Source of the DNA: Desulforamulus putei DSM 12395
Lineage (GTDB): Bacteria; Bacillota; Desulfotomaculia; Desulfotomaculales; Desulfotomaculaceae
Assembly (NCBI RefSeq): GCF_900129195.1
Contig: NZ_FQUY01000002.1
Coordinates: 124,001 to 188,000 of the forward strand
Reading direction: 5' to 3'
DNA: 64,000 nt
The notes under the pieces: model-generated
The model's database searches: none
Told to the model about the DNA's origin: nothing
What the model saw: only the letters and a program-made list of their open reading frames with translations
Made by a program: the position numbers and the translations under genes
Part shown: one piece after another, positions 1 through 64,000 of the stretch
Layout of the letters: every line of letters begins with the position of its first letter
Numbering within the stretch: the first letter of the stretch is position 1

Positions 1-720
1 CAGGGGTTTCAGCAGGTCTTCCAGGACCTTGGCACCCTGGCCCCCCTGAATCCCCACAGTATAACCGTCCTGTACCGTAATTCGTATAATTTCCCCCTTG
101 AGCATTCCTACACCGGCCATCGCCCCGTCAATAACCAGGGTACCGTTGGCAGTTCCCTCAACAGGGGCGATGTAAGCCTCCCCGGCGGGCAGGTTGCCGA
201 ACATTCCCTTTCCCTGCAACATACCGGTGTCCGGATGAGCGGCCCTGCCCTGCAGGGACATAGTTAAATCCGTACCTGCGGGGGTGACAATGCGTGCTTC
301 ATTCCCTCTGCTCAACAAATCTGCTATGCGGGCGCTCAAGTCACTGATTTTTTGATAGTCTGCCGTCATGGTGCGGGACAGCATTTCCCCCGTAATACCA
401 GGCAGAGAAGCCACCCTAGCGCCGCACCGGTTGGCTTCCCGCCGCGCCCTGGTATGAGAAAGGGACTTCGTGGTGGCCGCCACCACCACATCAACCTGTT
501 TCATTGCCTCCGCCACGGCTGCCGGGGGTTCTTCGCCGTTGACAGATCGAGGCAGCATTTCCAGCAACATGGCTTCCGCCCCCAGGGAAATCGCCTGTTC
601 CCACAGGGACCGCCCCACAGTTCTGGTGCCCTCGTCGGCAACCACCAGTACCTTTTCACCTTTTTTCACACCAAGACAAACCTCTAAAGCAACCCTTGCT
701 CCAAATTCCAAACTGCTCAA
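1..720 (-). CDS. M29-type aminopeptidase, C-terminal end outside the window
   Basis: The minus-strand frame is open from a TTG start at 720 to the window edge (240 codons seen). It is preceded by the ribosome site AAGGAGGG. The translation begins LSSLEFGARVALEVCLGV and contains GEKVLVVADEGT, VVVAATTKSLSHT and RIVTPAGTDLTMSLQGR. These fit the N-terminal part of leucyl aminopeptidase (aminopeptidase T/AmpS-like, family M29), which removes N-terminal residues from peptides in the cytoplasm using divalent metal. The His/Glu/Asp metal ligands of M29 lie mainly in the missing C-terminal half, so activity cannot be judged. It is transcribed away from its right-hand neighbour's terminator. Family assignment is by recognition of sequence style, not alignment. 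Confidence 0.7.
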   Translation of the reverse strand, partial: MSSLEFGARVALEVCLGVKKGEKVLVVADEGTRTVGRSLWEQAISLGAEAMLLEMLPRSVNGEEPPAAVAEAMKQVDVVVAATTKSLSHTRARREANRCGARVASLPGITGEMLSRTMTADYQKISDLSARIADLLSRGNEARIVTPAGTDLTMSLQGRAAHPDTGMLQGKGMFGNLPAGEAYIAPVEGTANGTLVIDGAMAGVGMLKGEIIRITVQDGYTVGIQGGQGAKVLEDLLKPL

Positions 721-823
721 TGGTTTATCCCTCCTTGAGGGATATTTTTTCTAACAACTTGCAAATTTATCCCCCGGTATTCCTGCCATTGGTCAGGTGA
801 AGACAAAATGAAGAAAAAAGGAT

Positions 824-876
824 AAGGCTTGCGTTAGGCAACTCTTTGGACAGCAAAGATTTGCCACGCAAGCCTT
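824..876. terminator. Bidirectional terminator hairpin
   Basis: An 11-bp perfect inverted repeat (AAGGCTTGCGT at 824-834 with ACGCAAGCCTT at 866-876) lies just beyond the stop of the dehydrogenase gene at 882. On the minus strand it is followed by TATCCTTTTTTC, a usable U-tract. Confidence 0.75.
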
Positions 877-881
877 TTCGT

Positions 882-1838
882 TTAACTCACAACATTGATG
901 GGTTTACCCTGGAGGAAAGCTTCAATATTCTTAGCCATGAGATTGATCAGTCTTTGCCTGGATTCCAGGGTCTTCCACCCGATATGCGGGGTTAGTAGCA
1001 CATTATCCATTTTGAATAGGGGATTATCCTGATCCGGTGGCTCCTTTTCCTGTACATCCAGTGCAGCGCCGGCGATGCGTCCCTTTTGCAGGGCTTCGAT
1101 TAAATCAGCTTCTTTGATTACCGGCCCCCTGGAAGTGTTAATAATGTAGGCGGTGGGCTTCATTAACTGTAACCGTTCCCGGTTGATCAGGTATTTGGTG
1201 TCTTCGTTCAGGGGGCAGTGGATGGAAACAAAATCACTTTGCCGCAGCAGTTCCTCCAGGGACACCGATTGTATTCTGGGATCGCCCCAGTCCCTGGGTG
1301 TGCGATTGTAAACCAGGATATTCATGTTAAAGGCCAGGGCCAGTTTCATCACCTGCTGCCCGATGGAACCGCCGCAAACAATGCCCAGGGTTTTGTTTTG
1401 CACCTCAAAGTTGGCGGTTTGAATGTCCTGCTCGAAGTTAGTGAAATCTCCCCCTTTAATCATCCACTGCTGCTGGGACAGGGACCTGGCAAAGTTTAAG
1501 ATAAAACCAAAGACCAGCTCTGCCACCGCTTCGGTACTGTAGCCCGGCACATTACAGACCGTAATATTCTTTTCCCTGGCAGCGGCCAGATCGATGTTGT
1601 TAAAACCGGTACCGGCTTCACAGATGAGTTTCACCGAGGGAGGGAACTGCGCAATCAAATCCCTGCCCACCGGCAATTCTTTGGTTATGACGATATCCTG
1701 GTTTTGCACCCTGGCCGGTATCTCCTGGTCGGTGCTGGCATCGTATTTGGTAACCGTGGTAAGTTTTTCGATGGGTGACAGATCCAGCCGACGGTCAAAA
1801 TCCAGCCTTTCTAAATTAAGAAATACAGTGTTTGGCAT
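882..1838 (-). CDS. D-isomer-specific 2-hydroxyacid dehydrogenase (NAD-dependent)
   Basis: 318 residues, the usual length for the D-2-hydroxyacid dehydrogenase family, which interconverts 2-oxoacids and D-2-hydroxyacids with NAD(H) in the cytosol. The substrate cannot be read from sequence; hydroxypyruvate/glyoxylate- or D-lactate-type are candidates. The catalytic residues are visible: Arg236 in NTSRGPVI, Glu265 in QEKEPP and His284 in LTPHIGW. The Rossmann motif near residues 151-160 reads LGIVCGGSIG, so the first glycine of GxGxxG is Cys155. The start at 1838 follows AGGAGGT at good spacing. It is a single gene, with its terminator at 824-876. Confidence 0.9.
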   Translation of the reverse strand: MPNTVFLNLERLDFDRRLDLSPIEKLTTVTKYDASTDQEIPARVQNQDIVITKELPVGRDLIAQFPPSVKLICEAGTGFNNIDLAAAREKNITVCNVPGYSTEAVAELVFGFILNFARSLSQQQWMIKGGDFTNFEQDIQTANFEVQNKTLGIVCGGSIGQQVMKLALAFNMNILVYNRTPRDWGDPRIQSVSLEELLRQSDFVSIHCPLNEDTKYLINRERLQLMKPTAYIINTSRGPVIKEADLIEALQKGRIAGAALDVQEKEPPDQDNPLFKMDNVLLTPHIGWKTLESRQRLINLMAKNIEAFLQGKPINVVS

Positions 1839-1910
1839 AGAGACCTCCTGACCCTTTATTTTACTTGAAGTTTATTGACATTATACCACTATTCATCTAG
1901 GTCATGTTAT

Positions 1911-1937
1911 AAAGGATAGGTGGTTAACCTATCCTTT
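1911..1937. terminator. Hairpin between convergently spaced minus-strand genes
   Basis: A perfect 11-bp inverted repeat (AAAGGATAGGT, loop GGTTA, ACCTATCCTTT) lies 24 bp beyond the stop of the 1961-2602 gene. It lacks a strong U-tract on either strand, so termination is inferred from position only. Confidence 0.5.
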
Positions 1938-1960
1938 ACAACAGTTTTAATTAGTTAGAA

Positions 1961-2602
1961 TTAATGGGTATGTTCACTTTCAACGGTTGAAACGGTATCC
2001 GCATTTTCGGTATCGGTTGTGTTTGTATCATCAGGAGTTGTAGTGCCCTCATCGTGGGAGGTATCTCCTTCGGTTGTCTGGTTTTCACTAGCTGGTTGAA
2101 GCAATTGTATTACCAAGAAAGCCTCACCGGCCTTGTTTTTAATAACAGTTAACGGAGCACCTGCTACCAGGCTAGAAGCATCGGTCTTTTCTCCGTTAAC
2201 CAGGATGATGGTGTTTTCAGTCAGTAAAATTTCTGCGGCATTATCGCCTGTACCTATCATCAGTACTTGTTGCCCATCTTCAGTTGTTTCTACCCCGTGA
2301 AGAGTGTCAGTGACAACCTGTTTTTTATGCTGCTCTTTCTTTTCAGCCATAGCTTTTTTCTTAGCTTTCATTTCTTCTTTTTTGCTAGCCATAGCTTCTT
2401 TTTTGGCCGTCATATCTGCTTTCTTGCTTGACATGGCTTCTTTAGCTTCAGAACTGCCTTTTTGGGCCTGGGTACTACCAGGCTTTTTGCTATGGTCGCT
2501 AGGCCCTTTTCCTTCCATTGGAGCTGCGCTGGCAAATGCTCCTCCTACCAAAAGACTGCTAGCTACTGTGAGAGTTATAATACCAGTTCTTAATTTTTTC
2601 AT
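1961..2602 (-). CDS. Secreted Lys/Met-rich protein of unknown function
   Basis: 213 residues from the ATG at 2602, preferred because AAAAAAGGAG sits 8 nt upstream; a GTG at 2611 in the same frame overlaps that ribosome site. It has a clear signal peptide (MKKLRTGIITLTVASSLLVGG, cleavage near AFASA-AP). A strongly charged helical segment follows, with KK-E-A-M-x-KK spacings repeated about seven-fold. Then comes a compact, probably beta-rich segment (VETTEDGQQVLMIGTG to GEAFLVIQLL), and an acidic Thr-rich tail ending in EHTH. No known family is recognised. The promoter at 2745-2812 has the architecture shared by the metal-rich small genes further right, so I infer co-regulation with them and a role at the cell envelope. 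Confidence 0.75.
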   Translation of the reverse strand: MKKLRTGIITLTVASSLLVGGAFASAAPMEGKGPSDHSKKPGSTQAQKGSSEAKEAMSSKKADMTAKKEAMASKKEEMKAKKKAMAEKKEQHKKQVVTDTLHGVETTEDGQQVLMIGTGDNAAEILLTENTIILVNGEKTDASSLVAGAPLTVIKNKAGEAFLVIQLLQPASENQTTEGDTSHDEGTTTPDDTNTTDTENADTVSTVESEHTH

Positions 2603-2744
2603 CAAAAACACTCCTTTTTTGAATTATGTTTACTTGCAAGATTCTAGCTGTTTTATGAGGTTTGTCTAAGGGAGATTGACCATAATCACCACTCCTTTTC
2701 GCGATAAACTTAGTTCCGGCTTTTATATCCAGCTCTTGTAATGA

Positions 2745-2812
2745 ATTGTACCAATCAATTTTCACAAACCTTTTACAAAATTAAGACATTTATGTAATAT
2801 TTTCATTTTTGT
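2745..2812 (-). promoter_or_regulatory. Shared-architecture promoter/operator G
   Basis: Read on the minus strand: TTGTGA (2767-2762), 11 bp, then TACAAT (2750-2745) as -10. Upstream are further AT-rich repeats (TTTTGTAAAAGG, ATGTAAT-like, AACAAAAATG) at about 11-bp steps. It lies about 140 bp upstream of the 1961-2602 start. The TTGTnA-N11-TAtnnT spacing matches promoters A to E in this window. Confidence 0.6.
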
Positions 2813-2843
2813 TAAAAACCAGGTGCAACACCAAACCTTAGAT

Positions 2844-2879
2844 CAAAAAAACAAATCCTCCCGTCGTAAGGAAGGATTT
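2844..2879 (-). terminator. Terminator of the broken response-regulator gene
   Basis: On the minus strand AAATCCTTCC pairs with GGGAGGATTT and is followed by GTTTTTTT, directly beyond the stop at 2886. Confidence 0.75.
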
Positions 2880-2885
2880 TATATA

Positions 2886-3564
2886 TCATTCGTTATACCC
2901 CACTCCCCAAACAGTATTAATATCAGAGGGAATATTCAGGGATTTGAATTTTTCCCTCAAACGTTTAATTAGGGTATCCACAATTCGTAGATTACCGAAG
3001 TAATCTACGCCCCAGACTTCTTCCAGTAAAAATTCCCGGGTAAAAACCTGACCGGCATTTTGGGACATCAAAACCAGCAGGTCAAACTCCTTAGGTGTAA
3101 GGTGGATTTCCTGTCCGTTGGCAGTGACCGTTCTGGTTAACAAGTTGATTCTAACCCCCGGATAATGAATTTCTGTTTTTTTTTGCGGAACGTGCTGCTG
3201 TTGAACGACGAAGAATGGCCTTAATCCTGGCAACCAATTCCCTTGGGCTGAAAGGTTTACCAACACAATCGTCTGCACCGATTTCAAGGCCTTGAATACG
3301 ATTTGTTTCATTATTCAAGTCGGTAAGCATAACCACTGGAACTTGTGATATCTTTCGAATTTCTTGACAGACTTTAATACCGTCAGTGTTAGGTATCCTG
3401 ATATCCAGAATAACGAGATCCCAATTTTTCCTATAAAAAAGTGCCAGTGCTTCCGCACCATCCACAGCTTGCTCCACAGAGAATCCTTCACGATTTAAGT
3501 ATTTTGTAACGACCTCTCTAATATCGGACTCATCGTCAGCCAAGAGGATGCTTTTTCTATCCAT
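2886..3564 (-). pseudogene. OmpR-family response regulator interrupted by a frameshift
   Basis: Two overlapping frames together spell a full OmpR/PhoB-type regulator. The receiver domain starts at ATG 3564 (SD GAAGGG about 9 nt upstream) with DD pocket ADDES, phosphoacceptor VILDIR and lysine GKPFSPREL. The winged-helix domain (LTPKEFDLLVLM ... TVWGVGYNE) ends at 2886. The frames part at an A9 run (3176-3184, coding strand). Removing one A joins them as ...AKKTEIHYPGVRINL, matching the layout of the intact paralogue at 7482-8171. As read, only a receiver plus a short tail would be made. It may be a true pseudogene, a homopolymer miscall, or a slippage site. No kinase gene is adjacent. Confidence 0.85.
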
Positions 3565-3937
3565 GTGGATAATCCCTTCTGTCATTTTTTTATGGCAAAA
3601 TGAACTACCCTTTTGAGGTTGGATACAAGAGAATTCACCTAGATGAACCTACTTCGTTAAATATTTCGTAAAAAGAGCATCGCTTTAGGTGGGGTATCTC
3701 AATGAAAATACAAAATCATTTGGGTCAAAAGGTTTTTTTGTTGTTGCTTTATCATTTGGTTTAATTTTTCTCTGCAGACCTAAATATCACAGAAATGTCA
3801 TAGCTTTGAAAAAGATTTGTAAAAATCGCATGTTAGAATTGGTCAAGATGACAGATTTAACTAGGTCAAGGGGGGGTAGCAAAGAAAGTATTGTATGTAT
3901 CCAGCTCTTTGAAAATAAAATAAAAGGAGGAAGGCTT

Positions 3938-6244
3938 GTGTACAAAAGTGGTTTCCGGTCATATATTAGGTCCGGTTCCATTGTTATGACGTTGCTTTTG
4001 TTGTTAAACATTTTCTCATTTAGTAGTGCTCAACCAGCCCTGGCGGAAGATCCCGGACAGACTCCTCAGACAGAGCAAAGTGACGTCAGCACTGAAGCTG
4101 GTTCAGCAAACACCTCAGACCCATCGGTAGAGGAAGCAGTCTATCAAGATGAAAACTTAGATAGCATCGACTCCAGCCAAGACAATGGCACCCCGTCTGA
4201 TGATACCTCAAGCGTGGAAGAGGGGGCAAACGTGGAGACAACAGAAGAACCGGTTACTGAGGCCGTTGATGAAGAGGAAATTGAAGCTTATACTGTCAGC
4301 GGTGCTGTTTACGGGATCTCAGAGGAAGATACCGTGAAGATCATGCTGTCTAAATGCACCGGGAAAACAGTTGTTTCACAGGATCTTGAGATAGGACAAA
4401 CAGCGTTTAGCATTTCGGATGTTCCTACAGGTGAATACACCCTGTGCATGTTAATAAACGGTGCCACTGCTATGATGAAACCTGTTCAGGTGGCTGGTGA
4501 TATGACAGTTGAGGATATACACGTGGTACGGGTAACCGGAACCATTTTAGGTTTGCCAGAAGGGGTTACTGCATCTGTCTATCTGAAACCGGAGAATAAA
4601 GATGTAATGGTCATGCCTCTTAAGGTGATATCCAACGGGGATATAACGGAGTTTACCCATAAGGTGGTACCTGGCTTTTATCGTATGACCGTGATGGCAG
4701 AGGGGTATGAAGACTATACTGCTCCAGAGGTCATTGAAGTAGGAGATGATGACGTTATTCTTGACCCCATCGAGATGGTTTTAAAGCTGGAAATAGTAAC
4801 CACCTCACTGTCAACTGGTACCGAAGGTGCAGCTTATTCAACAGAACTGCAGGCAACCGGCGGGAAAGAGCCCTTGACATGGGCCATAACCGGTGGGACC
4901 TTACCGGAAGGCTTAACGCTGGACACAGTGACAGGAGTTATTTCCGGTACCCCTGCCAATAGCGGCGACTATTCCTTTGAAGTTACCGTCACAGATTTCT
5001 TAGGACATACCTTTAGTCAAACATTGAACTTAAGTATTGCCAGGCGTTCTTCGGGCGGCAGTTCCGGGGGGAGTAGCAGTTCATCAGACTCTGCAAATTC
5101 CGGGACCAATACTGACGTGACGAAAACTACCTTTACCGACCGGGAAATAAAAGAGGCTATTAATCTTTCCCAGGGAACTGTAACACTGGTTGCGCCGGTG
5201 GGGCAAAAGAGTTTAGTCCTCACTGGAGACCAGTATAAACAGTTGATAGAAACCGGTAAGGAACTTATTATATCAGTTCAGGATGTAAAGGTCGTTCTGA
5301 ACCCGGCTGCCATAGACTTTCCCGAGAACGCCAAGTTGGAATTCAAAGTAGAGGAACTGGCTGATGGTAAGGCAGTGGAATTGGTTAGCCAAACTGACTA
5401 CCAATTGATTGGTAAGGTTTTTGAAATCAATATGGAAATCAAGAGTGATGGGAATACCGAAAAGAATCCTCTAAAACAATCAGTAAGAGTATCCCTGCCG
5501 GTAAAATCTGACTTGTGGTTGGATGGTACCCACCACCGGTTGGATGTCTTCTATTATAATGAAAGTGAATCTAAATGGGAGCCGATGCACGCTATTCATA
5601 ATACGAACGGTCAGGTACTTACTTTCAGCACACCACACTTTAGTAAATACGCTGTTCTCAGCAAACCGGAGAAGAATTTCTCTGATGTAACAGGGCACTG
5701 GGGCCAAAAAGATATTGAAAGAATGGCTGCCCGGGGGATCATAGGCGGGTATCAAGACCACTCCTTTAGACCGGATGCCAACATTACAAGAGCCGAGTTA
5801 GCCACCCTGTTGTCGAGGTTGCTGGGACTCAACGAGAAGGCGACAATTACATTCAGTGATGTTACGGAAAAAGACTGGCATTACGAAAGTATTGCCAAGG
5901 CGTTCCAGGCAGGAATTGTCCGGGGTTACCATGACGGTTCCTTCAAGCCCAACCAGTACGTTACCAGGGAGCAAATGGCAGCCATGATTGCCAATGCACT
6001 GGAAAATGAGGGGATCAGCATAGGTCAAAATGATGCTTCTCTGGGGTTGTTTACTGATGCCGGTTCCATCTCTCCTTGGGCCAGGCAGAGTGTTGCAACT
6101 GCCAGTGCTTTGGGAATTGTCAAAGGGATAATCTCTGAACAAAAGGTTAAATTTGCTCCTGGCAAACAAGCCACAAGGGCTGAAGCAACGGTAATGCTTG
6201 CTAGATTGTTGGATATTACGGAAAGTGCTAAACTAAATTTATAA
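3938..6244 (+). CDS. Large S-layer homology (SLH) surface protein with putative Ig-like domain
   Basis: 768 residues from the GTG at 3938, chosen because AAAGGAGG is 7 nt upstream and it gives a proper signal peptide (hydrophobic core MTLLLLLNIFSF, cleavage near PALA-ED). In-frame codons further upstream look non-coding. After the signal come an acidic Ser/Thr/Glu linker, beta-rich repeats, a putative Ig/cadherin-like module (EGAAYSTELQATGG to SGTPANSGDYSFEVTV), a Gly/Ser linker (SSGGSSGGSSSSS), another beta region, and three C-terminal SLH repeats (FSDVTGHWGQKDIERMA, FSDVTEKDWHYESIAKA, FTDAGSISPWARQSVATA). SLH repeats bind pyruvylated secondary wall polymer, so this is a cell-wall-anchored exoprotein. 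Its ligand is unknown. Confidence 0.88.
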   Translation: MYKSGFRSYIRSGSIVMTLLLLLNIFSFSSAQPALAEDPGQTPQTEQSDVSTEAGSANTSDPSVEEAVYQDENLDSIDSSQDNGTPSDDTSSVEEGANVETTEEPVTEAVDEEEIEAYTVSGAVYGISEEDTVKIMLSKCTGKTVVSQDLEIGQTAFSISDVPTGEYTLCMLINGATAMMKPVQVAGDMTVEDIHVVRVTGTILGLPEGVTASVYLKPENKDVMVMPLKVISNGDITEFTHKVVPGFYRMTVMAEGYEDYTAPEVIEVGDDDVILDPIEMVLKLEIVTTSLSTGTEGAAYSTELQATGGKEPLTWAITGGTLPEGLTLDTVTGVISGTPANSGDYSFEVTVTDFLGHTFSQTLNLSIARRSSGGSSGGSSSSSDSANSGTNTDVTKTTFTDREIKEAINLSQGTVTLVAPVGQKSLVLTGDQYKQLIETGKELIISVQDVKVVLNPAAIDFPENAKLEFKVEELADGKAVELVSQTDYQLIGKVFEINMEIKSDGNTEKNPLKQSVRVSLPVKSDLWLDGTHHRLDVFYYNESESKWEPMHAIHNTNGQVLTFSTPHFSKYAVLSKPEKNFSDVTGHWGQKDIERMAARGIIGGYQDHSFRPDANITRAELATLLSRLLGLNEKATITFSDVTEKDWHYESIAKAFQAGIVRGYHDGSFKPNQYVTREQMAAMIANALENEGISIGQNDASLGLFTDAGSISPWARQSVATASALGIVKGIISEQKVKFAPGKQATRAEATVMLARLLDITESAKLNL

Positions 6245-6254
6245 GACAAGATAG

Positions 6255-6286
6255 AAAAAAGAGACTGGTTTTTCAGTCTCTTTTTT
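6255..6286 (+). terminator. Terminator of the SLH gene and landing site of the intron remnant
   Basis: A-tract, GAGACTG stem, 6-nt loop, CAGTCTC, then TTTTTT. The group II intron 5' end (GTGCG) begins two bases after the T-run. Confidence 0.92.
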
Positions 6287-6287
6287 C

Positions 6288-6560
6288 GTGCGCCCGGCAT
6301 GGGCGTTATCTATAGGGTGAAAGTCCCGAACGGTGAAGGTAGCAGTAGCCGTAGCTTAAGACAAGGGTGTCCATCGCGAGGTGGAATCTGAAGGAAGTCG
6401 GCGGCAAAAACCCTCGGACTCACCTTCTGGCGAGAACAAGGACTTAGAAGTTTAGTCGAAAGATACAACGAACTTCGTTGCACAACATGAACCGCCGTAT
6501 ACCGAACGGTACGTACGGTGGTGTGAGAGGACGGGGGTTAATCACCCCCTCCTACTCGAT
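6288..6560 (+). mobile_element. Remnant of a group IIC intron lacking its reverse transcriptase
   Basis: The segment starts GTGCGCCCGGCATGGGCG, followed by CTATAGGGTGAAAGTCCCG and GGAATCTGAAGGAAG. These are elements I recognise from domain I of bacterial group II introns of class C (for example the Oceanobacillus iheyensis intron). It ends with an intact-looking domain V (6489-6523; CCGCCGTATACCGAACGG, CGC-type triad) and domain VI ending CCTACTCGAT at 6560. Only about 270 nt separate the two ends. The rest of domain I, domains II and III and the domain IV maturase gene are missing, so it cannot move alone. Class C introns are known to insert just downstream of intrinsic terminators, exactly as seen here. 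Confidence 0.85.
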
Positions 6561-6582
6561 TGGATCAGACCAGGACAACCAA

Positions 6583-6624
6583 AAGAAGAGCACAAACGCC
6601 CTACGGGTAGTTCGTGCTCTTCTT
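6583..6624 (-). terminator. Terminator of the DUF2680 gene
   Basis: An 11-bp perfect inverted repeat (AAGAAGAGCAC / GTGCTCTTCTT) lies 53 bp beyond the minus-strand stop at 6677. On that strand the tail is TTCTTTTGG. Confidence 0.7.
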
Positions 6625-6676
6625 AACAACGGTGGGGTTGTTGGGGATTCAAGTATGAAGTTATATGAAAGTACTG

Positions 6677-7081
6677 TTAATTGCTGGTGGGGGTGTTGAA
6701 GTTACCTATCATACCAGGGCCCATGCCGGTGCCGTTGCCCATCATGCCGGGACCCATACCGGAACCATTACCCATCATGTTCATCATGCCACCGTTCATC
6801 ATGGGGCCCATACCGTTTTTGCTGTGGAAGTCCTTCATTTGCTCAAAGTGTTGGTTCCAGGTTTTAGCCTGTTCTTCGGTAATCTTGCCGTCCTTTACGG
6901 CCTTGTCCAGCCAGGTTTTGTGCTGGTCAAACATTTGGTTAAAGAATTGCTGGTTCTTGGAGTTGTTTACGGTGTTGGTAGCATTATCAGGCTGGTTGTT
7001 GTCTATAGCAGCAAAGGCTGCGGGAACCATCAGGGCACCAAGGGCTACAGTTACAATACCGGCAATTAGTTTACGTTTCAT
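6677..7081 (-). CDS. Secreted DUF2680 protein with Met/Gly-rich tail
   Basis: 134 residues with a signal peptide (MKRKLIAGIVTVALGALM, cleavage near AAFAA-ID). A helical DUF2680 core follows (QQFFNQMFDQHKTWLDKA, DGKITEEQAKTWNQHFEQM), then a low-complexity tail of repeated NGMGPMM / GSGMGPGMMG units with about 17 Met. Met-rich extracytoplasmic tails are commonly linked to Cu(I)/Ag(I) binding, but no binding is shown here. The start follows GGAGG at 8 nt. A paralogue lies at 20134-20472. Promoter A upstream has the shared architecture. The 18-residue peptide gene at 7161-7217 lies between promoter and gene. Confidence 0.85.
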   Translation of the reverse strand: MKRKLIAGIVTVALGALMVPAAFAAIDNNQPDNATNTVNNSKNQQFFNQMFDQHKTWLDKAVKDGKITEEQAKTWNQHFEQMKDFHSKNGMGPMMNGGMMNMMGNGSGMGPGMMGNGTGMGPGMIGNFNTPTSN

Positions 7082-7160
7082 TCTTCATTCCTCCAAATTA
7101 AATATATTTTTTCGATAATGCTTGGAAGGGACAGTTTACCATCCTGCCCAGGACCATCTT

Positions 7161-7217
7161 TCAGCAACCACCCTTGCAGTGGGCCACTGCGGGGAGCATC
7201 CAGTGTTTGGTAAACAT
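7161..7217 (-). CDS. Possible 18-residue His/Cys peptide upstream of the DUF2680 gene
   Basis: ATG at 7217 is preceded by GGGAGGTG at 6 nt, one of the best ribosome sites in the area. The peptide is MFTKHWMLPAVAHCKGGC and then a stop. It lies in the leader between promoter A (-10 at 7259-7264) and the DUF2680 gene. The C-terminal HCKGGC resembles HCKG in the seven-Cys peptide at 11194-11322. It may be a real metal-binding micropeptide or a regulatory leader peptide; there is no homology support. Confidence 0.45.
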   Translation of the reverse strand: MFTKHWMLPAVAHCKGGC

Positions 7218-7258
7218 TTGGTTCACCTCCCGTCGGGGTGTTGTTCTTTACAGTTATT

Positions 7259-7308
7259 ACTATAGCAAAGACATTTTACAAAACTGTTTCATCAATATCA
7301 CATTTTGT
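7259..7308 (-). promoter_or_regulatory. Shared-architecture promoter/operator A
   Basis: Minus strand: ACAAAATGTGATATTGATG, then AGTTTTGTAAAATG. TTGTAA (7281-7276) is exactly 11 bp from the -10 TATAGT (7264-7259). It drives the 7217 micro-ORF and the DUF2680 gene. It is the closest match to promoter C (11786-11842). Confidence 0.65.
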
Positions 7309-7360
7309 TTATATTTTACTAAACCATCATAACAAGCAAGTGTTACTAATTTTTCTCGTA

Positions 7361-7424
7361 AGTTTAACATTTTTGTGATAATCCTTTGAATGCTTTGACA
7401 AGGGTTTGTTGTTAGCTTTACTAT
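7361..7424 (+). promoter_or_regulatory. Promoter of the two-component operon with related operator F
   Basis: TTGACA (7395-7400), 18 bp, TACTAT (7419-7424) forms a normal sigma-A promoter. The -35 overlaps TTTTTGTGATAATCC...TGCTTTGACAA, which resembles the operator in promoters A to E. This suggests autoregulation by the regulator encoded downstream. Confidence 0.6.
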
Positions 7425-7481
7425 AGATAGTAGCCAACCCTTGTCTCTGCAGGGGAGGCATATCTTAAAGGAGGGATATTC

Positions 7482-8171
7482 ATGCGCCAGTTTCGTGTGC
7501 TGGTTGTGGATGATGAAGATAAAATTCGTCAGGTTATTGGCATTTATTTAACCAATGAAGGATACCATGTGGGGGAAGCGGTGGATGGCGAGGAAGCCCT
7601 GCGGAAGTTTAGAGCCGAGTCCTGGGATTTAATCGTGCTGGACGTCATGATGCCCAAAATAGACGGTGTCACCGTGTGCCAGGAAATCCGCAAGGTATCC
7701 AAGGTGCCCATCATCATGCTGACAGCTAAGAACGAAGAGGTGGACCGCATTTTAGGCTTGGAGTTCGGAGCCGATGACTATATGGGCAAGCCCTTTAGCC
7801 CACGGGAGCTGGTGGCCCGGATTAAGGCGGTCATGCGACGGGTGGGCAGCGAAGAGAAAAAAGAGGGGCATCTATTAAAATTCCCCGGCCTGTGTATGGA
7901 TTTAATCAGCCGGGAGGTGCTGGTTAAGGATAAGCCTGTCACCCTGACTCCCAAGGAGTTTGAACTCCTGGCACTGTTAGCCAAGTCCACCGGGCGAGCC
8001 TACAGCCGGGAGCAGCTTTTGGAGGAGGTCTGGGGTTTTGACTACTACGGGGATGTGAGGACCGTTGACACCCACGTCAACCGGCTGCGGGACAAGCTGC
8101 GGGCCGCCGGTGCCGGCAACTTCATTAAAACCGTCTGGGGCGTGGGGTATAAATTTGAGGTGGAAGCATGA
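7482..8171 (+). CDS. OmpR/PhoB-family response regulator
   Basis: 229 residues, full length. The receiver (about 1-120) has the acidic pair VVDDED, phosphoacceptor VLDVMMP, Thr in MLTAK and Lys in MGKPFSPREL. The C-terminal winged helix (about 130-228) carries LTPKEFELLALLAKS, SREQLLEEVWGFDYYG, VDTHVNRLRDKL and the closing TVWGVGYKFE. The ATG follows AAAGGAGGG. The stop overlaps the start of the kinase gene by 4 nt, so the two are co-translated. I infer that it binds the repeated TTGTAA-type sites upstream of the small metal-rich genes, because these sites cluster around this operon and have the geometry typical of this family. Confidence 0.95.
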   Translation: MRQFRVLVVDDEDKIRQVIGIYLTNEGYHVGEAVDGEEALRKFRAESWDLIVLDVMMPKIDGVTVCQEIRKVSKVPIIMLTAKNEEVDRILGLEFGADDYMGKPFSPRELVARIKAVMRRVGSEEKKEGHLLKFPGLCMDLISREVLVKDKPVTLTPKEFELLALLAKSTGRAYSREQLLEEVWGFDYYGDVRTVDTHVNRLRDKLRAAGAGNFIKTVWGVGYKFEVEA

Positions 8172-9631
8172 AGCTAAACAACATTGTCACCAAACTATGG
8201 GTCATCATGACCATTTTGGTGCTGGTGGTGATCGGTATAGCCGGGGCGGCCCAGACCAGCTTTATGGAAGGGCTGTACTATGAACAACAGGCCAAGCAAC
8301 TGAAAAACCTGGGCAATAAGGTGGCGGACATCGCCCGTTCCGAAGAGGATCCTGTCGCCCTGGACAACAAGGTAGCCCTGATTGCCGGGTTGTATAACGC
8401 CAACGTGATGATTTTAAATGAGATGGGTATTGTTATGAGCTGCCAGGGTATGGGCATTAGCACCAAGGATATGCCGATGGATATGAGTAATCCCCACCAC
8501 GGCCCCTTGAACATGGGGGATCTACAAAAACTGTACCAAGGCCAAGCGGTGGTACTCAAGGGCAATAACCCTTTCTTTAAAACCGACGTGTTGTCGGTGG
8601 GCATTCCCTTTAAGGACCATGATAATATTTACCGGGCGGTCATTATCCATGCCCCCCTTGAACCCCTGGCAGACGAGCTGAAACGATTGCAGATGCTGAC
8701 CATCTACACCGCCGCCGGGGGCATTGCCCTGGCCGCCCTGTTAAGTTTGATTTTCTCCCGGTTTATTTCTAAACCCCTGGTGAAAATGAACAAAGCGGCC
8801 CTGGCAATGGCCAGCGGCAATTATCAGCAGCGGGTGAACATCCAGACCAACGATGAAATAGGTCTGCTGGCCAACTCCCTCAATACCTTGGCCTCCCGGC
8901 TGCAGGAAAAAATCAGCCAACTGGAACAACAGGAACAAATCCGCCGGGAGTTTGTCACCAACGTGGCCCACGAAATCAAAACCCCCCTGGCGGTTATGCA
9001 GGGATTCACCGAAACCTTGATCGATGGGCTGGTTAAGACCGAAAAGGAGCGAGATGAATATCTACAGAACATTTTAGACGAAATCAACCGCCTTAAGCGG
9101 CTGGTCAATGAGGTGCTGGATTTAAAGCGCATGGAAGAGGGACACTTTGATTTTGACCAGGAACCCTGTGACTTGCGGGAGATTATAGACCGGGTACAGC
9201 GAAAGCTCACTCAACTAACTGTCGAAAAAGGTCTTCACTTGGAAATCAACATAGAAAAGAAGCTACCTTTGGTCACCTGCAACAGCGACCGCATTGAAAG
9301 GGTGTTGATAAACTTAATCGACAATGCCATCCGACATACTCCCGCTGGAGGCAAAATCTCCGTCTGTGTGACCACTAAAGCTAATCAGGTGCACCTGCGC
9401 ATCAGCGACACAGGTGAGGGCATTGCACCGGAGGATCTGCCCATGATCTGGGAGAGATTTTACAAAGGGGACAAGTCTCGCACACGGGTACAGGGCGGCA
9501 CCGGTTTGGGGCTAGCTATCGTCAAGAGAATTGTGGAGGGCCACGGGGGACAGATAAATGTAGAAAGTAAGCCAAACGAAGGAACCACCTTTAACATCGT
9601 GCTGCCGGTTAACCACTTAGGCGTGGAATAA
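8168..9631 (+). CDS. Membrane sensor histidine kinase with Met/His/Cys-rich external loop
   Basis: 487 residues. TM1 is about 10-28 and TM2 about 177-198, separated by an external sensor domain of about 145 residues. A HAMP linker follows, then HisKA (FVTNVAHEIKTPLAVMQ, phospho-His268) and HATPase_c (NLIDNAIRHTPAGG, DTGEGI, GGTGLGLAIVKRIVEGHGG). Between residues 90 and 116 the sensor loop has Met90, Cys92, Met95, Met102, Met104, Met106, His110, His111 and Met116, a density unusual for a PAS-like sensor and suggestive of soft-metal binding. It pairs with the regulator at 7482. An inverted repeat (AGACCCGGGA at 9639) follows the gene but lacks a U-tract. Confidence 0.93.
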   Translation: MKLNNIVTKLWVIMTILVLVVIGIAGAAQTSFMEGLYYEQQAKQLKNLGNKVADIARSEEDPVALDNKVALIAGLYNANVMILNEMGIVMSCQGMGISTKDMPMDMSNPHHGPLNMGDLQKLYQGQAVVLKGNNPFFKTDVLSVGIPFKDHDNIYRAVIIHAPLEPLADELKRLQMLTIYTAAGGIALAALLSLIFSRFISKPLVKMNKAALAMASGNYQQRVNIQTNDEIGLLANSLNTLASRLQEKISQLEQQEQIRREFVTNVAHEIKTPLAVMQGFTETLIDGLVKTEKERDEYLQNILDEINRLKRLVNEVLDLKRMEEGHFDFDQEPCDLREIIDRVQRKLTQLTVEKGLHLEINIEKKLPLVTCNSDRIERVLINLIDNAIRHTPAGGKISVCVTTKANQVHLRISDTGEGIAPEDLPMIWERFYKGDKSRTRVQGGTGLGLAIVKRIVEGHGGQINVESKPNEGTTFNIVLPVNHLGVE

Positions 9632-9751
9632 CAACAACAGACCCGGGACATTTCCCGGGTCTATGCCTGTATTTTGACTATTCCTGTTCTTTTTTAACCT
9701 TCTGAAGCTTCCACCATACCAGGCATCATATACATTTTTACATATCGAACT

Positions 9752-9811
9752 TGTTACAAAAATGTGAAACTGTTGTTATGGCTTTGTTAAACTTCTTTGT
9801 TATTCTATGAT
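9752..9811 (+). promoter_or_regulatory. Shared-architecture promoter/operator B
   Basis: GTTACAAAAATGTGAAACTG, then CTTTGTTAAAC. TTGTTA (9784-9789) is 11 bp from TATTCT (9801-9806) and 16 bp from TATGAT (9806-9811). It lies just upstream of the SHOCT gene at 9850. Confidence 0.6.
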
Positions 9812-9849
9812 TAAGAAATCAATCAACCTACAACAAAGGAGTGAACACT

Positions 9850-10080
9850 ATGATGATGACGTTTGCAGGTGGCATTACAGGTTTTCTCTGGTCCCTTGTC
9901 ATGATTTTAGGTATGGCATTACCGGTGATTCTGGTGATATGGGCTCTGTTGGCTATAGGAGAACGGGCCACTGGAAGAAAAACCGGCGGCACAGCACCGC
10001 AGGAGATTTTAAAAACCCGGCTGGCCAAAGGGGAAATTTCTCTGGACGATTTTCAAAGAATAAGGGGCCAAATCACTTAG
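9850..10080 (+). CDS. Small membrane protein with C-terminal SHOCT motif
   Basis: 76 residues from ATG 9850 (AAAGGAG, 8 nt spacing; the in-frame GTG at 9841 is too close to it). One or two membrane spans (TGFLWSLVMILGMALPVILVI) are followed by a basic linker and a SHOCT motif (PQEILKTRLAKGEISLDDFQ). SHOCT is a short oligomerisation-type C-terminal motif found on many small membrane proteins; the precise role is unknown. It is a single gene behind promoter B, with its own terminator. A second SHOCT protein lies at 11354-11587. Confidence 0.85.
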   Translation: MMMTFAGGITGFLWSLVMILGMALPVILVIWALLAIGERATGRKTGGTAPQEILKTRLAKGEISLDDFQRIRGQIT

Positions 10081-10090
10081 GGCTTAGGGC

Positions 10091-10114
10091 CTGTGGCGTA
10101 AACCACAGTTTTTT
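10091..10114 (+). terminator. Terminator of the SHOCT gene
   Basis: CTGTGG, loop CGTAAA, CCACAG, then TTTTTT, 10 bp beyond the stop. Confidence 0.88.
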
Positions 10115-10137
10115 GACAATGGTGTTAAAGTATAAAA

Positions 10138-10183
10138 AACCAAAAGCCAGGAGCAAGGGTTTATTGCTGCCTGGCTTTTGGTT
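10138..10183. terminator. Second hairpin after the SHOCT gene
   Basis: Perfect 14-bp inverted repeat (AACCAAAAGCCAGG / CCTGGCTTTTGGTT). The + strand reads on into TTTAGTT. Between here and 10384 nothing coding is seen apart from a short, start-less minus-strand frame. Confidence 0.6.
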
Positions 10184-10384
10184 TAGTTAAACTCATCAAC
10201 CAGTTTTTAAGTTCCTCAGTCATTTGATTATTGTATTTCGATATGTTATCAATACTTTGCTTTGAGATAAAAAATTATAACGAATATATCTAATGGAAAA
10301 AAGAGACAATAAAAATTACCTATGACTCAGTGCTTCATTCCTTAGCACTGATAAATATGGCCAGATATATTTTCTTGAAGTGAG

Positions 10385-10417
10385 ACAAAAGCGCACCTAA
10401 CAATGGTACGCTTTTGT
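10385..10417 (-). terminator. Probable end of the small-protein operon
   Basis: ACAAAAGCG / CGCTTTTGT, 9 bp, lies 15 bp beyond the minus-strand stop at 10432. The tail TTTTGTC is modest. Confidence 0.55.
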
Positions 10418-10431
10418 ACAAACCCTTTACG

Positions 10432-10623
10432 TTAAGCCATACCGCTCTGAATCTGCTGTAGGGAAAAATTACATTCCTCTATACAGAGAGCCAGATGGTG
10501 TGCGCCTTCGATTAGCTTGTTTTTTGCCATAGGGTCTGGTTCGGTGTTGGCCATGTTCCGTAATTGGGCCGAGATTTGCTGACAGGTCTGGATACACTGT
10601 TGAATTGTTTGGGCAGATTGCAT
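10432..10623 (-). CDS. 63-residue CxxxC helical-hairpin protein (half-size Csp-like)
   Basis: Starts at ATG 10623 behind GGAGGTGA. Two predicted amphipathic helices each carry one CxxxC: C10-IQT-C14 and C47-IEE-C51, with AHH before the second. The paralogue at 10662-10838 has Cys at exactly the same positions (10, 14, 47, 51). CxxxC pairs lining helices are the hallmark of four-helix-bundle copper storage proteins (Csp; DUF326-like), which are roughly twice this size and richer in Cys. I infer a minimal two-helix version that may dimerise into a bundle. There is no signal peptide, so it is cytosolic. It is the last gene of the operon beginning at 11587. Confidence 0.75.
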   Translation of the reverse strand: MQSAQTIQQCIQTCQQISAQLRNMANTEPDPMAKNKLIEGAHHLALCIEECNFSLQQIQSGMA

Positions 10624-10661
10624 TGTTGATTTCACCTCCGATAAGTTCCAATTAAAAGTTT

Positions 10662-10838
10662 TTAAGGCATCCGCATGAGGCTTTCGCACTGGCGGATACA
10701 CATCTCGATATGACTGGCACCTAAGGTAAGCATTTCCCTTACACCGGCGTTATTAATCCCGTTAGCCGAACTACGCAGATCGTTGGCTGCTTTGGTGCAG
10801 GTTTGGATACACTGGGCCAACTGCTGCTTATTTTGCAT
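10662..10838 (-). CDS. 58-residue CxxxC helical-hairpin protein (half-size Csp-like)
   Basis: Starts at ATG 10838 behind a GGGGTGGTGGG-type ribosome site; an in-frame ATG 18 nt upstream lacks one. CIQTC at 10-14 and CIRQC at 47-51 mirror the neighbour at 10432-10623, and both share AQCIQTC/QQCIQTC and a GA(S/H)H segment before the second motif. This is a tandem duplication. The ends are Met-rich (EMCIRQCESLMRMP). Cytosolic, no signal. Soft-metal binding, probably Cu(I), is inferred from CxxxC-on-helix geometry and from its place in an operon with a seven-Cys peptide. Other thiol-redox roles are possible. Confidence 0.75.
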   Translation of the reverse strand: MQNKQQLAQCIQTCTKAANDLRSSANGINNAGVREMLTLGASHIEMCIRQCESLMRMP

Positions 10839-10898
10839 TTTCCCACCACCCCTCATTTTTAAGTCAGAGTTATAGTCCCCGGTAGTATTACTTAATAT

Positions 10899-11093
10899 TC
10901 AGCAGTACCCAAAAAACCAGAGAGCATGTGAGTTCTGCTCTCTGGCTTTACTTTTTAACTCTTTAACTCTGGTCATGCTTATGTGGCTGCCGGGATTTGT
11001 TCCTTTTACAAAGGTGTAGCCTAGGGCGGTGGAAAAGACCAACACAATGCCGGTAATGCCTAGGCTGATTTTGGTGATAAGCTTAAATTTCAT
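10899..11093 (-). CDS. Small single-span membrane protein, probable frameshift at the 3' end
   Basis: ATG 11093 follows GGGGAGGT. As read, 64 residues: one membrane span (LITKISLGITGIVLVFSTALGY) and a short tail. The last 15 codons run straight through a strong terminator hairpin (10911-10945), which is abnormal. Adding one A to the A4 run at 11001-11004 gives a tail FVKRNKSRQPHKHDQS and a stop before the hairpin, which looks more natural and adds a HKHD cluster. The gene is the third of the five-gene minus-strand operon. Function unknown. Confidence 0.55.
   Translation of the reverse strand: MKFKLITKISLGITGIVLVFSTALGYTFVKGTNPGSHISMTRVKELKSKAREQNSHALWFFGYC
10911..10945 (-). terminator. Internal terminator upstream of the CxxxC genes
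   Basis: On the minus strand CCAGAGAGC, 11-nt loop, GCTCTCTGG, then TTTTTT. It would reduce transcription of the two CxxxC genes relative to the promoter-proximal genes. Confidence 0.8.
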
Positions 11094-11193
11094 TGGTGCT
11101 ACCTCCCCAACACCTTTCTTGCGAGAGATGGCAGGCCATAGGGCCTGCCTGGTGAGGTTACTTTGCTGATGTACATAGATAGTTTCCTCGGTG

Positions 11194-11322
11194 CTAAACC
11201 ACACCGTCGGCCTGTATCTTGCCTTTACAGTGAATCACTCCAGTGGCGCATCCCCGGCAGGTTCCTGTAGACTTGCATGAACTGCACTGGCAGTGTTGAC
11301 AGGCCGGATATTTCTTAATCAT
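11194..11322 (-). CDS. 42-residue seven-Cys, metallothionein-like peptide
   Basis: ATG 11322 follows GGGAGGATAACC. Cys at 8, 11, 13, 16, 22, 25 and 32 (motifs CQHCQC, CKSTGTCRGC, HCKG) plus two His in 42 residues give a composition like small bacterial metallothioneins or Cys-rich metal chaperones. No homologue is identified. There is no signal peptide. It lies 31 bp downstream of the SHOCT gene and upstream of the membrane and CxxxC genes, so all five probably share promoter C. Metal (Cu/Zn/Cd) binding is inferred from composition. Confidence 0.72.
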   Translation of the reverse strand: MIKKYPACQHCQCSSCKSTGTCRGCATGVIHCKGKIQADGVV

Positions 11323-11353
11323 GGTTATCCTCCCGAAACCAAGAATAATTTTA

Positions 11354-11587
11354 CTACCGGGATAATTCTTCTTTAAGTTTTTTGTACTCATCTTCAGTTA
11401 TCTCGTTCCGGGCATATCTGGACTTTAAAATATCTAGGGCACCGGACGATGAACCTTCCTTAAGTGCACTTTTTACTCCTGAGTTTACCGCCCAATAGAC
11501 AACCAGACCTAACAGAGCCAGCGGGATCAACATCATAAAAATCCCCCCAAACCATCCCATACCATAGCCACCGTACATCATTGGCAT
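11354..11587 (-). CDS. Small membrane protein with SHOCT motif, first gene of the five-gene operon
   Basis: 77 residues. ATG 11587 follows AAAGGAGG at 8 nt. A Met/Gly/Tyr-rich N-terminus (MPMMYGGYGMGWFGG) leads into one or two membrane spans (IFMMLIPLALLGLVVYWAV) and a SHOCT tail (GALDILKSRYARNEITEDEY). It is related in layout to the protein at 9850-10080 but differs in its Met-rich start. It is promoter-proximal behind operator C. The family is widespread, with no established function. Confidence 0.87.
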   Translation of the reverse strand: MPMMYGGYGMGWFGGIFMMLIPLALLGLVVYWAVNSGVKSALKEGSSSGALDILKSRYARNEITEDEYKKLKEELSR

Positions 11588-11785
11588 AACGCATTCCTCC
11601 TTTAAGTTTTTTCTATTGTTCCCATAAGGGGTTGATTTTAAAAAGTGCCCTTATTAAGGGCAAATCATGAAAGGTGATACCGCGGGTCTTTCTTTCTCTA
11701 CAGATCGCTTTATCTTTAGGCGGCCCTAAGATTATCTAAACTGGCCTGTTGTATAATCAACCTCCTGTAATGGGTTTATGAATTG

Positions 11786-11842
11786 ATTATATAAATAAAA
11801 GTTTACAAAACTATGGCATGAATATCACATTTTTGTAATACT
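11786..11842 (-). promoter_or_regulatory. Shared-architecture promoter/operator C
   Basis: Minus strand: ATTACAAAAATGTGATATTC, ATGCCATAG, then TTTTGTAAAC. TTGTAA (11808-11803) is 11 bp from TATAAT (11791-11786). It is about 200 bp upstream of the SHOCT start at 11587. This is the best -10 in the family. Confidence 0.7.
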
Positions 11843-11919
11843 TCACGGACCTTGTTTTGCAGGACCAAAGCTTTAATTCTAGGGAGATATGGAAACCTTA
11901 TTTCCATTTTGCGGCAAAA

Positions 11920-11975
11920 TTATCACAAAAACGTTAAACGGCTGTGCTGTTTTTGTAAAACTTGGTTGTTATGAT
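11920..11975 (+). promoter_or_regulatory. Shared-architecture promoter/operator E
   Basis: TTATCACAAAAACGTTAAAC, then TGTTTTTGTAAAAC. TTGTAA (11953-11958) is 11 bp from TATGAT (11970-11975). GT-ending units recur every 11 bp. It lies just upstream of the Met-rich PepSY-like gene. Promoters C and E are divergent, with their -10 elements about 180 bp apart. Confidence 0.65.
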
Positions 11976-12004
11976 AAAGCCATAAAGCAAAGGAGGGGAT
12001 CGTT

Positions 12005-12726
12005 TTGAACAAAAAACTGCTGGTATCAGGATTATATTGATCGTGACACTTTTGTTATCCATACCTGTTCTAACTTCCGCCAATGTCAAGGAGAACTTTG
12101 GGGGCTGGGGAATGGGACAGGGACTGCCTGGAATGGGAATGATGGGTTCTTCTATGATGGGCATCCACGGCAACATGATGGGCAACGGCGGTATTGCCCT
12201 GAAGGAGCCGGTAGATTCTGAAAAGGCAGAGGAGTTGGTCAATGACTATTTAAAAACTTCAGGACTAGAGGGCATTTCCTTGGCGGAAGTGATGGAGTTT
12301 GATACCCACTTTTATGTGGAGACAAGGGAAGACCAAAGTGGCAAGTATGCCCAAGAGTTTATTTTGGATAAGCATACCGGCTCCATCAGCCCGGAAATGG
12401 GGCCCAATATGATGTGGAATGTCAAGTACGGGCATATGGGCGGTATGATGATGGGTTACAGTTCAGAGACCAGTGATAAGCCATCTGTTTCACCGGAGGA
12501 TTCTATAAAAATTGCCAACGATTTTTTAAAGGGAAACAATTCCGGTGAGACTGCGGCTGAACCCCATGAATTTTATGGCTACTACACTCTGCACACTCTT
12601 AAAGACGGAAAAATCGTTGGCATGCTCAGTGTCAACAGTGCCACCGGTCAAGTCTGGTATCACACTTGGCACGGTAACTTTGTCGGAATGGAAAGCGCCG
12701 ATGGTCATGCCCATCAGGAAGCATAA
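12005..12726 (+). CDS. Met-rich exported protein with two PepSY-like repeats; frameshift in the signal peptide
   Basis: A TTG at 12005 with AAAGGAGGGG upstream begins MNKK but stops after 11 codons. The long frame from 12037 has no ribosome site and starts inside a signal-peptide core (IVTLLLSIPVLTSA). One extra A in the A6 run at 12011-12016 would join them as MNKKTAGIRIILIVTLLLS, a textbook signal peptide. The mature protein has a Met/Gly-rich head (GMGQGLPGMGMMGSSMMG) and two PepSY-like units (EKAEELVNDYLKTSG...LDKHTGSI and SIKIANDFLKG...NSATGQVWYHTWHG). A central MGGMMMG stretch and a His-rich end complete it. The role is unknown; extracytoplasmic metal binding is plausible. Promoter E. 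Confidence 0.75.
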
Positions 12727-12746
12727 AAACAATACAGTAACTACAT

Positions 12747-12771
12747 AGCCCCTGTTATAAAAACAGGGGCT
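12747..12771. other. Perfect hairpin without U-tract
   Basis: AGCCCCTG / CAGGGGCT, 8 bp, 9-nt loop, lies between the PepSY-like gene and the TGA-containing small gene. It may be an mRNA-stability or processing element within one transcript. Confidence 0.5.
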
Positions 12772-12815
12772 AAACTTACCCAAGATCATTTATAAGCATA
12801 AAAGGAGGTCTTAGG

Positions 12816-13004
12816 GTGGAGAACATTACCAATTACCTGCCACTGCTGTTGATTGTTTTAATGATAGCGATGATGTTCCGGGGTGGCGGCTGATGCGGCG
12901 GCCACAGTCACCGTAACCACGGGACTACCGGGCAGTTGCCCGGCAAAAAGAACTGTTGTGAGGATAAAGAAAATACTCATGAGGATAAAACAGGGAAAAA
13001 ATAA
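12816..13004 (+). CDS. Small membrane protein with in-frame TGA: candidate selenoprotein or nonsense-broken gene
   Basis: GTG 12816 follows AAAGGAGG at 7 nt. Codons 1-25 read VENITNYLPLLLIVLMIAMM then FRGGG, a single membrane span. Codon 26 is TGA (12891-12893). The same frame continues as CGGHSHRNHGTTGQ... with NCCEDKENTHED and stops at 13004 (62 codons), directly before a terminator. The continuation is rich in Cys and His, as expected of a real C-terminus (membrane span followed by Cys/His-rich tail). TGA stands where a Cys of a CC pair would be expected. Hairpins follow it: CCGU-AACC-ACGG with outer AGUC/GACU, and CCGGGC-AGUU-GCCCGG. Confidence 0.5.
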
Positions 13005-13045
13005 GAAACAGGTTCTCACACAGTGGGAGCCTGTTTCCTTTATAA
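13005..13045. terminator. Bidirectional terminator
   Basis: GAAACAGG / CCTGTTTC with pairing continued inward. T-rich tails lie on both sides (CCTTTATAA to the right; TTATTTTTTCCC on the minus strand). It serves the + gene ending at 13004 and the - gene ending at 13052. Confidence 0.8.
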
Positions 13046-13051
13046 AGGTAA

Positions 13052-13375
13052 TTATTTTATACCCATTGCTTCTTTGGCCATCGGCATTAGTTTGGGGTCC
13101 TTCATCATGGCCATGAAAGTATCTTTCATTTGGGGGGCGGCCATTATTTCCATCATAGGCTGCATCATGGACGGGTCGGACATGATTTTGACCATAGCTT
13201 CTCTGGTCTTTTGGTCACTCATGATCTTCACCATGTTTTTCTGCATATCGGAGTTGTGCATCATGTCCATCATGACGGGCATCATTTTTTCAGAGCTCAT
13301 GATTTTGGTCATTGATTGGCTTGCATCGGGGGAACTCATGGCCTCTATCATCATGTCAGGGTTCTGGTTCATCAT
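13052..13375 (-). CDS. Met-repeat protein (about 25% Met), probably 5'-truncated
   Basis: 107 residues with about 27 Met, organised as repeats of the type MxKIMSDxxxxxxMVKIMSD (SMTKIMSS, NMVKIMSDQKTREAMVKIMS, MMEIMAAPQMKDTFMAMM). No ribosome site precedes the ATG at 13375. The same frame upstream reads GGQLGCLQTAG, which looks like the end of a lipoprotein signal (LGC), but a stop precedes it and no start is found. The gene may have lost its signal sequence by deletion or frameshift. On the + strand, 13385-13522 encodes a start-less hydrophobic stretch (ALLALGLLIYKWKEK). Function unknown; Met-rich metal binding is plausible. Confidence 0.6.
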   Translation of the reverse strand: MMNQNPDMMIEAMSSPDASQSMTKIMSSEKMMPVMMDMMHNSDMQKNMVKIMSDQKTREAMVKIMSDPSMMQPMMEIMAAPQMKDTFMAMMKDPKLMPMAKEAMGIK

Positions 13376-13678
13376 ACCGGCGGTTTGAAGGCAGCCCAGT
13401 TGACCACCCTGGGTACGGCGTTGCTGGCACTGGGGCTACTTATCTACAAATGGAAAGAAAAATCAAGACGCCAGATAGGGATGACAGGGTTAAGAGTATA
13501 TAGTAAATCAAGGCGACCATAAAAATGAAGGTCGCATTGATTTTGACGTCTTTTAACTAACTACTCCGAGACCAGCACATACATTTATGCAAAATAAGGA
13601 AAATTTGTTTTTGTAATATTCCTTTTCAATCTCTGTATAAATAATTTAAAAACAAAGTTGGAAGGAGGGGAGTACCCT

Positions 13679-14245
13679 TTGTGTGATGACATCAAGAATA
13701 AATCCTTGAGCATTTCAGGCGCAGAACATGTTAACCGTTGGTGTGCGTTGCCTGCTCCGTATCCAGAGCCTAGGGTTGTTCGTCCCAATCATTATTATGC
13801 CATGCTTATATTGGAGGATTACGCGGGTGCAGTGAGCGAAATGACTGCGATTAACCAATACTTTTATCATTACCTGACCTTTGAGGAAAAATATGAAGAT
13901 TTAGCGGAGTTGGAAGAATGTATTTCTATTATAGAGATGCATCACCTTGAATTGCTTGGCGAAACCATCCGTATGCTGGGGGTTGAGCCCGAGTACCGAA
14001 CACTAACCCATAACCAACCTGTTTATTGGAATGCATCCTTTGTGTACTACGGGCAGAACATCTGTGACAGGCTGGCCTCCGATATTGCGGCGGAGAAAAT
14101 GGCGATCCGGAATTACAGGATGCACCAGCAAATGATTGATGACCCCTACATTAAAGAGCTACTGGAAAGAATCATCATGGATGAGCAACACCACCTTCAA
14201 CTGTTTACCAGCTATGCGCAGAAATATTGTCCAGGAATGAAATAA
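13679..14245 (+). CDS. Ferritin-like (bacterioferritin/Mn-catalase-like) protein
   Basis: 188 residues from the TTG at 13679, which lies 8 nt after GGAGGGG. Four helices carry the carboxylate/His pattern of ferritin-like di-iron (or di-Mn) proteins: Glu in AVSEMTAINQYFYH, ExxH in SIIEMHHLELLGE, Glu in IAAEKMAIRNYR and ExxH in IMDEQHHLQLF. It belongs with the short bacterioferritin-related and spore-coat CotJC-like groups. The reaction could be peroxide removal or iron handling. It sits at the end of the metal-rich block; the upstream TTTTTGTAATATTCC recalls the shared operator but lacks the 11-bp -10 spacing. Confidence 0.82.
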   Translation: MCDDIKNKSLSISGAEHVNRWCALPAPYPEPRVVRPNHYYAMLILEDYAGAVSEMTAINQYFYHYLTFEEKYEDLAELEECISIIEMHHLELLGETIRMLGVEPEYRTLTHNQPVYWNASFVYYGQNICDRLASDIAAEKMAIRNYRMHQQMIDDPYIKELLERIIMDEQHHLQLFTSYAQKYCPGMK

Positions 14246-14313
14246 CAGTAAAATTAGTGATTAGCACTCTTAGTAAAGCAAGCAGTAGCTTTTATAAATT
14301 CCCTAAAAAGTAT

Positions 14314-14345
14314 CCCGTATCACTATGACAGTGGTACGGGTTTAT
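14314..14345 (+). terminator. Terminator of the ferritin-like gene
   Basis: CCCGTATCACT / AGTGGTACGGG with one G-T pair, then TTTATT. A second weaker GCGG/CCGC hairpin with TTTTTTATTTT lies at 14393-14416. Confidence 0.75.
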
Positions 14346-14521
14346 TCATGTCTTTTGAACTCTTTCTGGAAAATAAGTACGGTTAAATAACTGCGGAGTT
14401 TGCCGCTTTTTTATTTTCTTTTTCTTTGAGCCTTATACATTATAGAGGATTTTTGCAATAATTTACGAAATCTTTTTAGATATTGCTGAAGCAAGCTGAA
14501 AAAGGGGGAAGGGGCTAAAAA

Positions 14522-14740
14522 GCCTGCGCCACACCACATGCAAGTCTGCTGCTAAAACAAGGGGAATCCCTGAAACTTATCTGTGAGCGGTTGGGTCATG
14601 CAGGGATTGGTATTGCCTCGGACATTTATACACACCTTATGCCGGTATGCCAAAAAGGCAGTCGATAAATTAGAGAGAAGTGTGCTGTTTGGTGAGGTGT
14701 TTGGAGAAGTCGGGCACCAATATAAAAAAATAGCCTCTGG
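14522..14740 (+). pseudogene. Decayed C-terminal fragment of a tyrosine recombinase (integrase)
   Basis: Translated across two frameshifts, the segment reads LRHT, HASLLLKQGESLKLICERL, GHAGIGIASDIYTHLMP, then AKKAVDKLERSVLFGEVF. This is the conserved end of phage-type integrases, with LRHTHAS (catalytic Arg-x-x-His), the LGH box, and the active Tyr in DIYTHL. No upstream part of the gene is left. The fragment abuts the 3' end of tRNA-Arg (14768), the classic integration site for such elements. It is therefore the scar of an element that once occupied this tRNA. Confidence 0.85.
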
Positions 14741-14767
14741 CGAAATCGCTAGAAGCCTTGATTTTAC

Positions 14768-14844
<77 letters not shown>

Positions 14845-15153
14845 ATTTCTTGAACCAACACATGATATTTTAACACACCGATCAACAAAACACAAGACGA
14901 TATTTCACCGGTTTTATTTGCACCGGGCAGTAATGATTTTATATGATACAATAACTAAAGTCAATAAATCAGATTTTTCCCTGTTATTATGTAATATGGT
15001 TTAATAACAAAAAGAATTCTGTCATTTATTTGTCATCAATTAGACAACCCTCAAACCCCAAAGAATATTGAAGTTGTATGTTAAATTTGAAATAATAAAC
15101 ACAGGGGGAAATTTAAGTTTCACCCAAACAAATAAATCATAGGAGGATGTTGG

Positions 15154-15390
15154 ATGGAGCTGGAGATGAATGTGAATAAACAGTGTGACTTATTCGCAGA
15201 TTTGGTGAGCAAGGTGTGTAACGAGAACCGGTCCGGAACCGTTGACCTGCCATCCAGCCAGTTGACTGACGAGATTTGGGAAGAGATTGTTAAATACAAC
15301 CTGAACCCGGAAAACCCCTGTCTTGTATATTTGTTAGACAGCCCAACCGACAACCAGGTGAAAGTAAAAGTGGTTTGCAAGACTGCCTGA
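15154..15390 (+). CDS. Small hypothetical protein
   Basis: 78 residues. ATG 15154 follows GGAGG at 7 nt, and a terminator follows the stop, so expression is likely. The sequence is soluble and mixed helix/strand (CDLFADLVSKVCNEN, LTDEIWEEIVKYNLNP, CLVYLLDSPTDNQVKVKVV) with four Cys. No family is recognised. It is monocistronic. Confidence 0.75.
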   Translation: MELEMNVNKQCDLFADLVSKVCNENRSGTVDLPSSQLTDEIWEEIVKYNLNPENPCLVYLLDSPTDNQVKVKVVCKTA

Positions 15391-15408
15391 ACTTATAACA
15401 CGTACCTT

Positions 15409-15437
15409 AACCTCCCCGCTCGGAGGTTTTTCCTTTT
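15409..15437 (+). terminator. Terminator
   Basis: AACCTCC, loop CCGCTC, GGAGGTT, then TTTCCTTTT. Confidence 0.88.
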
Positions 15438-15481
15438 GGGAAGAAAAGAAAAACTCTGCCCTTTAGCAGAGTTTTCGGAAC

Positions 15482-15557
<76 letters not shown>

Positions 15558-15666
15558 GCAACTCATTTATTGTAACGAAATCTTCAGGTAAAGTCAAATG
15601 AAAATTATAAAAAAGTTGTTATTCTATAATAACCTCACGTAATAACCATTCCGTGAAAACGTCAAT

Positions 15667-16026
15667 TTAGAAGTCGCAGCGGCTGGCCCGTATGCGTTCG
15701 CACATTTCATGGATTGCTTCCAGTTCATCTTGATTGGCCGTAGATAACTTGCTAAGAAAATTAATTAAGCTTTCCTCCATGTTTTTTTGATTCAGCTCAA
15801 TTCTTTCCTGCTCAGAAAGAGGAGGCCGCTTTCCCTCCCGTATTTCATTCAGCAGTTCCATCATTTTCTTGGCGCTTTCTTCTCCCAACTGCATGGGAAT
15901 ATACATCTTCAGCAGTTCCTGTTCTTCCTTTGAGAGGGATGCAGGCGGGATTTGCTTTTCTTTTTGTATGTCTTCTCGAACCCTGGTCAGGAGGTTTACC
16001 AGACATTCTTTGGTAAGGTGGGACAT
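15667..16026 (-). CDS. Hypothetical helical protein
   Basis: 119 residues from ATG 16026 (TTGGAGG at 8 nt), preferred over upstream in-frame codons. Almost entirely helical and charged (ECLVNLLTRVREDIQKE, EESAKKMMELLNEIREG, EERIRASRCDF-like end). No signal peptide or membrane span, and no family recognised. Divergent from the PHP gene. Confidence 0.7.
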   Translation of the reverse strand: MSHLTKECLVNLLTRVREDIQKEKQIPPASLSKEEQELLKMYIPMQLGEESAKKMMELLNEIREGKRPPLSEQERIELNQKNMEESLINFLSKLSTANQDELEAIHEMCERIRASRCDF

Positions 16027-16207
16027 CGACAACGCCTCCAATCTGAAAGTTGCGTAAGGTAGTTTTATTTTACCAGATAACCCCGGCAAAAAGATAAAAA
16101 ATTTGGACAAAGGCGGCATTCATTAACGGGCATGCAGGCCAATTTTATTGATTTTTTTCCTCACTGCCTATATGATTGGCTTTATAAGACTGCAAGGTGG
16201 GTGAAGT

Positions 16208-17020
16208 ATGTTAACGGACTATCATATTCATGTGGAGCAGGGGCCTTACACCGTAGACTGGTTGTTTGAATTTGCCCGGCAGGCCGGGGCGGCAGGCATT
16301 GACGAGTGGGGGATCTCAGAGCATGCCTACAGGTTTGTGGAAACCAGGCATATCTTCTGGAATGACTGGGTGGAGCCCCGGCAGAACCAGAGGATGGAAG
16401 AGTATCTTTCGATGATTATGAAGGCCCGGCAGGAAGGGGTCAGGGTTAAGTTTGGCATTGAGATGGACTACTTCCCGGGTAAGGAAAAAGAAATTGAAGA
16501 ATTTATCAACCGCTATCCCTTTGATTATGTCATAGGTTCCGTGCACTGGATCGATGAATGGGGAATTGACCTGTCGGAAATGAAGCAGGAATGGGACCGA
16601 AGAAAAGTTGAGGACATTTGGCTGGCTTACTTTGATCGTATTGAACGTTTAGCAGAAAGCAGGCTGTTTGACATTGTCGGTCATCTTGATCTGGCAAAGA
16701 TCTTTAAGTATGTGCCGAAGGACAGGGAGTTTCTCGCGGAACTATATGCCCGGGTCGCCAAGACCCTAGCCGAAAACGGCACCTGCATCGAGATCAGCAC
16801 TGCCGGGTTAAGAAAACCGGTGGGGGAAATATACCCTCACCCGTTGCTGCTGGAGGCCTGCCATAAACAGGGTGTTCCCATCGTTATCAGTTCAGATGCC
16901 CACTGCCCGAAGGACGTGGGGGCGGATTTTTCCCAAGCCGTTGCATTGGCCAGAAAGATAGGGTACAGGGAAATACAGGTATTTTCCCGCCGAAAGGCAG
17001 AAGCTTATCCATTGGGTTAG
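16208..17020 (+). CDS. PHP-domain phosphoesterase (HisJ/histidinol-phosphatase-like)
   Basis: 270 residues. PHP metal-binding motifs appear in order: DYHIH near the start, ISEHAY, the Glu in FGIEMDYFPG, GSVHW, GHLD and the final SSDAH. These coordinate the trinuclear metal site of PHP phosphatases. Histidinol phosphatase (HisJ/HisK) is the nearest well-known function, but no his genes are nearby and PHP proteins vary in substrate, so the substrate is uncertain. ATG 16208 follows AAGGTGGGTGAAGT. Single gene. Confidence 0.85.
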   Translation: MLTDYHIHVEQGPYTVDWLFEFARQAGAAGIDEWGISEHAYRFVETRHIFWNDWVEPRQNQRMEEYLSMIMKARQEGVRVKFGIEMDYFPGKEKEIEEFINRYPFDYVIGSVHWIDEWGIDLSEMKQEWDRRKVEDIWLAYFDRIERLAESRLFDIVGHLDLAKIFKYVPKDREFLAELYARVAKTLAENGTCIEISTAGLRKPVGEIYPHPLLLEACHKQGVPIVISSDAHCPKDVGADFSQAVALARKIGYREIQVFSRRKAEAYPLG

Positions 17021-17079
17021 CGATTTTTTTATTGATAAGGAGCCCGGAAAGAATATACAGTATTTGTTACAGAACCTGA

Positions 17080-17108
17080 TTGATGGACCGGTGGGCGGGT
17101 GATATAAT
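17080..17108 (+). promoter_or_regulatory. Promoter with short leader
   Basis: TTGATG, 17 bp, TATAAT. Transcription would begin near 17115, only about 25 nt before an intrinsic terminator. Confidence 0.6.
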
Positions 17109-17140
17109 TTAACAAAGAGAATAAAACCATCAAGCAAAGG

Positions 17141-17167
17141 CGCTGAGATGATGATCAGCGTCTTTTT
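17141..17167 (+). terminator. Leader terminator (attenuator candidate) before 17197
   Basis: CGCTGA, loop GATGATGA, TCAGCG, then TCTTTTTT, lying between the promoter at 17080-17108 and the start at 17197. No aptamer is recognised in the short leader. Confidence 0.7.
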
Positions 17168-17196
17168 TGTTTCTAACATTTTTCGGAGGTGACACA

Positions 17197-17922
17197 ATGG
17201 AAGGGCTGAAGGTTGATTTCTCCTCGAAAAAGAAGTTACAATTGATGGCAAACCTGTTTGGCGACTTTCGAAACCAGGAAGAGATATATACCGTTCAAGA
17301 GTTGTTGCTTGAATTGGGTATTACCGCCAATTATCTCCCGCCGGAACGAATGAATTCAACTGTTTTACAAAGAGCAAATATCAACATTTACCATTTGCTT
17401 GCCAGCGAAGTAACAATACAAAAAAGAATTCAGAACAGGTATGACCGTCCCTTTTTAACTGTTTCTTTTTTGGGTCCCTCTGAAACGGCGGGGGCCTTGA
17501 GAGATATAGGGACGGTCATGGGACTCTCTTCGTCTAAAACCGAACAAGTGATTCGAAGGGGTCTCGCTTCCGTTACCGATGGTATCAACCTCTATGGTGC
17601 AGAACTCTACAGAAAAAAGGCATATCTCTTATTAGATGACTACCGCAGGGAGATCGCCGGCCGTATACTGGATGATTTGGGGATGACTGTTATAAATCCC
17701 CCACACAATAAGCAATATAGGACACCGGAGTCGTTGCAAAAGCTAATTAAAAAATACGGGATTCACCTGATTATCGGAGATCACGACCAGATCCTGCAAG
17801 ACAACAGTGAAATTCCTTATTTTTCACTGTCAGAGGCAGATCAATCTTTTCTGGGTTTTCGTGGGTTTACAAACCTTGCCCGCTGTATTTCACAAGTCTT
17901 AAAGGAGAAATCACTTCATTGA
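17197..17922 (+). CDS. Nitrogenase component-1-like protein (half-size)
   Basis: 241 residues from ATG 17197 (CGGAGGTG at 5 nt). Segments such as RPFLTVSFLGPSETAGALRDIG, GMTVINPPHNK and HLIIGDHDQ with a terminal FRGFTNLARCISQVL recall the C-terminal half of nitrogenase alpha/beta-type subunits (NifD/NifE/BchN fold). At this size it cannot hold both halves, and the P-cluster Cys ligands are not visible. The assignment is tentative. It overlaps almost directly with the exporter gene downstream (1-nt gap), so the two are an operon. Confidence 0.5.
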   Translation: MEGLKVDFSSKKKLQLMANLFGDFRNQEEIYTVQELLLELGITANYLPPERMNSTVLQRANINIYHLLASEVTIQKRIQNRYDRPFLTVSFLGPSETAGALRDIGTVMGLSSSKTEQVIRRGLASVTDGINLYGAELYRKKAYLLLDDYRREIAGRILDDLGMTVINPPHNKQYRTPESLQKLIKKYGIHLIIGDHDQILQDNSEIPYFSLSEADQSFLGFRGFTNLARCISQVLKEKSLH

Positions 17923-17923
17923 G

Positions 17924-19015
17924 ATGCCTATGAATAAAACCTTTCCCTTTGTGGGCGCCAGAATACTGAAAACGGGAATAGCCGTCGCTCTGGCCATGTA
18001 TATTTGCACCCTGTTGAAATTGGAACCGAAGGTCTTTGCAGCTGTAAGCGCCGTAATTAATGTCCAGCCATCCATCTTTCGTTCCTTTCGAAACGCTGTG
18101 GAGCAAGTTTTAACTCATGTCATCTCGGTGGTCATCGCCGTCATTTGTGGTTATACATTTGGCACCGGGCCCCTGATCATTGGGCTGGCAACAATCATTA
18201 TTATAACAACCAACGTGCAATTAAAACTCAAACAAGGTGTTTCGATGGGGGTTGTGGCCGGGATTTTTGTGCTGGACGCGCCGCGTCATGATTTTCTGAA
18301 CCATGCCCTTATTCGGTCCTATGTTATCTTTGTCGGGTTAGGCGCCGCCCTCATTATAAACAGTTTTTTATCCCAGCCCCGTTACAGCAACAGCTTTTTA
18401 TCCCATCTGGGTAAATTTAATGAATTATCGGCAAAGTTTTTTGTGGAGCTGGTGAACGGTTTTTTAAAACTTGAGCCAATGAGTGCGGCAGACTATGAAA
18501 TGAAGCGGGCGGCGATCAAAGACTTCCTGACAACAACCAGAAACTTGTTTGAACTGCACAAGGAGCAAAACCGTTATTTAAAACATGTCCCCGCAGAAGT
18601 GCAGGAATTATGGGAAAAATACCTGGACTTTAATGTGAAGCTTTTTTATAAAAGCCAGGAAGTGTACAGCGCTACTTTGCAGCGGTTGGCATGGAGAAGG
18701 GAGAGGGGAGACCCCCCTATTTCCGATGAGTTTTACATGGTTTTAGGAATGTTGGAGAGGGGCATCAACTCCTTTGTGAAATTAAATGAAGACTTGTATC
18801 AGCATGTTTTGCAGGGAAAACCCCTGGCGCCGGTACAGGTTAATGAACAATTTTGGGAGGAATTAAGTTATTTTATCGACCAGTGGCACAGCAGGCTGAC
18901 CGGCGCCGACTTTTTACACGCCTTTATGTATGTATCTGTGGTGGCCAATGATATTAAGTGGGCCAGCAGGAGTATAAAGGAATTTTCACCGGCTAAAGAA
19001 CATAGTCAAGCCTAA
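17924..19015 (+). CDS. FUSC/ArAE-type aromatic acid exporter family membrane protein
   Basis: 363 residues. The N-terminal half has four hydrophobic spans (ILKTGIAVALAMYICTLL, VISVVIAVICGYTFG, LATIIIITTNVQL, SYVIFVGLGAALIINSFL) with the AAVSAVINVQPSIFRSFRNAVEQ motif typical of the FUSC/aromatic-acid-exporter fold. The C-terminal half is a long soluble helical region (EMKRAAIKDFLTTTRNLFEL). It probably exports an organic anion or envelope precursor; the substrate is unknown. Co-transcribed with 17197-17922. Confidence 0.8.
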   Translation: MPMNKTFPFVGARILKTGIAVALAMYICTLLKLEPKVFAAVSAVINVQPSIFRSFRNAVEQVLTHVISVVIAVICGYTFGTGPLIIGLATIIIITTNVQLKLKQGVSMGVVAGIFVLDAPRHDFLNHALIRSYVIFVGLGAALIINSFLSQPRYSNSFLSHLGKFNELSAKFFVELVNGFLKLEPMSAADYEMKRAAIKDFLTTTRNLFELHKEQNRYLKHVPAEVQELWEKYLDFNVKLFYKSQEVYSATLQRLAWRRERGDPPISDEFYMVLGMLERGINSFVKLNEDLYQHVLQGKPLAPVQVNEQFWEELSYFIDQWHSRLTGADFLHAFMYVSVVANDIKWASRSIKEFSPAKEHSQA

Positions 19016-19131
19016 GGCATTCTGCCGCTTTTTGGCAGGGTTGTTTATATTTAGCTTGCCTAAGAAAATTTTTAAGCATCACAACTGAATCAATTTTTTC
19101 ATAGATTGGTAGAAAAAAAGGGGTTGATACG

Positions 19132-19242
19132 ATGCCTTATGCAGAATCCTGCTCCACTACCTACTGGCTGCCAATTATCTGCTGCGTTTTTCTCTTCCTG
19201 CTCATCATAGCGATTATTGCACTGCTCATTTGGTTCCTGTAA
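19132..19242 (+). CDS. 36-residue membrane peptide
   Basis: Starts MPYAESCSTTYWLPIICCVF and continues as a single hydrophobic helix (LFLLIIAIIALLIWFL). AAAAAGGGG lies upstream at 8 nt and a strong terminator follows. Small single-span peptides of this kind (YjcZ-like) are common in spore formers. Function unknown. Confidence 0.6.
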   Translation: MPYAESCSTTYWLPIICCVFLFLLIIAIIALLIWFL

Positions 19243-19260
19243 TCCGGGAATCATGGCAGA

Positions 19261-19286
19261 AGCACTGCCCACGCAGTGCTTTTTTC
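19261..19286 (+). terminator. Terminator of the 36-residue peptide gene
   Basis: AGCACTGC, loop CCAC, GCAGTGCT, then TTTTTC. Confidence 0.93.
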
Positions 19287-19366
19287 GTTCCTCTATGTAT
19301 TACAGGCCTTCTAAAAAGCTAAACTAGAAAAGGCAAAATTTAAAGACAGTAAAGGGTATACGGCAA

Positions 19367-20092
19367 ATGTACATAAAAGGCCCCTATAAAAAACATGGAC
19401 ATCACTGGGTCTGGATTGGTCTTATAATGATTCTTTTACCCCTGGGATTTTTTTTAAAGGGAATGGCAGCCAAGTCAGAGGCCCAAAACAGACAGGACAA
19501 ACCCCAACGAAAACCCCTGGAACAGCCTACCGTTATTATTGATCCCGGGCACGGCGGCACCGATCCCGGGGCCTGCCGGGCGGGTGTTATGGAAAAGGAT
19601 ATTAACCTAGCCATTGCCAAACGTGTAGCCAGGCATGCGGCAGGATGCAAAGTAAGGTTTACCCGGGATAAAGACGTTGATTTTACAAAGCACGGTGTTT
19701 ATTCTAAGGAAGCCGAGCGGCAGGATTTGGACCGGAGGATCGAAGCGGCCAGCAAATTTGGCGGGGAGGTTTTTATCAGCATCCATGTCAATACCGGGCT
19801 GGGCCAGGACAGGGGAGCCGTCATTTATTATGACGCGGACAATCCCGGCAGCGCCCGTCTGGCGGCGGAAATTCAAAGACAGATTAACAAGCTGCCCGGC
19901 ATGCCGCCTAAAAAACCAAGGGCAGATCACTTTTATCTCTTTAAGCATTTAACCATACCAGTCATCATTGTGGAGACCGGCTGGCTCTGCAACCCGGAGG
20001 AAAGAGAAAGGCTGCAGGACCCGGACTACCAGGAACAACTGGCAGGGGCCATTGGACGGGGAGTTGCCGCCTTTTTAAAAACCGGCCGCTAA
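19367..20092 (+). CDS. cwlD: N-acetylmuramoyl-L-alanine amidase, CwlD-like
   Basis: 241 residues. An N-terminal membrane anchor (WIGLIMILLPLGFFL) is followed by an Amidase_3 domain with zinc ligands His62 (IDPGHGG), Glu76 (VMEKDINL) and His140 (ISIHVN), and catalytic Glu203 (IVETGWLCN). CwlD cuts the stem peptide from muramic acid during spore cortex formation so that muramic lactam can form. The size, anchor and GWLCNPEE ending suit CwlD better than autolysins. ATG 19367 has a moderate ribosome site (AAGGG). The terminator is shared with the convergent DUF2680 gene. Confidence 0.85.
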   Translation: MYIKGPYKKHGHHWVWIGLIMILLPLGFFLKGMAAKSEAQNRQDKPQRKPLEQPTVIIDPGHGGTDPGACRAGVMEKDINLAIAKRVARHAAGCKVRFTRDKDVDFTKHGVYSKEAERQDLDRRIEAASKFGGEVFISIHVNTGLGQDRGAVIYYDADNPGSARLAAEIQRQINKLPGMPPKKPRADHFYLFKHLTIPVIIVETGWLCNPEERERLQDPDYQEQLAGAIGRGVAAFLKTGR

Positions 20093-20094
20093 AA

Positions 20095-20123
20095 AATCAA
20101 CGGCCCGCTGGGGACCGTTGATT
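20095..20123. terminator. Bidirectional terminator
   Basis: AATCAACGG / CCGTTGATT lies between the convergent cwlD and DUF2680 genes. A6 flanks on the left give a U-tract on the minus strand. Confidence 0.82.
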
Positions 20124-20133
20124 CATTTTACGA

Positions 20134-20472
20134 TTAGGATTGGGGTTGTGTCGGCGGGGTGTTCATCCAGCGTCCGCCGCCCATGCCTTTACCGCCGGGG
20201 CCCATACCGAAGCCACCGCCGGGGCAAACATAACCGTTCTTGGCCCGGAATTCCTTCATTTGATCGAAGTGCTGTTTCCAGGCTTGCCCTTGTTCCGGTG
20301 TCAGTCGGCCGTCTTTTACTGCCTGATCAATCCAGGCTTTTTTTGCGGCAAACATCTGGTCAAACCATGCTTTGGCCTGAGCATTGGCATCGTCGGCCGC
20401 AAAGGCGGCGGGAACTGTGAGAGCGACCACCGCCAGGATCAGCAGACCCACCAGGATCACACGTTTGTTCAT
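20134..20472 (-). CDS. Secreted DUF2680 protein (paralogue of 6677-7081)
   Basis: 112 residues. The signal peptide MNKRVILVGLLILAVVAL has its cleavage near AAFA-AD. The DUF2680 core (KAWFDQMFAAKKAWIDQA, DGRLTPEQGQAWKQHFDQM) is followed by a Gly/Met tail (CPGGGFGMGPGGKGMGGG). It aligns along its whole core with the 6677-7081 protein but has fewer Met. ATG 20472 follows AAAGGAG. Although 6 kb from the metal-rich block, it has the same promoter architecture (site D), so it probably belongs to the same regulon. Confidence 0.85.
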   Translation of the reverse strand: MNKRVILVGLLILAVVALTVPAAFAADDANAQAKAWFDQMFAAKKAWIDQAVKDGRLTPEQGQAWKQHFDQMKEFRAKNGYVCPGGGFGMGPGGKGMGGGRWMNTPPTQPQS

Positions 20473-20499
20473 GGTCTCAGCTCCTTTCTTTTTGTTTAT

Positions 20500-20555
20500 A
20501 TGATAACCAGAAAGTTTTACAAACCAGTCTCATAAATGTTACAAAAGTGTCACGA
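20500..20555 (-). promoter_or_regulatory. Shared-architecture promoter/operator D
   Basis: Minus strand: ACTTTTGTAACATTTATGAG, then GGTTTGTAAAAC. TTGTAA (20522-20517) is 11 bp from TATCAT (20505-20500). It lies just upstream of the second DUF2680 gene, outside the main block. Confidence 0.65.
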
Positions 20556-20669
20556 TTTTATCATACTTTCATGCCACCGGGGGAAAATGTCTGGCGAATC
20601 TTGGGATACACCTGTTCCCGGTTAATGGTATAATAGGTTTTGTTACATAAAGACAAGGGAGAGGTGACC

Positions 20670-21581
20670 ATGAAAAGGTTTATTATTCTTGCGTCTTTAT
20701 TATTCATGCTTGTTACTTCCGGCTGCAGCCAGGCAGCCCGGGAGACCGTAAAGACAGGCCCGCCCCAAATGCAACCAGGTATTATGAAGGTTCACTTTAT
20801 TGACGTGGGGCAGGCAGATGCCATCCTGGTGCAGGCGGGTGAAGAGAGCATGGTGATCGATGCCGGCAATAATGATGACGGGGACAGGGTGGTGGACTAC
20901 CTTAAACAACTGGGAATTAAAAAACTGGCAGTTGTCATGGGAACCCACCCCCACGAAGACCACATCGGGGGCCTTGATAATGTGATAAAAACCTTTGCCG
21001 TGGACAAAGTCTACCTGCCGAAGGTAAATCACAATACCAAAACCTACAGGGATGTTTTACTGGCGGTCAAAGAGAAAAACCTGAGGGTCACCGCTGCCAG
21101 GGGAGGACAAAGCTTCTCGCTGGGGGAGGCCCGGGTGGAGATTTTGGCCCCCAACGGCACCCGCTACGAAGAACTTAATGATTACAGTATCGTTTGCAAA
21201 GTGACCTTTGGGGATAGCCGCTTTCTTTTCACGGGAGATGCCGAAGCGGTATCAGAACAGGAGATGCTGAATAATGGCTGCAACTTGAAAGCGGATGTTC
21301 TTAAGGTGGGCCATCACGGCAGCAGTTCTTCCACCGGTGAAAGGTTCTTAAAGGCGGTTTCCCCGAAAATGGCGGTCATTTCCGTGGGGCGCAAAAATGA
21401 CTACGGGCACCCCCACCGGGAGACGCTGCAAAGGTTGGCAGCCGCCAGAATTAAGGTTTACCGCACTGACAAGGCGGGTACAATTGTAATGACCACTGAC
21501 GGGAAGAAAATTGAAGTTGAGACTGCAAGGTCAGCTGCCGCGGAGGAAAAAGAAACGGGCGTGAGGAGGGAGGACCGGTGA
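20670..21581 (+). CDS. MBL-fold lipoprotein, ComEC C-terminal domain-like hydrolase
   Basis: 303 residues from ATG 20670 (GAGAGGTGACC upstream). A lipoprotein signal ends in LVTSGC (Cys19). The mature protein is a metallo-beta-lactamase fold of the ComEC/Rec2 C-terminal type: VHFIDVGQADAILV, THPHEDHIGG (HxHxDH), FTGDAE, KVGHHGSSSST. Secreted relatives are thought to act as nucleases or phosphodiesterases; the substrate is not evident. It overlaps by 4 nt with the DUF3006 gene, a pairing I recognise as recurrent in Firmicutes. Confidence 0.88.
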   Translation: MKRFIILASLLFMLVTSGCSQAARETVKTGPPQMQPGIMKVHFIDVGQADAILVQAGEESMVIDAGNNDDGDRVVDYLKQLGIKKLAVVMGTHPHEDHIGGLDNVIKTFAVDKVYLPKVNHNTKTYRDVLLAVKEKNLRVTAARGGQSFSLGEARVEILAPNGTRYEELNDYSIVCKVTFGDSRFLFTGDAEAVSEQEMLNNGCNLKADVLKVGHHGSSSSTGERFLKAVSPKMAVISVGRKNDYGHPHRETLQRLAAARIKVYRTDKAGTIVMTTDGKKIEVETARSAAAEEKETGVRREDR

Positions 21582-21769
21582 AAGCAGTCATTGACCGCTT
21601 TGAAGAAAAATGGGCCGTACTGGAGACGGACGGTAAAATCATGTGGAACGTCCCCCGGCAATTCCTGCCCCCGGAGGCCAGAGAAGGGGATACCGTGGAG
21701 TTTTCTTTCAAAATCATGCCGGAGCCGATGCATAATAACAGAGCTTTGGTGGAAGAAATATTTGAATAG
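21578..21769 (+). CDS. DUF3006 protein
   Basis: 63 residues from GTG 21578, overlapping the stop of the MBL lipoprotein gene; GGAGG lies just upstream. The start MKAVIDRFEEKWAVLETDG and EGDTVEFSFKI match the DUF3006 pattern, a small beta-barrel-like protein often encoded next to ComEC-type MBL hydrolases. Function unknown; translational coupling suggests a shared role. Confidence 0.85.
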   Translation: MKAVIDRFEEKWAVLETDGKIMWNVPRQFLPPEAREGDTVEFSFKIMPEPMHNNRALVEEIFE

Positions 21770-21860
21770 CAGCACCATTTTTTGGAAAAGCGTATAACAA
21801 TTAATAAATTGGGTAACAATACTCATCGTAATCATATTTTTTATTCAAGGAGTGATGACG

Positions 21861-22085
21861 ATGGAAATGTTATCCAGAATCGCCTTGGTGCTGGTTATTG
21901 TAGGGGCAATAAACTGGTTGCTGGTTGGGCTTTTCAGCTGGGACCTGGTAGCTGCCCTGCTCGGTGGGGATGCGGCACGTGAATCCTCTTTGCTCAGCAG
22001 AATTATCTACAGCTTAGTAGGTATTTCCGGCCTCATTTTAATTCCTACCCTGTTCCGTGACAGAGCGCCGGTAGAAAACAAGTAA
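21861..22085 (+). CDS. DUF378 membrane protein
   Basis: 74 residues from ATG 21861, 8 nt after AAGGAG; the in-frame GTG 21852 and ATG 21855 are too close. Two membrane spans (RIALVLVIVGAINWLLVGLF and IIYSLVGISGLILIPTLF) with the GAINWLLVGLFSWDLV signature of DUF378. Function unknown. Confidence 0.87.
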   Translation: MEMLSRIALVLVIVGAINWLLVGLFSWDLVAALLGGDAARESSLLSRIIYSLVGISGLILIPTLFRDRAPVENK

Positions 22086-22095
22086 GACAAAAAAG

Positions 22096-22119
22096 CCCTC
22101 CCAAGGTGGAGGGTTTTTT
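22096..22119 (+). terminator. Terminator of the DUF378 gene
   Basis: CCCTCC / GGAGGG with TTTTTT. Confidence 0.92.
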
Positions 22120-22215
22120 GTTTTCTCGGCATTTTTGCATGAAATAGAGAACCTGGCAATAGGACGGTCGGTTGGTTATAATTGAACCAGTACAGTTCCT
22201 TGAGGAGTGCAGTCT

Positions 22216-23580
22216 ATGCCAACAGTAAAATTTATTCATTGTTCCGATATTCACCTGGGTCGGCAGCGCCTGGGCGGTAAACTGCCGGATACGGATTTTG
22301 CACAGGCGCTTCATTTTATTGTCCGTTATACCCTTGAACAAAGGGCTGATGCCCTGCTTATCGCCGGAGACCTTTACGATTCTCCCAGCATCCAGCCCCC
22401 TGTTTTACAGCAGGCCACGGCCTGTCTGGCCCCTCTCAAAGAAGCCGGTATTCCCGTCTTTGCCATCGAAGGCAACCATGACCGGGCCACCGTTACCGGA
22501 GAGTCCCACACCTGGGTAAAGTATTTAAACGATATCGGTCTGCTGCATCTGCTATCCATTCCTTTCACATCCCAGGGGCCGGTCATTACGCCCTGGGATG
22601 ATCAGAGGAGACAGGGCTCCTATATTGATTTTAAGGGAGTCCGCATTGTGGGCGCAGGCTATCTGGGCGCCGGCACCGTTAAAAGGGCCCGCTTGATTGC
22701 TGAAACCCTGACAGGCTGGCGGCAAGATGCCGGGGCCGGGGCCCTCATCATGCTGCTGCATGCCGGTCCCGATTATATAGTCCAGGAAGGCGGCGGGTTC
22801 TCCAGAGAGAACCTGGAGTTCCTCCATGAATGCGTGGATTATCTGGCCCTGGGCCACATTCATAAACCCATGAACCACGGGGGATGGGCAGTCAACCCCG
22901 GCTCCCCGGAACATGTGCGGTTGGAAGAGTGCCGTTATGATAGACAACCCCGGGGCATGGCGGTGGTGGAAATAGACCCGTCTCACACAAGCCCCCTGCG
23001 GAGGGCGGAAATCATAGAGGTCCCCAAGAGAAAGGTCCTGAGTCTACGCTATGACTGTTCTCCCCACAGCAACAAAACCAGGCGGGCCATGGACGCCATT
23101 CAGACAGACATTGAGAGAACACTGCGGACGTTGGGCGCGGCGCCGGAGGATGCAGTGAGGTTGGAATTGACCGGCGCGGTCAACCTGGGCCGGATCCGGC
23201 TGGATACCGAAGCCCTGGCAGTCTATTTACAGGAAAGCCTGCCGGTGAAGGCTGTGGAGGTGATTTCCGGCGGGCTGCAGCTGGCTGCCGGCGAAGGTTC
23301 CCCGGCGGGAACTGTTCATGCAGCTCCATCCAGGGAGGACCTTGAATTGTCCGCCATCCATGAGGTGGTCCTGCAAAACCCGCTGCCGGGGTTGGAACAA
23401 CAGGCGGACCTGCTGGCCAGGCTGTTCTACCGGTTTAAGGAAGACGTGCGCAACCGGGCTTCCGCCCAGGAAATCAGGGAAAGGCTGCAGGCCCACCCGC
23501 TGGTGGAGCAGTTGCTGGCAGAAGTCCTGGAGGAAACGCCGGAAAGATCTGTGGCCGCAGCGAAGGACGGTGATGCCTGA
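22216..23580 (+). CDS. sbcD: Nuclease SbcCD subunit D (Mre11-like phosphoesterase)
   Basis: 454 residues from ATG 22216 (GAGGAG 8 nt upstream). Calcineurin-type phosphoesterase motifs appear in order: SDIHLG, AGDLYD, EGNHDR, MLLHAGPD and LGHIHKP. They form the two-metal site of Mre11/SbcD, which with SbcC cleaves hairpin and protein-blocked DNA ends. The C-terminal part (from about 290) is the capping and SbcC-contacting region. The stop and the sbcC start share a base (TGATG), so translation is coupled. Confidence 0.9.
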   Translation: MPTVKFIHCSDIHLGRQRLGGKLPDTDFAQALHFIVRYTLEQRADALLIAGDLYDSPSIQPPVLQQATACLAPLKEAGIPVFAIEGNHDRATVTGESHTWVKYLNDIGLLHLLSIPFTSQGPVITPWDDQRRQGSYIDFKGVRIVGAGYLGAGTVKRARLIAETLTGWRQDAGAGALIMLLHAGPDYIVQEGGGFSRENLEFLHECVDYLALGHIHKPMNHGGWAVNPGSPEHVRLEECRYDRQPRGMAVVEIDPSHTSPLRRAEIIEVPKRKVLSLRYDCSPHSNKTRRAMDAIQTDIERTLRTLGAAPEDAVRLELTGAVNLGRIRLDTEALAVYLQESLPVKAVEVISGGLQLAAGEGSPAGTVHAAPSREDLELSAIHEVVLQNPLPGLEQQADLLARLFYRFKEDVRNRASAQEIRERLQAHPLVEQLLAEVLEETPERSVAAAKDGDA

Positions 23581-26546
23581 TGTGGATACAAAAAATAAGG
23601 TTAAAAAACATAAAAAGCTATGGCGAGGGTGACAGCGGCCAGGGGATTACCGTCCACCTGGAGCCGGGTATCAACCGGATTGCCGGCAAGAACGGAGCCG
23701 GCAAAAGTACGCTCATTGAAGCCATTGGCTATGCCTTGTTTGATGCCGAGCCCGTCAGAGGCAACGCCAGGATGGCCAAAAATACCTATTTGTTAAGAAA
23801 TGGCAGCAAGTCCGGGGAAATCGATGTCTGGGTCTGGCACCAGGACTGCCTTTACCGGGTTGAAAGGGATGTGGGCAACGGGGGCAGGCGCTGGAAAGTT
23901 GTGCGGGAGGATGACGACTTCATCGAGGCCGAAGGGGATCAAGAGGTCAGGGCTTTTCTGGCCAACCTGGCCGGTGTGGACAAACCGGAACGTCTGGCGG
24001 AGGTTTTTCACAGCCTGCTGGGGGTAAAACAGGGCCGTTTTACCCTTCCCTTTGACCTGAAGCCCGGTGATGCCAAAAACCACTTTGACCCCCTGTTGGA
24101 TGTGGACATTTTCCGCCAGTGTTTTGATTATCTAAAGCAACCCTGTGATGAAATCCGGCAGGACATTGCCAACCAGCGCAGCGTCATCAGCGGGCTGGAG
24201 GGCCAGATTGCCCAACTGGAGGATGCGCCGGCGAAGCTGGAGGAAGGTCTCAAGCAAAGGGCTGCCCTGGAACTGCTGGTGGAGCAATGCCGGGAACGGC
24301 TGGCCGGGGCGGCCCGGGATTTGGCAAAGTATGATCTCCTGTTGAATCAATACCAGACAGCCATGCTGAAGGTGGGCGAGGCCAAGGGGAAAACGGAACA
24401 AGCCAGGGCAGAGGTAAACGTGGCCTCGGCCAGGGTTGAAGAGGCCAGGCGGGCCGCAGAAATCCTGGGGCAAACCCGGGAGGATTACCAGGCTTTCACT
24501 ATGCTGGAGAAACAAATCAGCCACCTGGAAAAACAGCGGGCCACCCGTGATAGTTTACATAAAAAACTCACCTCTCTCCAGAAGGAAGAAACAGCTTTAA
24601 CCAGGGACCTGGAAGCAAGAAGGCTTGAGGCAGCCAGGGACAGAGAAAGCGCCGTCAGTAAGGATCGGGAGTATCAAGAGAGACTGGCAGCCTGGCAGCA
24701 GCAGGTGTCCCGGTACGAAGCCGGCGAGGCAGACGCCCTGCGGGCCAAGGAACGGGCAGCAGAACTGAAGAATTGCCTGGTGCAGGTGGTGGAATGGCTC
24801 AGGGCCATGAGTGCTGTGAACAAACCGGCCATTGACCAACTTGCGGAAATGGAGCAAACTCTTCACTTTATTGACAACCAAATACCCGGACAGGTGGCAC
24901 AGGCCAAAGAGCAATTGGAACAGGCCGAGGTCCGGGAACGTGCATGCCGGGACCTTTTAGAAAGGACCAAACAGGATAAGGCCATTCTGGAACAACAGTT
25001 GGAGAGGCTGTCCAGCGGCCGGTGCCCCCTCCTGGGCACCGCCTGCAGCCAGTTTGACCCCAATAAGGCCAGGGAAGATTTAGCCCTTCTCAACCTCAAA
25101 ATAAAGGCTGCGGCTGAAGAACATCAAGAAAAACTCCGGTTGGTGGCCGAGGCCAGAGCACAGTTGGAAAAATGGTTGGCTTTGGAGAGAGAACAGGTGG
25201 AGAAACAGGCCAGGGTCCGGCAGCTTGGGAAGAGCATTGCCGGTTTGTATCACCAGTTGGAGGACCCCGCCGGGCGGGTGGCTGCGGAAAAACTGGTCCT
25301 GGAACTGAAAACCGGTGAAAAGCCGCCCAGGCTCAAGGGGCTGGAGGCGACCGGAGAGTTTGATGCTGCTGCTTACCGGGCGGCCGTGCAGGAAATGAAA
25401 GACCTGCAAATGTCTGTGTACCGGTGTTTTCAAACATGGAAACCTGTGGTGGAAGAGCAGTACAACGCGGCCCAGGAAAACATGACCATGCGGGTGGCCC
25501 GCAGGAAAGAATTGGATGCCGAGGACAGGGCCCTCCAGGCGCTGGCCAGGGATATTGAGCTGCTTTTGCAAAGGTCCGAAGAGGCGGCAAGGAAAGCTGC
25601 TGACCTTGCAGCATCCGTTGCCGACATACAGCAGCAAATTCAGGAACTGGAGCATACGTTGCAGCCCTTTGCAGGATTGGATGAAAAACTGGCGGCAGCA
25701 AACCGGCTGAAGGGCCGCCACCTGCCGGGGTACACCAAATACCTGCAAAACCAACCGGTGGCTGAAAAAATACAAGAGTACCTGGACAGGTTGGAACAAT
25801 GCAAAAGCAGCCTCCGGGAAGCAGAGGCCGAACTGGCAGTGGCCGAGCAAAATTTCAAGGCAGCCGAAGCTGCCTACAATCCCGATCAACATAAAGAGTT
25901 AAAAGATGCCCATGCCCGGGCCAACCTGGACCTGGGAGAGGCCACCAGCAAGCTGGACGAGGCGGTCAGGGCGGTGGAGGAGCAGATGCAAAGGGTCCAA
26001 CGGCTGAACCGGTTACACAGGCAAAGGGATGAACAGGTAAAGGAATTGCTGCGGCTGCAGGCTCAGGAAACCATTTTGGAAAAGGCCCGGCATGTGCTGA
26101 AAAACGCCCAGGAGCCGGTGGCCAGGAACTTGACCTCCCGGGTGGCCGCCCAGGCCCAGGCCATTTACAATTCCATGAGCAACGAAGCAGCCCAGTTTCA
26201 CTGGCGTTCGGGGGATTACTGCCTGACCGTCACCACGGTTTCCGGGGAAAAACGGTTTGCCAGCCTGTCCGGCGGGCAGCAAATGAAAGCCGCCCTGGCC
26301 ATGCAGCTGGCCCTGGTGAAGGAATTTTCCGCCGCCGGTTTTTGTGCCTTCGATGAGCCTACCTACGGCCTGGATACCGAGAGCAGGGTCATGCTGGCCG
26401 AGGCCATCAGCAAAGCACAGCAGGAGTGCAAATTTGAACAACTGCTGCTGGTTTCCCACGATCAGGCCTTTGATGACAAAGTGGAGCATGCCTTGCATTT
26501 AAACTACTCCCCTGTGGAGGGGACAAAGCTTTTGGTAATGGAATGA
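23580..26546 (+). CDS. sbcC: Nuclease SbcCD subunit C (Rad50-like ATPase)
   Basis: 988 residues. Walker A GKNGAGKST is at 36-44. Two long Gln/Glu/Ala-rich coiled coils flank a central hook. The C-terminal half-site has signature LSGGQQMKAALAMQLA, Walker B FCAFDEPTYGLD and LLVSHDQ. The hook reads C482-PLLGTA-C489, so the Cys are six residues apart rather than the usual CxxC of Rad50 zinc hooks. It acts with SbcD in DNA end processing. It is 988 residues against about 1000-1050 in typical SbcC. Confidence 0.92.
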   Translation: MWIQKIRLKNIKSYGEGDSGQGITVHLEPGINRIAGKNGAGKSTLIEAIGYALFDAEPVRGNARMAKNTYLLRNGSKSGEIDVWVWHQDCLYRVERDVGNGGRRWKVVREDDDFIEAEGDQEVRAFLANLAGVDKPERLAEVFHSLLGVKQGRFTLPFDLKPGDAKNHFDPLLDVDIFRQCFDYLKQPCDEIRQDIANQRSVISGLEGQIAQLEDAPAKLEEGLKQRAALELLVEQCRERLAGAARDLAKYDLLLNQYQTAMLKVGEAKGKTEQARAEVNVASARVEEARRAAEILGQTREDYQAFTMLEKQISHLEKQRATRDSLHKKLTSLQKEETALTRDLEARRLEAARDRESAVSKDREYQERLAAWQQQVSRYEAGEADALRAKERAAELKNCLVQVVEWLRAMSAVNKPAIDQLAEMEQTLHFIDNQIPGQVAQAKEQLEQAEVRERACRDLLERTKQDKAILEQQLERLSSGRCPLLGTACSQFDPNKAREDLALLNLKIKAAAEEHQEKLRLVAEARAQLEKWLALEREQVEKQARVRQLGKSIAGLYHQLEDPAGRVAAEKLVLELKTGEKPPRLKGLEATGEFDAAAYRAAVQEMKDLQMSVYRCFQTWKPVVEEQYNAAQENMTMRVARRKELDAEDRALQALARDIELLLQRSEEAARKAADLAASVADIQQQIQELEHTLQPFAGLDEKLAAANRLKGRHLPGYTKYLQNQPVAEKIQEYLDRLEQCKSSLREAEAELAVAEQNFKAAEAAYNPDQHKELKDAHARANLDLGEATSKLDEAVRAVEEQMQRVQRLNRLHRQRDEQVKELLRLQAQETILEKARHVLKNAQEPVARNLTSRVAAQAQAIYNSMSNEAAQFHWRSGDYCLTVTTVSGEKRFASLSGGQQMKAALAMQLALVKEFSAAGFCAFDEPTYGLDTESRVMLAEAISKAQQECKFEQLLLVSHDQAFDDKVEHALHLNYSPVEGTKLLVME

Positions 26547-26592
26547 ATGAAGGTGAAAAAATTACTGAAAGCAACATTAAAACTCTTAATCT

Positions 26593-26619
26593 GCCGGCCC
26601 CCGTGGACCGGCTTTTTTA
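26593..26619 (+). terminator. Terminator of sbcDC
   Basis: GCCGG / CCGGC with TTTTTTAT. The convergent azlD stop lies in the T-run. Confidence 0.8.
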
Positions 26620-26937
26620 TATGAATTTGTCCAGCAAAACCACCGTTACCATGCCGGTGACCACCGTTAGAAAGATGCTCTTGCTGTAAAAACCGGCAAT
26701 AAAGCAGGGAATGGCCGCCAGCAGATAGGTATTTGACAGATTGATCTGGAGCTGCCCGTCTTTCATCAGGATTTCCGGGGCCAGCAGAGCAGACAGCACC
26801 GCCACCGGGACATAACTCAGCCAGTTCAGCAATCCCTTGGAAATATTGATACGGGACAATATGGCCAGAGGCAGCATGCGGGGAATATAGGTAACAATCA
26901 TCATGCCGATAATGACTGTGAGGACTTTTCCATCCAT
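26617..26937 (-). CDS. azlD: Branched-chain amino acid exporter small subunit, AzlD-like
   Basis: 106 residues with about four membrane spans (VLTVIIGMMIVTYIPRMLPL, LLNWLSYVPVAVLSALLAP, YLLAAIPCFIAGFYSKSIFL, GMVTVVLLDKF). The TYIPRMLPL motif is typical of AzlD. It works with AzlC as a two-component exporter of branched-chain amino acids (and, in Bacillus subtilis, azaleucine). Its start lies 37 nt inside azlC, so the two are translationally coupled. Confidence 0.88.
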   Translation of the reverse strand: MDGKVLTVIIGMMIVTYIPRMLPLAILSRINISKGLLNWLSYVPVAVLSALLAPEILMKDGQLQINLSNTYLLAAIPCFIAGFYSKSIFLTVVTGMVTVVLLDKFI

Positions 26938-27617
26938 TTGTCAATCAACACTCCTATCGTAGCTGAAATAACGGTGGCCAGGATGATGTTCCAGCTGCCG
27001 GCCAGGTTCAGTTTGATACCGATGGATAAAGCCGCAGAGATTACGATGACGGCTATAGCCTTTTTGTGTCTTACCTGCAGGACCAGCAGGGCGATAAACA
27101 TGGCCGGCAGCGCAAAGTCCAGGCCAAACCTTTGGGGTTCCGGGATGAAATTCCCCATCACCGAGCCCAGCACCGTGCTGGAAAGCCAGGCCAAATGGGA
27201 GGTAATGAACAACCCCCAAAAATACCATTTACTTTTTTGCTGCTTTACCACCGCCCCCATGGAGATGGCATAGGTTTCATCGGTGACCCAAAAGCTGAGC
27301 AGGGACAGAAGCTTAGCGTTGATGTTCCTCACGTAAGGGGCCAGGGAAGCGGTCATTAATAGATGACGGGAGTTGACCAAAAAAGTGGTCAGGACAATGG
27401 TGCCGATGGAAGCCTGGGCCGCCAGCAGGCCCGCTGCGATGAACTGGGCAGAACCTGCATATACCAGTAGGGACATTAAAAAAATTTCGAAGGTTGTCAT
27501 CCCCGATTGTACTGCTAAAACACCAAAGGCCATGCCGATAGGGAAATAACCAAAAACCACCGGCAGGGCCGCCTGGATCCCTTCTTTTAATTCTGAACGT
27601 ATCTCTGAACGAACCAA
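26901..27617 (-). CDS. azlC: Branched-chain amino acid exporter large subunit, AzlC-like
   Basis: 238 residues from TTG 27617, which follows AAAGGAGG at 8 nt. AzlC signature stretches include GIQAALPVVFGYFPIGMAFG, MSLLVYAGSAQFIAAGLL, NSRHLLMTASLAPY and FWVTDETYA, with about six membrane spans. It is the main transmembrane subunit of the AzlCD exporter. Divergent from the EamA transporter gene at 27774. Confidence 0.92.
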   Translation of the reverse strand: MVRSEIRSELKEGIQAALPVVFGYFPIGMAFGVLAVQSGMTTFEIFLMSLLVYAGSAQFIAAGLLAAQASIGTIVLTTFLVNSRHLLMTASLAPYVRNINAKLLSLLSFWVTDETYAISMGAVVKQQKSKWYFWGLFITSHLAWLSSTVLGSVMGNFIPEPQRFGLDFALPAMFIALLVLQVRHKKAIAVIVISAALSIGIKLNLAGSWNIILATVISATIGVLIDKWMEKSSQSLSA

Positions 27618-27773
27618 GGAACGAACCTCCTTTTGATAAAAACGTACATAGCTTTAATAATAGCAGAATTTGTCCATCACTGTCACCCAGGAATAAACTT
27701 TTGTCCGTCAAAGGGCAACTTATTTATCCACGGAAAAGGGAATCTGTTACAATACCCTCAGGGGGTGTAAAGT

Positions 27774-28691
27774 TTGAAGACGTCTGTTAAAGGGTTTTTC
27801 TTCTTGGTAGGGGCTACGTCCCTGTGGGGTATCTCCGGGACAGTGGCCAAAATTTTATTTAACCGGCAGGTGAACCCCATGCACCTGGTTACCATTCGGC
27901 TCACCTTATCCTTCCTGGTGTTGCTGGCCTACCTGGCCCTCTGGAAACCCCATTTATTGCGGGTAAAAAAGACCGATCTACCCTACTTGGCGGTCCTGGG
28001 GACTGCCGGCATTGCGCTGGTTCAGTTCAGTTACCTCTTCACCATCAGCCAGACCAACGTGGCTACGGCGGTGTTTTTACAGTACCTGGCGCCGGGTATT
28101 GTGGCTGCCTACGCCTTTTTGTTTCAGGGAGAGAAAATGGGCCCTGCTAAACTGCTGGCCCTGCTGCTCACCGCCGGGGGCGGTTACCTGATTGTGAACG
28201 GCGCCCCGGGAGGGGGGCTGGCAGTCAACCTGCCGGGTTTGGTAAGCGGTTTGGTTTCTGCGGCAAGCCTGGCCTTTTATACCCTTTACGGCAAGAAGGG
28301 CCTGACCACCCTGAACCCCTGGACCATGCTTTTATACTGTTTTGGTTTTGGGGCGCTGGTCTGGAATATTTTTCAGCCACCCTGGATTGCCATGGCGGGC
28401 CACAGCGCCACCGAGTGGTTATTCTTCCTCTACATCGCGGTGTTTGCCACCGTTCTGCCCTTTGGTTTTTATTTTTGCGGCTTAAACTACCTGACACCGG
28501 TCATCACCGGGTTGACCGGTACCCTGGAACCGGTGGTGGCAGCGGTGGTGGCTTTCCTGGTCCTGGGGGAATCGTTGTATCCCCTGCAGCTTGCGGGCTG
28601 TTCCATGATTTTAGCCGGCGTGATTGCCATCCAATGTTTCCCCAAACAGGAAGAGTTATATATAGTGAAATCTGTCAAGAGAGAGGGATAA
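27774..28691 (+). CDS. EamA/DMT-superfamily transporter
   Basis: 305 residues from TTG 27774. Ten predicted spans form two EamA repeats: the first with GATSLWGISGTVAKILF and TNVATAVFLQYLAPG, the second with LSAASLAFYTLYGKKGL-like sequence and TPVITGLTGTLEPVVAAVVAFLVLGE. These proteins export amino acids or other small metabolites by proton exchange. The substrate is unknown; adjacency to azlCD hints at amino acids. No terminator is obvious before the cbi leader. Confidence 0.9.
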   Translation: MKTSVKGFFFLVGATSLWGISGTVAKILFNRQVNPMHLVTIRLTLSFLVLLAYLALWKPHLLRVKKTDLPYLAVLGTAGIALVQFSYLFTISQTNVATAVFLQYLAPGIVAAYAFLFQGEKMGPAKLLALLLTAGGGYLIVNGAPGGGLAVNLPGLVSGLVSAASLAFYTLYGKKGLTTLNPWTMLLYCFGFGALVWNIFQPPWIAMAGHSATEWLFFLYIAVFATVLPFGFYFCGLNYLTPVITGLTGTLEPVVAAVVAFLVLGESLYPLQLAGCSMILAGVIAIQCFPKQEELYIVKSVKREG

Positions 28692-28794
28692 AGTAAGAAA
28701 ATATTCCACGCTTTTCGCTCCTTACCTCTCATAATGCAGGAATATTGAAGTTTCCAGAGAATAAAATAACTAAAGGGAATTCAAAGTACACCCC

Positions 28795-28895
28795 CGCACC
28801 GCTTCTTTGCATGTTTTTGTCAACAAAGCCACGGAGGTTGCTGAACCGGAAGACCGGGACCTGAATGGCTTTTTTATTTCACCTTTTAGCAATCC
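28795..28895 (+). promoter_or_regulatory. Leader with a branched terminator upstream of the cobalt/nickel transporter
   Basis: Between 28692 and 28937 no gene is seen. A leader-type structure is present: CTTTG...CAAAG, then GCCA...AGGT...CCGG-AAGA-CCGG...ACCT...TGGC followed by TTTTTTATTT (about 28832-28880). The U-run would stop transcription about 55 nt before cbiM. This suggests riboswitch or attenuation control by metal or cobalamin, but I could not match a B12 box or a NiCo aptamer with confidence. Confidence 0.45.
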
Positions 28896-28937
28896 AAGAA
28901 AAGCCCGGGTTAAACCTTTTACCAAGGAGGGATCTAT

Positions 28938-29585
28938 ATGCACATTCCGGACGGTTTTTTAGATGCCAAAACCTGGGTTTCCGCTACGGTCATAAGCACA
29001 GGGGCCCTTGGCTACAGCATCGCCAAAACCAGAGAACAACTCAGTGACCGGCAGGTTCCCCGGCTGGGAGTGATGGCAGCCTTTATCTTTGCCGCCCAGA
29101 TGGTCAATTTTCCCATTGCCGGGGGAACATCCGGACACCTGCTGGGGGCAGCCCTGGCCACAGCCCTGCTGGGCCCCTGGAGTGCCGTGATTGTTCTGGC
29201 AACGGTGCTGATGATTCAGTGTTTTGTTTTTCAGGACGGTGGCTTGACCGCCCTAGGGGCCAATATTTTAAACATGGGCGTCGTTGGCGTGCTGGTATCC
29301 GCCGGCCTGTACGGTCCTTTAAGCCGGTTAGTAAAAGGGAAGACCGGCGTTGTCCTGGCCTCCTTTGCCGCGTCCTGGGCCTCTGTAATGGCTGCGGCAT
29401 TCATGACCGGCGCCGAACTTGCCCTGTCGGGGATTCCCTTTGCCGTGGTACTGCCGGCCATGCTGGGGGTTCATGCGTTGATTGGCATTGGGGAAGGTGT
29501 TATTACCGCTGCGGTGGTCCTGGCCGTCCTTAACGCAGGCTTTTCTCCCAACTGGTTGAGGAAAGGGGATGTTTGCAGTGAATAA
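28938..29585 (+). CDS. cbiM: Cobalt/nickel ECF transporter S component CbiM
   Basis: 215 residues. The N-terminus MHIPDGFLDAKTW is the metal-binding start of CbiM/NikM, where the free amino group, His2 and the following residues bind Co(II)/Ni(II). This fixes the start at 28938 (AAGGAGGG upstream). About six to seven membrane spans with QMVNFPIAGGTSGHLLGA and FQDGGLTALGANILNMG. It imports Co2+ (for B12) or Ni2+ with CbiN, CbiQ and CbiO. First gene of the operon. Confidence 0.95.
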   Translation: MHIPDGFLDAKTWVSATVISTGALGYSIAKTREQLSDRQVPRLGVMAAFIFAAQMVNFPIAGGTSGHLLGAALATALLGPWSAVIVLATVLMIQCFVFQDGGLTALGANILNMGVVGVLVSAGLYGPLSRLVKGKTGVVLASFAASWASVMAAAFMTGAELALSGIPFAVVLPAMLGVHALIGIGEGVITAAVVLAVLNAGFSPNWLRKGDVCSE

Positions 29586-29874
29586 AAAACTACTGGCCGG
29601 GTTGTTCATTGCTTTGCTTGTGGCTGTTTTTTTGTCGCCCTTTGCTTCCCCTCACCCGGACGGGTTGGAGAGGGTGGCGGAAGACCTGAATTTTATTCAG
29701 AGGGCCGAGGGGAAAGAAGTCCTTGCTTCCCCGATCCCGGATTACAGTATGCCGGGCATTAAAAGTGAATTTCTGGCCACCGGGACTGCGGGCGCCATCG
29801 GGGTGGTACTTACCTTTGGTCTAATCATGGGTATGAAAAAAATTCTGGTAAAAAAACAGGATTGCTCCGGTTAA
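29578..29874 (+). CDS. PDGLE-domain protein (CbiN-like accessory subunit)
   Basis: 98 residues from GTG 29578 (AAAGGGG about 9 nt upstream; an ATG at 29569 abuts that site). An N-terminal span (KLLAGLFIALLVAVFLS) is followed by the external PHPDGLERVAED motif and a C-terminal span (GAIGVVLTFGLIMGMK). This is the two-span topology of CbiN/NikN or PDGLE domains, which activate the S component. Overlaps the end of cbiM by 8 nt. Confidence 0.87.
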   Translation: MNKKLLAGLFIALLVAVFLSPFASPHPDGLERVAEDLNFIQRAEGKEVLASPIPDYSMPGIKSEFLATGTAGAIGVVLTFGLIMGMKKILVKKQDCSG

Positions 29875-29899
29875 AAAAAGAGAACTGCGGGGGTAAAAA

Positions 29900-30703
29900 A
29901 TGCAGGGCATTGAGGACAAACCGTCTGCCGGGATCTGGATTAGAGGTGTGGATGCCAGGGTGAAGATGATTGCCGTAGTGATTTTTATCATCAACGCCAC
30001 CACGCTGCAGGACAAAACACTGTTATTAACCACAGCCTTTTTGCTGCTGGGGATCTCATTGATAGCAGGGATTTCCCCGGTACACCTGGTCAAAAGGCTG
30101 GCCGTTATTCTGCCCTTCGGTGGAGTTATGGTTTCTGTTATTCCCTTTGTCACCCCCGGCGAACCTGTATGGACCCTCCAACTGGGTGCATTTAAATTAG
30201 CGGTTACCAAAGAAGGTTGGGAAGCGGCAATTCTCCCCTGCCTGCGTATGTTGACCGCTTTTTTGGGTATGGCCTTCCTCACATCCACCACATCCCTGCG
30301 GGAGATGACCCATGCTCTGAATCACCTTAAATTTCCCAAAATCCTTATTTTATTGATTGATTTCACGGTGCGCTACATCGCGGTGGTCATGGATGAACTG
30401 AACCGCATGCAGACTGCCAGGAAAGCCCGGGGATTCAAACCCGGCCGGGGTCTTTGGGACAGGCATACCGTAAAAACCATCGGCAGTACCCTGGCCATGC
30501 TTTTTCTACGGTCCTATGAAAGGGCGGAAAGGGTTTATTTGGCCATGCTGTCCAGAGGATATACCGGCCGGTACAAATGCTGCGGTCATTGTCACCGGAT
30601 AAAAAAATTAGACCTCAGCTTTGGGGCCGCCATGATTACCGTTTCCTGGGCCATTAAGCTGGTGGATATGGGAGGGATTCAATGGAGCCCGCTATTGAAG
30701 TAA
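29900..30703 (+). CDS. cbiQ: ECF transporter transmembrane (T) component CbiQ
   Basis: 267 residues with several membrane spans and the coupling-helix Ala-Arg signatures near MQTARKARGFK and YERAERVYLAMLSRGY (A-R-G/S-R-G motifs). These contact the ATPase. T components couple ATP hydrolysis by CbiO to transport by CbiM. ATG 29900 follows GCGGGGG. It overlaps cbiO by 22 nt. Confidence 0.92.
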   Translation: MQGIEDKPSAGIWIRGVDARVKMIAVVIFIINATTLQDKTLLLTTAFLLLGISLIAGISPVHLVKRLAVILPFGGVMVSVIPFVTPGEPVWTLQLGAFKLAVTKEGWEAAILPCLRMLTAFLGMAFLTSTTSLREMTHALNHLKFPKILILLIDFTVRYIAVVMDELNRMQTARKARGFKPGRGLWDRHTVKTIGSTLAMLFLRSYERAERVYLAMLSRGYTGRYKCCGHCHRIKKLDLSFGAAMITVSWAIKLVDMGGIQWSPLLK

Positions 30704-31497
30704 CAAAACTGTCCTTCTCCTATAAAGATGGCACCAGGGCCCTGGACCGGTGTTCCGTTACCGTGGAGCGGGGGACGAAAGTAGCCATCTTGGGTCCCAA
30801 CGGCTCGGGCAAATCCACCCTGCTGCTGCATTTTAACGGTATTCATTTAGTCCAGCAGGGGACAGTGAGGGTCCTGGGAAAAACTGTCAACCAGCACAAT
30901 GAACAATGGTTGAGAAGTAAAGTGGGCCTGGTTTTTCAGGATCCGGACGATCAAATTTTCTCCGGCACCGTCTGGGAGGATGTGGCCTTTGGCCCCGTTA
31001 ACCAGGGACTGCGGGGAGAGGAATTGGAAGCAAAGGTTCGCCAGGCGCTGCGCTTTGTAAACATGGAGCAGTACGGTCACAAAGTCCCCTACCACCTGAG
31101 TTACGGCCAGAAAAAGCGGGTTGCCATTGCCGGGGTGCTGGCCATGGACCCGGATATCATTGTCCTGGACGAACCGGTGGCCTTTTTGGACCCGGCGGGC
31201 AAACGGGCTTTGTTTGAACTGTTGAACCGGCTGAACCGGCAGGGGAAAACCATCGTTACCGCCACACACGATGTTGATCTAGCCGCCCGCTGGGCAGACA
31301 AAGTGATCATCCTCTGCCGGGGCAGGGTCTTGACCCAGGGCGAACCGGCATTGCTGACAGATAAAACCATCGTGCAGGAAGCGGAACTGGAGCTGCCCAC
31401 AGTTACGGAAATCTTTGCGCCTTTTCCCGACCTGTGCCAGCCCAAAACACCGGTTACGGTGGAAGAAGCCCGGAGCATTATTAAACAATTACTATGA
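30682..31497 (+). CDS. cbiO: ECF transporter ATP-binding protein CbiO
   Basis: 271 residues. Walker A GPNGSGKST, Q-loop VFQDPDDQIFSGTVWEDVAFG, signature LSYGQKKRVAIAGVLA, Walker B IIVLDEPVAFLDP and switch His in TATHDVDLAARWADK. The QDPDDQ box is typical of ECF ATPases. The D-loop region has EPVAF instead of the usual EPTAG, a mild variation. ATG 30682 follows GGGAGGG inside cbiQ. Last gene of the operon. Confidence 0.95.
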   Translation: MEPAIEVTKLSFSYKDGTRALDRCSVTVERGTKVAILGPNGSGKSTLLLHFNGIHLVQQGTVRVLGKTVNQHNEQWLRSKVGLVFQDPDDQIFSGTVWEDVAFGPVNQGLRGEELEAKVRQALRFVNMEQYGHKVPYHLSYGQKKRVAIAGVLAMDPDIIVLDEPVAFLDPAGKRALFELLNRLNRQGKTIVTATHDVDLAARWADKVIILCRGRVLTQGEPALLTDKTIVQEAELELPTVTEIFAPFPDLCQPKTPVTVEEARSIIKQLL

Positions 31498-31504
31498 ATC
31501 AAGC

Positions 31505-31550
31505 AAATTCAAGTTGGGGACGGTTCTTGACTTGAATTTGTGGTTATTTT
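31505..31550 (+). terminator. Probable terminator of cbiMNQO
   Basis: AAATTCAAG / CTTGAATTT, perfect 9 bp, then GTGGTTATTTTTTA (the U-run is offset by 6 nt). Confidence 0.6.
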
Positions 31551-31672
31551 TTATCAGACCGGTTGACAACGAAAATCAACATGCATATAATAAGTAATTG
31601 TTCATGGTAATGCGAACGTAGTGTTAGAAAAAGCAACCACAGGTTACAAAAAATACTATGTTGGAATAACGC

Positions 31673-31701
31673 TTGACAACATCTAAACAGTTTGGTAATA
31701 T
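31673..31701 (+). promoter_or_regulatory. Promoter of the tRNA cluster
   Basis: TTGACA, 17 bp, TAATAT: a near-consensus sigma-A promoter 28 bp upstream of tRNA-His. Confidence 0.88.
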
Positions 31702-31729
31702 AATTTGTGCGAGTCCGCGAGTTGTTGTG

Positions 31730-31806
31730 GTGGATATAGCTCAGTTGGTCAGAGCACCAGATTGTGGCTCTGGGGGTCGTGGGTTCGAGTCCCATTATCC
31801 ACCCCA
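31730..31806 (+). tRNA. tRNA-His (anticodon GTG)
   Basis: Acceptor GTGGATA/TATCCAC, anticodon loop TTGTGGC, encoded CCA. The G at 31729 can serve as the extra G-1 opposite C73, typical of tRNA-His. Confidence 0.97.
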
Positions 31807-31827
31807 TAACATTTAAATAAATTATAC

Positions 31828-31902
31828 TGGGGCGTCGCCAAGCGGTAAGGCACCGGTCTTTGGAATCGGCATTCGTTGGTTCGAATCCAGCCGCCCCAGC
31901 CA
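31828..31902 (+). tRNA. tRNA-Gln (anticodon TTG)
   Basis: Acceptor TGGGGCG/CGCCCCA, anticodon loop CTTTGGA, T-arm TGGTTCGAATCCA, encoded CCA. Confidence 0.97.
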
Positions 31903-31912
31903 TCTTTTACGT

Positions 31913-31988
31913 GACCCATTAGCTCAGTCGGTAGAGCACCTGACTTTTAATCAGGGTGTCCCGCGTTCGAGTCGCGGATGGGTCACCA
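31913..31988 (+). tRNA. tRNA-Lys (anticodon TTT)
   Basis: Acceptor GACCCAT/ATGGGTC, anticodon loop CTTTTAA, T-arm GCGTTCGAGTCGC, encoded CCA. Confidence 0.97.
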
Positions 31989-32021
31989 TTTTGTCTATAT
32001 TACAAAATTACAAAAATATAT

Positions 32022-32107
32022 GCGGATGTGGCGGAATTGGCAGACGCGCCAGACTTAGGATCTGGTGCCCGCAAGGCGTGGGGGTTCAAGTCCCTTCATC
32101 CGCACCA
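32022..32107 (+). tRNA. tRNA-Leu (anticodon TAG)
   Basis: Class II tRNA with a long variable arm. Acceptor GCGGATG/CATCCGC, anticodon loop CTTAGGA, encoded CCA. Confidence 0.97.
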
Positions 32108-32119
32108 GAATGAGTAAAA

Positions 32120-32152
32120 CCCGAGGATATTGTCCCCGGGCTTTTTGTTTTT
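32120..32152 (+). terminator. Terminator of the tRNA operon
   Basis: CCCGAGGA / TCCCCGGG, then CTTTTTGTTTTTTTT. Confidence 0.88.
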
Positions 32153-32167
32153 TTTGGCCCTTTGGTC

Positions 32168-32737
32168 TTATTTTGGATTGGGTAAAATCTGTGCGCCTGT
32201 GAACGTGATGGGTCCAATCACGTTGGCCTGGCTCCCGGCTAAAGGAAGTTCTGCCGTCAGGAAATAACTAACTTTTTTGTGGCAGTGTTTATCACAGGGG
32301 TCAATAGGCAGCAAGGGCAAATCAACGTGCGTGAAAGTTGTAGTAGCGAGATCATCTTCATCAGCATCAGCGCTCTGGCGGCAGCTGAAAATCAATGAAC
32401 CGGTAACCGGGGCATCACGAAAAATTTTGAACAAAATGTCTACCTTTTCTTCTCCATCAGCATTATTGATCGCCTGCCAGCCAACCGTGGCAGTTAACCA
32501 TACCCGACTGCACACATCTAAAATGTTTAAGGCATCGTCGCCCGTTAGACAAGCAATGGTCGTCGGTGTTGTGGTAAGGGGAATGGATGTTGCGCCGCTG
32601 GTATTAGTGGGCTGCAGAGTTTGGAATTCAAACTCGGCAAGCAAGCCGCGCCTGCTCAAGAATCCGGAAGAAGCAATGGTGGCGTCTTGTTCGCTGACGG
32701 CCTCCGGATTTTGTGTTTCTTTTAATTTATCGGACAT
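32168..32737 (-). CDS. Hypothetical protein, beta-rich, possibly a spore or surface structural protein
   Basis: 189 residues. ATG 32737 follows GGGAGGTT. After a charged N-terminus comes a Thr/Ser/Val-rich, mostly beta region (TSIPLTTTPTTIACL, SRVWLTATVGWQAI, GSLIFSCRQSADADEDD, KKVSYFLTAELPLAGS). No signal or membrane segment. The pattern recalls jelly-roll domains of exosporium or phage-tail-like proteins, but I recognise no family. A short DPCDKHCHKK stretch could bind metal. Confidence 0.65.
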   Translation of the reverse strand: MSDKLKETQNPEAVSEQDATIASSGFLSRRGLLAEFEFQTLQPTNTSGATSIPLTTTPTTIACLTGDDALNILDVCSRVWLTATVGWQAINNADGEEKVDILFKIFRDAPVTGSLIFSCRQSADADEDDLATTTFTHVDLPLLPIDPCDKHCHKKVSYFLTAELPLAGSQANVIGPITFTGAQILPNPK

Positions 32738-32841
32738 AGGGTCTAACCTCCCATACTCAGAATCTTATTCCATAGTACGTAAGAGTGTATGGAAAGGTGA
32801 CCTGGTAAAAGAAATACAAAAGCCGAAAGAACACTTCCGGC

Positions 32842-33048
32842 TCAGTCAGAGTTATTCAGTTGATTGGCATAACAATCGGTACATATGTGAACCTTTTTGT
32901 AGACGCAAATGACATGCCTGTGGCAGACCCATTGCCCGCAAAGGCTGCATTGTTCATTACATGACGGGCATACCTCATCACCGCAGACGGCGCATTCCAA
33001 TACTTTGTATGCTTGTTTATGACAAATAGGGCAAGTATTTGACATCAT
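32842..33048 (-). CDS. Small Cys-rich zinc-binding protein
   Basis: 68 residues with twelve Cys and several His: CPICHKQ, CAVCGDEVCPSC, CSLCGQWVCHRH, CTDC. The spacing (CxxC pairs 10-15 residues apart) resembles treble-clef or B-box-like zinc modules. The ATG follows GGAGG (7 nt to 33048; a second ATG follows at once). Function unknown. The next 400 bp up to tig hold only a CCAGGG/CCCTGG hairpin near 33212-33228 and possible promoter sequence. Confidence 0.75.
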   Translation of the reverse strand: MMSNTCPICHKQAYKVLECAVCGDEVCPSCNEQCSLCGQWVCHRHVICVYKKVHICTDCYANQLNNSD

Positions 33049-33447
33049 TCGTAATCCTCCGTTACATTTATATTAACACAATATTCTGTGTTTTTTCAAT
33101 TATCTAATTAATGTATACAAAATATTAAATAAATACCTAACTAATAAAGTAATTCTCTGCAAATGTTTTGCAAACCCAAAACATTATGGTATAATTGGGA
33201 TGATATAGAGTGGCCAGGGTTATGCCCTGGTATTTTAATTATTGAGGCAACTGGAAAAAATTACCCTTTTTGGCTGGAAATGATTCCGACTCCGGCAGGA
33301 GTTGGACAACCCTTCGTAGAACTAAACACAGTGTCGTATCTGTATTTGGTTTATACTACAAGGTTTATAATTACATCAGCCAGGGGAGGGTGTAATTTCA
33401 GTAGAATAAAAACTCTATCAAACAAAACATGTATCTAAGGAGGAACA

Positions 33448-34761
33448 ATGTTGATGAAGGCCACAGCAGAAAGGATAGAAAAAAACACCGTCCTTTTGGA
33501 AATTGAGGTAGAGACCGAAAAAGTGGATCAGGCCATGAATCAGGCCTACCGGAAAATTGTGAAACAGGTGAACATTCCCGGCTTCCGGAAAGGAAAAGCG
33601 CCCAGATCATTGGTTGAGCGTTATGTGGGTAAAGAGACCCTGTTTGGTGAAGCTGCTGAAATCATCGTTCCCGAAGCCTACATGCAGGCCCTTAAGGAAA
33701 CACAAACCGAACCCATCGACCAGCCCAAGATTGACATTGTGCAGGGAGAACCGGGCAAACCTCTTATCTTCAAAGCCACCGTAGAGGTCAAACCGGAGGT
33801 AACCCTTGGTGAATATAAAGGTTTAGAAGTAAAACGTCCTGCCACGGACGTTTCCGATGAAGATGTACAGGCGGAACTGGAGCGCCTGCAAAACCGTCAT
33901 GCCAAACTGGTTACCATTGAAGAGGGGGAAGTGCAAAAGGACGACGTTGCCATCATTGATTTTACCGGTTATGTAGACGGCGAAGCCTTTGAAGGCGGCA
34001 ACGCTGAAAATTATTCCCTGACCATCGGTTCCGGCGCCTTTATTCCAGGCTTTGAAGACCAGCTCATCGGTGTGAAAGTGGGCGAAGAAAAGGATGTCAA
34101 CGTAACCTTCCCCCAAGAATACCACGCGGAGAACCTGGCCGGTAAACCTGCAACCTTTAAAGTAACCGTAAAAGAAATTAAACGCAAGGAATTGGCTCCG
34201 CTGGATGATGAATTTGCCAAGGATGTCAGTGAATTTGATACCCTTGAAGAATTAAAGTCGGACATTCGGAATAAATTAAAGGAAGCTGCCGAGACCAGGG
34301 CGAAATCTGCAGTGGAAAACGGCGTGGTAGAAGCCGTCGCCGCCAATGCCAGTGTAGAAATCCCTGAGATCATGGTGGATCAAAAGGTTGATGAAATGCT
34401 GAACAACGTAGGCCATCGCCTGGCCCAGCAGGGAATCAACCTGGACCAATATTTCAAATATACCAATACCAGCATTGATGACATGCGCCAGCGCATGAGA
34501 CCGGATGCTGAAAAAACCGTAAAGAACGAGTTGGTTCTCGATGCCATTGCCAGGGCTGAGAACATCCAGGCATCCGAAGAAGAAATTAACGAAGAGATTC
34601 AAAAAATTGCTACCTATGTAAAACAGGATGCGGAAATTGTACGCAAAACCCTGGAATTACAGGGTGAACTGGGGCATATATCTCAAGATATAGCCCGCCG
34701 CAAAGTGATCTCCTTCCTGGTGGAAAATGCCAACATAGTTGAAGACACAACTAGAGCTTAA
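33448..34761 (+). CDS. tig: Trigger factor (ribosome-associated prolyl isomerase chaperone)
   Basis: About 437 residues. The N-terminal ribosome-binding domain has the signature PGFRKGKAPRSLVERYVG; the middle FKBP-type PPIase has FTGYVDGEAFEGG and SGAFIPGFEDQLIG; a helical C-terminal domain follows. It binds nascent chains at the ribosome exit. Start 33448 (ATG) or 33454 (ATG, better spacing from AAGGAGG) cannot be decided; family members usually begin like MKATAERIEKN, favouring the latter. It heads the tig-clpP-clpX cluster. Confidence 0.96.
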   Translation: MLMKATAERIEKNTVLLEIEVETEKVDQAMNQAYRKIVKQVNIPGFRKGKAPRSLVERYVGKETLFGEAAEIIVPEAYMQALKETQTEPIDQPKIDIVQGEPGKPLIFKATVEVKPEVTLGEYKGLEVKRPATDVSDEDVQAELERLQNRHAKLVTIEEGEVQKDDVAIIDFTGYVDGEAFEGGNAENYSLTIGSGAFIPGFEDQLIGVKVGEEKDVNVTFPQEYHAENLAGKPATFKVTVKEIKRKELAPLDDEFAKDVSEFDTLEELKSDIRNKLKEAAETRAKSAVENGVVEAVAANASVEIPEIMVDQKVDEMLNNVGHRLAQQGINLDQYFKYTNTSIDDMRQRMRPDAEKTVKNELVLDAIARAENIQASEEEINEEIQKIATYVKQDAEIVRKTLELQGELGHISQDIARRKVISFLVENANIVEDTTRA

Positions 34762-34838
34762 ATTGAATATATTGGAAAAGTAAGCCCAAGGAAAGCCGCA
34801 AATTACAAAGATCTAAATAGATCAAGGAGGCGAGGGAC

Positions 34839-35426
34839 TTGTCAGGTTTAGTACCAATTGTTGTGGAACAAACTAACCGGGGCGAGCGGGCGTACGACAT
34901 TTACTCAAGACTGTTAAAGGATCGTATTATTTTTATCGGCGGCCCCATTGACGACCATGTGGCAGACTTGGTCATCGCTCAATTTCTGTTCCTGGAAGCG
35001 GAGGATCCTGAAAAGGATATCCACCTTTACATTAATTCACCGGGCGGTGTTGTTACGGCCGGACTGGCCATCTATGATACCATGCAATACATTAAACCTC
35101 CTGTATCCACCATCTGCCTGGGGCAGGCAGCCAGCATGGGTTCTTTCCTGCTGGCTGCCGGAACAAAGGGCAAACGTTACGCACTGCCGATGGCAAGAAT
35201 TATGATTCACCAACCACTTGGCGGGGTACAGGGCCAGGCCACAGATATCGATATTCATGCCAGGGAAATCCTGCGCATGAAAGACCTGTTGAACGAAAAA
35301 TTGGCCTATCACACCGGGCAGTCTTTAGAAAAGGTTGCCAGAGATACCGAGCGGGACTTCTTCATGTCCGCTGAAGAGGCCAAAAAATATGGGATCATCG
35401 ATGAGGTGATGCCGTATAGGAAGTAA
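34839..35426 (+). CDS. clpP: ATP-dependent Clp protease proteolytic subunit
   Basis: 195 residues from TTG 34839 (AAGGAGG, 8 nt). Catalytic triad Ser99 (GQAASMGSF), His124 (MIHQPLGG) and Asp173 (TERDFF), with the INSPGG loop. It forms the tetradecameric protease chamber fed by ClpX, encoded next. Degrades misfolded and regulatory proteins. Full length. Confidence 0.97.
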
Positions 35427-35445
35427 AGATAAAAGAGGTGGAAAT

Positions 35446-36696
35446 ATGTTTAACGAGAAAGGCCAGCTCAAGTGCTCCTTCTGCGGCAAACTGCAGGACC
35501 AAGTTAAAAAGCTTGTAGCCGGACCCGGAGTATATATCTGCGATGAGTGCATTGAATTGTGCAATGAAATCATCGAAGAAGAGTTAAGCGACGACCTCGG
35601 CTTGGATATGAGCGATTTACCAAAGCCCAAAGAAATAAAGGCTATTCTAGACCAGTATGTCATCGGCCAGGAAAACGCCAAACGACAACTGGCCGTGGCG
35701 GTCTATAACCACTACAAGCGGATTAACCTCGGGGGCAAAGTGGAAGATGTTGAACTCTCCAAGAGCAATATCGTCATGCTCGGTCCCACCGGTTGTGGTA
35801 AGACTTTGCTGGCCCAGACACTGGCTCGCTTGTTAAACGTGCCATTTGCCATCGCAGATGCCACCTCTTTAACCGAGGCAGGATATGTCGGTGAAGACGT
35901 TGAGAATATCCTGCTTAAGCTTATTCAAGCTGCGGATTATGATGTTGAGAAGGCCGAAAAGGGCATTGTATACATCGATGAAATTGATAAAATTGCCCGT
36001 AAGTCCGAGAATCCTTCCATTACCAGGGACGTTTCCGGCGAAGGAGTACAGCAGGCCCTGTTGAAGATTCTGGAGGGTACAGTTGCCAGCGTTCCGCCCC
36101 AGGGTGGCCGCAAGCACCCGCACCAGGAATTCATCCAACTGGATACCACCAACATTTTGTTTATCTGCGGCGGCGCCTTCGATGGGATTGAAAAAATCAT
36201 TCAAAACCGCATCGGCAAGAAGCAAATGGGCTTCGGTGCAGAGATCCAGACCAGAAAGGAACAAAAAATCGGTGAGATCCTGGCCAACATCTTGCCGGAA
36301 GACCTTCTCAAATTTGGTTTGATTCCCGAATTTGTGGGACGTTTGCCTGTCATTGTCACTTTGGATGCCCTGGATGAAGAGGCTCTCGTCCGCATTCTGA
36401 CCGAACCCAAGAACGCCCTGGCCAAACAGTATGAAAAACTGTTCGAGCTGGACGGCGTAACCCTGGAAATCCAGCCGGACGCTCTGCGTGAGGTGGCCAG
36501 AGAGGCCCTCAAACGCAATACCGGCGCCCGCGGCCTCCGCGCCATCATGGAAGAGGTCATGTTAAACATCATGTATGACATTCCTTCCCGCAAGGATATC
36601 TCAAAAGTCATCATCACCAAGGAAGCCATCCTCAAGAAGGGTGAACCGCTTCTTATTACAATGGATAATAAGAAGAAAAAGGAAGAAACGGCGTGA
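35446..36696 (+). CDS. clpX: ATP-dependent Clp protease ATPase subunit
   Basis: 416 residues. N-terminal zinc-binding domain (CSFCG ... CDECIELC), AAA+ core with Walker A GPTGCGKT, Walker [10 protein letters not shown], the pore loop GYVGEDVE, and the IGF-type ClpP loop region QMGFG. It unfolds substrates and feeds ClpP. Begins 20 bp after clpP. Its terminator is at 36712-36742. Confidence 0.97.
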
Positions 36697-36711
36697 TTAG
36701 TACAGATTTCG

Positions 36712-36742
36712 ACACGGAGTTTAGGCTCCGTGTTTTTGCTTT
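36712..36742 (+). terminator. Terminator of the tig-clpPX cluster
   Basis: ACACGGAG / CTCCGTGT, then TTTTGCTTTT. Confidence 0.88.
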
Positions 36743-36744
36743 TC

Positions 36745-36942
36745 TATGGGAGTTGTTATGCCGATTCTAGCCATTAGCTATTAGCCTTTTCTGGTTTTGC
36801 TCTGACTTGATAGGCTTTTAGTAAACTAAACCTATAAGAAATGAGAGTAAGTTAAACAACAGGAACAGCAAGCAATACCCCAAAGTCAAAAAGCCGATGG
36901 CCAAAGGCTAAAGGCTAATGGCCGACCCAAAAGAAATACCCG
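36745..36942. repeat. Intergenic palindromic repeat, copy R1
   Basis: GCCGATTCTAGCCATTAGC at the left and GGCTAAAGGCTAATGGCCG followed by ACCCAAAAGAAATACCC at the right form a long imperfect inverted repeat built from AGCC-type units. It fills the clpX-lonB gap. Same family as R2-R5. Confidence 0.65.
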
Positions 36943-37012
36943 TTAGCATGTGTAAAACCTGGCCTTTTTAGTAATAATACAAAAAGGAACTCAACCTAAA
37001 GGAGGCATTGCT

Positions 37013-38731
37013 ATGGGGGAGCTTACCAGTCTTGGGGGTTTTCTCACCTTTATACAGGTATTCTTTGCGGTGGTCATCGGACTTTATTTTTGGAATTTGC
37101 TGAAGGCCCAGCAGGGTAATAAGACAGCTGTGGAAAAAGAGTCCCGTAAAGAAATGGAGAAGCTTCAGCGGCTGCGGTCCATCTCTTTAACCGAACCGCT
37201 GGCAGAGAAAACCAGACCCAAAAACTTCAGCGAAATCATTGGTCAGGAAGAAGGGCTTAAATCCCTCAGGGCTGCCCTCTGCGGTCCCAACCCGCAACAC
37301 GTTATTATTTACGGTCCCCCGGGGGTGGGTAAAACGGCTGCAGCCCGCTTGGTATTGGAAGAGGCCAAAAAATCACCCAACTCACCCTTTAAGGAAAACG
37401 CAAAGTTTATCGAACTGGATGCCACTACGGCCCGTTTTGATGAAAGGGGCATTGCCGACCCGTTGATTGGGTCGGTGCATGATCCTATTTATCAGGGTGC
37501 CGGTCCCATGGGGATGGCGGGGATTCCCCAGCCCAAGCCCGGCGCTGTCACCAAGGCCCACGGGGGTATGCTTTTCATTGACGAAATCGGGGAACTGCAC
37601 CCAATCCAGATGAATAAACTGTTAAAAGTGTTGGAGGACCGTAAAGTCTTTTTGGAGAGCGCTTATTACAGCTCCGAAGACACCAACATTCCCACCCATA
37701 TTCATGATATTTTTCAGAACGGTTTGCCGGCCGATTTTCGCATGGTGGGGGCAACCACCCGGACGCCGGAAGAAATTCCCCCGGCCATCCGCTCCCGGTG
37801 TTTAGAAATTTTCTTCCGGCCTCTGCTGCCGGATGAAATTGAAAAAATCGCGGCCAACGCGGCCCAGAAAATCGGTTTCCCGTTGGAAGAGGGCGCTTTA
37901 GATGTGATAAAACGCTATGCCACCAATGGCCGCGAGGCGGTTAACATCATTCAAATTGCCGGTGGCATTGCCCTTACCGAGGGAAGAAAAGAAATTCTGG
38001 TACGGGACATCGAGTGGGTTATCCACAGCGGCCAGTACACCCCGCGACCGGAACGGAAGATCAACCCGCAGCCCCAAGTTGGCGTGGTGAACGGCCTGGC
38101 GGTCTACGGCCCCAATATGGGTATCCTTTCTGAGGTGGAGGCCACCGTTATCCCCGCGGCTGAAGGAGCGGGCAAAATTACCGTTACCGGCGTGGTTGAG
38201 GAAGAAGAAATCGGCGGCAGCGGCAAAAGGATACGCCGCAAGAGCATGGCCCGCAGCTCGGTGGAGAATGTTGTCACGGTGCTGCGGCGGGTGATGGATG
38301 TAGACCCGAGAAACTATGATATCCACGTTAATTTCCTGGGCAGCGGCCTGGTGGACGGGCCCTCGGCCGGGGTCACCATTGCCACCGCCATCTACTCTGC
38401 CATTAAGGGAATCCCGGTGGACAATACCGTGGCCATGACCGGTGAAATCTCTATCCGGGGGCTGGTGAAACCGGTGGGCGGCATTGTGGCCAAAGTGGAG
38501 GCAGCCCGCCAGGCCGGAGTTAAAAAAGTCTTTATTCCCGAAGAAAATTACCAGGAAATATTTAAAAACATGGAGGACATTACCGTGGTAGCGGTAGAAA
38601 CACTGGACGAGGTGATCAAAGGAGCCTTAATAGGCCAGTCTCTGGCAGAGGAGCCCAAATGGCAACCGGTCCCGGCGGCACTGGAAATACCTGCTGCAGC
38701 CTTTTTGTCCCAGGAAGCTGCCAAATCCTGA
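37013..38731 (+). CDS. lonB: Sporulation-type ATP-dependent protease LonB
   Basis: 572 residues. An N-terminal membrane helix (FLTFIQVFFAVVIGLYFW) is followed by an AAA+ module ([23 protein letters not shown]) and a Lon-type protease domain with catalytic Ser in DGPSAGVTIATA and Lys in KPVGGIVAKVEAA. It lacks the Lon substrate-binding N-domain. In Bacillus subtilis LonB is made in the forespore. AAAGGAGG precedes the start. Confidence 0.94.
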   Translation: MGELTSLGGFLTFIQVFFAVVIGLYFWNLLKAQQGNKTAVEKESRKEMEKLQRLRSISLTEPLAEKTRPKNFSEIIGQEEGLKSLRAALCGPNPQHVIIYGPPGVGKTAAARLVLEEAKKSPNSPFKENAKFIELDATTARFDERGIADPLIGSVHDPIYQGAGPMGMAGIPQPKPGAVTKAHGGMLFIDEIGELHPIQMNKLLKVLEDRKVFLESAYYSSEDTNIPTHIHDIFQNGLPADFRMVGATTRTPEEIPPAIRSRCLEIFFRPLLPDEIEKIAANAAQKIGFPLEEGALDVIKRYATNGREAVNIIQIAGGIALTEGRKEILVRDIEWVIHSGQYTPRPERKINPQPQVGVVNGLAVYGPNMGILSEVEATVIPAAEGAGKITVTGVVEEEEIGGSGKRIRRKSMARSSVENVVTVLRRVMDVDPRNYDIHVNFLGSGLVDGPSAGVTIATAIYSAIKGIPVDNTVAMTGEISIRGLVKPVGGIVAKVEAARQAGVKKVFIPEENYQEIFKNMEDITVVAVETLDEVIKGALIGQSLAEEPKWQPVPAALEIPAAAFLSQEAAKS

Positions 38732-38806
38732 TCATGTATAAAATAATTGCGAATTATGAAACATCCTGTAAGCGGAGAATAACAAATTGGCTTCTGCAAG
38801 CTTAAG

Positions 38807-38831
38807 AAACCCAGCTATTGCTGGGTTTTTT
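38807..38831 (+). terminator. Terminator of lonB
   Basis: AAACCCAGC, loop TATT, GCTGGGTTT, then TTT. Confidence 0.93.
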
Positions 38832-38944
38832 CCGTTACTGGGAATTATTGTTGTGGCGAGATTCTTAATTTTTATGTTATGATTACTGTATTCTGGTTCA
38901 CTAGTTAATGATCATATGATTGGAGTATACAAGGAGGTGTAGCA

Positions 38945-41377
38945 GTGAATTCCGTAATGAAATCTCTACCTCTGCTTCCTCTGCGGGGCATTCTGGTTTT
39001 TCCCTATATGGTGATTCATCTGGATGTGGGTCGGGAGAAATCGGTACAGGCCATTGAAGAAGCCATGGTGCAGGACAGAATGATCTTCCTGGCGACCCAG
39101 AAGGAAGCGCAGACCGATGAACCCACAGCGGACGACATTTACCAGGTAGGAACTGTAGCTGAAGTTAAGCAATTACTAAAACTTCCGGGCGGTACCATCA
39201 GGGTGCTGGTGGAAGGCATTGCCCGGGCCAAAATAAATAAATACTATCATCTGGAACCCTATTTCAGGGTGGAAATTGAACAGTACGCCGAAGAATTTGA
39301 GAAAAACCCTGAAATTGAAGCCCTTATGCGGAGCCTGGTTTACCAGTTTGAACAATATGTGAAACTATCCAAGCGCATACCCCCGGAAACCGTGGTTTCG
39401 GTGGTAAACCTGGAAGAACCCGGGCGCCTGGCCGATATTATCGCTTCCCACTTAGCGCTGCGTATCGAGGATAAGCAAAAGGTGCTGGAAGCCGTTGATA
39501 TCGTGGAGCGGTTGGAAAAACTCTGCGCCATTGTGGCCAGGGAGCTGGAAATTGTGGAACTGGAGCGGAAAATCAACATCAGGGTCCGCAAGCAAATGGA
39601 AAAAACCCAGAAGGAATACTACCTGAGGGAACAAATGAAGGCTATCCAAAAGGAACTGGGCGAAAAGGACGAACGGGTAGCTGAATGTGAAGAACTGAGA
39701 GAAAAAATTGCCAAGGCCAAACTGCCCAAAGAGGCCGAGGAAAAGGCCCTCAAAGAAGTGGAGCGTTTGGAGAAAATGCCTCCCATGGCTGCGGAGGCCA
39801 CGGTAGTGCGCAATTATCTGGACTGGCTCCTTAGCCTTCCCTGGAGCAAGAGCACCCGGGACCGTATCGATATTAAAGCCGCCCAGGAGGTGTTGGACGC
39901 TGACCATTACGGGTTGAAAGACCCCAAGGAAAGAATTATTGAATACCTGGCCATTCGTAAGCTGGCCAAGAAGATGAAGGGTCCCATCCTGTGCCTGGTG
40001 GGACCGCCGGGTGTGGGAAAAACCTCTTTGGGTCGTTCCATTGCCCGGGCGCTGGACCGCAAGTTTATTCGCATTTCCCTGGGCGGCGTCCGGGACGAGG
40101 CTGAAATCCGTGGACACCGCCGGACCTATGTGGGCGCCATGCCCGGACGGATCATTCAAGGCATGCGCACCGCCGGTTCCAAGAACCCGGTCTTCCTGCT
40201 GGACGAAATTGATAAGATGGCCAGCGATTTCCGGGGGGATCCGGCTTCTGCGCTGCTGGAAGTGCTGGATCCTGAACAAAACAGCACCTTCAGCGATCAC
40301 TACATTGAGACACCCTTTGACCTTTCCAATGTAATGTTCATTACTACCGCCAACAACATGTGGTCAATCCCCCGTCCATTGCTGGATCGGATGGAAGTTA
40401 TTCAGATTTCTGGGTATACTGAAGATGAAAAACTGCAAATCGCCAAACGTCACCTGCTACCCAAACAAATCAAGGAACATGGCCTGTCCGAAGACATGAT
40501 CAGTGTTTCGGACAACACCCTGCTTAAAGTGATCCGGGAGTACACCCGGGAATCCGGTGTGCGTAACCTGGAGCGCAAAATTGCAACCATCTGCCGTAAA
40601 ACTGCCAAGAAAATTGTGGCAGGGGAGGCGGCAAGAGTGAAGGTTACCGCTCAGAACTTGGAGCAGTTCCTGGGAATTCCCCGTTACCGTTACGGGGTGG
40701 CTGAGCAAAATGATGAGGTTGGCACCGTTACCGGCCTGGCTTGGACCGAAGTGGGCGGCGACACCCTGGTAATTGAAGTGACCACCTATAAAGGCAGCGG
40801 TCGTATGACCCTGACCGGCAAACTGGGCGAAGTGATGAAAGAATCCGCCCAGGCGGGCTACAGCTACGTGCGCAGCCGGGCCCAGGATTTGGGCATTGAT
40901 CAGGAGTTATTTGAAAAGTGGGATTTGCACATTCACATTCCCGAGGGGGCCATTCCCAAGGACGGTCCCTCGGCGGGGATTACCATGGCCACTGCCATGG
41001 CCTCGGTGCTCACCGGCCGCAAGGTGCGCCACGATGTGGCCATGACCGGCGAAATCACCCTGCGGGGGCGGGTACTGCCGGTGGGCGGCATTAAAGAAAA
41101 AGTGATGGCTGCCCACAGGGCCGGCAATAAAGTGATTATACTGCCCAGGGACAATAAAAAGGATCTGGAAGATATTCCGAACAACATTAAAAAGCAGCTG
41201 GAATTTAAACTGGTGGATCACATGGATCAAGTGCTGGAAATTGCCCTGCTGGAAAAGGAAGTGGTGCAAACCGACGTGGTGGAGCCTGAAGCGGCGGCCA
41301 CCATTGACAATCCTCACTTTACCCCCATGGATCACCAGGAAGTCCAGCAGCAAGGAGGAACCCATTTACCGTCGTGA
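38945..41377 (+). CDS. lon: ATP-dependent protease La (Lon)
   Basis: 810 residues, full length. Lon N-domain ([19 protein letters not shown]), a coiled helical region, AAA+ with [15 protein letters not shown] and [10 protein letters not shown], and protease domain with Ser in [13 protein letters not shown] and Lys in [14 protein letters not shown]. Degrades damaged and regulatory proteins. GTG 38945 follows AAGGAGGTGTAGCA. It overlaps ysxC by 4 nt. Confidence 0.97.
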
Positions 41378-41991
41378 AGATTGTTGCCGCTGAGTTTTTA
41401 ACCAGTGCAGTGAACCCCGGGGGTTATCCCCCGGGGAATTTACCCGAAGTGGCCTTTGTGGGCCGCTCCAATGTGGGCAAGTCGTCCTTAATCAACAGGT
41501 TGGTCAACCGTAAGGGCTTGGCCAGAACCAGCAGCACCCCCGGCAGGACGCAACTGATTAATTTTTTTAAAATTAATGACCAATTTGTCATGGTAGACCT
41601 GCCTGGTTACGGCTATGCCAGGGTGCCCGATGAAGTGCGGGCCAAGTGGGGAAAAATGATTGAGGGGTATTTAAAGAACAGAGAGCCCCTGAAAGGGGTG
41701 TTCCTGCTCTTGGACTGCCGCCATACCCCCACTTCCCAGGACAAACAAATGTACGGGTGGCTGCTGCATTACAGGCTGCCTACGGTGGTGGTGGCCACCA
41801 AAATTGATAAAATCTCCAACAACCAGTGGGCCAGGCAGCAGGCAGTGATCAAAAAATCCCTTCCTTTAGCCCCGGAACATCAACTGATCCCCTTTTCCGC
41901 CGAAACCGGCCGGGGCCGGGATGAACTGCTGGGAGTTATAAAAAATTGGATACATAACACGGTCAGTCAAAGGTCGGTAGAAAAAGAGTAA
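41374..41991 (+). CDS. ysxC: Ribosome biogenesis GTPase YsxC/EngB
   Basis: 205 residues from GTG 41374, overlapping the lon stop. G1 [13 protein letters not shown]2 region [10 protein letters not shown]3 DLPGYG, G4 ATKIDK and G5 FSAETG. It is needed for 50S subunit assembly. The lon-ysxC pairing is common in Firmicutes. Confidence 0.96.
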
Positions 41992-42018
41992 CCGCTGGTC
42001 AAACGCCAGCGGTTTTTT
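41992..42018 (+). terminator. Terminator of lon-ysxC
   Basis: CCGCTGG / CCAGCGG, then TTTTTT. Confidence 0.93.
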
Positions 42019-42046
42019 CGACATTTTTTACGGGGGGTCTGACCCC

Positions 42047-43156
42047 CTATTTGGAACGTTTGGTGGGTAAGATGCTTTTTTTCTCCCAGTTCACGGAAGC
42101 TCGCACCAGTTCTAAAATATCACCGGCGTATTTTAGTACAGGGAAATTTGTGTTATAGAATAACTGTTTAATAATAGGAGAAGTGGCGGTTGTCACCAAG
42201 CGGTCATAATCTTTATTTTCCATTGTATTGATAATTTCCCGCAAACGAACAGACCTTCTCATTTCCTGGTCCAACTTATCGGCCAGTTTTGTAAAGCACC
42301 GGTTTCCCCTAATGGCCCGGGCCGCCAGGACACCGCTGCGCAGGGAGGATACCGTGCCAAAGCCTAAAAAAGACTCCATAAAACCACCGGCAGCCCCCAC
42401 CAAAAGAATGTTTCCTACCTGGTGCGGGTAAGCGGTACCTGCGACGTGTTCCAGCAAAAAGTTTTCTTCGATGTGATAATCAAGTTTCTCCTTCTTTAAA
42501 AAAGTAACCCAGTGCCTCTCCGTTTCCCCAGGTTTGGCATTGGCGTGGATTAACACCAGGCTGGCCCTGGTGGGGCTAAAGGCGGTTAAATAAGCATAGG
42601 CCCCCAGGGCATAATCGGTATTCACCCACATAATCAGTTCTTCCGGGTCAAACTTACCTTGAACAACAGCCCCCCGAACCATGGTGCTAAAGATATCTTT
42701 CCAAATACCGAGGGTTGCGGCAACCTGCCGGTTGCCGGTGGCCACCACCACATAGTCATATTCCCCGGCCAATGCCGAGTAATCACCCCGGCAGTTATAA
42801 TTGACCCGGCTTTTCAGGCTGTTGACCAACTGGGTCTCCAGGGAACGCGGTCCCTGCCCCCGTTCCAAGAAATAGCCAAAATTGCCCGACCGGACAACCC
42901 TTTTGACCCTGGGAGCATTCATCGTGATTTTCTTCCAGGTGGCCAGGGGATGGATCTCTAAATGATATTCTTTTTTTAACCACTCCAATTGGTCCCGCAC
43001 AGGCCGGTTCATCAGCTGCAGGATGCCTGCCACATGGGGAAAGAGTTCCCCGCAACGGGGGCGCTCTTCAAAAATATCCGGGTATATGCCTAGGCGTTCT
43101 AACTCATGGGCGCAGGCCAGACCCGATACTCCGGCGCCGATGATGGCAACACGCAA
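42047..43156 (-). CDS. FAD-dependent oxidoreductase (geranylgeranyl reductase-like)
   Basis: 369 residues from TTG 43156 (GCGGAGGTG, 6 nt upstream). This puts the dinucleotide motif LRVAIIGAGVSGLACAHELE at the N-terminus, as expected; the in-frame extension upstream is probably not translated. Second FAD motifs are YDYVVVATGN and GNILLVGAAGGFMESFLGFG, as in the geranylgeranyl reductase/halogenase-like flavoprotein group. Substrate unknown. It precedes no obvious partner except the solute-binding-like gene upstream (43250-44344), with which it may be co-transcribed. Confidence 0.78.
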   Translation of the reverse strand: MRVAIIGAGVSGLACAHELERLGIYPDIFEERPRCGELFPHVAGILQLMNRPVRDQLEWLKKEYHLEIHPLATWKKITMNAPRVKRVVRSGNFGYFLERGQGPRSLETQLVNSLKSRVNYNCRGDYSALAGEYDYVVVATGNRQVAATLGIWKDIFSTMVRGAVVQGKFDPEELIMWVNTDYALGAYAYLTAFSPTRASLVLIHANAKPGETERHWVTFLKKEKLDYHIEENFLLEHVAGTAYPHQVGNILLVGAAGGFMESFLGFGTVSSLRSGVLAARAIRGNRCFTKLADKLDQEMRRSVRLREIINTMENKDYDRLVTTATSPIIKQLFYNTNFPVLKYAGDILELVRASVNWEKKSILPTKRSK

Positions 43157-43249
43157 GGGAAGCACCTCCGCCAGGAAACCAGGTTCCCTTATAGTGTACC
43201 CGGCATCTTTTCGATTATTTATTATGCGGTAGAATCCTTTTTCCGCCAA

Positions 43250-44344
43250 CTACTTAAAGTCCAGCGTCTTAATCTTCTCCCACCAGGTCTTTTCCTTTTC
43301 CTTTTCCGGCGGGACATATTCCACCGTCCGGGCGGCCTTCCTGGCAAACTTTGTATAGACCCCGTCTTTATAGTTCACCGGGTTGGTCAATTCGCCGGCT
43401 CTTTTAACATAATTCTGTAAATTTTCATAGTCCTCTTGCGGGATCACCGGACTTTTATCCCAAAGGCCCAACTTTTTGTAACGCTCAATAATTTTGGTCA
43501 AGGTCTGACGGTCCAGGTCGGGGAAATAGGGGGCCACCACTCTGGCCGCTTCCACCGGGGTATGATAATCCAGCCAGAGCATCCCCTTGCACAGGCCGTT
43601 GACCAGCTTCTGGCATTGCCTGCTGTGCCCCTTCAGGTAAGATGCCGGCGCCATAAGGGCCAGGGCAGGCACAGGACCCACGGCTGTCCCCAGGAAGACA
43701 GCGGTTTTGCCAAAACCGTTCTGCTCGATCAAGGTGGCCTGTGGTTCTGACATCTGGACAAAATGTCCTAAACCGGCCTGAAAGGCGCCTTCTTTTAAAT
43801 TCGGCGGCAGGTTTTGAATGATAATGACCTGGTGCTGCAGGATCAATTTGTTTTGTTTGAGGGCTTCTTCCAAAATGATGTTGGACTGGGTATCCGGCGC
43901 ATCCCCCAGGATACTTTTCTTCTTCACCCGGTCCCAGGAAAAGGGCTGGGTTTCCTCACGTCCCAACAGAAAGGAGCCCTCTTTGCGGGCTAACCCTGCA
44001 AAGGCCACCAGGTCCGCCCCGGTTCCCAGCGGACGGGTGAATAATGCCTGGCTGAGGTTACCCAACAACACATCTGCCTGATCGTTCAGCTTCAACTCTT
44101 CCTGCGCCGCCTCCTTCAGCACAGAGGATTCCACCCGGAGATCTTGCTCCCGGTAAAAACCTTGGGCCAGGGCGATATAATGCGGCAGCGCCAGCAAGGA
44201 ACGCTCTGTTTCTGCGACCTTCACGATGTCCGGTTTTGCCGGCTCTTTACTGTACAGGAGATAGGTCCTGACCCCGTGTGTTCCTAAACCCGCTGCAATG
44301 GCTGCCAGCAGCACAAGCAAAAACCATTTCCAAGGCCTTCTCAA
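43250..44344 (-). CDS. ABC-type substrate-binding protein, NitT/TauT-like
   Basis: 364 residues from TTG 44344 (AAAGGGG upstream). An uncleaved-looking N-terminal anchor (WFLLVLLAAIAAGLG) precedes a periplasmic-binding fold of the SsuA/NrtA/ThiY type (LPHYIALAQGFYREQDLRVE, ADVLLGNLSQALF, PVPALALMAPASYL, YFPDLDRQTLTKIIERY). Such proteins bind nitrate, sulfonates or pyrimidine precursors. No permease or ATPase gene is adjacent, so it may be an orphan. Lies 93 bp upstream of the flavoprotein gene on the same strand. Confidence 0.75.
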   Translation of the reverse strand: MRRPWKWFLLVLLAAIAAGLGTHGVRTYLLYSKEPAKPDIVKVAETERSLLALPHYIALAQGFYREQDLRVESSVLKEAAQEELKLNDQADVLLGNLSQALFTRPLGTGADLVAFAGLARKEGSFLLGREETQPFSWDRVKKKSILGDAPDTQSNIILEEALKQNKLILQHQVIIIQNLPPNLKEGAFQAGLGHFVQMSEPQATLIEQNGFGKTAVFLGTAVGPVPALALMAPASYLKGHSRQCQKLVNGLCKGMLWLDYHTPVEAARVVAPYFPDLDRQTLTKIIERYKKLGLWDKSPVIPQEDYENLQNYVKRAGELTNPVNYKDGVYTKFARKAARTVEYVPPEKEKEKTWWEKIKTLDFK

Positions 44345-44497
44345 GAAAGATCAACCCCTTTCAACCCAAGCAATCCAATCCACTACTATGTTTATTTAAG
44401 TGATTCAATTTAATAACCATATTTTGGTTTGATGGGCATAATTTTGGGAAGCGGGCATACATATGTAAGAGAATTTTTTTAAGGGGGTCCGGAAAAG

Positions 44498-44953
44498 ATG
44501 GGCAGATTAACCTTTGTGCAGTGGCATAAGCATGGTGTAAAAGGGGACAGGCCCTTTAAAAGGGGGGCAGTGGGGACAGGCCTGGTACAGGCCTTTAGTG
44601 TCACCCTGTCGGTATTTTTAATGATGGGGTTTGTGGTGGTGGTCACCAACCAACCGGTCTATCATTTTTCCCCGGCTGTCTTGCTCACCATTCTGGTTTC
44701 CGCAGCCGTCGGGGGAATGGGAGCCGGGGCTGCGGCAGGTATCCGGGGCTGGCAGCACGGGGGCATGACCGGGTTGATTTACGGCATGCTCTTTGTGGCG
44801 GCAGGGGCTCTGACGGGGTTACCGGTTTTGGACCCGGTATTAATAAACCTGGCCATGGCCGTGCTGGGAGCGGTAGGCGGTGTTATCGGGGTCAACCTGC
44901 CTGCTGTAAGAAAGCGTGCTGTCCGCAGAAGATACCTGAGCTCTCGCAAGTAG
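44498..44953 (+). CDS. TIGR04086-type small membrane protein
   Basis: 151 residues. Four hydrophobic spans (GLVQAFSVTLSVFLMMGFVVVV, LLTILVSAAVGGMGAGAAAG, GLIYGMLFVAAGALTGLPVL, LAMAVLGAVGGVIGVNL) in the Gly/Ala-rich layout of the TIGR04086/YrzE-like family. Function unknown. AAGGGGGTCC precedes ATG 44498. Basic tails suggest cytoplasmic ends. Confidence 0.75.
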   Translation: MGRLTFVQWHKHGVKGDRPFKRGAVGTGLVQAFSVTLSVFLMMGFVVVVTNQPVYHFSPAVLLTILVSAAVGGMGAGAAAGIRGWQHGGMTGLIYGMLFVAAGALTGLPVLDPVLINLAMAVLGAVGGVIGVNLPAVRKRAVRRRYLSSRK

Positions 44954-44989
44954 GTTTGGTTGACACAGACTCTGAAAATTATTAAACTA

Positions 44990-45250
44990 TTGGGTAGGCA
45001 AAGTCGAAGAAGGGGAGTTCCGGGACCCTTTGGTCGCAGAGAGGAAGGCCCGTGGCTGCAAGGCCTTCTGTCCAAAACCCCAGGATGTCGCCCCGGAGAC
45101 GCCAGGCTGAACCACCAGTAGGCCTGGACGGGCAGGCCCGTTACAGCCCTGTGAGTTGCCACCCGATCAATGTTTTGCTTTGTTGTGGGTGGAAACAAGG
45201 TGGTACCGCGGAAAGCAGCTTCCGTCCTTGATTTGGACGGGAGCTTTTTT
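44990..45250 (+). promoter_or_regulatory. T-box riboswitch of valS
   Basis: The conserved T-box AACAAGGTGGTACCGCGG is at 45195-45211, followed by the terminator CCGTCC / GGACGG plus GAGCTTTTTT (to 45250). The sequence from about 44990 has the expected long stem I region. Uncharged tRNA-Val would pair its acceptor end with the T-box bulge and its anticodon with a specifier codon, opening the terminator. I did not fix the specifier codon. Confidence 0.9.
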
Positions 45251-45412
45251 AATGCTATTGGCCGTTAGTATTGGCCATTGGCTTTTGGTTATTGGCTTTA
45301 AGCATAGTATTAAGGAGTGTTTTTTATTCTGAATACTACCTTTTGTCAAAAGCCAATGGCTAAAGGCCAAAAGCCAACAGCCAATAGCCAACAACCAACC
45401 GCCAAAAAGGAG
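45251..45412. repeat. Intergenic palindromic repeat, copy R2
   Basis: GCTATTGGCCGTTAGTATTGG and ATTGGCTTTTGG at the left, with CAAAAGCCAATGGCTAAAGG and AGCCAACAGCCAATAGCC at the right. Degenerate tandem AGCCAAT units in inverted orientation. It sits between the T-box terminator and valS, so it is part of the valS mRNA leader. Confidence 0.6.
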
Positions 45413-45424
45413 TAGTGATTCTAC

Positions 45425-48064
45425 GTGACCGAGAACAACATTCCAACCGTGTACAATCCCAGGGAGGTGGAAGGCAAGTGGTACCGTCACTGGGAAAACA
45501 ACAAGTATTTTCACGCGGAAGTAGAGAAGGATAAGACTCCCTTCTGCATTGTGATGCCGCCGCCGAACGTCACCGGACAACTGCACATGGGCCATGCCCT
45601 GGACAATACACTGCAGGACATCTTGACCCGCTGGCGCCGCATGCAGGGCTACAACACCCTGTGGGTTCCGGGCACCGACCACGCGGGTATCGCCACCCAG
45701 GCCAAAGTGGAAGAACAACTGGCCAAAGAGGGCCTGTCAAAATATGACCTGGGCCGAGAAAAATTCCTGGAGCGGGTTTGGAACTGGAAGGAACAGTATG
45801 GCAACCGCATTACCACCCAGCTGCGCCGCCTAGGCGCCTCCTGCGACTGGGACCGGGAGCGCTTTACCATGGATGAAGGATGCTCCAAGGCGGTGCTGGA
45901 AGTGTTTGTTCGCCTGTACGAGCAGGGGCTGATTTACCGGGATTACTATATTACCAACTGGTGCCCCCATTGCCAGACCACCATCTCCGACATTGAAGTG
46001 GAGCACTTGGACAGGCCCGGCCAGCTTTATTACATTAAATACCCCGCCAAGGACAATCCCGAAGAATATATCGTGATTGCCACCACCCGCCCGGAAACCA
46101 TGCTGGGAGACGTGGCTGTCGCTGTCAACCCCGAGGATGACCGCTACCTGCACCTGGTGGGCAAAACCCTGATCCTGCCGATTGTGGGACGGGAACTGCC
46201 GGTGATCGCCGATGCCTACTGCGACCCCACCTTCGGCACCGGCGCTGTGAAGATGACGCCGGCCCACGACCCCAACGACTTTGAAATCGGCCGCCGGCAC
46301 GGGTTGCCCGAGGTGGTGGTCATTGACAAATACGGCAAAATGAATGAAAATGCCGGTAAATACCAGGGCATGGACCGCTGGGAATGCCGCAAGCAAATTG
46401 TCCGTGATCTGGAAGCCATGGGCGCCCTGGTGAAAGTGGAAGACATCAGCCACGCTGTGGGCCACTGCTACCGTTGCAGCACTGCCATTGAACCCATGCT
46501 GTCCAAACAGTGGTTCGTAAAAATGAAACCCCTGGCCGAGCCGGCCATTGAGGCTGTTAAAGACGGACGTATTACCTTTATTCCGGAACGCTTCACCAAG
46601 ATTTATTTGAATTGGATGGAGAACATCCGTGACTGGTGTATTTCCCGCCAGCTCTGGTGGGGGCACCGCATACCCGTTTACTACTGCCAGGATTGTGATG
46701 AAACAGTGGCCTCCATTACCCCGGTAACCGGTTGCAGCAAATGCGGCGGTAAGATGGAGCAGGACCCCGATGTGCTGGACACCTGGTTCTCCTCTGCCCT
46801 GTGGCCCTTTTCCACCCTGGGCTGGCCTGACAAGACGCCCGAGCTGGAACATTTTTACCCCACTTCGGTGCTGGTCACCGGGCGCGACATTATTTTCTTC
46901 TGGGTGGCCCGCATGATTTTCTCCGGGCTCCGCTTCATGGATCAGGAACCCTTTAAGGAAGTCTTTATCCACGGACTGGTGTTGGACTCCCTGGGACGCA
47001 AGATGAGCAAGTCCCTGGGCAATGGGGTGGACCCCCTGGATGTTATTGAAAGCCACGGCGCCGATTCCCTGCGGTTTATGCTGATCACCGGCAACACCCC
47101 CGGCAACGACCTGCGCTTCCATTTCGAACGGCTGGACGGCGCCCGTAATTTTGCCAACAAGTTATGGAACGCTTCCCGCTTTGTTATGATGAACCTGGGG
47201 GATTACGACCCTGCCGCCCAAGGCGGCCCCTATACCCTGGCGGACCGCTGGATTTTAAGCCGCCTGCAGAGCGCTGTTTCCCAGGTAACCGACTACCTGG
47301 AGCGTTACGAACTGGGTGAAGCAGCCCGTGTGCTGTACGAGTTCATTTGGAGCGAGTTCTGCGACTGGTACATTGAACTGGCGAAACCCCGTCTGTTTGG
47401 CAAAACCACACCGGAGGACCGGGTCACCGCCCAGCAGGTACTGGTGCAGGTATTAAGGGAGACCCTGGAACTGCTCCATCCCTTCATGCCCTTCATCACC
47501 GAGGAAATCTGGCAGAAACTGCCCCACCGGGGGGAAAGCATCATGCTGGCCCAATGGCCTACCCCGGATGAAAGCCTGCAGGATGAAACCGCCGAGGCGG
47601 CAATGGCCGTGCTGATTGAAGTAATCACCGCCATTCGCCGCATCCGGGGCGAGATGAACGTGCCTCCCGGCAAAAGGGCCGAGGCCGTGCTGGTATCCGG
47701 TGATGCAGGATGCCGCGGCATTCTGGAAAGAAACACCGCCTATATCCAGGGGCTGGCCAATGCCGAAGTGAAGGTGCTGGCTGAACTGCAGCAAAAACCG
47801 GACCAGTCCGCCAGTGCCGTAACCCGTGGCGTTGAGATCTTCGTACCCCTCAAGGGGCTCATTGACCTGGACAAAGAAATGGCCCGCTTAAACAAAGAAC
47901 TGAAAGCTGTCCAAGCCGACCTTGCCCGGGTGCAAGGCAAACTGAACAACCAGGGCTTCCTGGCCAAAGCCCCGGCGGACGTCATTGAAAAGGAAAGGGC
48001 CAAGGAGCAGGAGCTCACCATGAAAGCCAATGCTTTGCAAGACCGCCTGGCGATGTTAAGTTAG
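45425..48064 (+). CDS. valS: Valyl-tRNA synthetase
   Basis: 879 residues from GTG 45425. Class I synthetase with HIGH-type HMGH ([17 protein letters not shown]) and KMSKS ([14 protein letters not shown]), an editing domain ([11 protein letters not shown]), an anticodon-binding region, and the C-terminal coiled coil typical of ValRS ([20 protein letters not shown]). It charges tRNA-Val. Control by the upstream T-box. Confidence 0.97.
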
Positions 48065-48112
48065 ACTTATGGGCTAACCCAAAAGAACAGCCTATAAGCC
48101 CAGTAGGGAGAG

Positions 48113-48352
48113 GTGATTAAGATACCACTTCAATTTGAGGAAATCCTGTCCCCCTTGCCCAAGGGTGGATTGGAAGGCGAGATCAAGGTGCGGATTCGGG
48201 TACAGGTGCATGAAGACCATGAGGACGGTGGTTTCTATGCCGTAACCCCGGATGTGCCGGGCTGTGCTTCCCGGGGGGCAACCATGGAAGAGGCCGTGGA
48301 GAATTTTAAGGAAGCCATTAAGTTTTTCCTGATCGAGAATGACGGACACTAA
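48113..48352 (+). CDS. HicB-like antitoxin-fold protein without a HicA partner
   Basis: 79 residues from GTG 48113 (GGGAG nearby, close spacing). The partial RNase-H-like HicB fold is visible in GGFYAVTPDVPGCASRGATMEEAVENFKEAI. HicB proteins neutralise the HicA mRNA interferase, but no HicA-sized gene with GS-H motif lies on either side and there is no C-terminal DNA-binding domain. It may be a solitary HicB-like protein with another role. Confidence 0.8.
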   Translation: MIKIPLQFEEILSPLPKGGLEGEIKVRIRVQVHEDHEDGGFYAVTPDVPGCASRGATMEEAVENFKEAIKFFLIENDGH

Positions 48353-48445
48353 CTCTTTAGAGCGGCGTACCCAAAAGGAAAGGGACACTGTATTCATAAA
48401 TAGAAATAGACAACCAACCAGAACAAAGGAAAGGACCCACCCCCA

Positions 48446-49750
48446 TTGACCTACGACGAAGCAATCACCTACCTTAAAGGCCTGACCAAATTCGGTATGA
48501 ACCTGGGCTTAGGCCGTATCCAGGAACTGCTGCGGCGGCTGGGCAATCCCCACCGGCGCCTGAACATCATCCATGTCGGCGGCACCAACGGCAAAGGCTC
48601 CACCACCGCCATGATTGCCGGCATCCTAAGGGCGGCAGGCTACAAGACCGGCATGTTCACCTCCCCGCACCTGCACAGCTACACCGAGCGGTTCCTCATC
48701 AACGGCCGGCCAATTGCTGAAGCCAAATTGGCTCAACTCCTCACAGAGATCCGCCCGCACATGGACAACATGGTGGCCGAAGGGTTCGAACATCCCACCG
48801 AATTTGAAGTCAGCACCGCCCTGGCCCTCCTTTATTTTGCCATGGAAGAAACAGACTACGTAGCCCTGGAAGTGGGGCTGGGGGGAGCCATCGATTCAAC
48901 CAACGTGGTAACCCCGCTGGTTTCGGTCATCACCAATGTAACCCTGGATCACATGGACCACCTGGGCAGCACCGTTGAGGAAATTGCCCGGGTGAAGTCC
49001 GGCATCATCAAAAAGGGTGTCCCGGTGGTCACCGCTGCCGAAGGGGTTGCCCTGGAAGTGATTTGGCAGGCGGCAAAAGCCAATCAAAGCAGACTGATCC
49101 TGGTGGGCAAGGACGTAACCTGGTCCTCTGTTCAACCGCGGGACAACAACGGCGGATACCAACAATTTAAAATAAAAGGATTGCACAACCACTACCACAT
49201 TCAGCTTCCCCTGCTTGGGTCGCACCAGCGAATCAATGCCGCCACCGCGGTGGCAGCAGTGGAAATGCTTTTTTCCAATGGCGGGCACCCGGTCCCTGCC
49301 GCTGCCGTGGTTGAAGGATTGCAAAGGGTTCATTGGCCCGGACGGCTGGAGGTTGTAAGAAAAAATCCCACGGTGCTATTGGACGGCGCCCATAACCATG
49401 CCGGAGCCCGGGCATTGAGGCAGGCTTTGCTGGAATACTTTCCCGATCGTCAATTGATCTTTGTCCTGGGTATGCTGGCAGACAAAGAAAGGTCCAAGGT
49501 GGTGGCGGAATTGGCCCCGCTGGCCAAAGCGGTGGTCGTGACCCGCTCCAATCACCCCAGGGCCGGGGATTGGACCAAACTGGCGGATTATGTAAAAAAA
49601 TACCTTGAGGATGTAATGATCATAGAAGATGTGCGGCAAGCAGTAAAAACGGTTCTGGATAAAGCCCGTCAGGATGACATTCTTTGTATCACCGGTTCTT
49701 TATACATGGTGGCGGAAGCCCGCTCAGTTTTGGGACTTTCTTCTGTATGA
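48446..49750 (+). CDS. folC: Folylpolyglutamate synthase / dihydrofolate synthase
   Basis: 434 residues from TTG 48446. P-loop VGGTNGKGSTTAMI, SPHLHSYTERF (the FolC signature), EVGLGGAIDSTN and DGAHNHAGARALR. It adds glutamates to folates and in many bacteria also makes dihydrofolate. Full length. Follows valS and the HicB-like gene as in many Firmicutes. Confidence 0.95.
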   Translation: MTYDEAITYLKGLTKFGMNLGLGRIQELLRRLGNPHRRLNIIHVGGTNGKGSTTAMIAGILRAAGYKTGMFTSPHLHSYTERFLINGRPIAEAKLAQLLTEIRPHMDNMVAEGFEHPTEFEVSTALALLYFAMEETDYVALEVGLGGAIDSTNVVTPLVSVITNVTLDHMDHLGSTVEEIARVKSGIIKKGVPVVTAAEGVALEVIWQAAKANQSRLILVGKDVTWSSVQPRDNNGGYQQFKIKGLHNHYHIQLPLLGSHQRINAATAVAAVEMLFSNGGHPVPAAAVVEGLQRVHWPGRLEVVRKNPTVLLDGAHNHAGARALRQALLEYFPDRQLIFVLGMLADKERSKVVAELAPLAKAVVVTRSNHPRAGDWTKLADYVKKYLEDVMIIEDVRQAVKTVLDKARQDDILCITGSLYMVAEARSVLGLSSV

Positions 49751-49788
49751 TCACTTCGGACAGGTAAACCGGAGTGATTATTTGTTTT
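49751..49788 (+). terminator. Terminator of folC
   Basis: TCACTTCGG / CCGGAGTGA with one T-G pair, then TTATTTGTTTT, directly after the stop. Confidence 0.8.
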
Positions 49789-50025
49789 AAACCGGCAGGC
49801 AAAAGGATGTATAAAGTCAAAATCTCTATCAAAATAAAATATGTGAAAAAACAATCAGGCACAAGTCAATATGAAAATTATCTTAAGTAAAAAATACTAC
49901 AAAAGTGTTATAATATATGCAATAATGTCGAAAACTGTCTTGAAAAGCAACACATATTTGTCATATAAGCGACAAAGTTTGAACTTTGCATAAAAAAGTA
50001 ATGTCATAAGATTCACAAATGCCCT

Positions 50026-50053
50026 TTGCAACCTGAACTTTTGCTACTATAAT
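50026..50053 (+). promoter_or_regulatory. Promoter of rex
   Basis: TTGCAA, 16 bp, TATAAT, about 80 bp upstream of rex. The 240 bp before it are AT-rich with another TATAAT near 49907 and no gene. An ATTCACAAAT half-site at 50011-50020 resembles half of a Rex box. Confidence 0.55.
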
Positions 50054-50131
50054 ATAAAATATAAATTAATTAAAAAATTAACAGGGATGAAAAAATACAA
50101 TAATATCTTCGGATAAAAGGGAGGGGATCTG

Positions 50132-50764
50132 GTGAAAGCGCTAAAGATTCCGGAAGCAACCATAACTAGGTTATCGATATACTCCAGGTTTTTAAAAAGA
50201 TTAGACAAAAAAGGGATTACCACAGTATCTTCCGGTGACATCGCCGAGGGTGTCGGCGTAAGTCCGGCCCAGGTTCGTAAAGACCTGGCCTATTTTGGCG
50301 AGTTCGGAACCCGGGGTGTGGGCTATAACGTTAAGGACTTAATCCGCTACACCGTAAAAATTCTGGGTTTATCCGAGCCGTGGAACCTGGTCATGGTGGG
50401 GGCTGGTAACCTCGGCTCCGCCCTGGTAACGTACAGGGAATTTAAAGACAGGGGTTTTACCATTGTGGGGGTCTTTGATAATGACCTGACCAAGATCGGC
50501 AAGCGTATCGCTGATTTGGAGGTGCTTCCCCTGGAAGACCTGCCAAGGGTGGTAAAAGAGAATAATGTTCGTATCGGAATTATTGCCGTTCCGGCCAAAG
50601 CAGCCCAGGAAATTGCCGACATTATGGTGAAGGCCGGCTTGGAGGCAATCCTGAACTTTGCACCGATATCTCTCAACGTACCCGACCATGTAGAAGTTCG
50701 GAATGTTGACCTCTCGGTTAAGCTGGAAATTTTAACCTTTAACCTGGCGCTGAGAGAAAAGTAA
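50132..50764 (+). CDS. rex: Redox-sensing transcriptional repressor Rex
   Basis: 210 residues from GTG 50132 (GGGAGGGG upstream). N-terminal winged helix ([39 protein letters not shown]), then a Rossmann domain ([15 protein letters not shown]) and the domain-swapped C-terminal helix ([14 protein letters not shown]). Rex senses the NADH/NAD+ ratio and represses fermentation and respiration genes when NADH is low. Confidence 0.97.
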
Positions 50765-50925
50765 AAGGATTTTATAATTGGTGGGCTTTGCCCACCTTCA
50801 ACATTTTAACGGATATTTCTCCGTTTACCGGGGACAACTAAAGTATCTGTAATTGCTTGTCAGATAAAAGGGTGGATGATAAACTTATAAGAAGTAATTC
50901 CAATCCTTTCCTGACAGGTGAAAGC

Positions 50926-51183
50926 ATGGGTAAGACTTTTAGAACGGGCAAAGGTCCGGTTACTTTAATCATCTTGCTTCTTGCGGGCGGTGTAATCGGC
51001 AGTGCGCTGGGACAGGCAATGGCGCACTACTTGCCTGTTTTAAAAAATTTTACAACCATAGGATTAAACAATACCACCTTTAACTTGCATTTTCTGCAGG
51101 TATCTTTCGGCATTACAATGTCCCTGGGGCCTGTTACCGGGCTGGGAATGATATTAGGATTTTTAGCCTATCGGAAGTTATAG
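50926..51183 (+). CDS. DUF4321 membrane protein
   Basis: 85 residues from ATG 50926 (AGGTGA upstream). Two membrane spans (GPVTLIILLLAGGVIGSALG and FGITMSLGPVTGLGMILGFLAY) with a short external loop. This is the DUF4321 layout seen next to maf in Firmicutes. Function unknown. Directly precedes maf. Confidence 0.8.
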   Translation: MGKTFRTGKGPVTLIILLLAGGVIGSALGQAMAHYLPVLKNFTTIGLNNTTFNLHFLQVSFGITMSLGPVTGLGMILGFLAYRKL

Positions 51184-51215
51184 ATGATTGATTGGATTCA
51201 TAGGGGGTTAACCTT

Positions 51216-51787
51216 GTGCGGCCCATCATTCTTGCATCTGCATCTCCCCGGCGCCAGGAGCTTCTTGCCAACCTGGGGCTGGAATTTGAGGTAAGGGTCA
51301 GTGAAGTGGACGAGACACTGGCTGAAAATATGCCTGCAGCCCAGCTAGTAGAAAAATTGGCGGAACGAAAGGCTTCGGCGGTGGCTGCCCAATGCACCAG
51401 GGGATTGGTTATCGGCGCCGATACCATTGTGGTTCTGGGGGACAAACCCCTGGGAAAACCGGCGAACCGCGAGGAAGCCGTGCAGATGTTGAAAAGCTTA
51501 CAGGGTAGAAGCCACGAGGTATATACGGGTTTGGCGGTCATAGATGCCACCACCGGCCAATCGGTGGTGACCCACCAGGTTACCGCTGTGCGGTTCAAAC
51601 CATTGACGTTAGAACAAATTGAGCGTTATGTGGACACCGGCGAGCCGATGGATAAAGCCGGCGCGTACGCCGTGCAGGGGAAGGCCGCGGTTTTTATTGA
51701 AGGCATCCGGGGCTGTTATTTTAATGTGGTTGGCTTGCCTGTTGCTAAACTGGCAGATATTTTAAAAATGTTTGGAGTCGAAATTGT

Positions 51788-51791
<4 letters not shown>
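51216..51791 (+). CDS. maf: Maf-like nucleotide pyrophosphatase
   Basis: 191 residues from GTG 51216. Maf motifs: ILASASPRRQELL, VIGADTIVVL and the YVDTGEPMDKAGAYAVQG stretch. Maf proteins hydrolyse non-canonical or modified nucleoside triphosphates and are linked to septum control. Overlaps radC by 4 nt. Confidence 0.95.
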
Positions 51792-53526
<1,735 letters not shown>

Positions 53527-53540
53527 GGGTGTGAGAAGGT

Positions 53541-54401
53541 TTGCCCCGGTTTGTATCGTATAAGAATTTTTTTCTGCTGTCTGTTCTGGTGGGGATCACC
53601 CTGCTGGTGATGCGTTTTACCCACCTGGAGCGTCCCCAGCTTACACCGATGGAAGCAGCCATCAAAGACAGCCTGGCCCCGGTCCAGGGAGCGCTGGTAA
53701 GAATTGCTGAGACCTTTCGCAATGGGACAGAATTCATTTCTTCCCTGGGCAGGCTGTCTGAAGAAAATAAAGCATTGAAGGAACAAGTGTCTCTTTTAAA
53801 GGGGCAGCTCTATTTGCAGGAAGAGTTAAAGCAAGAAAACAAACGTCTCAAGGAACTTCTGCAATACCAGGACCGGTACAAGCAAAATTTCAGCGTCAGG
53901 ACCGCAGCAGTCATTGGTCGCGACCCCGGAAACTGGTTTGGTATTGTCACCTTGAACAAGGGGAGTAAGGATGGTATAGTAAAAAATATGCCGGTGGTAA
54001 CACCTTCGGGCCTGGTGGGTAAGATTGTGGCGGTATCCCAAAATACCTCCCAACTGATGTTAATTTCCGACCCCCGCAGCGGGGTGGGGGCAATGGTTCA
54101 GGAAACCCGTGTTCCCGGGGTGCTGGAGGGGACAACCGCCGGTACCGGAGAGACCAGACTGATCCACGTGCCCAAGGATACCCAGTTGTTTGATGGTCAA
54201 ACCATTATTACCTCAGGCATTGGCGGCACCTTTCCCAAGGGGATCCCCATTGGCAAAATTACCGGTGTTTCCAATGAGCCAACGGGGTTGTTTAAGACCG
54301 CCACCGTGGTGCCCTTTGCGGACCTCCACCGTCTGGAGGAAGTGCTGGTGATTACGACCATCTATAACCCGGATATTCTTCCTCCCACGGAGGGTAATTA
54401 A
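53541..54401 (+). CDS. mreC: Rod-shape-determining protein MreC
   Basis: 286 residues from TTG 53541. An N-terminal membrane anchor (NFFLLSVLVGITLLVMRFT), a coiled coil (RLSEENKALKEQVSLLKGQL) and a C-terminal double beta-barrel with VIGRDPGNWFGIVTLNKG and ISDPRSGVGAMVQET. It scaffolds the elongation machinery outside the membrane. Ends sharing a base with mreD. Confidence 0.95.
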   Translation: MPRFVSYKNFFLLSVLVGITLLVMRFTHLERPQLTPMEAAIKDSLAPVQGALVRIAETFRNGTEFISSLGRLSEENKALKEQVSLLKGQLYLQEELKQENKRLKELLQYQDRYKQNFSVRTAAVIGRDPGNWFGIVTLNKGSKDGIVKNMPVVTPSGLVGKIVAVSQNTSQLMLISDPRSGVGAMVQETRVPGVLEGTTAGTGETRLIHVPKDTQLFDGQTIITSGIGGTFPKGIPIGKITGVSNEPTGLFKTATVVPFADLHRLEEVLVITTIYNPDILPPTEGN

Positions 54402-54901
54402 TGCGTTCTATTGTTTTTTTATTGTTAATAATCATAGCGCTGCTGTTACAATCTACCATATTTACCTTTCTTCAGGTGGCAGGGGTAAAACCCGACCTGA
54501 TTTTAATGCTGGTTGTGTTCAATGGCTTCCTCCGGGGCTCTCGGGAGGGGGCTTTTTTGGGTTTTCTGGCAGGTCTTGCTCAGGATATTTTTTCCGGCAG
54601 TTATATCGGGTTAAACGCCCTCACCAAAATGCTGGCGGGTTACCTGGTGGGGCTGGCAGAGGCCCGGTTTTATAAGGAGAGCGTGATCATCGTATCCCTG
54701 GTAACCTTTATGGTGGGGATTCTCAATCAGCTTGCCTGCTATGTTTTGTTGTTTTACCTGAATATTGAAGTGGCCCCTTTCTTTGCCCTGGGCCAGGTGA
54801 TTATGCCATCCGCCATTTACACGGGCCTTATGGTCCCCCTGACCTACTGGAAGTTTTACAGCTCCTATGAAAAGGGTTGGCTGAGGGAAAGAGAACCTTA
54901 A
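54401..54901 (+). CDS. mreD: Rod-shape-determining protein MreD
   Basis: 166 residues, five to six membrane spans (VFLLLIIIALLLQSTIFTFL, DLILMLVVFNGFLRGSREGAF, GLAQDIFSGSYIGLNALTKM). The LAQDIFSG motif is typical of MreD. Couples to mreC by TAATG overlap. Confidence 0.93.
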   Translation: MRSIVFLLLIIIALLLQSTIFTFLQVAGVKPDLILMLVVFNGFLRGSREGAFLGFLAGLAQDIFSGSYIGLNALTKMLAGYLVGLAEARFYKESVIIVSLVTFMVGILNQLACYVLLFYLNIEVAPFFALGQVIMPSAIYTGLMVPLTYWKFYSSYEKGWLREREP

Positions 54902-54927
54902 TATACAATTTGTTTGGGAGGAGTTTA

Positions 54928-56904
54928 ATGGAAAGGAAGATTATTGAAAAAAAGACCCGTGTGCTCCTCTATCTTATTATCTTCATCTTTACGGTTTTGA
55001 TTAGTCGTTTGGCTTATATGCAGCTTCTGGAAACGGAACGCTTTGAAACCCTAGCCAAGCAAAACCACATGCGGTTAAACCCCATTATCGCTCCCAGGGG
55101 TGAGATTTACGATCGCAAGGGAGTAAAAATTGTGGGCAACAAGCCCGTTTATACGGTTTCCCTGGTCTATCTGGGCTTAAAGGATACCGACCGGGTGGTC
55201 AACAGGGTGGCAAGCATACTGGGCATGGATCCTAAGGAAATAATGAAAAAATTGGAGGAACAGCAGCTCAGGATGTACCAGCCGGTGCGACTGGCCACGG
55301 ACGTTCCGCTGGAGACCATTACCGTCCTGGAAGAGCAGCGGTTGGATTTACCCGGGGTGGTTATTGATGTGGAGCCGGTGAGGAGTTACCCCTTTAAATC
55401 GATGCTTTCCCACGTGCTGGGTTATGTGCAGGAGATTAAACAGGAACAATTAAAGAGAAACCAGGATAAAGGCTACCGGCTGGGGGACATGTACGGGCAG
55501 GACGGGCTGGAAAATGCCTTTGAACCCTACCTGAGGGGACAAGACGGGGCCAGGCAGGTGGAAGTGGATGCCCAGGCCCGCCCGGTCAGGGACCTTGGCA
55601 TCAAGGAACCGGTTCCCGGCAACAACCTGGTTTTGACCATAGACGCGGAATTGCAGAAAACCGCCGAGGCCTCCCTGGAAAGACAGGTGCTGGAGATGCG
55701 CAAGCAGGGGTATGAGGCCAGGGGCGGCGCTACAGTGATGATGGATGTAAGGACCGGGGCCATTCGGGCCATGGCCAGTTATCCCACCTACGAACCATCC
55801 ATTTGGATTAAAGGTTTAAGCCAGAAACAATGGGAGGATTTACAAAAAAGCGGCGCGCTGCCCAACCGTGTCCTGCAGCTCTATCCACCGGCCTCCACCT
55901 TTAAGATGATTCTGGCCATCGCCGGTGTAGACACCGGAAAAGTGGACCCTTCCTGGTCCATTGCTGACCCGGGCCATTATCTTTTCGGCAACCGGGCCTT
56001 CAACGACTGGAAACCCGGAGGTCATGGCAGGGTGGATATGCGCAAGGCCATTTCGGAATCCTGTGACACCTACTTCTGGTATCTGGGACACCGGCTGCTG
56101 GGTGTAGATTTGATCGGCAAGTATGCCCGGAAGTTTGGTTTCGGTGAGCGGACAGGCATAGAAATTCCCGGTGAACCCGCCGGCATTGTTCCGACACCGG
56201 AATACAAATACAAACGCAACAAAGCTTATTTGGACGCCATTTATGGCCCCAAATTTAAAGCCATAGAAGAAAAATACAAACCCTTGCTGGCCAGCGCCAC
56301 AGATCCGGCGGAAAGAGAAAAACTGGAAAAGGCCAAACAAAGGGAACTGCGGGCGGTGCAAAACCAGTACGACCAGTACAAGTGGGATCTGGACTGGCAG
56401 GTCTATGATACCTTGAATATGTCCATTGGCCAGGGTTACAACCTGTATACGCCTCTCCAACTTGTAAACTATATAGCTGCCATCGCCAACAATGGGACCC
56501 GCTGGAAGCCTTACCTGGTAGAAAAGATTGTCAGCCCGGACGGTAAAGTGATCAAGGAATTCAAACCACAAAAAATAGGGCAGGTGGGTGTTAAGCCGGA
56601 GGCCTTGCAGGTGGCCCGGGAGGGTATGCGGATGGTTACCACCGTGGGTACCGCTGCCGGCATTTTCAGTGGTTTTCCGGTAGAAGTGGCGGGCAAAACC
56701 GGAACCGGTGAGGTTTTCGGTCATGATAACCATGCCTTGTTTGTGGCCTTTGCCCCTTACGACAAACCGGAGGTGGCGGTGGCCACCGTCATTGACTATG
56801 GCGGCCACGGAGGGTCAGCGGCGGGCCCGGTGGCCAGAGATTTGTTTGCTGCCTATTTCGGCGTGCAGAATGTGCCGCAAAGAACGGCCTACAGCCCGGA
56901 ATAA
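54928..56904 (+). CDS. mrdA: Penicillin-binding protein 2 (class B transpeptidase)
   Basis: 658 residues from ATG 54928 (GGGAGGAG upstream), preferred over in-frame codons inside mreD. N-terminal anchor (LLYLIIFIFTVLISRLAYM), a dimerisation domain (RLNPIIAPRGEIYDRKG) and transpeptidase motifs Ser323-TFK, SCDTYFWYLG and Lys590-TG. A Lys/Glu-rich insert of about 60 residues lies between the SxN and KTG motifs (YKYKRNKAYLDAIYGPKFK...KQRELRAVQNQYDQ). It crosslinks peptidoglycan during elongation with RodA. Confidence 0.95.
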   Translation: MERKIIEKKTRVLLYLIIFIFTVLISRLAYMQLLETERFETLAKQNHMRLNPIIAPRGEIYDRKGVKIVGNKPVYTVSLVYLGLKDTDRVVNRVASILGMDPKEIMKKLEEQQLRMYQPVRLATDVPLETITVLEEQRLDLPGVVIDVEPVRSYPFKSMLSHVLGYVQEIKQEQLKRNQDKGYRLGDMYGQDGLENAFEPYLRGQDGARQVEVDAQARPVRDLGIKEPVPGNNLVLTIDAELQKTAEASLERQVLEMRKQGYEARGGATVMMDVRTGAIRAMASYPTYEPSIWIKGLSQKQWEDLQKSGALPNRVLQLYPPASTFKMILAIAGVDTGKVDPSWSIADPGHYLFGNRAFNDWKPGGHGRVDMRKAISESCDTYFWYLGHRLLGVDLIGKYARKFGFGERTGIEIPGEPAGIVPTPEYKYKRNKAYLDAIYGPKFKAIEEKYKPLLASATDPAEREKLEKAKQRELRAVQNQYDQYKWDLDWQVYDTLNMSIGQGYNLYTPLQLVNYIAAIANNGTRWKPYLVEKIVSPDGKVIKEFKPQKIGQVGVKPEALQVAREGMRMVTTVGTAAGIFSGFPVEVAGKTGTGEVFGHDNHALFVAFAPYDKPEVAVATVIDYGGHGGSAAGPVARDLFAAYFGVQNVPQRTAYSPE

Positions 56905-57025
56905 ACTATATTGTCTAATTATCTCATAATATTGGGGCTAACCGCCTCTTTTTTTTATCCATCTTTAGAAGGATTTGGTACTTCAGCGTAGAATTGAAGT
57001 ATAGGGTAAGCGGGAGGGAATTATT

Positions 57026-57448
57026 TTGACTAAAGAGACACTGTTTAATTCCACTGCAAGCAATCCATCCCCTGGCAGTTTTCCGGTGGAATTAGAAGGA
57101 CTGGTGGATGAGAATACCGTTTTAGTTCAAAGAACCCTGCGTTCCGGACAGAGCATTTATCATGACGGAAACGTGGTGATACTGGGAGATGTAAACCCCG
57201 GAGCGGAAGTTGTTGCCTCCGGCAATATCATCGTCATGGGCTCACTGAGAGGAGTTGTCCATGCCGGCGCCAAAGGAGACACCAATGCCATTATTTTGGC
57301 CTTTAGACTCAGGCCAACTCAGTTAAGAATCGGCAACCACATCACCCGACCGCCGGAGGATGAATCATCCGACCCGGATTACCCGGAATTGGCCCGGATA
57401 AAAAACGGTGTCGTGACGATAGAAACCTTTAATTCTGTAATCAGGTAA
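57026..57448 (+). CDS. minC: Septum-site protein MinC, C-terminal domain only
   Basis: 140 residues from TTG 57026 (GGGAGGG, 7 nt). Only the C-terminal right-handed beta-helix of MinC is present (VQRTLRSGQSIYHDGNVVIL, GSLRGVVHAG, LRPTQLRIG). The FtsZ-binding N-terminal domain of typical MinC (about 100 more residues) is absent, and the 121 bp after mrdA are too short to hold it. The C-domain binds MinD and can itself affect FtsZ filaments. First gene of minCDE. Confidence 0.9.
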   Translation: MTKETLFNSTASNPSPGSFPVELEGLVDENTVLVQRTLRSGQSIYHDGNVVILGDVNPGAEVVASGNIIVMGSLRGVVHAGAKGDTNAIILAFRLRPTQLRIGNHITRPPEDESSDPDYPELARIKNGVVTIETFNSVIR

Positions 57449-57520
57449 CGGGACACTGTAATTCGGCTAGCAGCTTCATTCGGTGCAAAATGCTTGGCAT
57501 AGTAAGGAGGACTTAAAAAT

Positions 57521-58315
57521 ATGGGTGAAGTCATCGTAGTCACTTCCGGCAAGGGTGGCGTGGGCAAAACCACCACCACCGCAAACCTGGGGATGGGACT
57601 GGCCTCCCACGGAAAAAAGGTGTGTCTGGTGGATGCCGATATCGGTTTGCGCAACCTGGATGTTGTACTGGGACTGGAAAACCGCATTGTTTTTGATATT
57701 GTGGATGTTACCAGCGGTGTTTGCCGTATTCGTCAGGCTTTGATCAAAGACAAACGTTGCGAGGGCCTGCACCTGTTGCCTGCCGCCCAGACCAAAGACA
57801 AGACAGCGGTAAACCCCGACCAAATGAAGGAACTTTGTGAGGAACTGAGAAAGGAATTTGACTATGTAATTATTGACTGCCCGGCAGGCATAGAACAGGG
57901 TTTTAAAAACGCCATTGCCGGGGCGGATAAAGCCATTGTAGTGACGACCCCGGAAGTGTCCGCCGTGCGGGACGCCGACCGTATTATCGGGCTTTTAGAA
58001 GCGGCCGAACTGCGGGAACCAAAACTCATCATCAACCGGTACCGTCCCAAGATGGTAAACCGTGGCGATATGATGAGCATTGACGATATGAATGAAATCC
58101 TGGCCATTGACCTGCTGGGTGTGGTGCCGGAAGATGAGCAGGTTGTTGTAACCACCAACAAAGGGGAGACCGTCGTAAGGGATGAAAAATCCCAGAGCGG
58201 TCAGGCTTACCGCAACATTACCCGTCGTATCCTGGGAGAAAACGTACCTTTAATGAATCTGGAGGAGCAAAGCGGTCTGTTCAGTGCCTTAAGGAAAATG
58301 ATCGGACTTAAGTAG
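57521..58315 (+). CDS. minD: Septum-site-determining ATPase MinD
   Basis: 264 residues. Deviant Walker A GKGGVGKTTTTANLG, LVDADIGLRNLDVVLGLENR, DCPAGIEQGF, and a C-terminal amphipathic helix (LFSALRKMIGLK) for membrane binding. It recruits MinC and is driven by MinE. AAGGAGGAC precedes the start. Confidence 0.98.
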   Translation: MGEVIVVTSGKGGVGKTTTTANLGMGLASHGKKVCLVDADIGLRNLDVVLGLENRIVFDIVDVTSGVCRIRQALIKDKRCEGLHLLPAAQTKDKTAVNPDQMKELCEELRKEFDYVIIDCPAGIEQGFKNAIAGADKAIVVTTPEVSAVRDADRIIGLLEAAELREPKLIINRYRPKMVNRGDMMSIDDMNEILAIDLLGVVPEDEQVVVTTNKGETVVRDEKSQSGQAYRNITRRILGENVPLMNLEEQSGLFSALRKMIGLK

Positions 58316-58331
58316 GAAAGGGGGTACCGGA

Positions 58332-58607
58332 GTGTTAGAATTTCTAAGCAGGGTTTTTGGTCGTGAGTCTACGGGCAGCAAAAACGTGGCAAAAGAAAGA
58401 TTAAGGCTGGTGCTGGTACACGACCGGGCCAATGTTTCACCCGATCTACTTTCGTCCCTGAAGAACGACCTCATTAAAGTCATTTCGAATTATATGGAAA
58501 TTGACGAACAAGCGCTGGAGGTCAGCCTGGACAGCAACGACCAGCAGGTTGCTCTGGTTGCCAATATTCCGGTAAAACGAATGAAACGGGCTAAAAGCCT
58601 GGCTTAA
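58332..58607 (+). CDS. minE: Cell division topological factor MinE
   Basis: 91 residues from GTG 58332. An N-terminal membrane-targeting/anti-MinCD segment (RLRLVLVHDRANVSPDLLSS) and the topological specificity part (DLIKVISNYMEIDEQALEVSL). It stimulates MinD ATPase, so this species has an oscillating Min system rather than DivIVA/MinJ alone. Confidence 0.95.
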   Translation: MLEFLSRVFGRESTGSKNVAKERLRLVLVHDRANVSPDLLSSLKNDLIKVISNYMEIDEQALEVSLDSNDQQVALVANIPVKRMKRAKSLA

Positions 58608-58613
58608 GTAAAG

Positions 58614-58638
58614 GAGATGCAAACAGCGTCTCTTTTTT
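58614..58638 (+). terminator. Terminator of minCDE
   Basis: GAGATGC / GCGTCTC with one G-T pair, then TTTTTT. Confidence 0.85.
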
Positions 58639-58646
58639 GTCTTACA

Positions 58647-58744
58647 GGTATTTCTTTCGGGTCCAGCCGTCAGCCTTTTGGGGTTTGTTTATGGCTGACG
58701 GCTGACGGCCAACAGCCAACAGCCCGACCCCAAAGGAATACCCC
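58647..58744. repeat. Intergenic palindromic repeat, copy R3
   Basis: About 98 bp. The left end GGTATTTCTTTCGGGTCCAG is complementary to the right end GACCCCAAAGGAATACCCC. The inside has CAGCCGTCAGCC against GGCTGACGGCTGACGGCC. This is the cleanest copy and defines the element ends. Confidence 0.8.
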
Positions 58745-58830
58745 ATAGTCAAATTCCGGGCCTTTTATTTCAATCAGAAGTATTATATAATCTATAAGGT
58801 TAGGGTATTGACAGGGGGTGAACTCATCAA

Positions 58831-60069
58831 ATGGTAGACAAACGGTTTCTAAAAAACCTTGATTATACATTATTAATTGCCGTTTTTTTAATTATCTGCT
58901 TCAGTCTGGTGATTATCAGCAGCGCTACCCTTGTGAACAGTCCCATGGATTTCCGGCAGCAGCAGGAAATCTGGAACAAAGATGCGCCGGGACTAAACGG
59001 TGAAGCTGCAAGTGAACCGATAGGAACGTCATTTCTTAAATACACGAAATTGTTTTTTAGTACCTTTGTAAAAAAACAGATTTTTTTCGTTATCCTCAGT
59101 TTAATTATAATGGCATTTATCTTGTCAGTACCCTATGAGGACTTTCGGCGGCACCGGAAAACAATTTATATCCTGAACATATTGTTGCTGCTGGTTGTTT
59201 TGTCTCCCCTCGGCCACAGCGCCAAGGGCGCTACCAGGTGGATTAATTTAGGGCCCTTTCTGTTGCAGCCTTCGGAGTTTGCCAAAATTTTTATCATTGT
59301 CACCTTTGCAGATTTTTTAACCCGACGGGAGGGAAAATTAAATACCTTTAAGGATTTAATCCCGTGCTTTATCCATGTCGGGGTTCCCATGCTGCTCATT
59401 CTCAAACAGCCGGATTTGGGGACATCCCTGGTATTTATTGGGATTATGTTTGCCATGCTGTATGTGGCCGGCGCCAATCCCAAATTGGTGGCAGGCCTGT
59501 TTGTGGGAGGCTGGGCTTTTGCCATTGGCTGGGTCTGGGCACATTTTAAGTTTGGCCTGTGGATTCCCCTGAAGGAATATCAATTGGACCGCCTGCTGGT
59601 CTTTATCGACCCCTGGAAACAGTGGCACGGCGCCGGTTATCACGTGGTACAATCCCAAATTGCCATCGGATCCGGCGGTTTGGAAGGCAAAGGTATCTAT
59701 AACGGCAGCCAAAACCAGCTAAACTTTTTACCGGAACAGCATACAGACTTCATTTTCTCGGTGGTCGGCGAGGAGATGGGTTTTATCGGCGTCAGCGCCC
59801 TGCTGCTCCTGTTTTTCATTTTGCTGTATCGCGGCATTCGCATTGCCTCCCAGGCCAGGGATTTAAACGGCGCCTTACTGTCCACCGGCGTAGTGGCCAT
59901 GTTTGCCTTTCATATTCTCATTAACGTGGGGATGGTTTCCGGTATCATGCCGGTAACTGGTGTACCCCTGCCCCTCTTCAGCTACGGCGGCAGCAGCATG
60001 ATGACCAACATGATTGCTATAGGAGTTCTGCTGAACGTGTATATGCGCAGGCAGAAGATTTTGTTTTAG
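58831..60069 (+). CDS. rodA: Rod-shape peptidoglycan polymerase RodA
   Basis: 412 residues, about ten spans. SEDS-family motifs: GATRWINLGPFLLQPSEFAKI, LKQPDLGTSLVF, YHVVQSQIAIGSGGLEGKG, LPEQHTDFIFSVVGEEMGF and MPVTGVPLPLFSYGGSSM. An external loop of about 50 residues after the first span (LVNSPMDFRQQQEIW...) is longer than in most RodA. SEDS glycosyltransferase partner of PBP2. Confidence 0.93.
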   Translation: MVDKRFLKNLDYTLLIAVFLIICFSLVIISSATLVNSPMDFRQQQEIWNKDAPGLNGEAASEPIGTSFLKYTKLFFSTFVKKQIFFVILSLIIMAFILSVPYEDFRRHRKTIYILNILLLLVVLSPLGHSAKGATRWINLGPFLLQPSEFAKIFIIVTFADFLTRREGKLNTFKDLIPCFIHVGVPMLLILKQPDLGTSLVFIGIMFAMLYVAGANPKLVAGLFVGGWAFAIGWVWAHFKFGLWIPLKEYQLDRLLVFIDPWKQWHGAGYHVVQSQIAIGSGGLEGKGIYNGSQNQLNFLPEQHTDFIFSVVGEEMGFIGVSALLLLFFILLYRGIRIASQARDLNGALLSTGVVAMFAFHILINVGMVSGIMPVTGVPLPLFSYGGSSMMTNMIAIGVLLNVYMRRQKILF

Positions 60070-60073
60070 CTTT

Positions 60074-60308
60074 GGGGTATTCCTTTGGGGTCTGGCCATC
60101 AGCCATCAGCCTTCAGCTTTATTGAATGTATTCCTTATGGGTCCGGTCTCACTGACTGGACTGTTTTTGTTGTTTTATAGGTTACACAAAAGGTTAGTAC
60201 CACCAAAAAGCCAATGACCAACAGCTAATAGCTAACAGCCATAAACAAACCCCAAAAGGCTGAAGGCCGATGGCTGATGGCTGACGGCCTGACCTAAAAG
60301 AAATACCC
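60074..60308. repeat. Intergenic palindromic repeat, copy R4 (composite)
   Basis: Left end GGGGTATTCCTTTGGGGTCTG with GGCCATCAGCCATCAGCC; right end GGCTGATGGCTGACGGCCTG then ACCTAAAAGAAATACCC. Inside, near 60128, is a second left-end-like TGTATTCCTTATGGGTCCGG, and near 60214 an AGCCAATGACCAACAGC block. It may be one copy inserted into another. Confidence 0.7.
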
Positions 60309-60408
60309 GCAAGCCAACCAGGGCTTGTCATATTTGTCCCTCCCGAAAAATATACTGTACTAGTCGTACCGGGACCTATAAAGAAATACCCTTGGGAGGG
60401 ATTTAAAA

Positions 60409-61230
60409 ATGAAGATAGGAAGGATTAGCTTAGACCGGTTTAAAAAGAAAAGCAGGGACCCTTTAAGCGGCTATTATAATTACGGACCTGATGATTGGAG
60501 CAGCATTTATCAATCCGGCAGCCGGTGGAAACGCAAAAAACCGGGCAGTAAAGGTTGGAAAACCTTCTATCGTGTTGTGGCAGCACTGGGAATTCTGGCG
60601 GTGTTACTGTTGATTAAAGAATCGTCCCATCCCTGGAGTCAACAGGCTAGGGAGGGTTTGCGAGTGGCCTTAACCACCGAGTGGGACGTAACGCCCGTGC
60701 TGGATAAGGCCATTGCCATCGGCCTGCAAACCGTGAATATGGACTGGCCTATGTTTAATAACGAATTAACCGGCCCGGTATTACCAACCACGGCTGACCC
60801 GGCAAAGGGGGATGCCTGGGCCGTCCCCGTGTCCGGACGGGTGGTGCAGGAATTTGGCTGGGTGAAAAGTCCGGAGGACAATCTGGAACGGTTCAGCCCC
60901 GGCATTGATATCAGCGCTGCAGCAGGGGCGCCGGTAAAAGCGGTACAACCCGGTACAGTCAGCCGCCTTGGCCATGATCGCACCTACGGGGAGTTTGTGC
61001 TCATTGAGCACCGTAAAGGAGAATATGCCCTGTATGCCGGGTTAACCGAGATTTCTGTCAGGGAGGGCCACCGGGTACAGGCGGGGCAGGTCATAGGCAA
61101 AGTGGCGGAACCAACTGAAGGAGAACCCGTTTTGCATTTCGAAGTGAGGGAAAATGATAAACTGGTTGATCCGCTTAAGAAGATTCACTTGACACCGGAT
61201 CAGCAGGATCAGGAGAGTTCTAAGCAATGA
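60409..61230 (+). CDS. spoIVFA: SpoIVFA-like protein with degenerate LytM (M23) domain
   Basis: 273 residues. A cytoplasmic N-terminal region, one span (VVAALGILAVLLLIKES), then an external M23-like domain (WAVPVSGRVVQEFGW, VKAVQPGTVSRLGHD, VLHFEVREN). The first zinc ligand position reads SPGID where active LytM enzymes have H-x-GxD, so it is probably inactive. In Bacillus subtilis SpoIVFA holds and inhibits the pro-sigma-K protease SpoIVFB, which is the next gene here (4-nt overlap). Confidence 0.87.
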   Translation: MKIGRISLDRFKKKSRDPLSGYYNYGPDDWSSIYQSGSRWKRKKPGSKGWKTFYRVVAALGILAVLLLIKESSHPWSQQAREGLRVALTTEWDVTPVLDKAIAIGLQTVNMDWPMFNNELTGPVLPTTADPAKGDAWAVPVSGRVVQEFGWVKSPEDNLERFSPGIDISAAAGAPVKAVQPGTVSRLGHDRTYGEFVLIEHRKGEYALYAGLTEISVREGHRVQAGQVIGKVAEPTEGEPVLHFEVRENDKLVDPLKKIHLTPDQQDQESSKQ

Positions 61231-62111
61231 GAGTGGGTCGCCTCTGGGGCATCGATCTGCATTTCAACCTGCTGTTTCTGTTTCTCCTGGGGTTATACTT
61301 TGTGGCAGGCGTTCTGGAAAAGGGCCTGATTATCTTCTCCCTGGTATTGTTTCATGAACTGGCCCACACCTTGGCGGCCAGGCTCATGGGAGTTCGGGTC
61401 ATTGACGTTGAAATTTTACCCTTTGGCGGCATGGCCAGGATGGGCGGGGAAATGAGTGTGGAACCTGGCAAAGAGATTGCGGTGGCCCTGGCGGGGCCGG
61501 CTTCCAACCTGCTGTTGATGGGGCTGGCCATGGGACTGAAAAATTATGGCATATGGTCAGAAGAATTGGGCCCCTTTTTTCTACAAACCAACCTTATGCT
61601 GGCCTTCTTTAACCTCTTGCCCGCCCTTCCTCTGGACGGGGGCAGAATCCTCCGCTCCCTTCTGTCTGTCCATGTGGGGTTATCCGAGGCCACTTTGATG
61701 GCGGCCAGAATGGGACAGGTTATAGCAGTGGGGGTGGCCTGCCTTGGCATTGTGGGAGCGCTCCACAGATTTGTGGGACTGGACGTGGTAATCATCGCTC
61801 TGTTCGTCCTGTATGCGGCCACCAAAGAAAAAAACCTGGCGCCTTACCTGTTTATCCGCCACCTGGCCCAAAAGAAAGAGGAACTGTCCAGGGCGGGTGT
61901 GTTGCCGGCAGAGCAGTTGGCGGCCCGGGAAGACGTTCCCTTGAAAGAAATTGTGCGTTTGTTTGTACCCCAGAAGTTTCATTTGATTCTGTTGTTAGAC
62001 CGTCAGATGGAAACCCTGGGTCAAATCAGTGAAGTACAGGTGGTTGACGCCTTATTTACCTATGGAATGGACTATCCCCTGGGCGCCATTCTTAAGCCAA
62101 AAGGAGAGTAA
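61227..62111 (+). CDS. spoIVFB: Intramembrane metalloprotease SpoIVFB (S2P family, M50)
   Basis: 294 residues. HELAH (His43, Glu44, His47) and the third ligand Asp137 in NLLPALPLDGGRILR lie in membrane spans. A C-terminal CBS-like part follows (LPAEQLAAREDVPLKEIVRLF). It cleaves pro-sigma-K in the mother cell. Overlap with the SpoIVFA-like gene supports the assignment. Confidence 0.93.
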   Translation: MRVGRLWGIDLHFNLLFLFLLGLYFVAGVLEKGLIIFSLVLFHELAHTLAARLMGVRVIDVEILPFGGMARMGGEMSVEPGKEIAVALAGPASNLLLMGLAMGLKNYGIWSEELGPFFLQTNLMLAFFNLLPALPLDGGRILRSLLSVHVGLSEATLMAARMGQVIAVGVACLGIVGALHRFVGLDVVIIALFVLYAATKEKNLAPYLFIRHLAQKKEELSRAGVLPAEQLAAREDVPLKEIVRLFVPQKFHLILLLDRQMETLGQISEVQVVDALFTYGMDYPLGAILKPKGE

Positions 62112-62140
62112 GTATATTGATACTTGCCTACATGCCTGTA

Positions 62141-62233
62141 CTGGCAGTTAGTCATTGGCTCTTCGCTGTTCGCTAAAAGCCAATGGCTAAAGGCTAATGG
62201 CTAAGGGCCAACAACCTGTCTCAAAGGAATACC
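62141..62233. repeat. Intergenic palindromic repeat, copy R5
   Basis: GGCAGTTAGTCATTGGC at the left; AGCCAATGGCTAAAGGC, TAATGGCTAAGGGCC and CTCAAAGGAATACCC at the right. The left end is degenerate. Confidence 0.6.
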
Positions 62234-62358
62234 CACAAGCTTTGAAGGATTTACCTATATGAGCGTAGAAAAATAAAAAAGGAATATTTTTCCGAACATA
62301 AATGGTAATAATAGAGATGAGTGTTCTAACGGACGTGCATAAACGGAGGCAGTAGATC

Positions 62359-64000
62359 ATGAATAAATTGGAGAAAATCCTTGCCCGGGTTGAAAAACCC
62401 GGCCGTTACGTCGGCGGCGAGTGGAATGCGGTAAAAAAAGACTGGGATCAGGTGGCCGTTAAGATGGCATTTGCCTTTCCCGATGTGTACGAGGTGGGTA
62501 TGTCCCACCTGGGCCTGCAGATTCTTTACCATGTGGTGAACAAAAGAAAAGACGCCCTGATGGAAAGGGTTTTTGCCCCCTGGGTTGACATGGAAGAACA
62601 ACTCCGTAAGGAGAAGCTTTTATTATTCAGCCTGGAATCCCAACGTCCCCTGGCAGATTTCGATATTTTGGGCTTCACTTTACAGTACGAAATGAGCTTC
62701 AGCAACATCTTAAACATGATGGATTTGGCCGGGCTGCCGGTGCGCTCAGCCCACCGGGACAATACCATGCCCCTGGTGATTGCCGGGGGTCCCTGCGCCT
62801 TTAACCCGGAACCCCTTGCTGATTTTATTGACCTGTTCGTCATCGGCGAAGGGGAAGAGGTCATCCACGAATTGATTGATGCTTATAAAGAAATGAAGCA
62901 GCGGGGCGCGAACCGCCGGGAAATGCTGCTGAAGTTTGCCCAAACCATTCCGGGCATCTATGTCCCGTCTCTCTATGAGGTGAAATACAACAATGACAAC
63001 ACCGTTGCATCGGTAACCCCCATGAAAGAAGGGGTTCCCGGCAGGATTGGTAAGAGAGTTGTGCGGGATTTTGATAATGTGGACTTTCCTACCAACCCCA
63101 TCGTACCCTCTATGGGTGTCGTTCACGACCGGGCTATGGTGGAGGTGTTGCGGGGCTGCACCAGAGGATGTCGCTTCTGCCAGGCAGGGGTTTTATACCG
63201 GCCTGTCCGGGAGAAAAAACCCGAGACCCTGATCCGCCAGGTGGAAGAAATGATCTCCAGCACCGGTCACGACGAGATTTCCCTGACCTCATTAAGCACC
63301 GCGGATTATACCGGGGTGGCTCCGCTGGTGAAGAACCTGTTGGACATTTACGGGGAGCGGGGAGTTAATGTATCGCTGCCCTCCCTCAGACTGGATGCCT
63401 TTTCCATTGACCTGGCCAAAGAGGTGCAAAAGGTGAGAAAAAGCGGCCTGACCTTCGCTCCGGAGGCCGGCACCCAGCGTTTGCGGGATGTCATCAATAA
63501 AAATGTGACCGAGCAAAACCTGGTGGATGCCGTCAGTTCAGCCTTTAAAAACGGCTGGTCATCGGTGAAATTGTACTTCATGATCGGCCTGCCCACCGAA
63601 ACTTATGAAGATTTGGACGGTATTGCGGATATGGCCAAAAAAGTGGTTCAGATCGGCCGGGAATGCGGTGTGCCCAGGGGACGGCTGAAGGTAACGGTCA
63701 GCACTTCCTCCTTCGTACCCAAGTCTCATACCGCTTTTCAGTGGGAACCCCAGAACACTTTGCAGGAACTGAGAGATAAACAAAAATACCTCAAGGAAAA
63801 ATTGAGGGATAAAAGCATCACCTATAACTGGCACGACCCGGAGACCAGTTTCCTGGAGGCTGTTTTTGCCAAGGGTGACCGGCGCCTGGGTGCGGTGCTG
63901 GAGAGCGCTTGGACCAAAGGCGCCCGCTTCGACGGCTGGTCCGAGCATTTTGACTACGGCCTGTGGATGGAAGCATTTGCGGAAGAAAAGATTGACCCCA
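62359..64000 (+). CDS. TIGR03960-type B12-binding/radical SAM protein, cut by the window edge
   Basis: 547 codons are seen with no stop. An N-terminal B12-binding-like region (AFPDVYEVGMSHLGLQILYH, VIAGGPCAFNPEPLADFIDL, VIGEGEEVIHELID) precedes a radical SAM core with the cluster motif CTRGCRFCQAG (CxxxCxxC). A downstream TIM-barrel follows (ISLTSLSTADYTG, TFAPEAGTQRLRDVINK, KLYFMIGLPTE). ATG 62359 follows GGAGGCAGTAGATC. In this lineage it is usually followed by TIGR03936 and RNase G genes, outside the window. The reaction is unknown. Confidence 0.92.
   Translation, partial: MNKLEKILARVEKPGRYVGGEWNAVKKDWDQVAVKMAFAFPDVYEVGMSHLGLQILYHVVNKRKDALMERVFAPWVDMEEQLRKEKLLLFSLESQRPLADFDILGFTLQYEMSFSNILNMMDLAGLPVRSAHRDNTMPLVIAGGPCAFNPEPLADFIDLFVIGEGEEVIHELIDAYKEMKQRGANRREMLLKFAQTIPGIYVPSLYEVKYNNDNTVASVTPMKEGVPGRIGKRVVRDFDNVDFPTNPIVPSMGVVHDRAMVEVLRGCTRGCRFCQAGVLYRPVREKKPETLIRQVEEMISSTGHDEISLTSLSTADYTGVAPLVKNLLDIYGERGVNVSLPSLRLDAFSIDLAKEVQKVRKSGLTFAPEAGTQRLRDVINKNVTEQNLVDAVSSAFKNGWSSVKLYFMIGLPTETYEDLDGIADMAKKVVQIGRECGVPRGRLKVTVSTSSFVPKSHTAFQWEPQNTLQELRDKQKYLKEKLRDKSITYNWHDPETSFLEAVFAKGDRRLGAVLESAWTKGARFDGWSEHFDYGLWMEAFAEEKIDP

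Follow-up and report, generated by a model that had tools for sequence, protein, structure and literature searches.

A tandem pair of small CxxxC hairpin proteins related to DUF1657, possibly forming a copper-binding bundle in the forespore

Introduction

Half-ferritins of the EncB type are half-size chains, two of which assemble around metal as a four-helix bundle; they use di-iron Glu/His sites, carry no CxxxC motif and have no sequence relation to the proteins described here. The twin CX3C proteins (small Tims, FAM136A/DUF842), which are eukaryotic and disulfide-stapled, place a CX3C motif on both arms of a hairpin whose helices run antiparallel. Copper storage proteins (Csp; DUF326, PF03860), exemplified by Csp3/YhjQ of Bacillus subtilis, are one-chain bundles of about 110–130 residues with more than ten Cys, whose helices likewise carry inward-facing CxxxC motifs and whose first hairpin has Cys at offsets 0, 4, 37 and 41. 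B. subtilis Csp3 has a known link to sporulation, and the csp3 operon also has a spore-protein neighbour, yhjR (PMC9484137). DUF1657 (PF07870) comprises small proteins and the C-terminal domain of the spore protein 2Duf, where it forms a hairpin of two long helices, and it is found near spoVA genes (PMC10126465). It is encoded by spore genes, with DUF421 (YetF) proteins as partner or neighbours, and its canonical small members lack conserved Cys.

Here we describe a gene pair, A and B, in a window of 64,000 nucleotides from Desulforamulus putei DSM 12395. Its products have the same length as the DUF1657 hairpin and are about half as long as Csp, with four Cys each as opposed to about 19, on two separate, paralogous chains.

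Results

Two tandem genes in a putative bicistronic unit

Translation agrees with the first-pass annotation, which had described two tandem genes for proteins of 63 (A) and 58 (B) residues, each with Cys at positions 10, 14, 47 and 51 (Table 1). Longer starts, giving 89 and 64 residues, are also listed for these open reading frames; the ATG starts used here agree with the homologues and have good ribosome-binding sites, that of gene A, GGAGGTGA, lying ahead of it. The probability that four randomly placed Cys coincide over 58 positions is 2e-6, and the two proteins are 39% identical (E 5e-12). By this comparison A and B are paralogues, and their identical Cys positions are attributable to homology, that is, to gene duplication, and not to chance. 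Since a probable terminator lies ahead of the pair, A and B would begin their own transcription unit, read from a sigma-G-like site that is weak taken alone; the orthologous loci L032 and L033 have better sigma-G-like sites upstream (p 0.03–0.05). The strong hairpin downstream of gene A, which a terminator scan left unflagged, may close the unit.

Table 1. Features of the window around the A/B pair
Feature	Position	Strand	Description
Gene B	10662-10838	-	58 aa; CxxxC at 10/14 and 47/51; HxxxCxxxC in helix 2 (H43); first gene of the operon
Gene A	10432-10623	-	63 aa; CxxxC at 10/14 and 47/51; H42/H43; second gene of the operon
Sigma-G-like promoter	10871-10900	-	-35 GAATA (10900-10896), 18 nt, -10 GACTATA (10877-10871); p 0.13
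Hairpin followed by T run	10913-10949	-	RNA fold; probably terminates the minus-strand gene before it
Strong hairpin downstream of A	10384-10419	-	RNA fold; possible end of the bicistronic unit; lacks a clean T run
Met-rich DUF2680 protein	6677-7081	-	conserved close to family members in G069 and G055
Response regulator and histidine kinase with Met-rich sensor segment	7482-9631	+	same island in G069 and G055
Metallothionein-like protein	11197-11322	-	42 aa, 7 Cys
Small Met-rich membrane protein with SHOCT domain	11354-11587	-	same island in G069 and G055
Met-rich secreted or membrane protein	12037-12726	+	conserved close to family members in G069, G055 and G412
Met-rich protein	13052-13375	-	weakly similar to GerD core; conserved in G069
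Ferritin-like protein	13658-14245	+	homologues near pair or remnant in L032, L033 and L037

An uncatalogued family with conserved Cys

Searches with the two proteins gave no significant match in Pfam, chance matches only in NCBIfam and nothing significant in the PDB, whether by single sequence or by profile; one chance-level PDB match was to the CxxxC-rich chain 3lmf. A search of open-access literature on small CxxxC spore proteins likewise yielded nothing on the family, which is so far uncatalogued. Protein A (P0001) has relatives in 17 of the 113 genomes from its class, and a search of genome contigs with the same protein gave a match in Anaerovirgula multivorans. A profile of 19 members matched 55 of 398 sampled Bacillota genomes, representing 44 of 266 genera, with strong matches in about 35 genomes. 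The set collected for analysis comprises 79 members at about 47 loci, 31 of which hold tandem pairs with intergenic gaps of 21–67 nt.

The four Cys are the sole fully invariant columns of the 19-member alignment, and all four are present in 58 of the 79 collected members, in keeping with the first-pass expectation that they be conserved in homologues. The CxxxC of helix 2 is the best-conserved motif (74/79), and one turn ahead of it stands H43, which 41 of the 46 proteins in the main pair clade have; the Cys and this one His make up the conserved residues of the family. Members that depart from the four-Cys pattern mostly lack exactly one Cys (18 of 21 departures), in about eight independent lineages on our reading of the tree. 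At two loci, L109 and L110, downstream partners lack three of the four Cys and upstream partners have three or four, forming natural asymmetric pairs.

In a tree that rests on few columns and has many unresolved forks, the 23 pairs of the main pair clade, spread over more than 20 genera, split by type, with upstream genes apart from downstream ones. The A and B types occur in swapped order at L087, and both are therefore kept whatever the gene order. The split by type and the swap are better explained by a pair of specialised partners than by recent duplications at each locus. Judged by this tree, the A/B pair usually stems from one old duplication; the remaining lineages have a single gene or pairs of separate origin. 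An old, co-conserved pair is consistent with a heteromer.

Predicted hairpin and candidate bundle

Given 67 sequences, AlphaFold2 predicted protein A as helices 2–27 and 31–60, with a mean pLDDT of 95.6 and a pTM of 0.78. The Cys lie at -27, 13, -39 and 1 degrees relative to the hydrophobic face, all within 40 degrees of it. The two-helix unit with one CxxxC per helix, as originally proposed, is matched by a confident predicted hairpin. For the pair, we modelled the natural B–A genes of L032 (genome G090), whose A product is 76% identical to P0001; the genes lie in frame, the intergenic stops were read as serine, and the alignment consisted of 9 natural read-throughs. The resulting chain has four helices (pLDDT 84.2, pTM 0.78; linker below 50), which is suggestive of B and A associating as a four-helix bundle, with the linker and the few sequences (9) biasing the model toward that outcome.

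Among solved structures, EncB half-ferritins are nearest to the hairpin, no fold match being significant by E-value. The fused B–A model resembles ferritin-like bundles (TM 0.70) more than Csp entries, on which it superposes poorly (TM 0.36), none of these matches being significant by E-value either. Pairing into a bundle, the arrangement first envisaged for the two units, is recovered as four helices when B and A are folded as one chain, and the bundle so obtained is closer to ferritin-like folds than to Csp. The Glu/His di-iron ligands of half-ferritins are missing from the family, and its CxxxC motifs are predicted to face the bundle core as in Csp.

A Cys-bearing sister of DUF1657

The strongest profile relative of the family is DUF1657, to which it aligns end to end (hhalign probability 81%, E 1.3e-5, rising to 92% for single-gene members; controls, reversed or column-shuffled, stay below 1%). 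The PF07870 cut-off is not reached (best E 0.0011 among the 19 members), and neither A nor B is listed. For PF03860 there is no match above cut-off to A, B or anything else in the organism's own genome. On these profile comparisons the family is a Cys-bearing sister of DUF1657, and by cut-off a member of neither DUF326 nor DUF1657. The same genome has three DUF1657 stretches, one within a 2Duf-like protein (L117; G000:C23, about 93879-94022) whose DUF1657 domain contains a CxxxC (KKCQADC).

Might A and B be structural spore proteins that hold no metal, either as twin-CX3C hairpins closed by two disulfides, as in the small Tims and FAM136A, or as DUF1657-like helices that support YetF-type inner-membrane proteins? 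That the best profile relative is a domain forming two long helices in 2Duf (PMC10126465) would fit, as would the YetF/DUF421 genes that flank several family loci, a DsbD-type gene adjoining the pair in L004 and a weak match of the family to DUF842, which probably reflects the twin-CX3C pattern. Stapling, however, predicts that Cys are lost and kept in disulfide pairs. Single losses are instead common in this family, stranding a partner under the expected C10–C51/C14–C47 pairing, and together with the retention of the helix-2 CxxxC they speak against an obligatory double staple. Moreover, these Cys are missing from most ordinary DUF1657 proteins of the same class, and Cu-ATPase genes lie near some of the pairs (see below). 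We regard a purely structural role, the main competitor of the model proposed below, as unlikely.

The Cys offsets of the family (0, 4, 37, 41) are a subset of those in Csp (0, 4, 7, 11, 14, 18, 30, 37, 41), and part of this agreement could be due to chance, as Csp has several CxxxC motifs. Aligned without gaps to the N-terminal half of Csp, the family reaches an hhalign probability of 30%, and the downstream genes alone 52%, against 1–2% for reversed controls. Csp and family members share a genome once among 35, compared with 3.2 expected, a difference that is not significant (p 0.15). Such observations could be read as traces of a true split Csp, the pair deriving from the first half of a Csp protein. 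We consider this descent highly doubtful, given the stronger DUF1657 profile match, the missing DUF326 match and a fused model whose topology is unlike that of Csp. Compared directly, Csp and DUF1657 show no profile similarity. Direct Csp membership, which the first-pass annotation had suggested checking by profile, was rejected on the missing DUF326 match. In genome G012 (L035 1277-1618, 1968-2054), an intact Csp gene with DUF326 neighbours what is left of the 3' end of gene A, the two being separated by a DUF1540 gene; replacement of an A/B pair by this Csp is possible.

Sporulation context

The sigma-G motif reaches p<=0.05 in 16 of 48 upstream regions of the family and in 8 of 215 control genes from the same loci (Fisher p 4e-8; close relatives were counted separately, which inflates the significance somewhat). 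At the same threshold, and scored like all sigma motifs against dinucleotide shuffles, the overlapping sigma-F motif is found in 10 of the 48 regions. Promoters for sigma-E, A, K and H were rejected as candidates, with 5, 2, 0 and 0 of 48 regions at p<=0.05. Sigma-G-like control would distinguish A/B from Csp3, which is under sigma-K. SpoIVA is present in 34 of the 35 genomes with strong family matches and in 301 of 363 others (Fisher p 0.015), a weak association in that most sampled genomes (335/398) sporulate anyway. The sporulation side of the family, with its sigma-G-like promoters and YetF neighbours, is new relative to the earlier reading of this DNA.

Copper genes and a Met-rich island

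In 6 of 25 genomes, compared with 0.29 expected, family genes have a TIGR01511 Cu-ATPase gene no more than about 5 kb away, a distance chosen once the data had been seen. Individual loci also have CopD or a multicopper oxidase as a neighbour, and overall copper genes are nearby only at a minority of family loci. The copper-storage-like character originally ascribed to A and B holds in part: inward Cys at Csp spacings and copper-related neighbours at some loci agree with it, whereas membership of DUF326 does not stand and DUF1657 is closer.

At positions 6677-13375 of the window, genes for Met-rich proteins surround a two-component system. This island recurs in G069 and G055, with a single-type family gene in place of the pair. 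From its Met-rich sensor and proteins, the island looks like one that responds to copper or silver. Within these positions also lies the gene for the metallothionein-like protein (ACQHCQCSSC...CRGC...C), which matches nothing in Pfam and has no homologue among the loci compared. DUF1540-type small Cys-rich genes occur near family genes or remnants at L034, L035, L037, L038, L042, L083, L084 and L090. Plasmid or phage cargo was also considered, and no match was found.

Would a metal other than copper serve as well? Four Cys on two helices can form a tetrathiolate site, and hairpins for zinc, iron-sulfur or another metal would suit the DUF1540 Cys-rich neighbours seen at several loci. The nearby enrichment of copper genes argues otherwise, as does the Csp arrangement of in-helix CxxxC motifs directed toward the bundle core, and we find this alternative improbable.

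Discussion

We propose the following model for the A/B pair. The two proteins would be minimal thiolate helical hairpins of a DUF1657-related family, expressed as a bicistronic unit in the developing forespore from a sigma-G/F-type promoter. A and B may then pair into a four-helix bundle with eight inward Cys, two CxxxC motifs per hairpin, and a His before the CxxxC of helix 2. Such a bundle could hold a soft metal, Cu(I) being the likeliest, and the spore would thereby buffer or store copper, much as Csp does with a one-chain bundle. What the analysis shows directly are the two genes, their conserved Cys, a predicted hairpin, an A/B pair of old standing, the enriched promoter motif and the neighbouring Cu-ATPase and YetF genes. 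Forespore expression, heterodimerisation, metal binding and the identity of the metal are all inferred, and for the full model of forespore-made, heteromeric thiolate hairpins that bind copper we put the probability at roughly 0.42. The best explanation that we can offer is that the A/B bundle works like a minimal Csp or a half-ferritin, by analogy with both, without being a Csp. The pattern of Cys loss is compatible with a metal held by three or four thiolates together with H43.

A more specific version, which we consider unlikely, is that these are a widespread family of two-chain copper-storage bundles in which DUF1657-type spore hairpins independently gained a Csp-like CxxxC spacing, to bring Cu(I) into the forespore core of anaerobic spore-formers that lack Csp.

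What would the pair mean for the biology of these spores? If the proposed model is true, storage of copper, or of a thiol-bound metal, exists as a very small two-chain unit, and the role of DUF1657/YetF proteins and copper handling in anaerobic spores, two open questions, would be linked. A and B are tiny, look soluble and are easily tested, and the natural single-Cys losses of the family provide ready-made variants.

Follow-up and report, generated by a model that had tools for sequence, protein, structure and literature searches.

Prokaryotic selenoproteins have been sorted into 119 families or subfamilies in a 2026 review (PMC13188914), and selenocysteine (Sec) beside a Cys or in a metal site, in a copper or heavy-metal context, is known from the CopZ-family (2Fe-2S)-binding selenoproteins (cd10141) and the metal-binding selenoprotein NF041115 (PMC13188914). 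For Desulfotomaculum reducens, a selenoproteome of 8 selenoproteins was described in 2006 (PMC1794560). The pairing of Sec with Cys underlies homology-based searches for selenoproteins (PMC12013277), and the bacterial SECIS is modelled as a stem of 4-16 bp with a loop of 3-9 nt, a G in the first two loop positions, a distance of 16-37 nt from the TGA and an energy of -7.5 or lower (PMC13188914). According to the review, a subset of selenoprotein genes does not fit this model (PMC13188914), and in the test reported by the authors of deep-Sep, at least 40 known genes (13.0%) escaped bSECISearch (PMC12013277).

Here, we analysed a miniprotein gene with an in-frame TGA in a 64,000-nucleotide stretch of the Desulforamulus putei DSM 12395 genome (the window; Table 1). 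Around the TGA, the frame reads VENITNYLPLLLIVLMIAMMFRGGG-U-CGGHSHRNHGTTGQLPGKKNCCEDKENTHEDKTGKK, and it is open from the GTG to the TAA; with U standing for the TGA, the full conceptual product is VENITNYLPLLLIVLMIAMMFRGGGUCGGHSHRNHGTTGQLPGKKNCCEDKENTHEDKTGKK. We consider it very likely that the TGA is decoded as Sec and that a functional full-length protein results. SelB and tRNA-Sec would read the codon at 12891 as selenocysteine, aided by RNA structure just downstream, and the product would be a single-pass membrane miniprotein of 62 residues.

Table 1. Features of the miniprotein gene and its neighbourhood (positions in the window)
Feature	Positions	Strand	Remarks
Response regulator and histidine kinase pair, Met/His-rich sensor region	7482-9631	+	near the gene in 3 of 3 Sec species
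Met/Gly-rich exported protein, upstream	12037-12726	+	adjoins the gene in 3 of 3 Sec species; similar ORFs at L081 7767-8483 and L082 7546-8304
Ribosome binding site AGGAGGT	12803-12809	+	read directly; 6 nt 5' of the GTG
Miniprotein gene with in-frame TGA	12816-13004	+	62 codons, GTG start at 12816, TAA at 13002-13004; TGA orthologues in G005 and G006, Cys homologues
Predicted transmembrane helix YLPLLLIVLMIAMMF, residues 7-21	12834-12878	+	best 15-residue mean hydropathy 2.64
TGA, very likely a selenocysteine codon; codon 26, first position of the [U/C]C motif	12891-12893	+	TGA kept in three species; Cys in at least 39 homologues
Candidate SECIS hairpin 1, AGUC-A-CCGUAACCACGGGACU, bulged A	12906-12926	+	-8.3 kcal/mol; G-U at +19/+20 (0-based)
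Candidate SECIS hairpin 2, CCGGGC-AGUU-GCCCGG	12928-12943	+	loop begins 40 nt after the TGA (G005: 37 nt)
Terminator-type hairpin, starting right after the TAA	13005-13037	+	15 bp, -22.9 kcal/mol; like an inverted repeat in G006

Reading the sequence confirmed the strong ribosome site, the TGA and the same frame open for 36 codons to the TAA, all of which the sequence-only reading had pointed out as signs of a possible new selenoprotein. That reading also placed the stop immediately before a terminator, and a terminator-type hairpin does begin at 13005, although a stricter pattern scan lists no terminator at the gene. In a single sequence, 36 open codons 3' of a stop would often be produced by chance. 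The miniprotein frame is nevertheless more than chance, because the TGA and the frame are kept in two other species, with differences mostly in third codon positions, and because Cys-Cys stands at the same place in more distant relatives. A gene caller halting at the TGA would cut the 62-residue protein to 25 codons or miss it.

Orthologues are present in 2 of the 8 other genomes of the genus, G006 (78% identical) and G005 (70%), and the Sec form is confined to this one genus, where it occurs in 3 of 9 genomes. Each orthologue has a single TGA, located at the corresponding codon, and its coding sequence continues beyond it; an in-frame TGA with coding sequence on both sides is thus conserved between three species. 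At the motif, the automatic protein alignment of G005 is off by one residue, and alignment by hand (FRGGGG-UC-GG) puts TGA on TGA. The segments CGG, HGTTGQLPG and CC are kept after the TGA in all three species, and over the 34-35 codons compared, the pairwise differences at codon positions 1/2/3 number 1/7/12, 9/4/17 and 9/4/19. Comparison of the window gene with G005 revealed no clear conservation of the DNA 3' of the TAA. The host assembly is a 3.1 Mb draft in 65 contigs, which leaves room for the suspicion that the TGA is a sequencing or assembly error for TGC or TGT; we regard such an error as extremely improbable, given that the same-codon TGA is found in G005 and G006, both of which are single-contig assemblies with many neighbouring differences. 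TGC, TGT or an indel at 12891-12893, named beforehand as an outcome that would speak against Sec, was not borne out, with TGA present in the genomes of three separate species. Alternatively, the TGA could be a true stop after a 25-residue membrane peptide, the downstream frame being a decaying remnant of a Cys form. The absence of the gene from the other members of the genus would accord with such decay, but TTGQLPG, CC and the frame persist across the three species, the differences being in excess at third positions, and an identical nonsense codon in all three beside a retained Cys codon is unlike decay, so that we give this alternative only a very slight chance. Neither sequencing error nor a decaying remnant explains the pattern of conservation.

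Decoding of the TGA as Sec is further supported by more distant homologues, mostly from the same phylum. Reading of their frames showed Cys-Cys at no fewer than 39 loci where the three Sec genes have TGA-Cys, in line with the expectation from the window alone that the TGA replaces one Cys of a CC pair and that homologues would have Cys at codon 26. The shared motif, GGG[U/C]CGGH, follows the membrane helix, and its second Cys is kept in the homologues. These relatives were collected with a profile of family proteins, first in the order and then in a wider sample of the phylum, where 44 of 398 genomes gave matches, the weakest of which are not all family members; a class-level search around G158 took in four genomes only. 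Among all family matches of the order and phylum searches, an internal TGA occurs only in the three genomes of the genus. A scan of public contigs with a Cys query added one Cys relative from Firmicutes and three from Omnitrophota, and the plasmid search gave no match. Low-scoring matches within the order, such as L039, L041, L043 and L046-L049, do not resemble members of the family, and L026, from the public-contig scan, is apparently a chance match. The most economical history suggested by these sequences would be a Cys-to-Sec change inside one genus, in which Sec took over from the first Cys of the motif.

The sequence-only reading had asked for selA, selB, selC and selD in the genome and named a lack of selB or selC as counter-evidence. 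All four, the complete Sec machinery expected of a bacterium with selenoproteins, were found: selA (E 9e-188) with selB (3.9e-113) directly 3' of it, selD (1.6e-122), which has one in-frame TGA of its own near the N-terminus, and the tRNA-Sec gene selC (70.9 bits versus a gathering score of 47, anticodon TCA). The formate dehydrogenase alpha genes of the host genome likewise have one in-frame TGA each, and each of the 9 genomes searched in the genus has selA. In G005, a formate-dehydrogenase-like match (G005:C1:2073009-2074022) contains three in-frame TGA codons and may be a pseudogene or carry several Sec residues. A genome-wide reading of TGA as Trp is ruled out, ordinary genes of the window ending in TGA (e.g., at 8169-8171). 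Partial read-through by a near-cognate tRNA, for Trp or another amino acid, would yield two products, one short and one long, neither of them containing selenium; the 25-residue form would be a membrane peptide by itself, and the only partly canonical SECIS described below would suit this explanation. Against it, the aligned residue in the homologues is Cys, neither Trp nor a mixture, and the genome possesses a complete Sec system and other Sec genes. We therefore consider near-cognate read-through improbable.

The sequence-only reading called its SECIS evidence mixed, and this caution was upheld, the RNA downstream of the TGA fitting the bacterial model only in part. Both hairpins were located as first described, with an AACC loop starting 21 nt and an AGUU loop starting 40 nt after the TGA. 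In the minimum-energy fold of hairpin 1, the G-U is paired and the loop is AACC; opening an 8-nt loop that begins with G-U leaves only about -5 kcal/mol. The same hairpin has -7.9 kcal/mol and G-U at +16/+17 in G005, and -4.4 kcal/mol in G006, where C replaces the loop G. Measured against the model, hairpin 1 has a suitably spaced G in two of the three species and falls to the weaker energy once this G is unpaired. Hairpin 2 obeys the loop and energy rules in the window and G005, but its distances of 40 and 37 nt are beyond and at the upper limit of the model range; in G006 it is imperfect, the AGUU loop being conserved and the stem having an A.C mismatch. A G-loop hairpin of equal strength arose in only 2-3% of codon-synonymous shuffles of the window gene and of G005, and the fold strength in G006 was not above that of synonymous shuffles. 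For comparison, in the formate dehydrogenase and selD genes of the genus, the hairpin loop contains GG[U/A], at +17 to +19 after the TGA. An Rfam scan around the miniprotein gene gave sub-threshold matches only. We regard the SECIS evidence as at most mildly positive, and the case for Sec decoding rests on the comparative evidence. With a SECIS that departs from the model, the three natural variants could be used to test what the SelB of this genus really needs.

What the miniprotein does may be approached through its neighbours. Genes for copper-translocating P-type ATPases lie beside or near the Cys homologues at L084, L085 (a fragment), L086 and L087. In G006 (L081), another is located at a distance of about 5 kb from the Sec gene; no such ATPase turned up within the first 19 kb of the window. 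At L087, the miniprotein, a prolipoprotein diacylglyceryl transferase, the ATPase and a methyltransferase are encoded in a row on a single strand, and the methyltransferase adjoining the Sec gene of G005 has an N-terminus closely similar to that of the L087 enzyme. At four loci (L057, L060, L061 and L069), the Cys miniprotein is naturally fused in frame to a CopZ-like HMA domain; L060, the only one scored, reaches 77 bits against 62 for TIGR00003 and 91.6 bits against 91 for chaper_CopZ_Bs. Some relatives continue instead into a YHS-like segment, DPVCGM...YYFCS. The Met/Gly-rich exported protein encoded upstream of the window gene has no Pfam match.

Further features were observed in the same regions. 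In two genomes that belong to different families, an Lgt gene adjoins the Cys miniprotein gene (L083 4260-5090 and L087 3708-4535). On the reverse strand of the window, small overlapping ORFs at 10432-10701 and 10662-10856 contain repeated C-x-x-x-C motifs (CIQTC, CIEEC and CIRQC); they recall the four-helix Cys-rich copper-storage proteins and have no Pfam match. Just after the miniprotein gene, also on the reverse strand, a Met-rich ORF of 107 residues (13052-13375) has weak similarity, below the cut-off, to GerD (spore germination).

From this context we lean, on balance, towards a membrane-anchored role in binding copper or another soft metal. The tail probably faces the cytoplasm, as suggested by the Arg and Lys residues after the helix and by the CopZ-like domains that occupy this place in some relatives. 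The protein would present Gly-Gly-Gly-[Sec/Cys]-Cys-Gly-Gly-His at the cytoplasmic face of the membrane, followed by the His- and Cys-rich tail; the motif would most likely bind Cu(I) or another soft metal, held at the membrane, and the metal could be passed to or from the copper P-type ATPase and CopZ. The main rival, itself compatible with Sec decoding, is a thiol/selenol redox role, for instance in reducing a protein that is exported or has a copper site. Uncharacterised selenoproteins are mostly thought to be redox proteins (PMC13188914), and G005 encodes a TlpA-like thioredoxin and a DsbD-type membrane protein a few genes downstream. However, the miniprotein is too short for a thioredoxin fold, and the CC or UC between glycines, the His-rich tail and the CopZ and YHS fusions point to metal binding, which makes a redox role the less probable of the two, though one of some weight. 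Beyond metal binding as such, we tentatively propose that Sec serves here as a ligand of Cu(I) or a soft metal and not as a redox catalyst, in a new membrane-tethered family with an atypical SECIS of two consecutive hairpins. Should Sec bind copper in this protein, it would offer a small and tractable system in which to study what justifies the cost of selenium at a metal site.

By the evidence at hand, drawn from openly accessible literature and from the sequences themselves, the miniprotein looks like a new and very small selenoprotein family; if so, the prokaryotic selenoproteome gains one family more. No entry in the list of 119 families is recognisable as this miniprotein by domain model or motif, the list for D. 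reducens is without any protein of this kind (PMC1794560), and no Pfam or NCBIfam model matches, above cut-off, the miniprotein or the segment that the scanned relatives share with it. The cd10141 and NF041115 selenoproteins are built on other domains, and the miniprotein has no NCBIfam match to these models. The motif letters of hypothetical selenoprotein DG (NF049953, GUxG) and of the YHS selenoprotein (NF041384, GxU) are compatible with GGGUCGG, but neither model is matched by the window protein or the relatives scanned. DUF2933 (PF11666) likewise comprises small single-helix membrane proteins with a His/Cys-rich tail, and one weak match in the family search, L045, is a DUF2933 member, whereas this model has no match to the window protein or to the true Cys homologues that were tested. 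The direct homologues are the members of a widespread, unnamed family of Cys miniproteins associated with copper pumps, which this analysis brings to light: a transmembrane helix, RGGGCCGGH and a His-rich tail make up these proteins, and they are similar to the window protein in length and share its helix, the GGG-x-C-GG-H motif and the His/Cys tail, differing from it in having Cys rather than Sec and, in some bacterial members, in being fused to CopZ or YHS.
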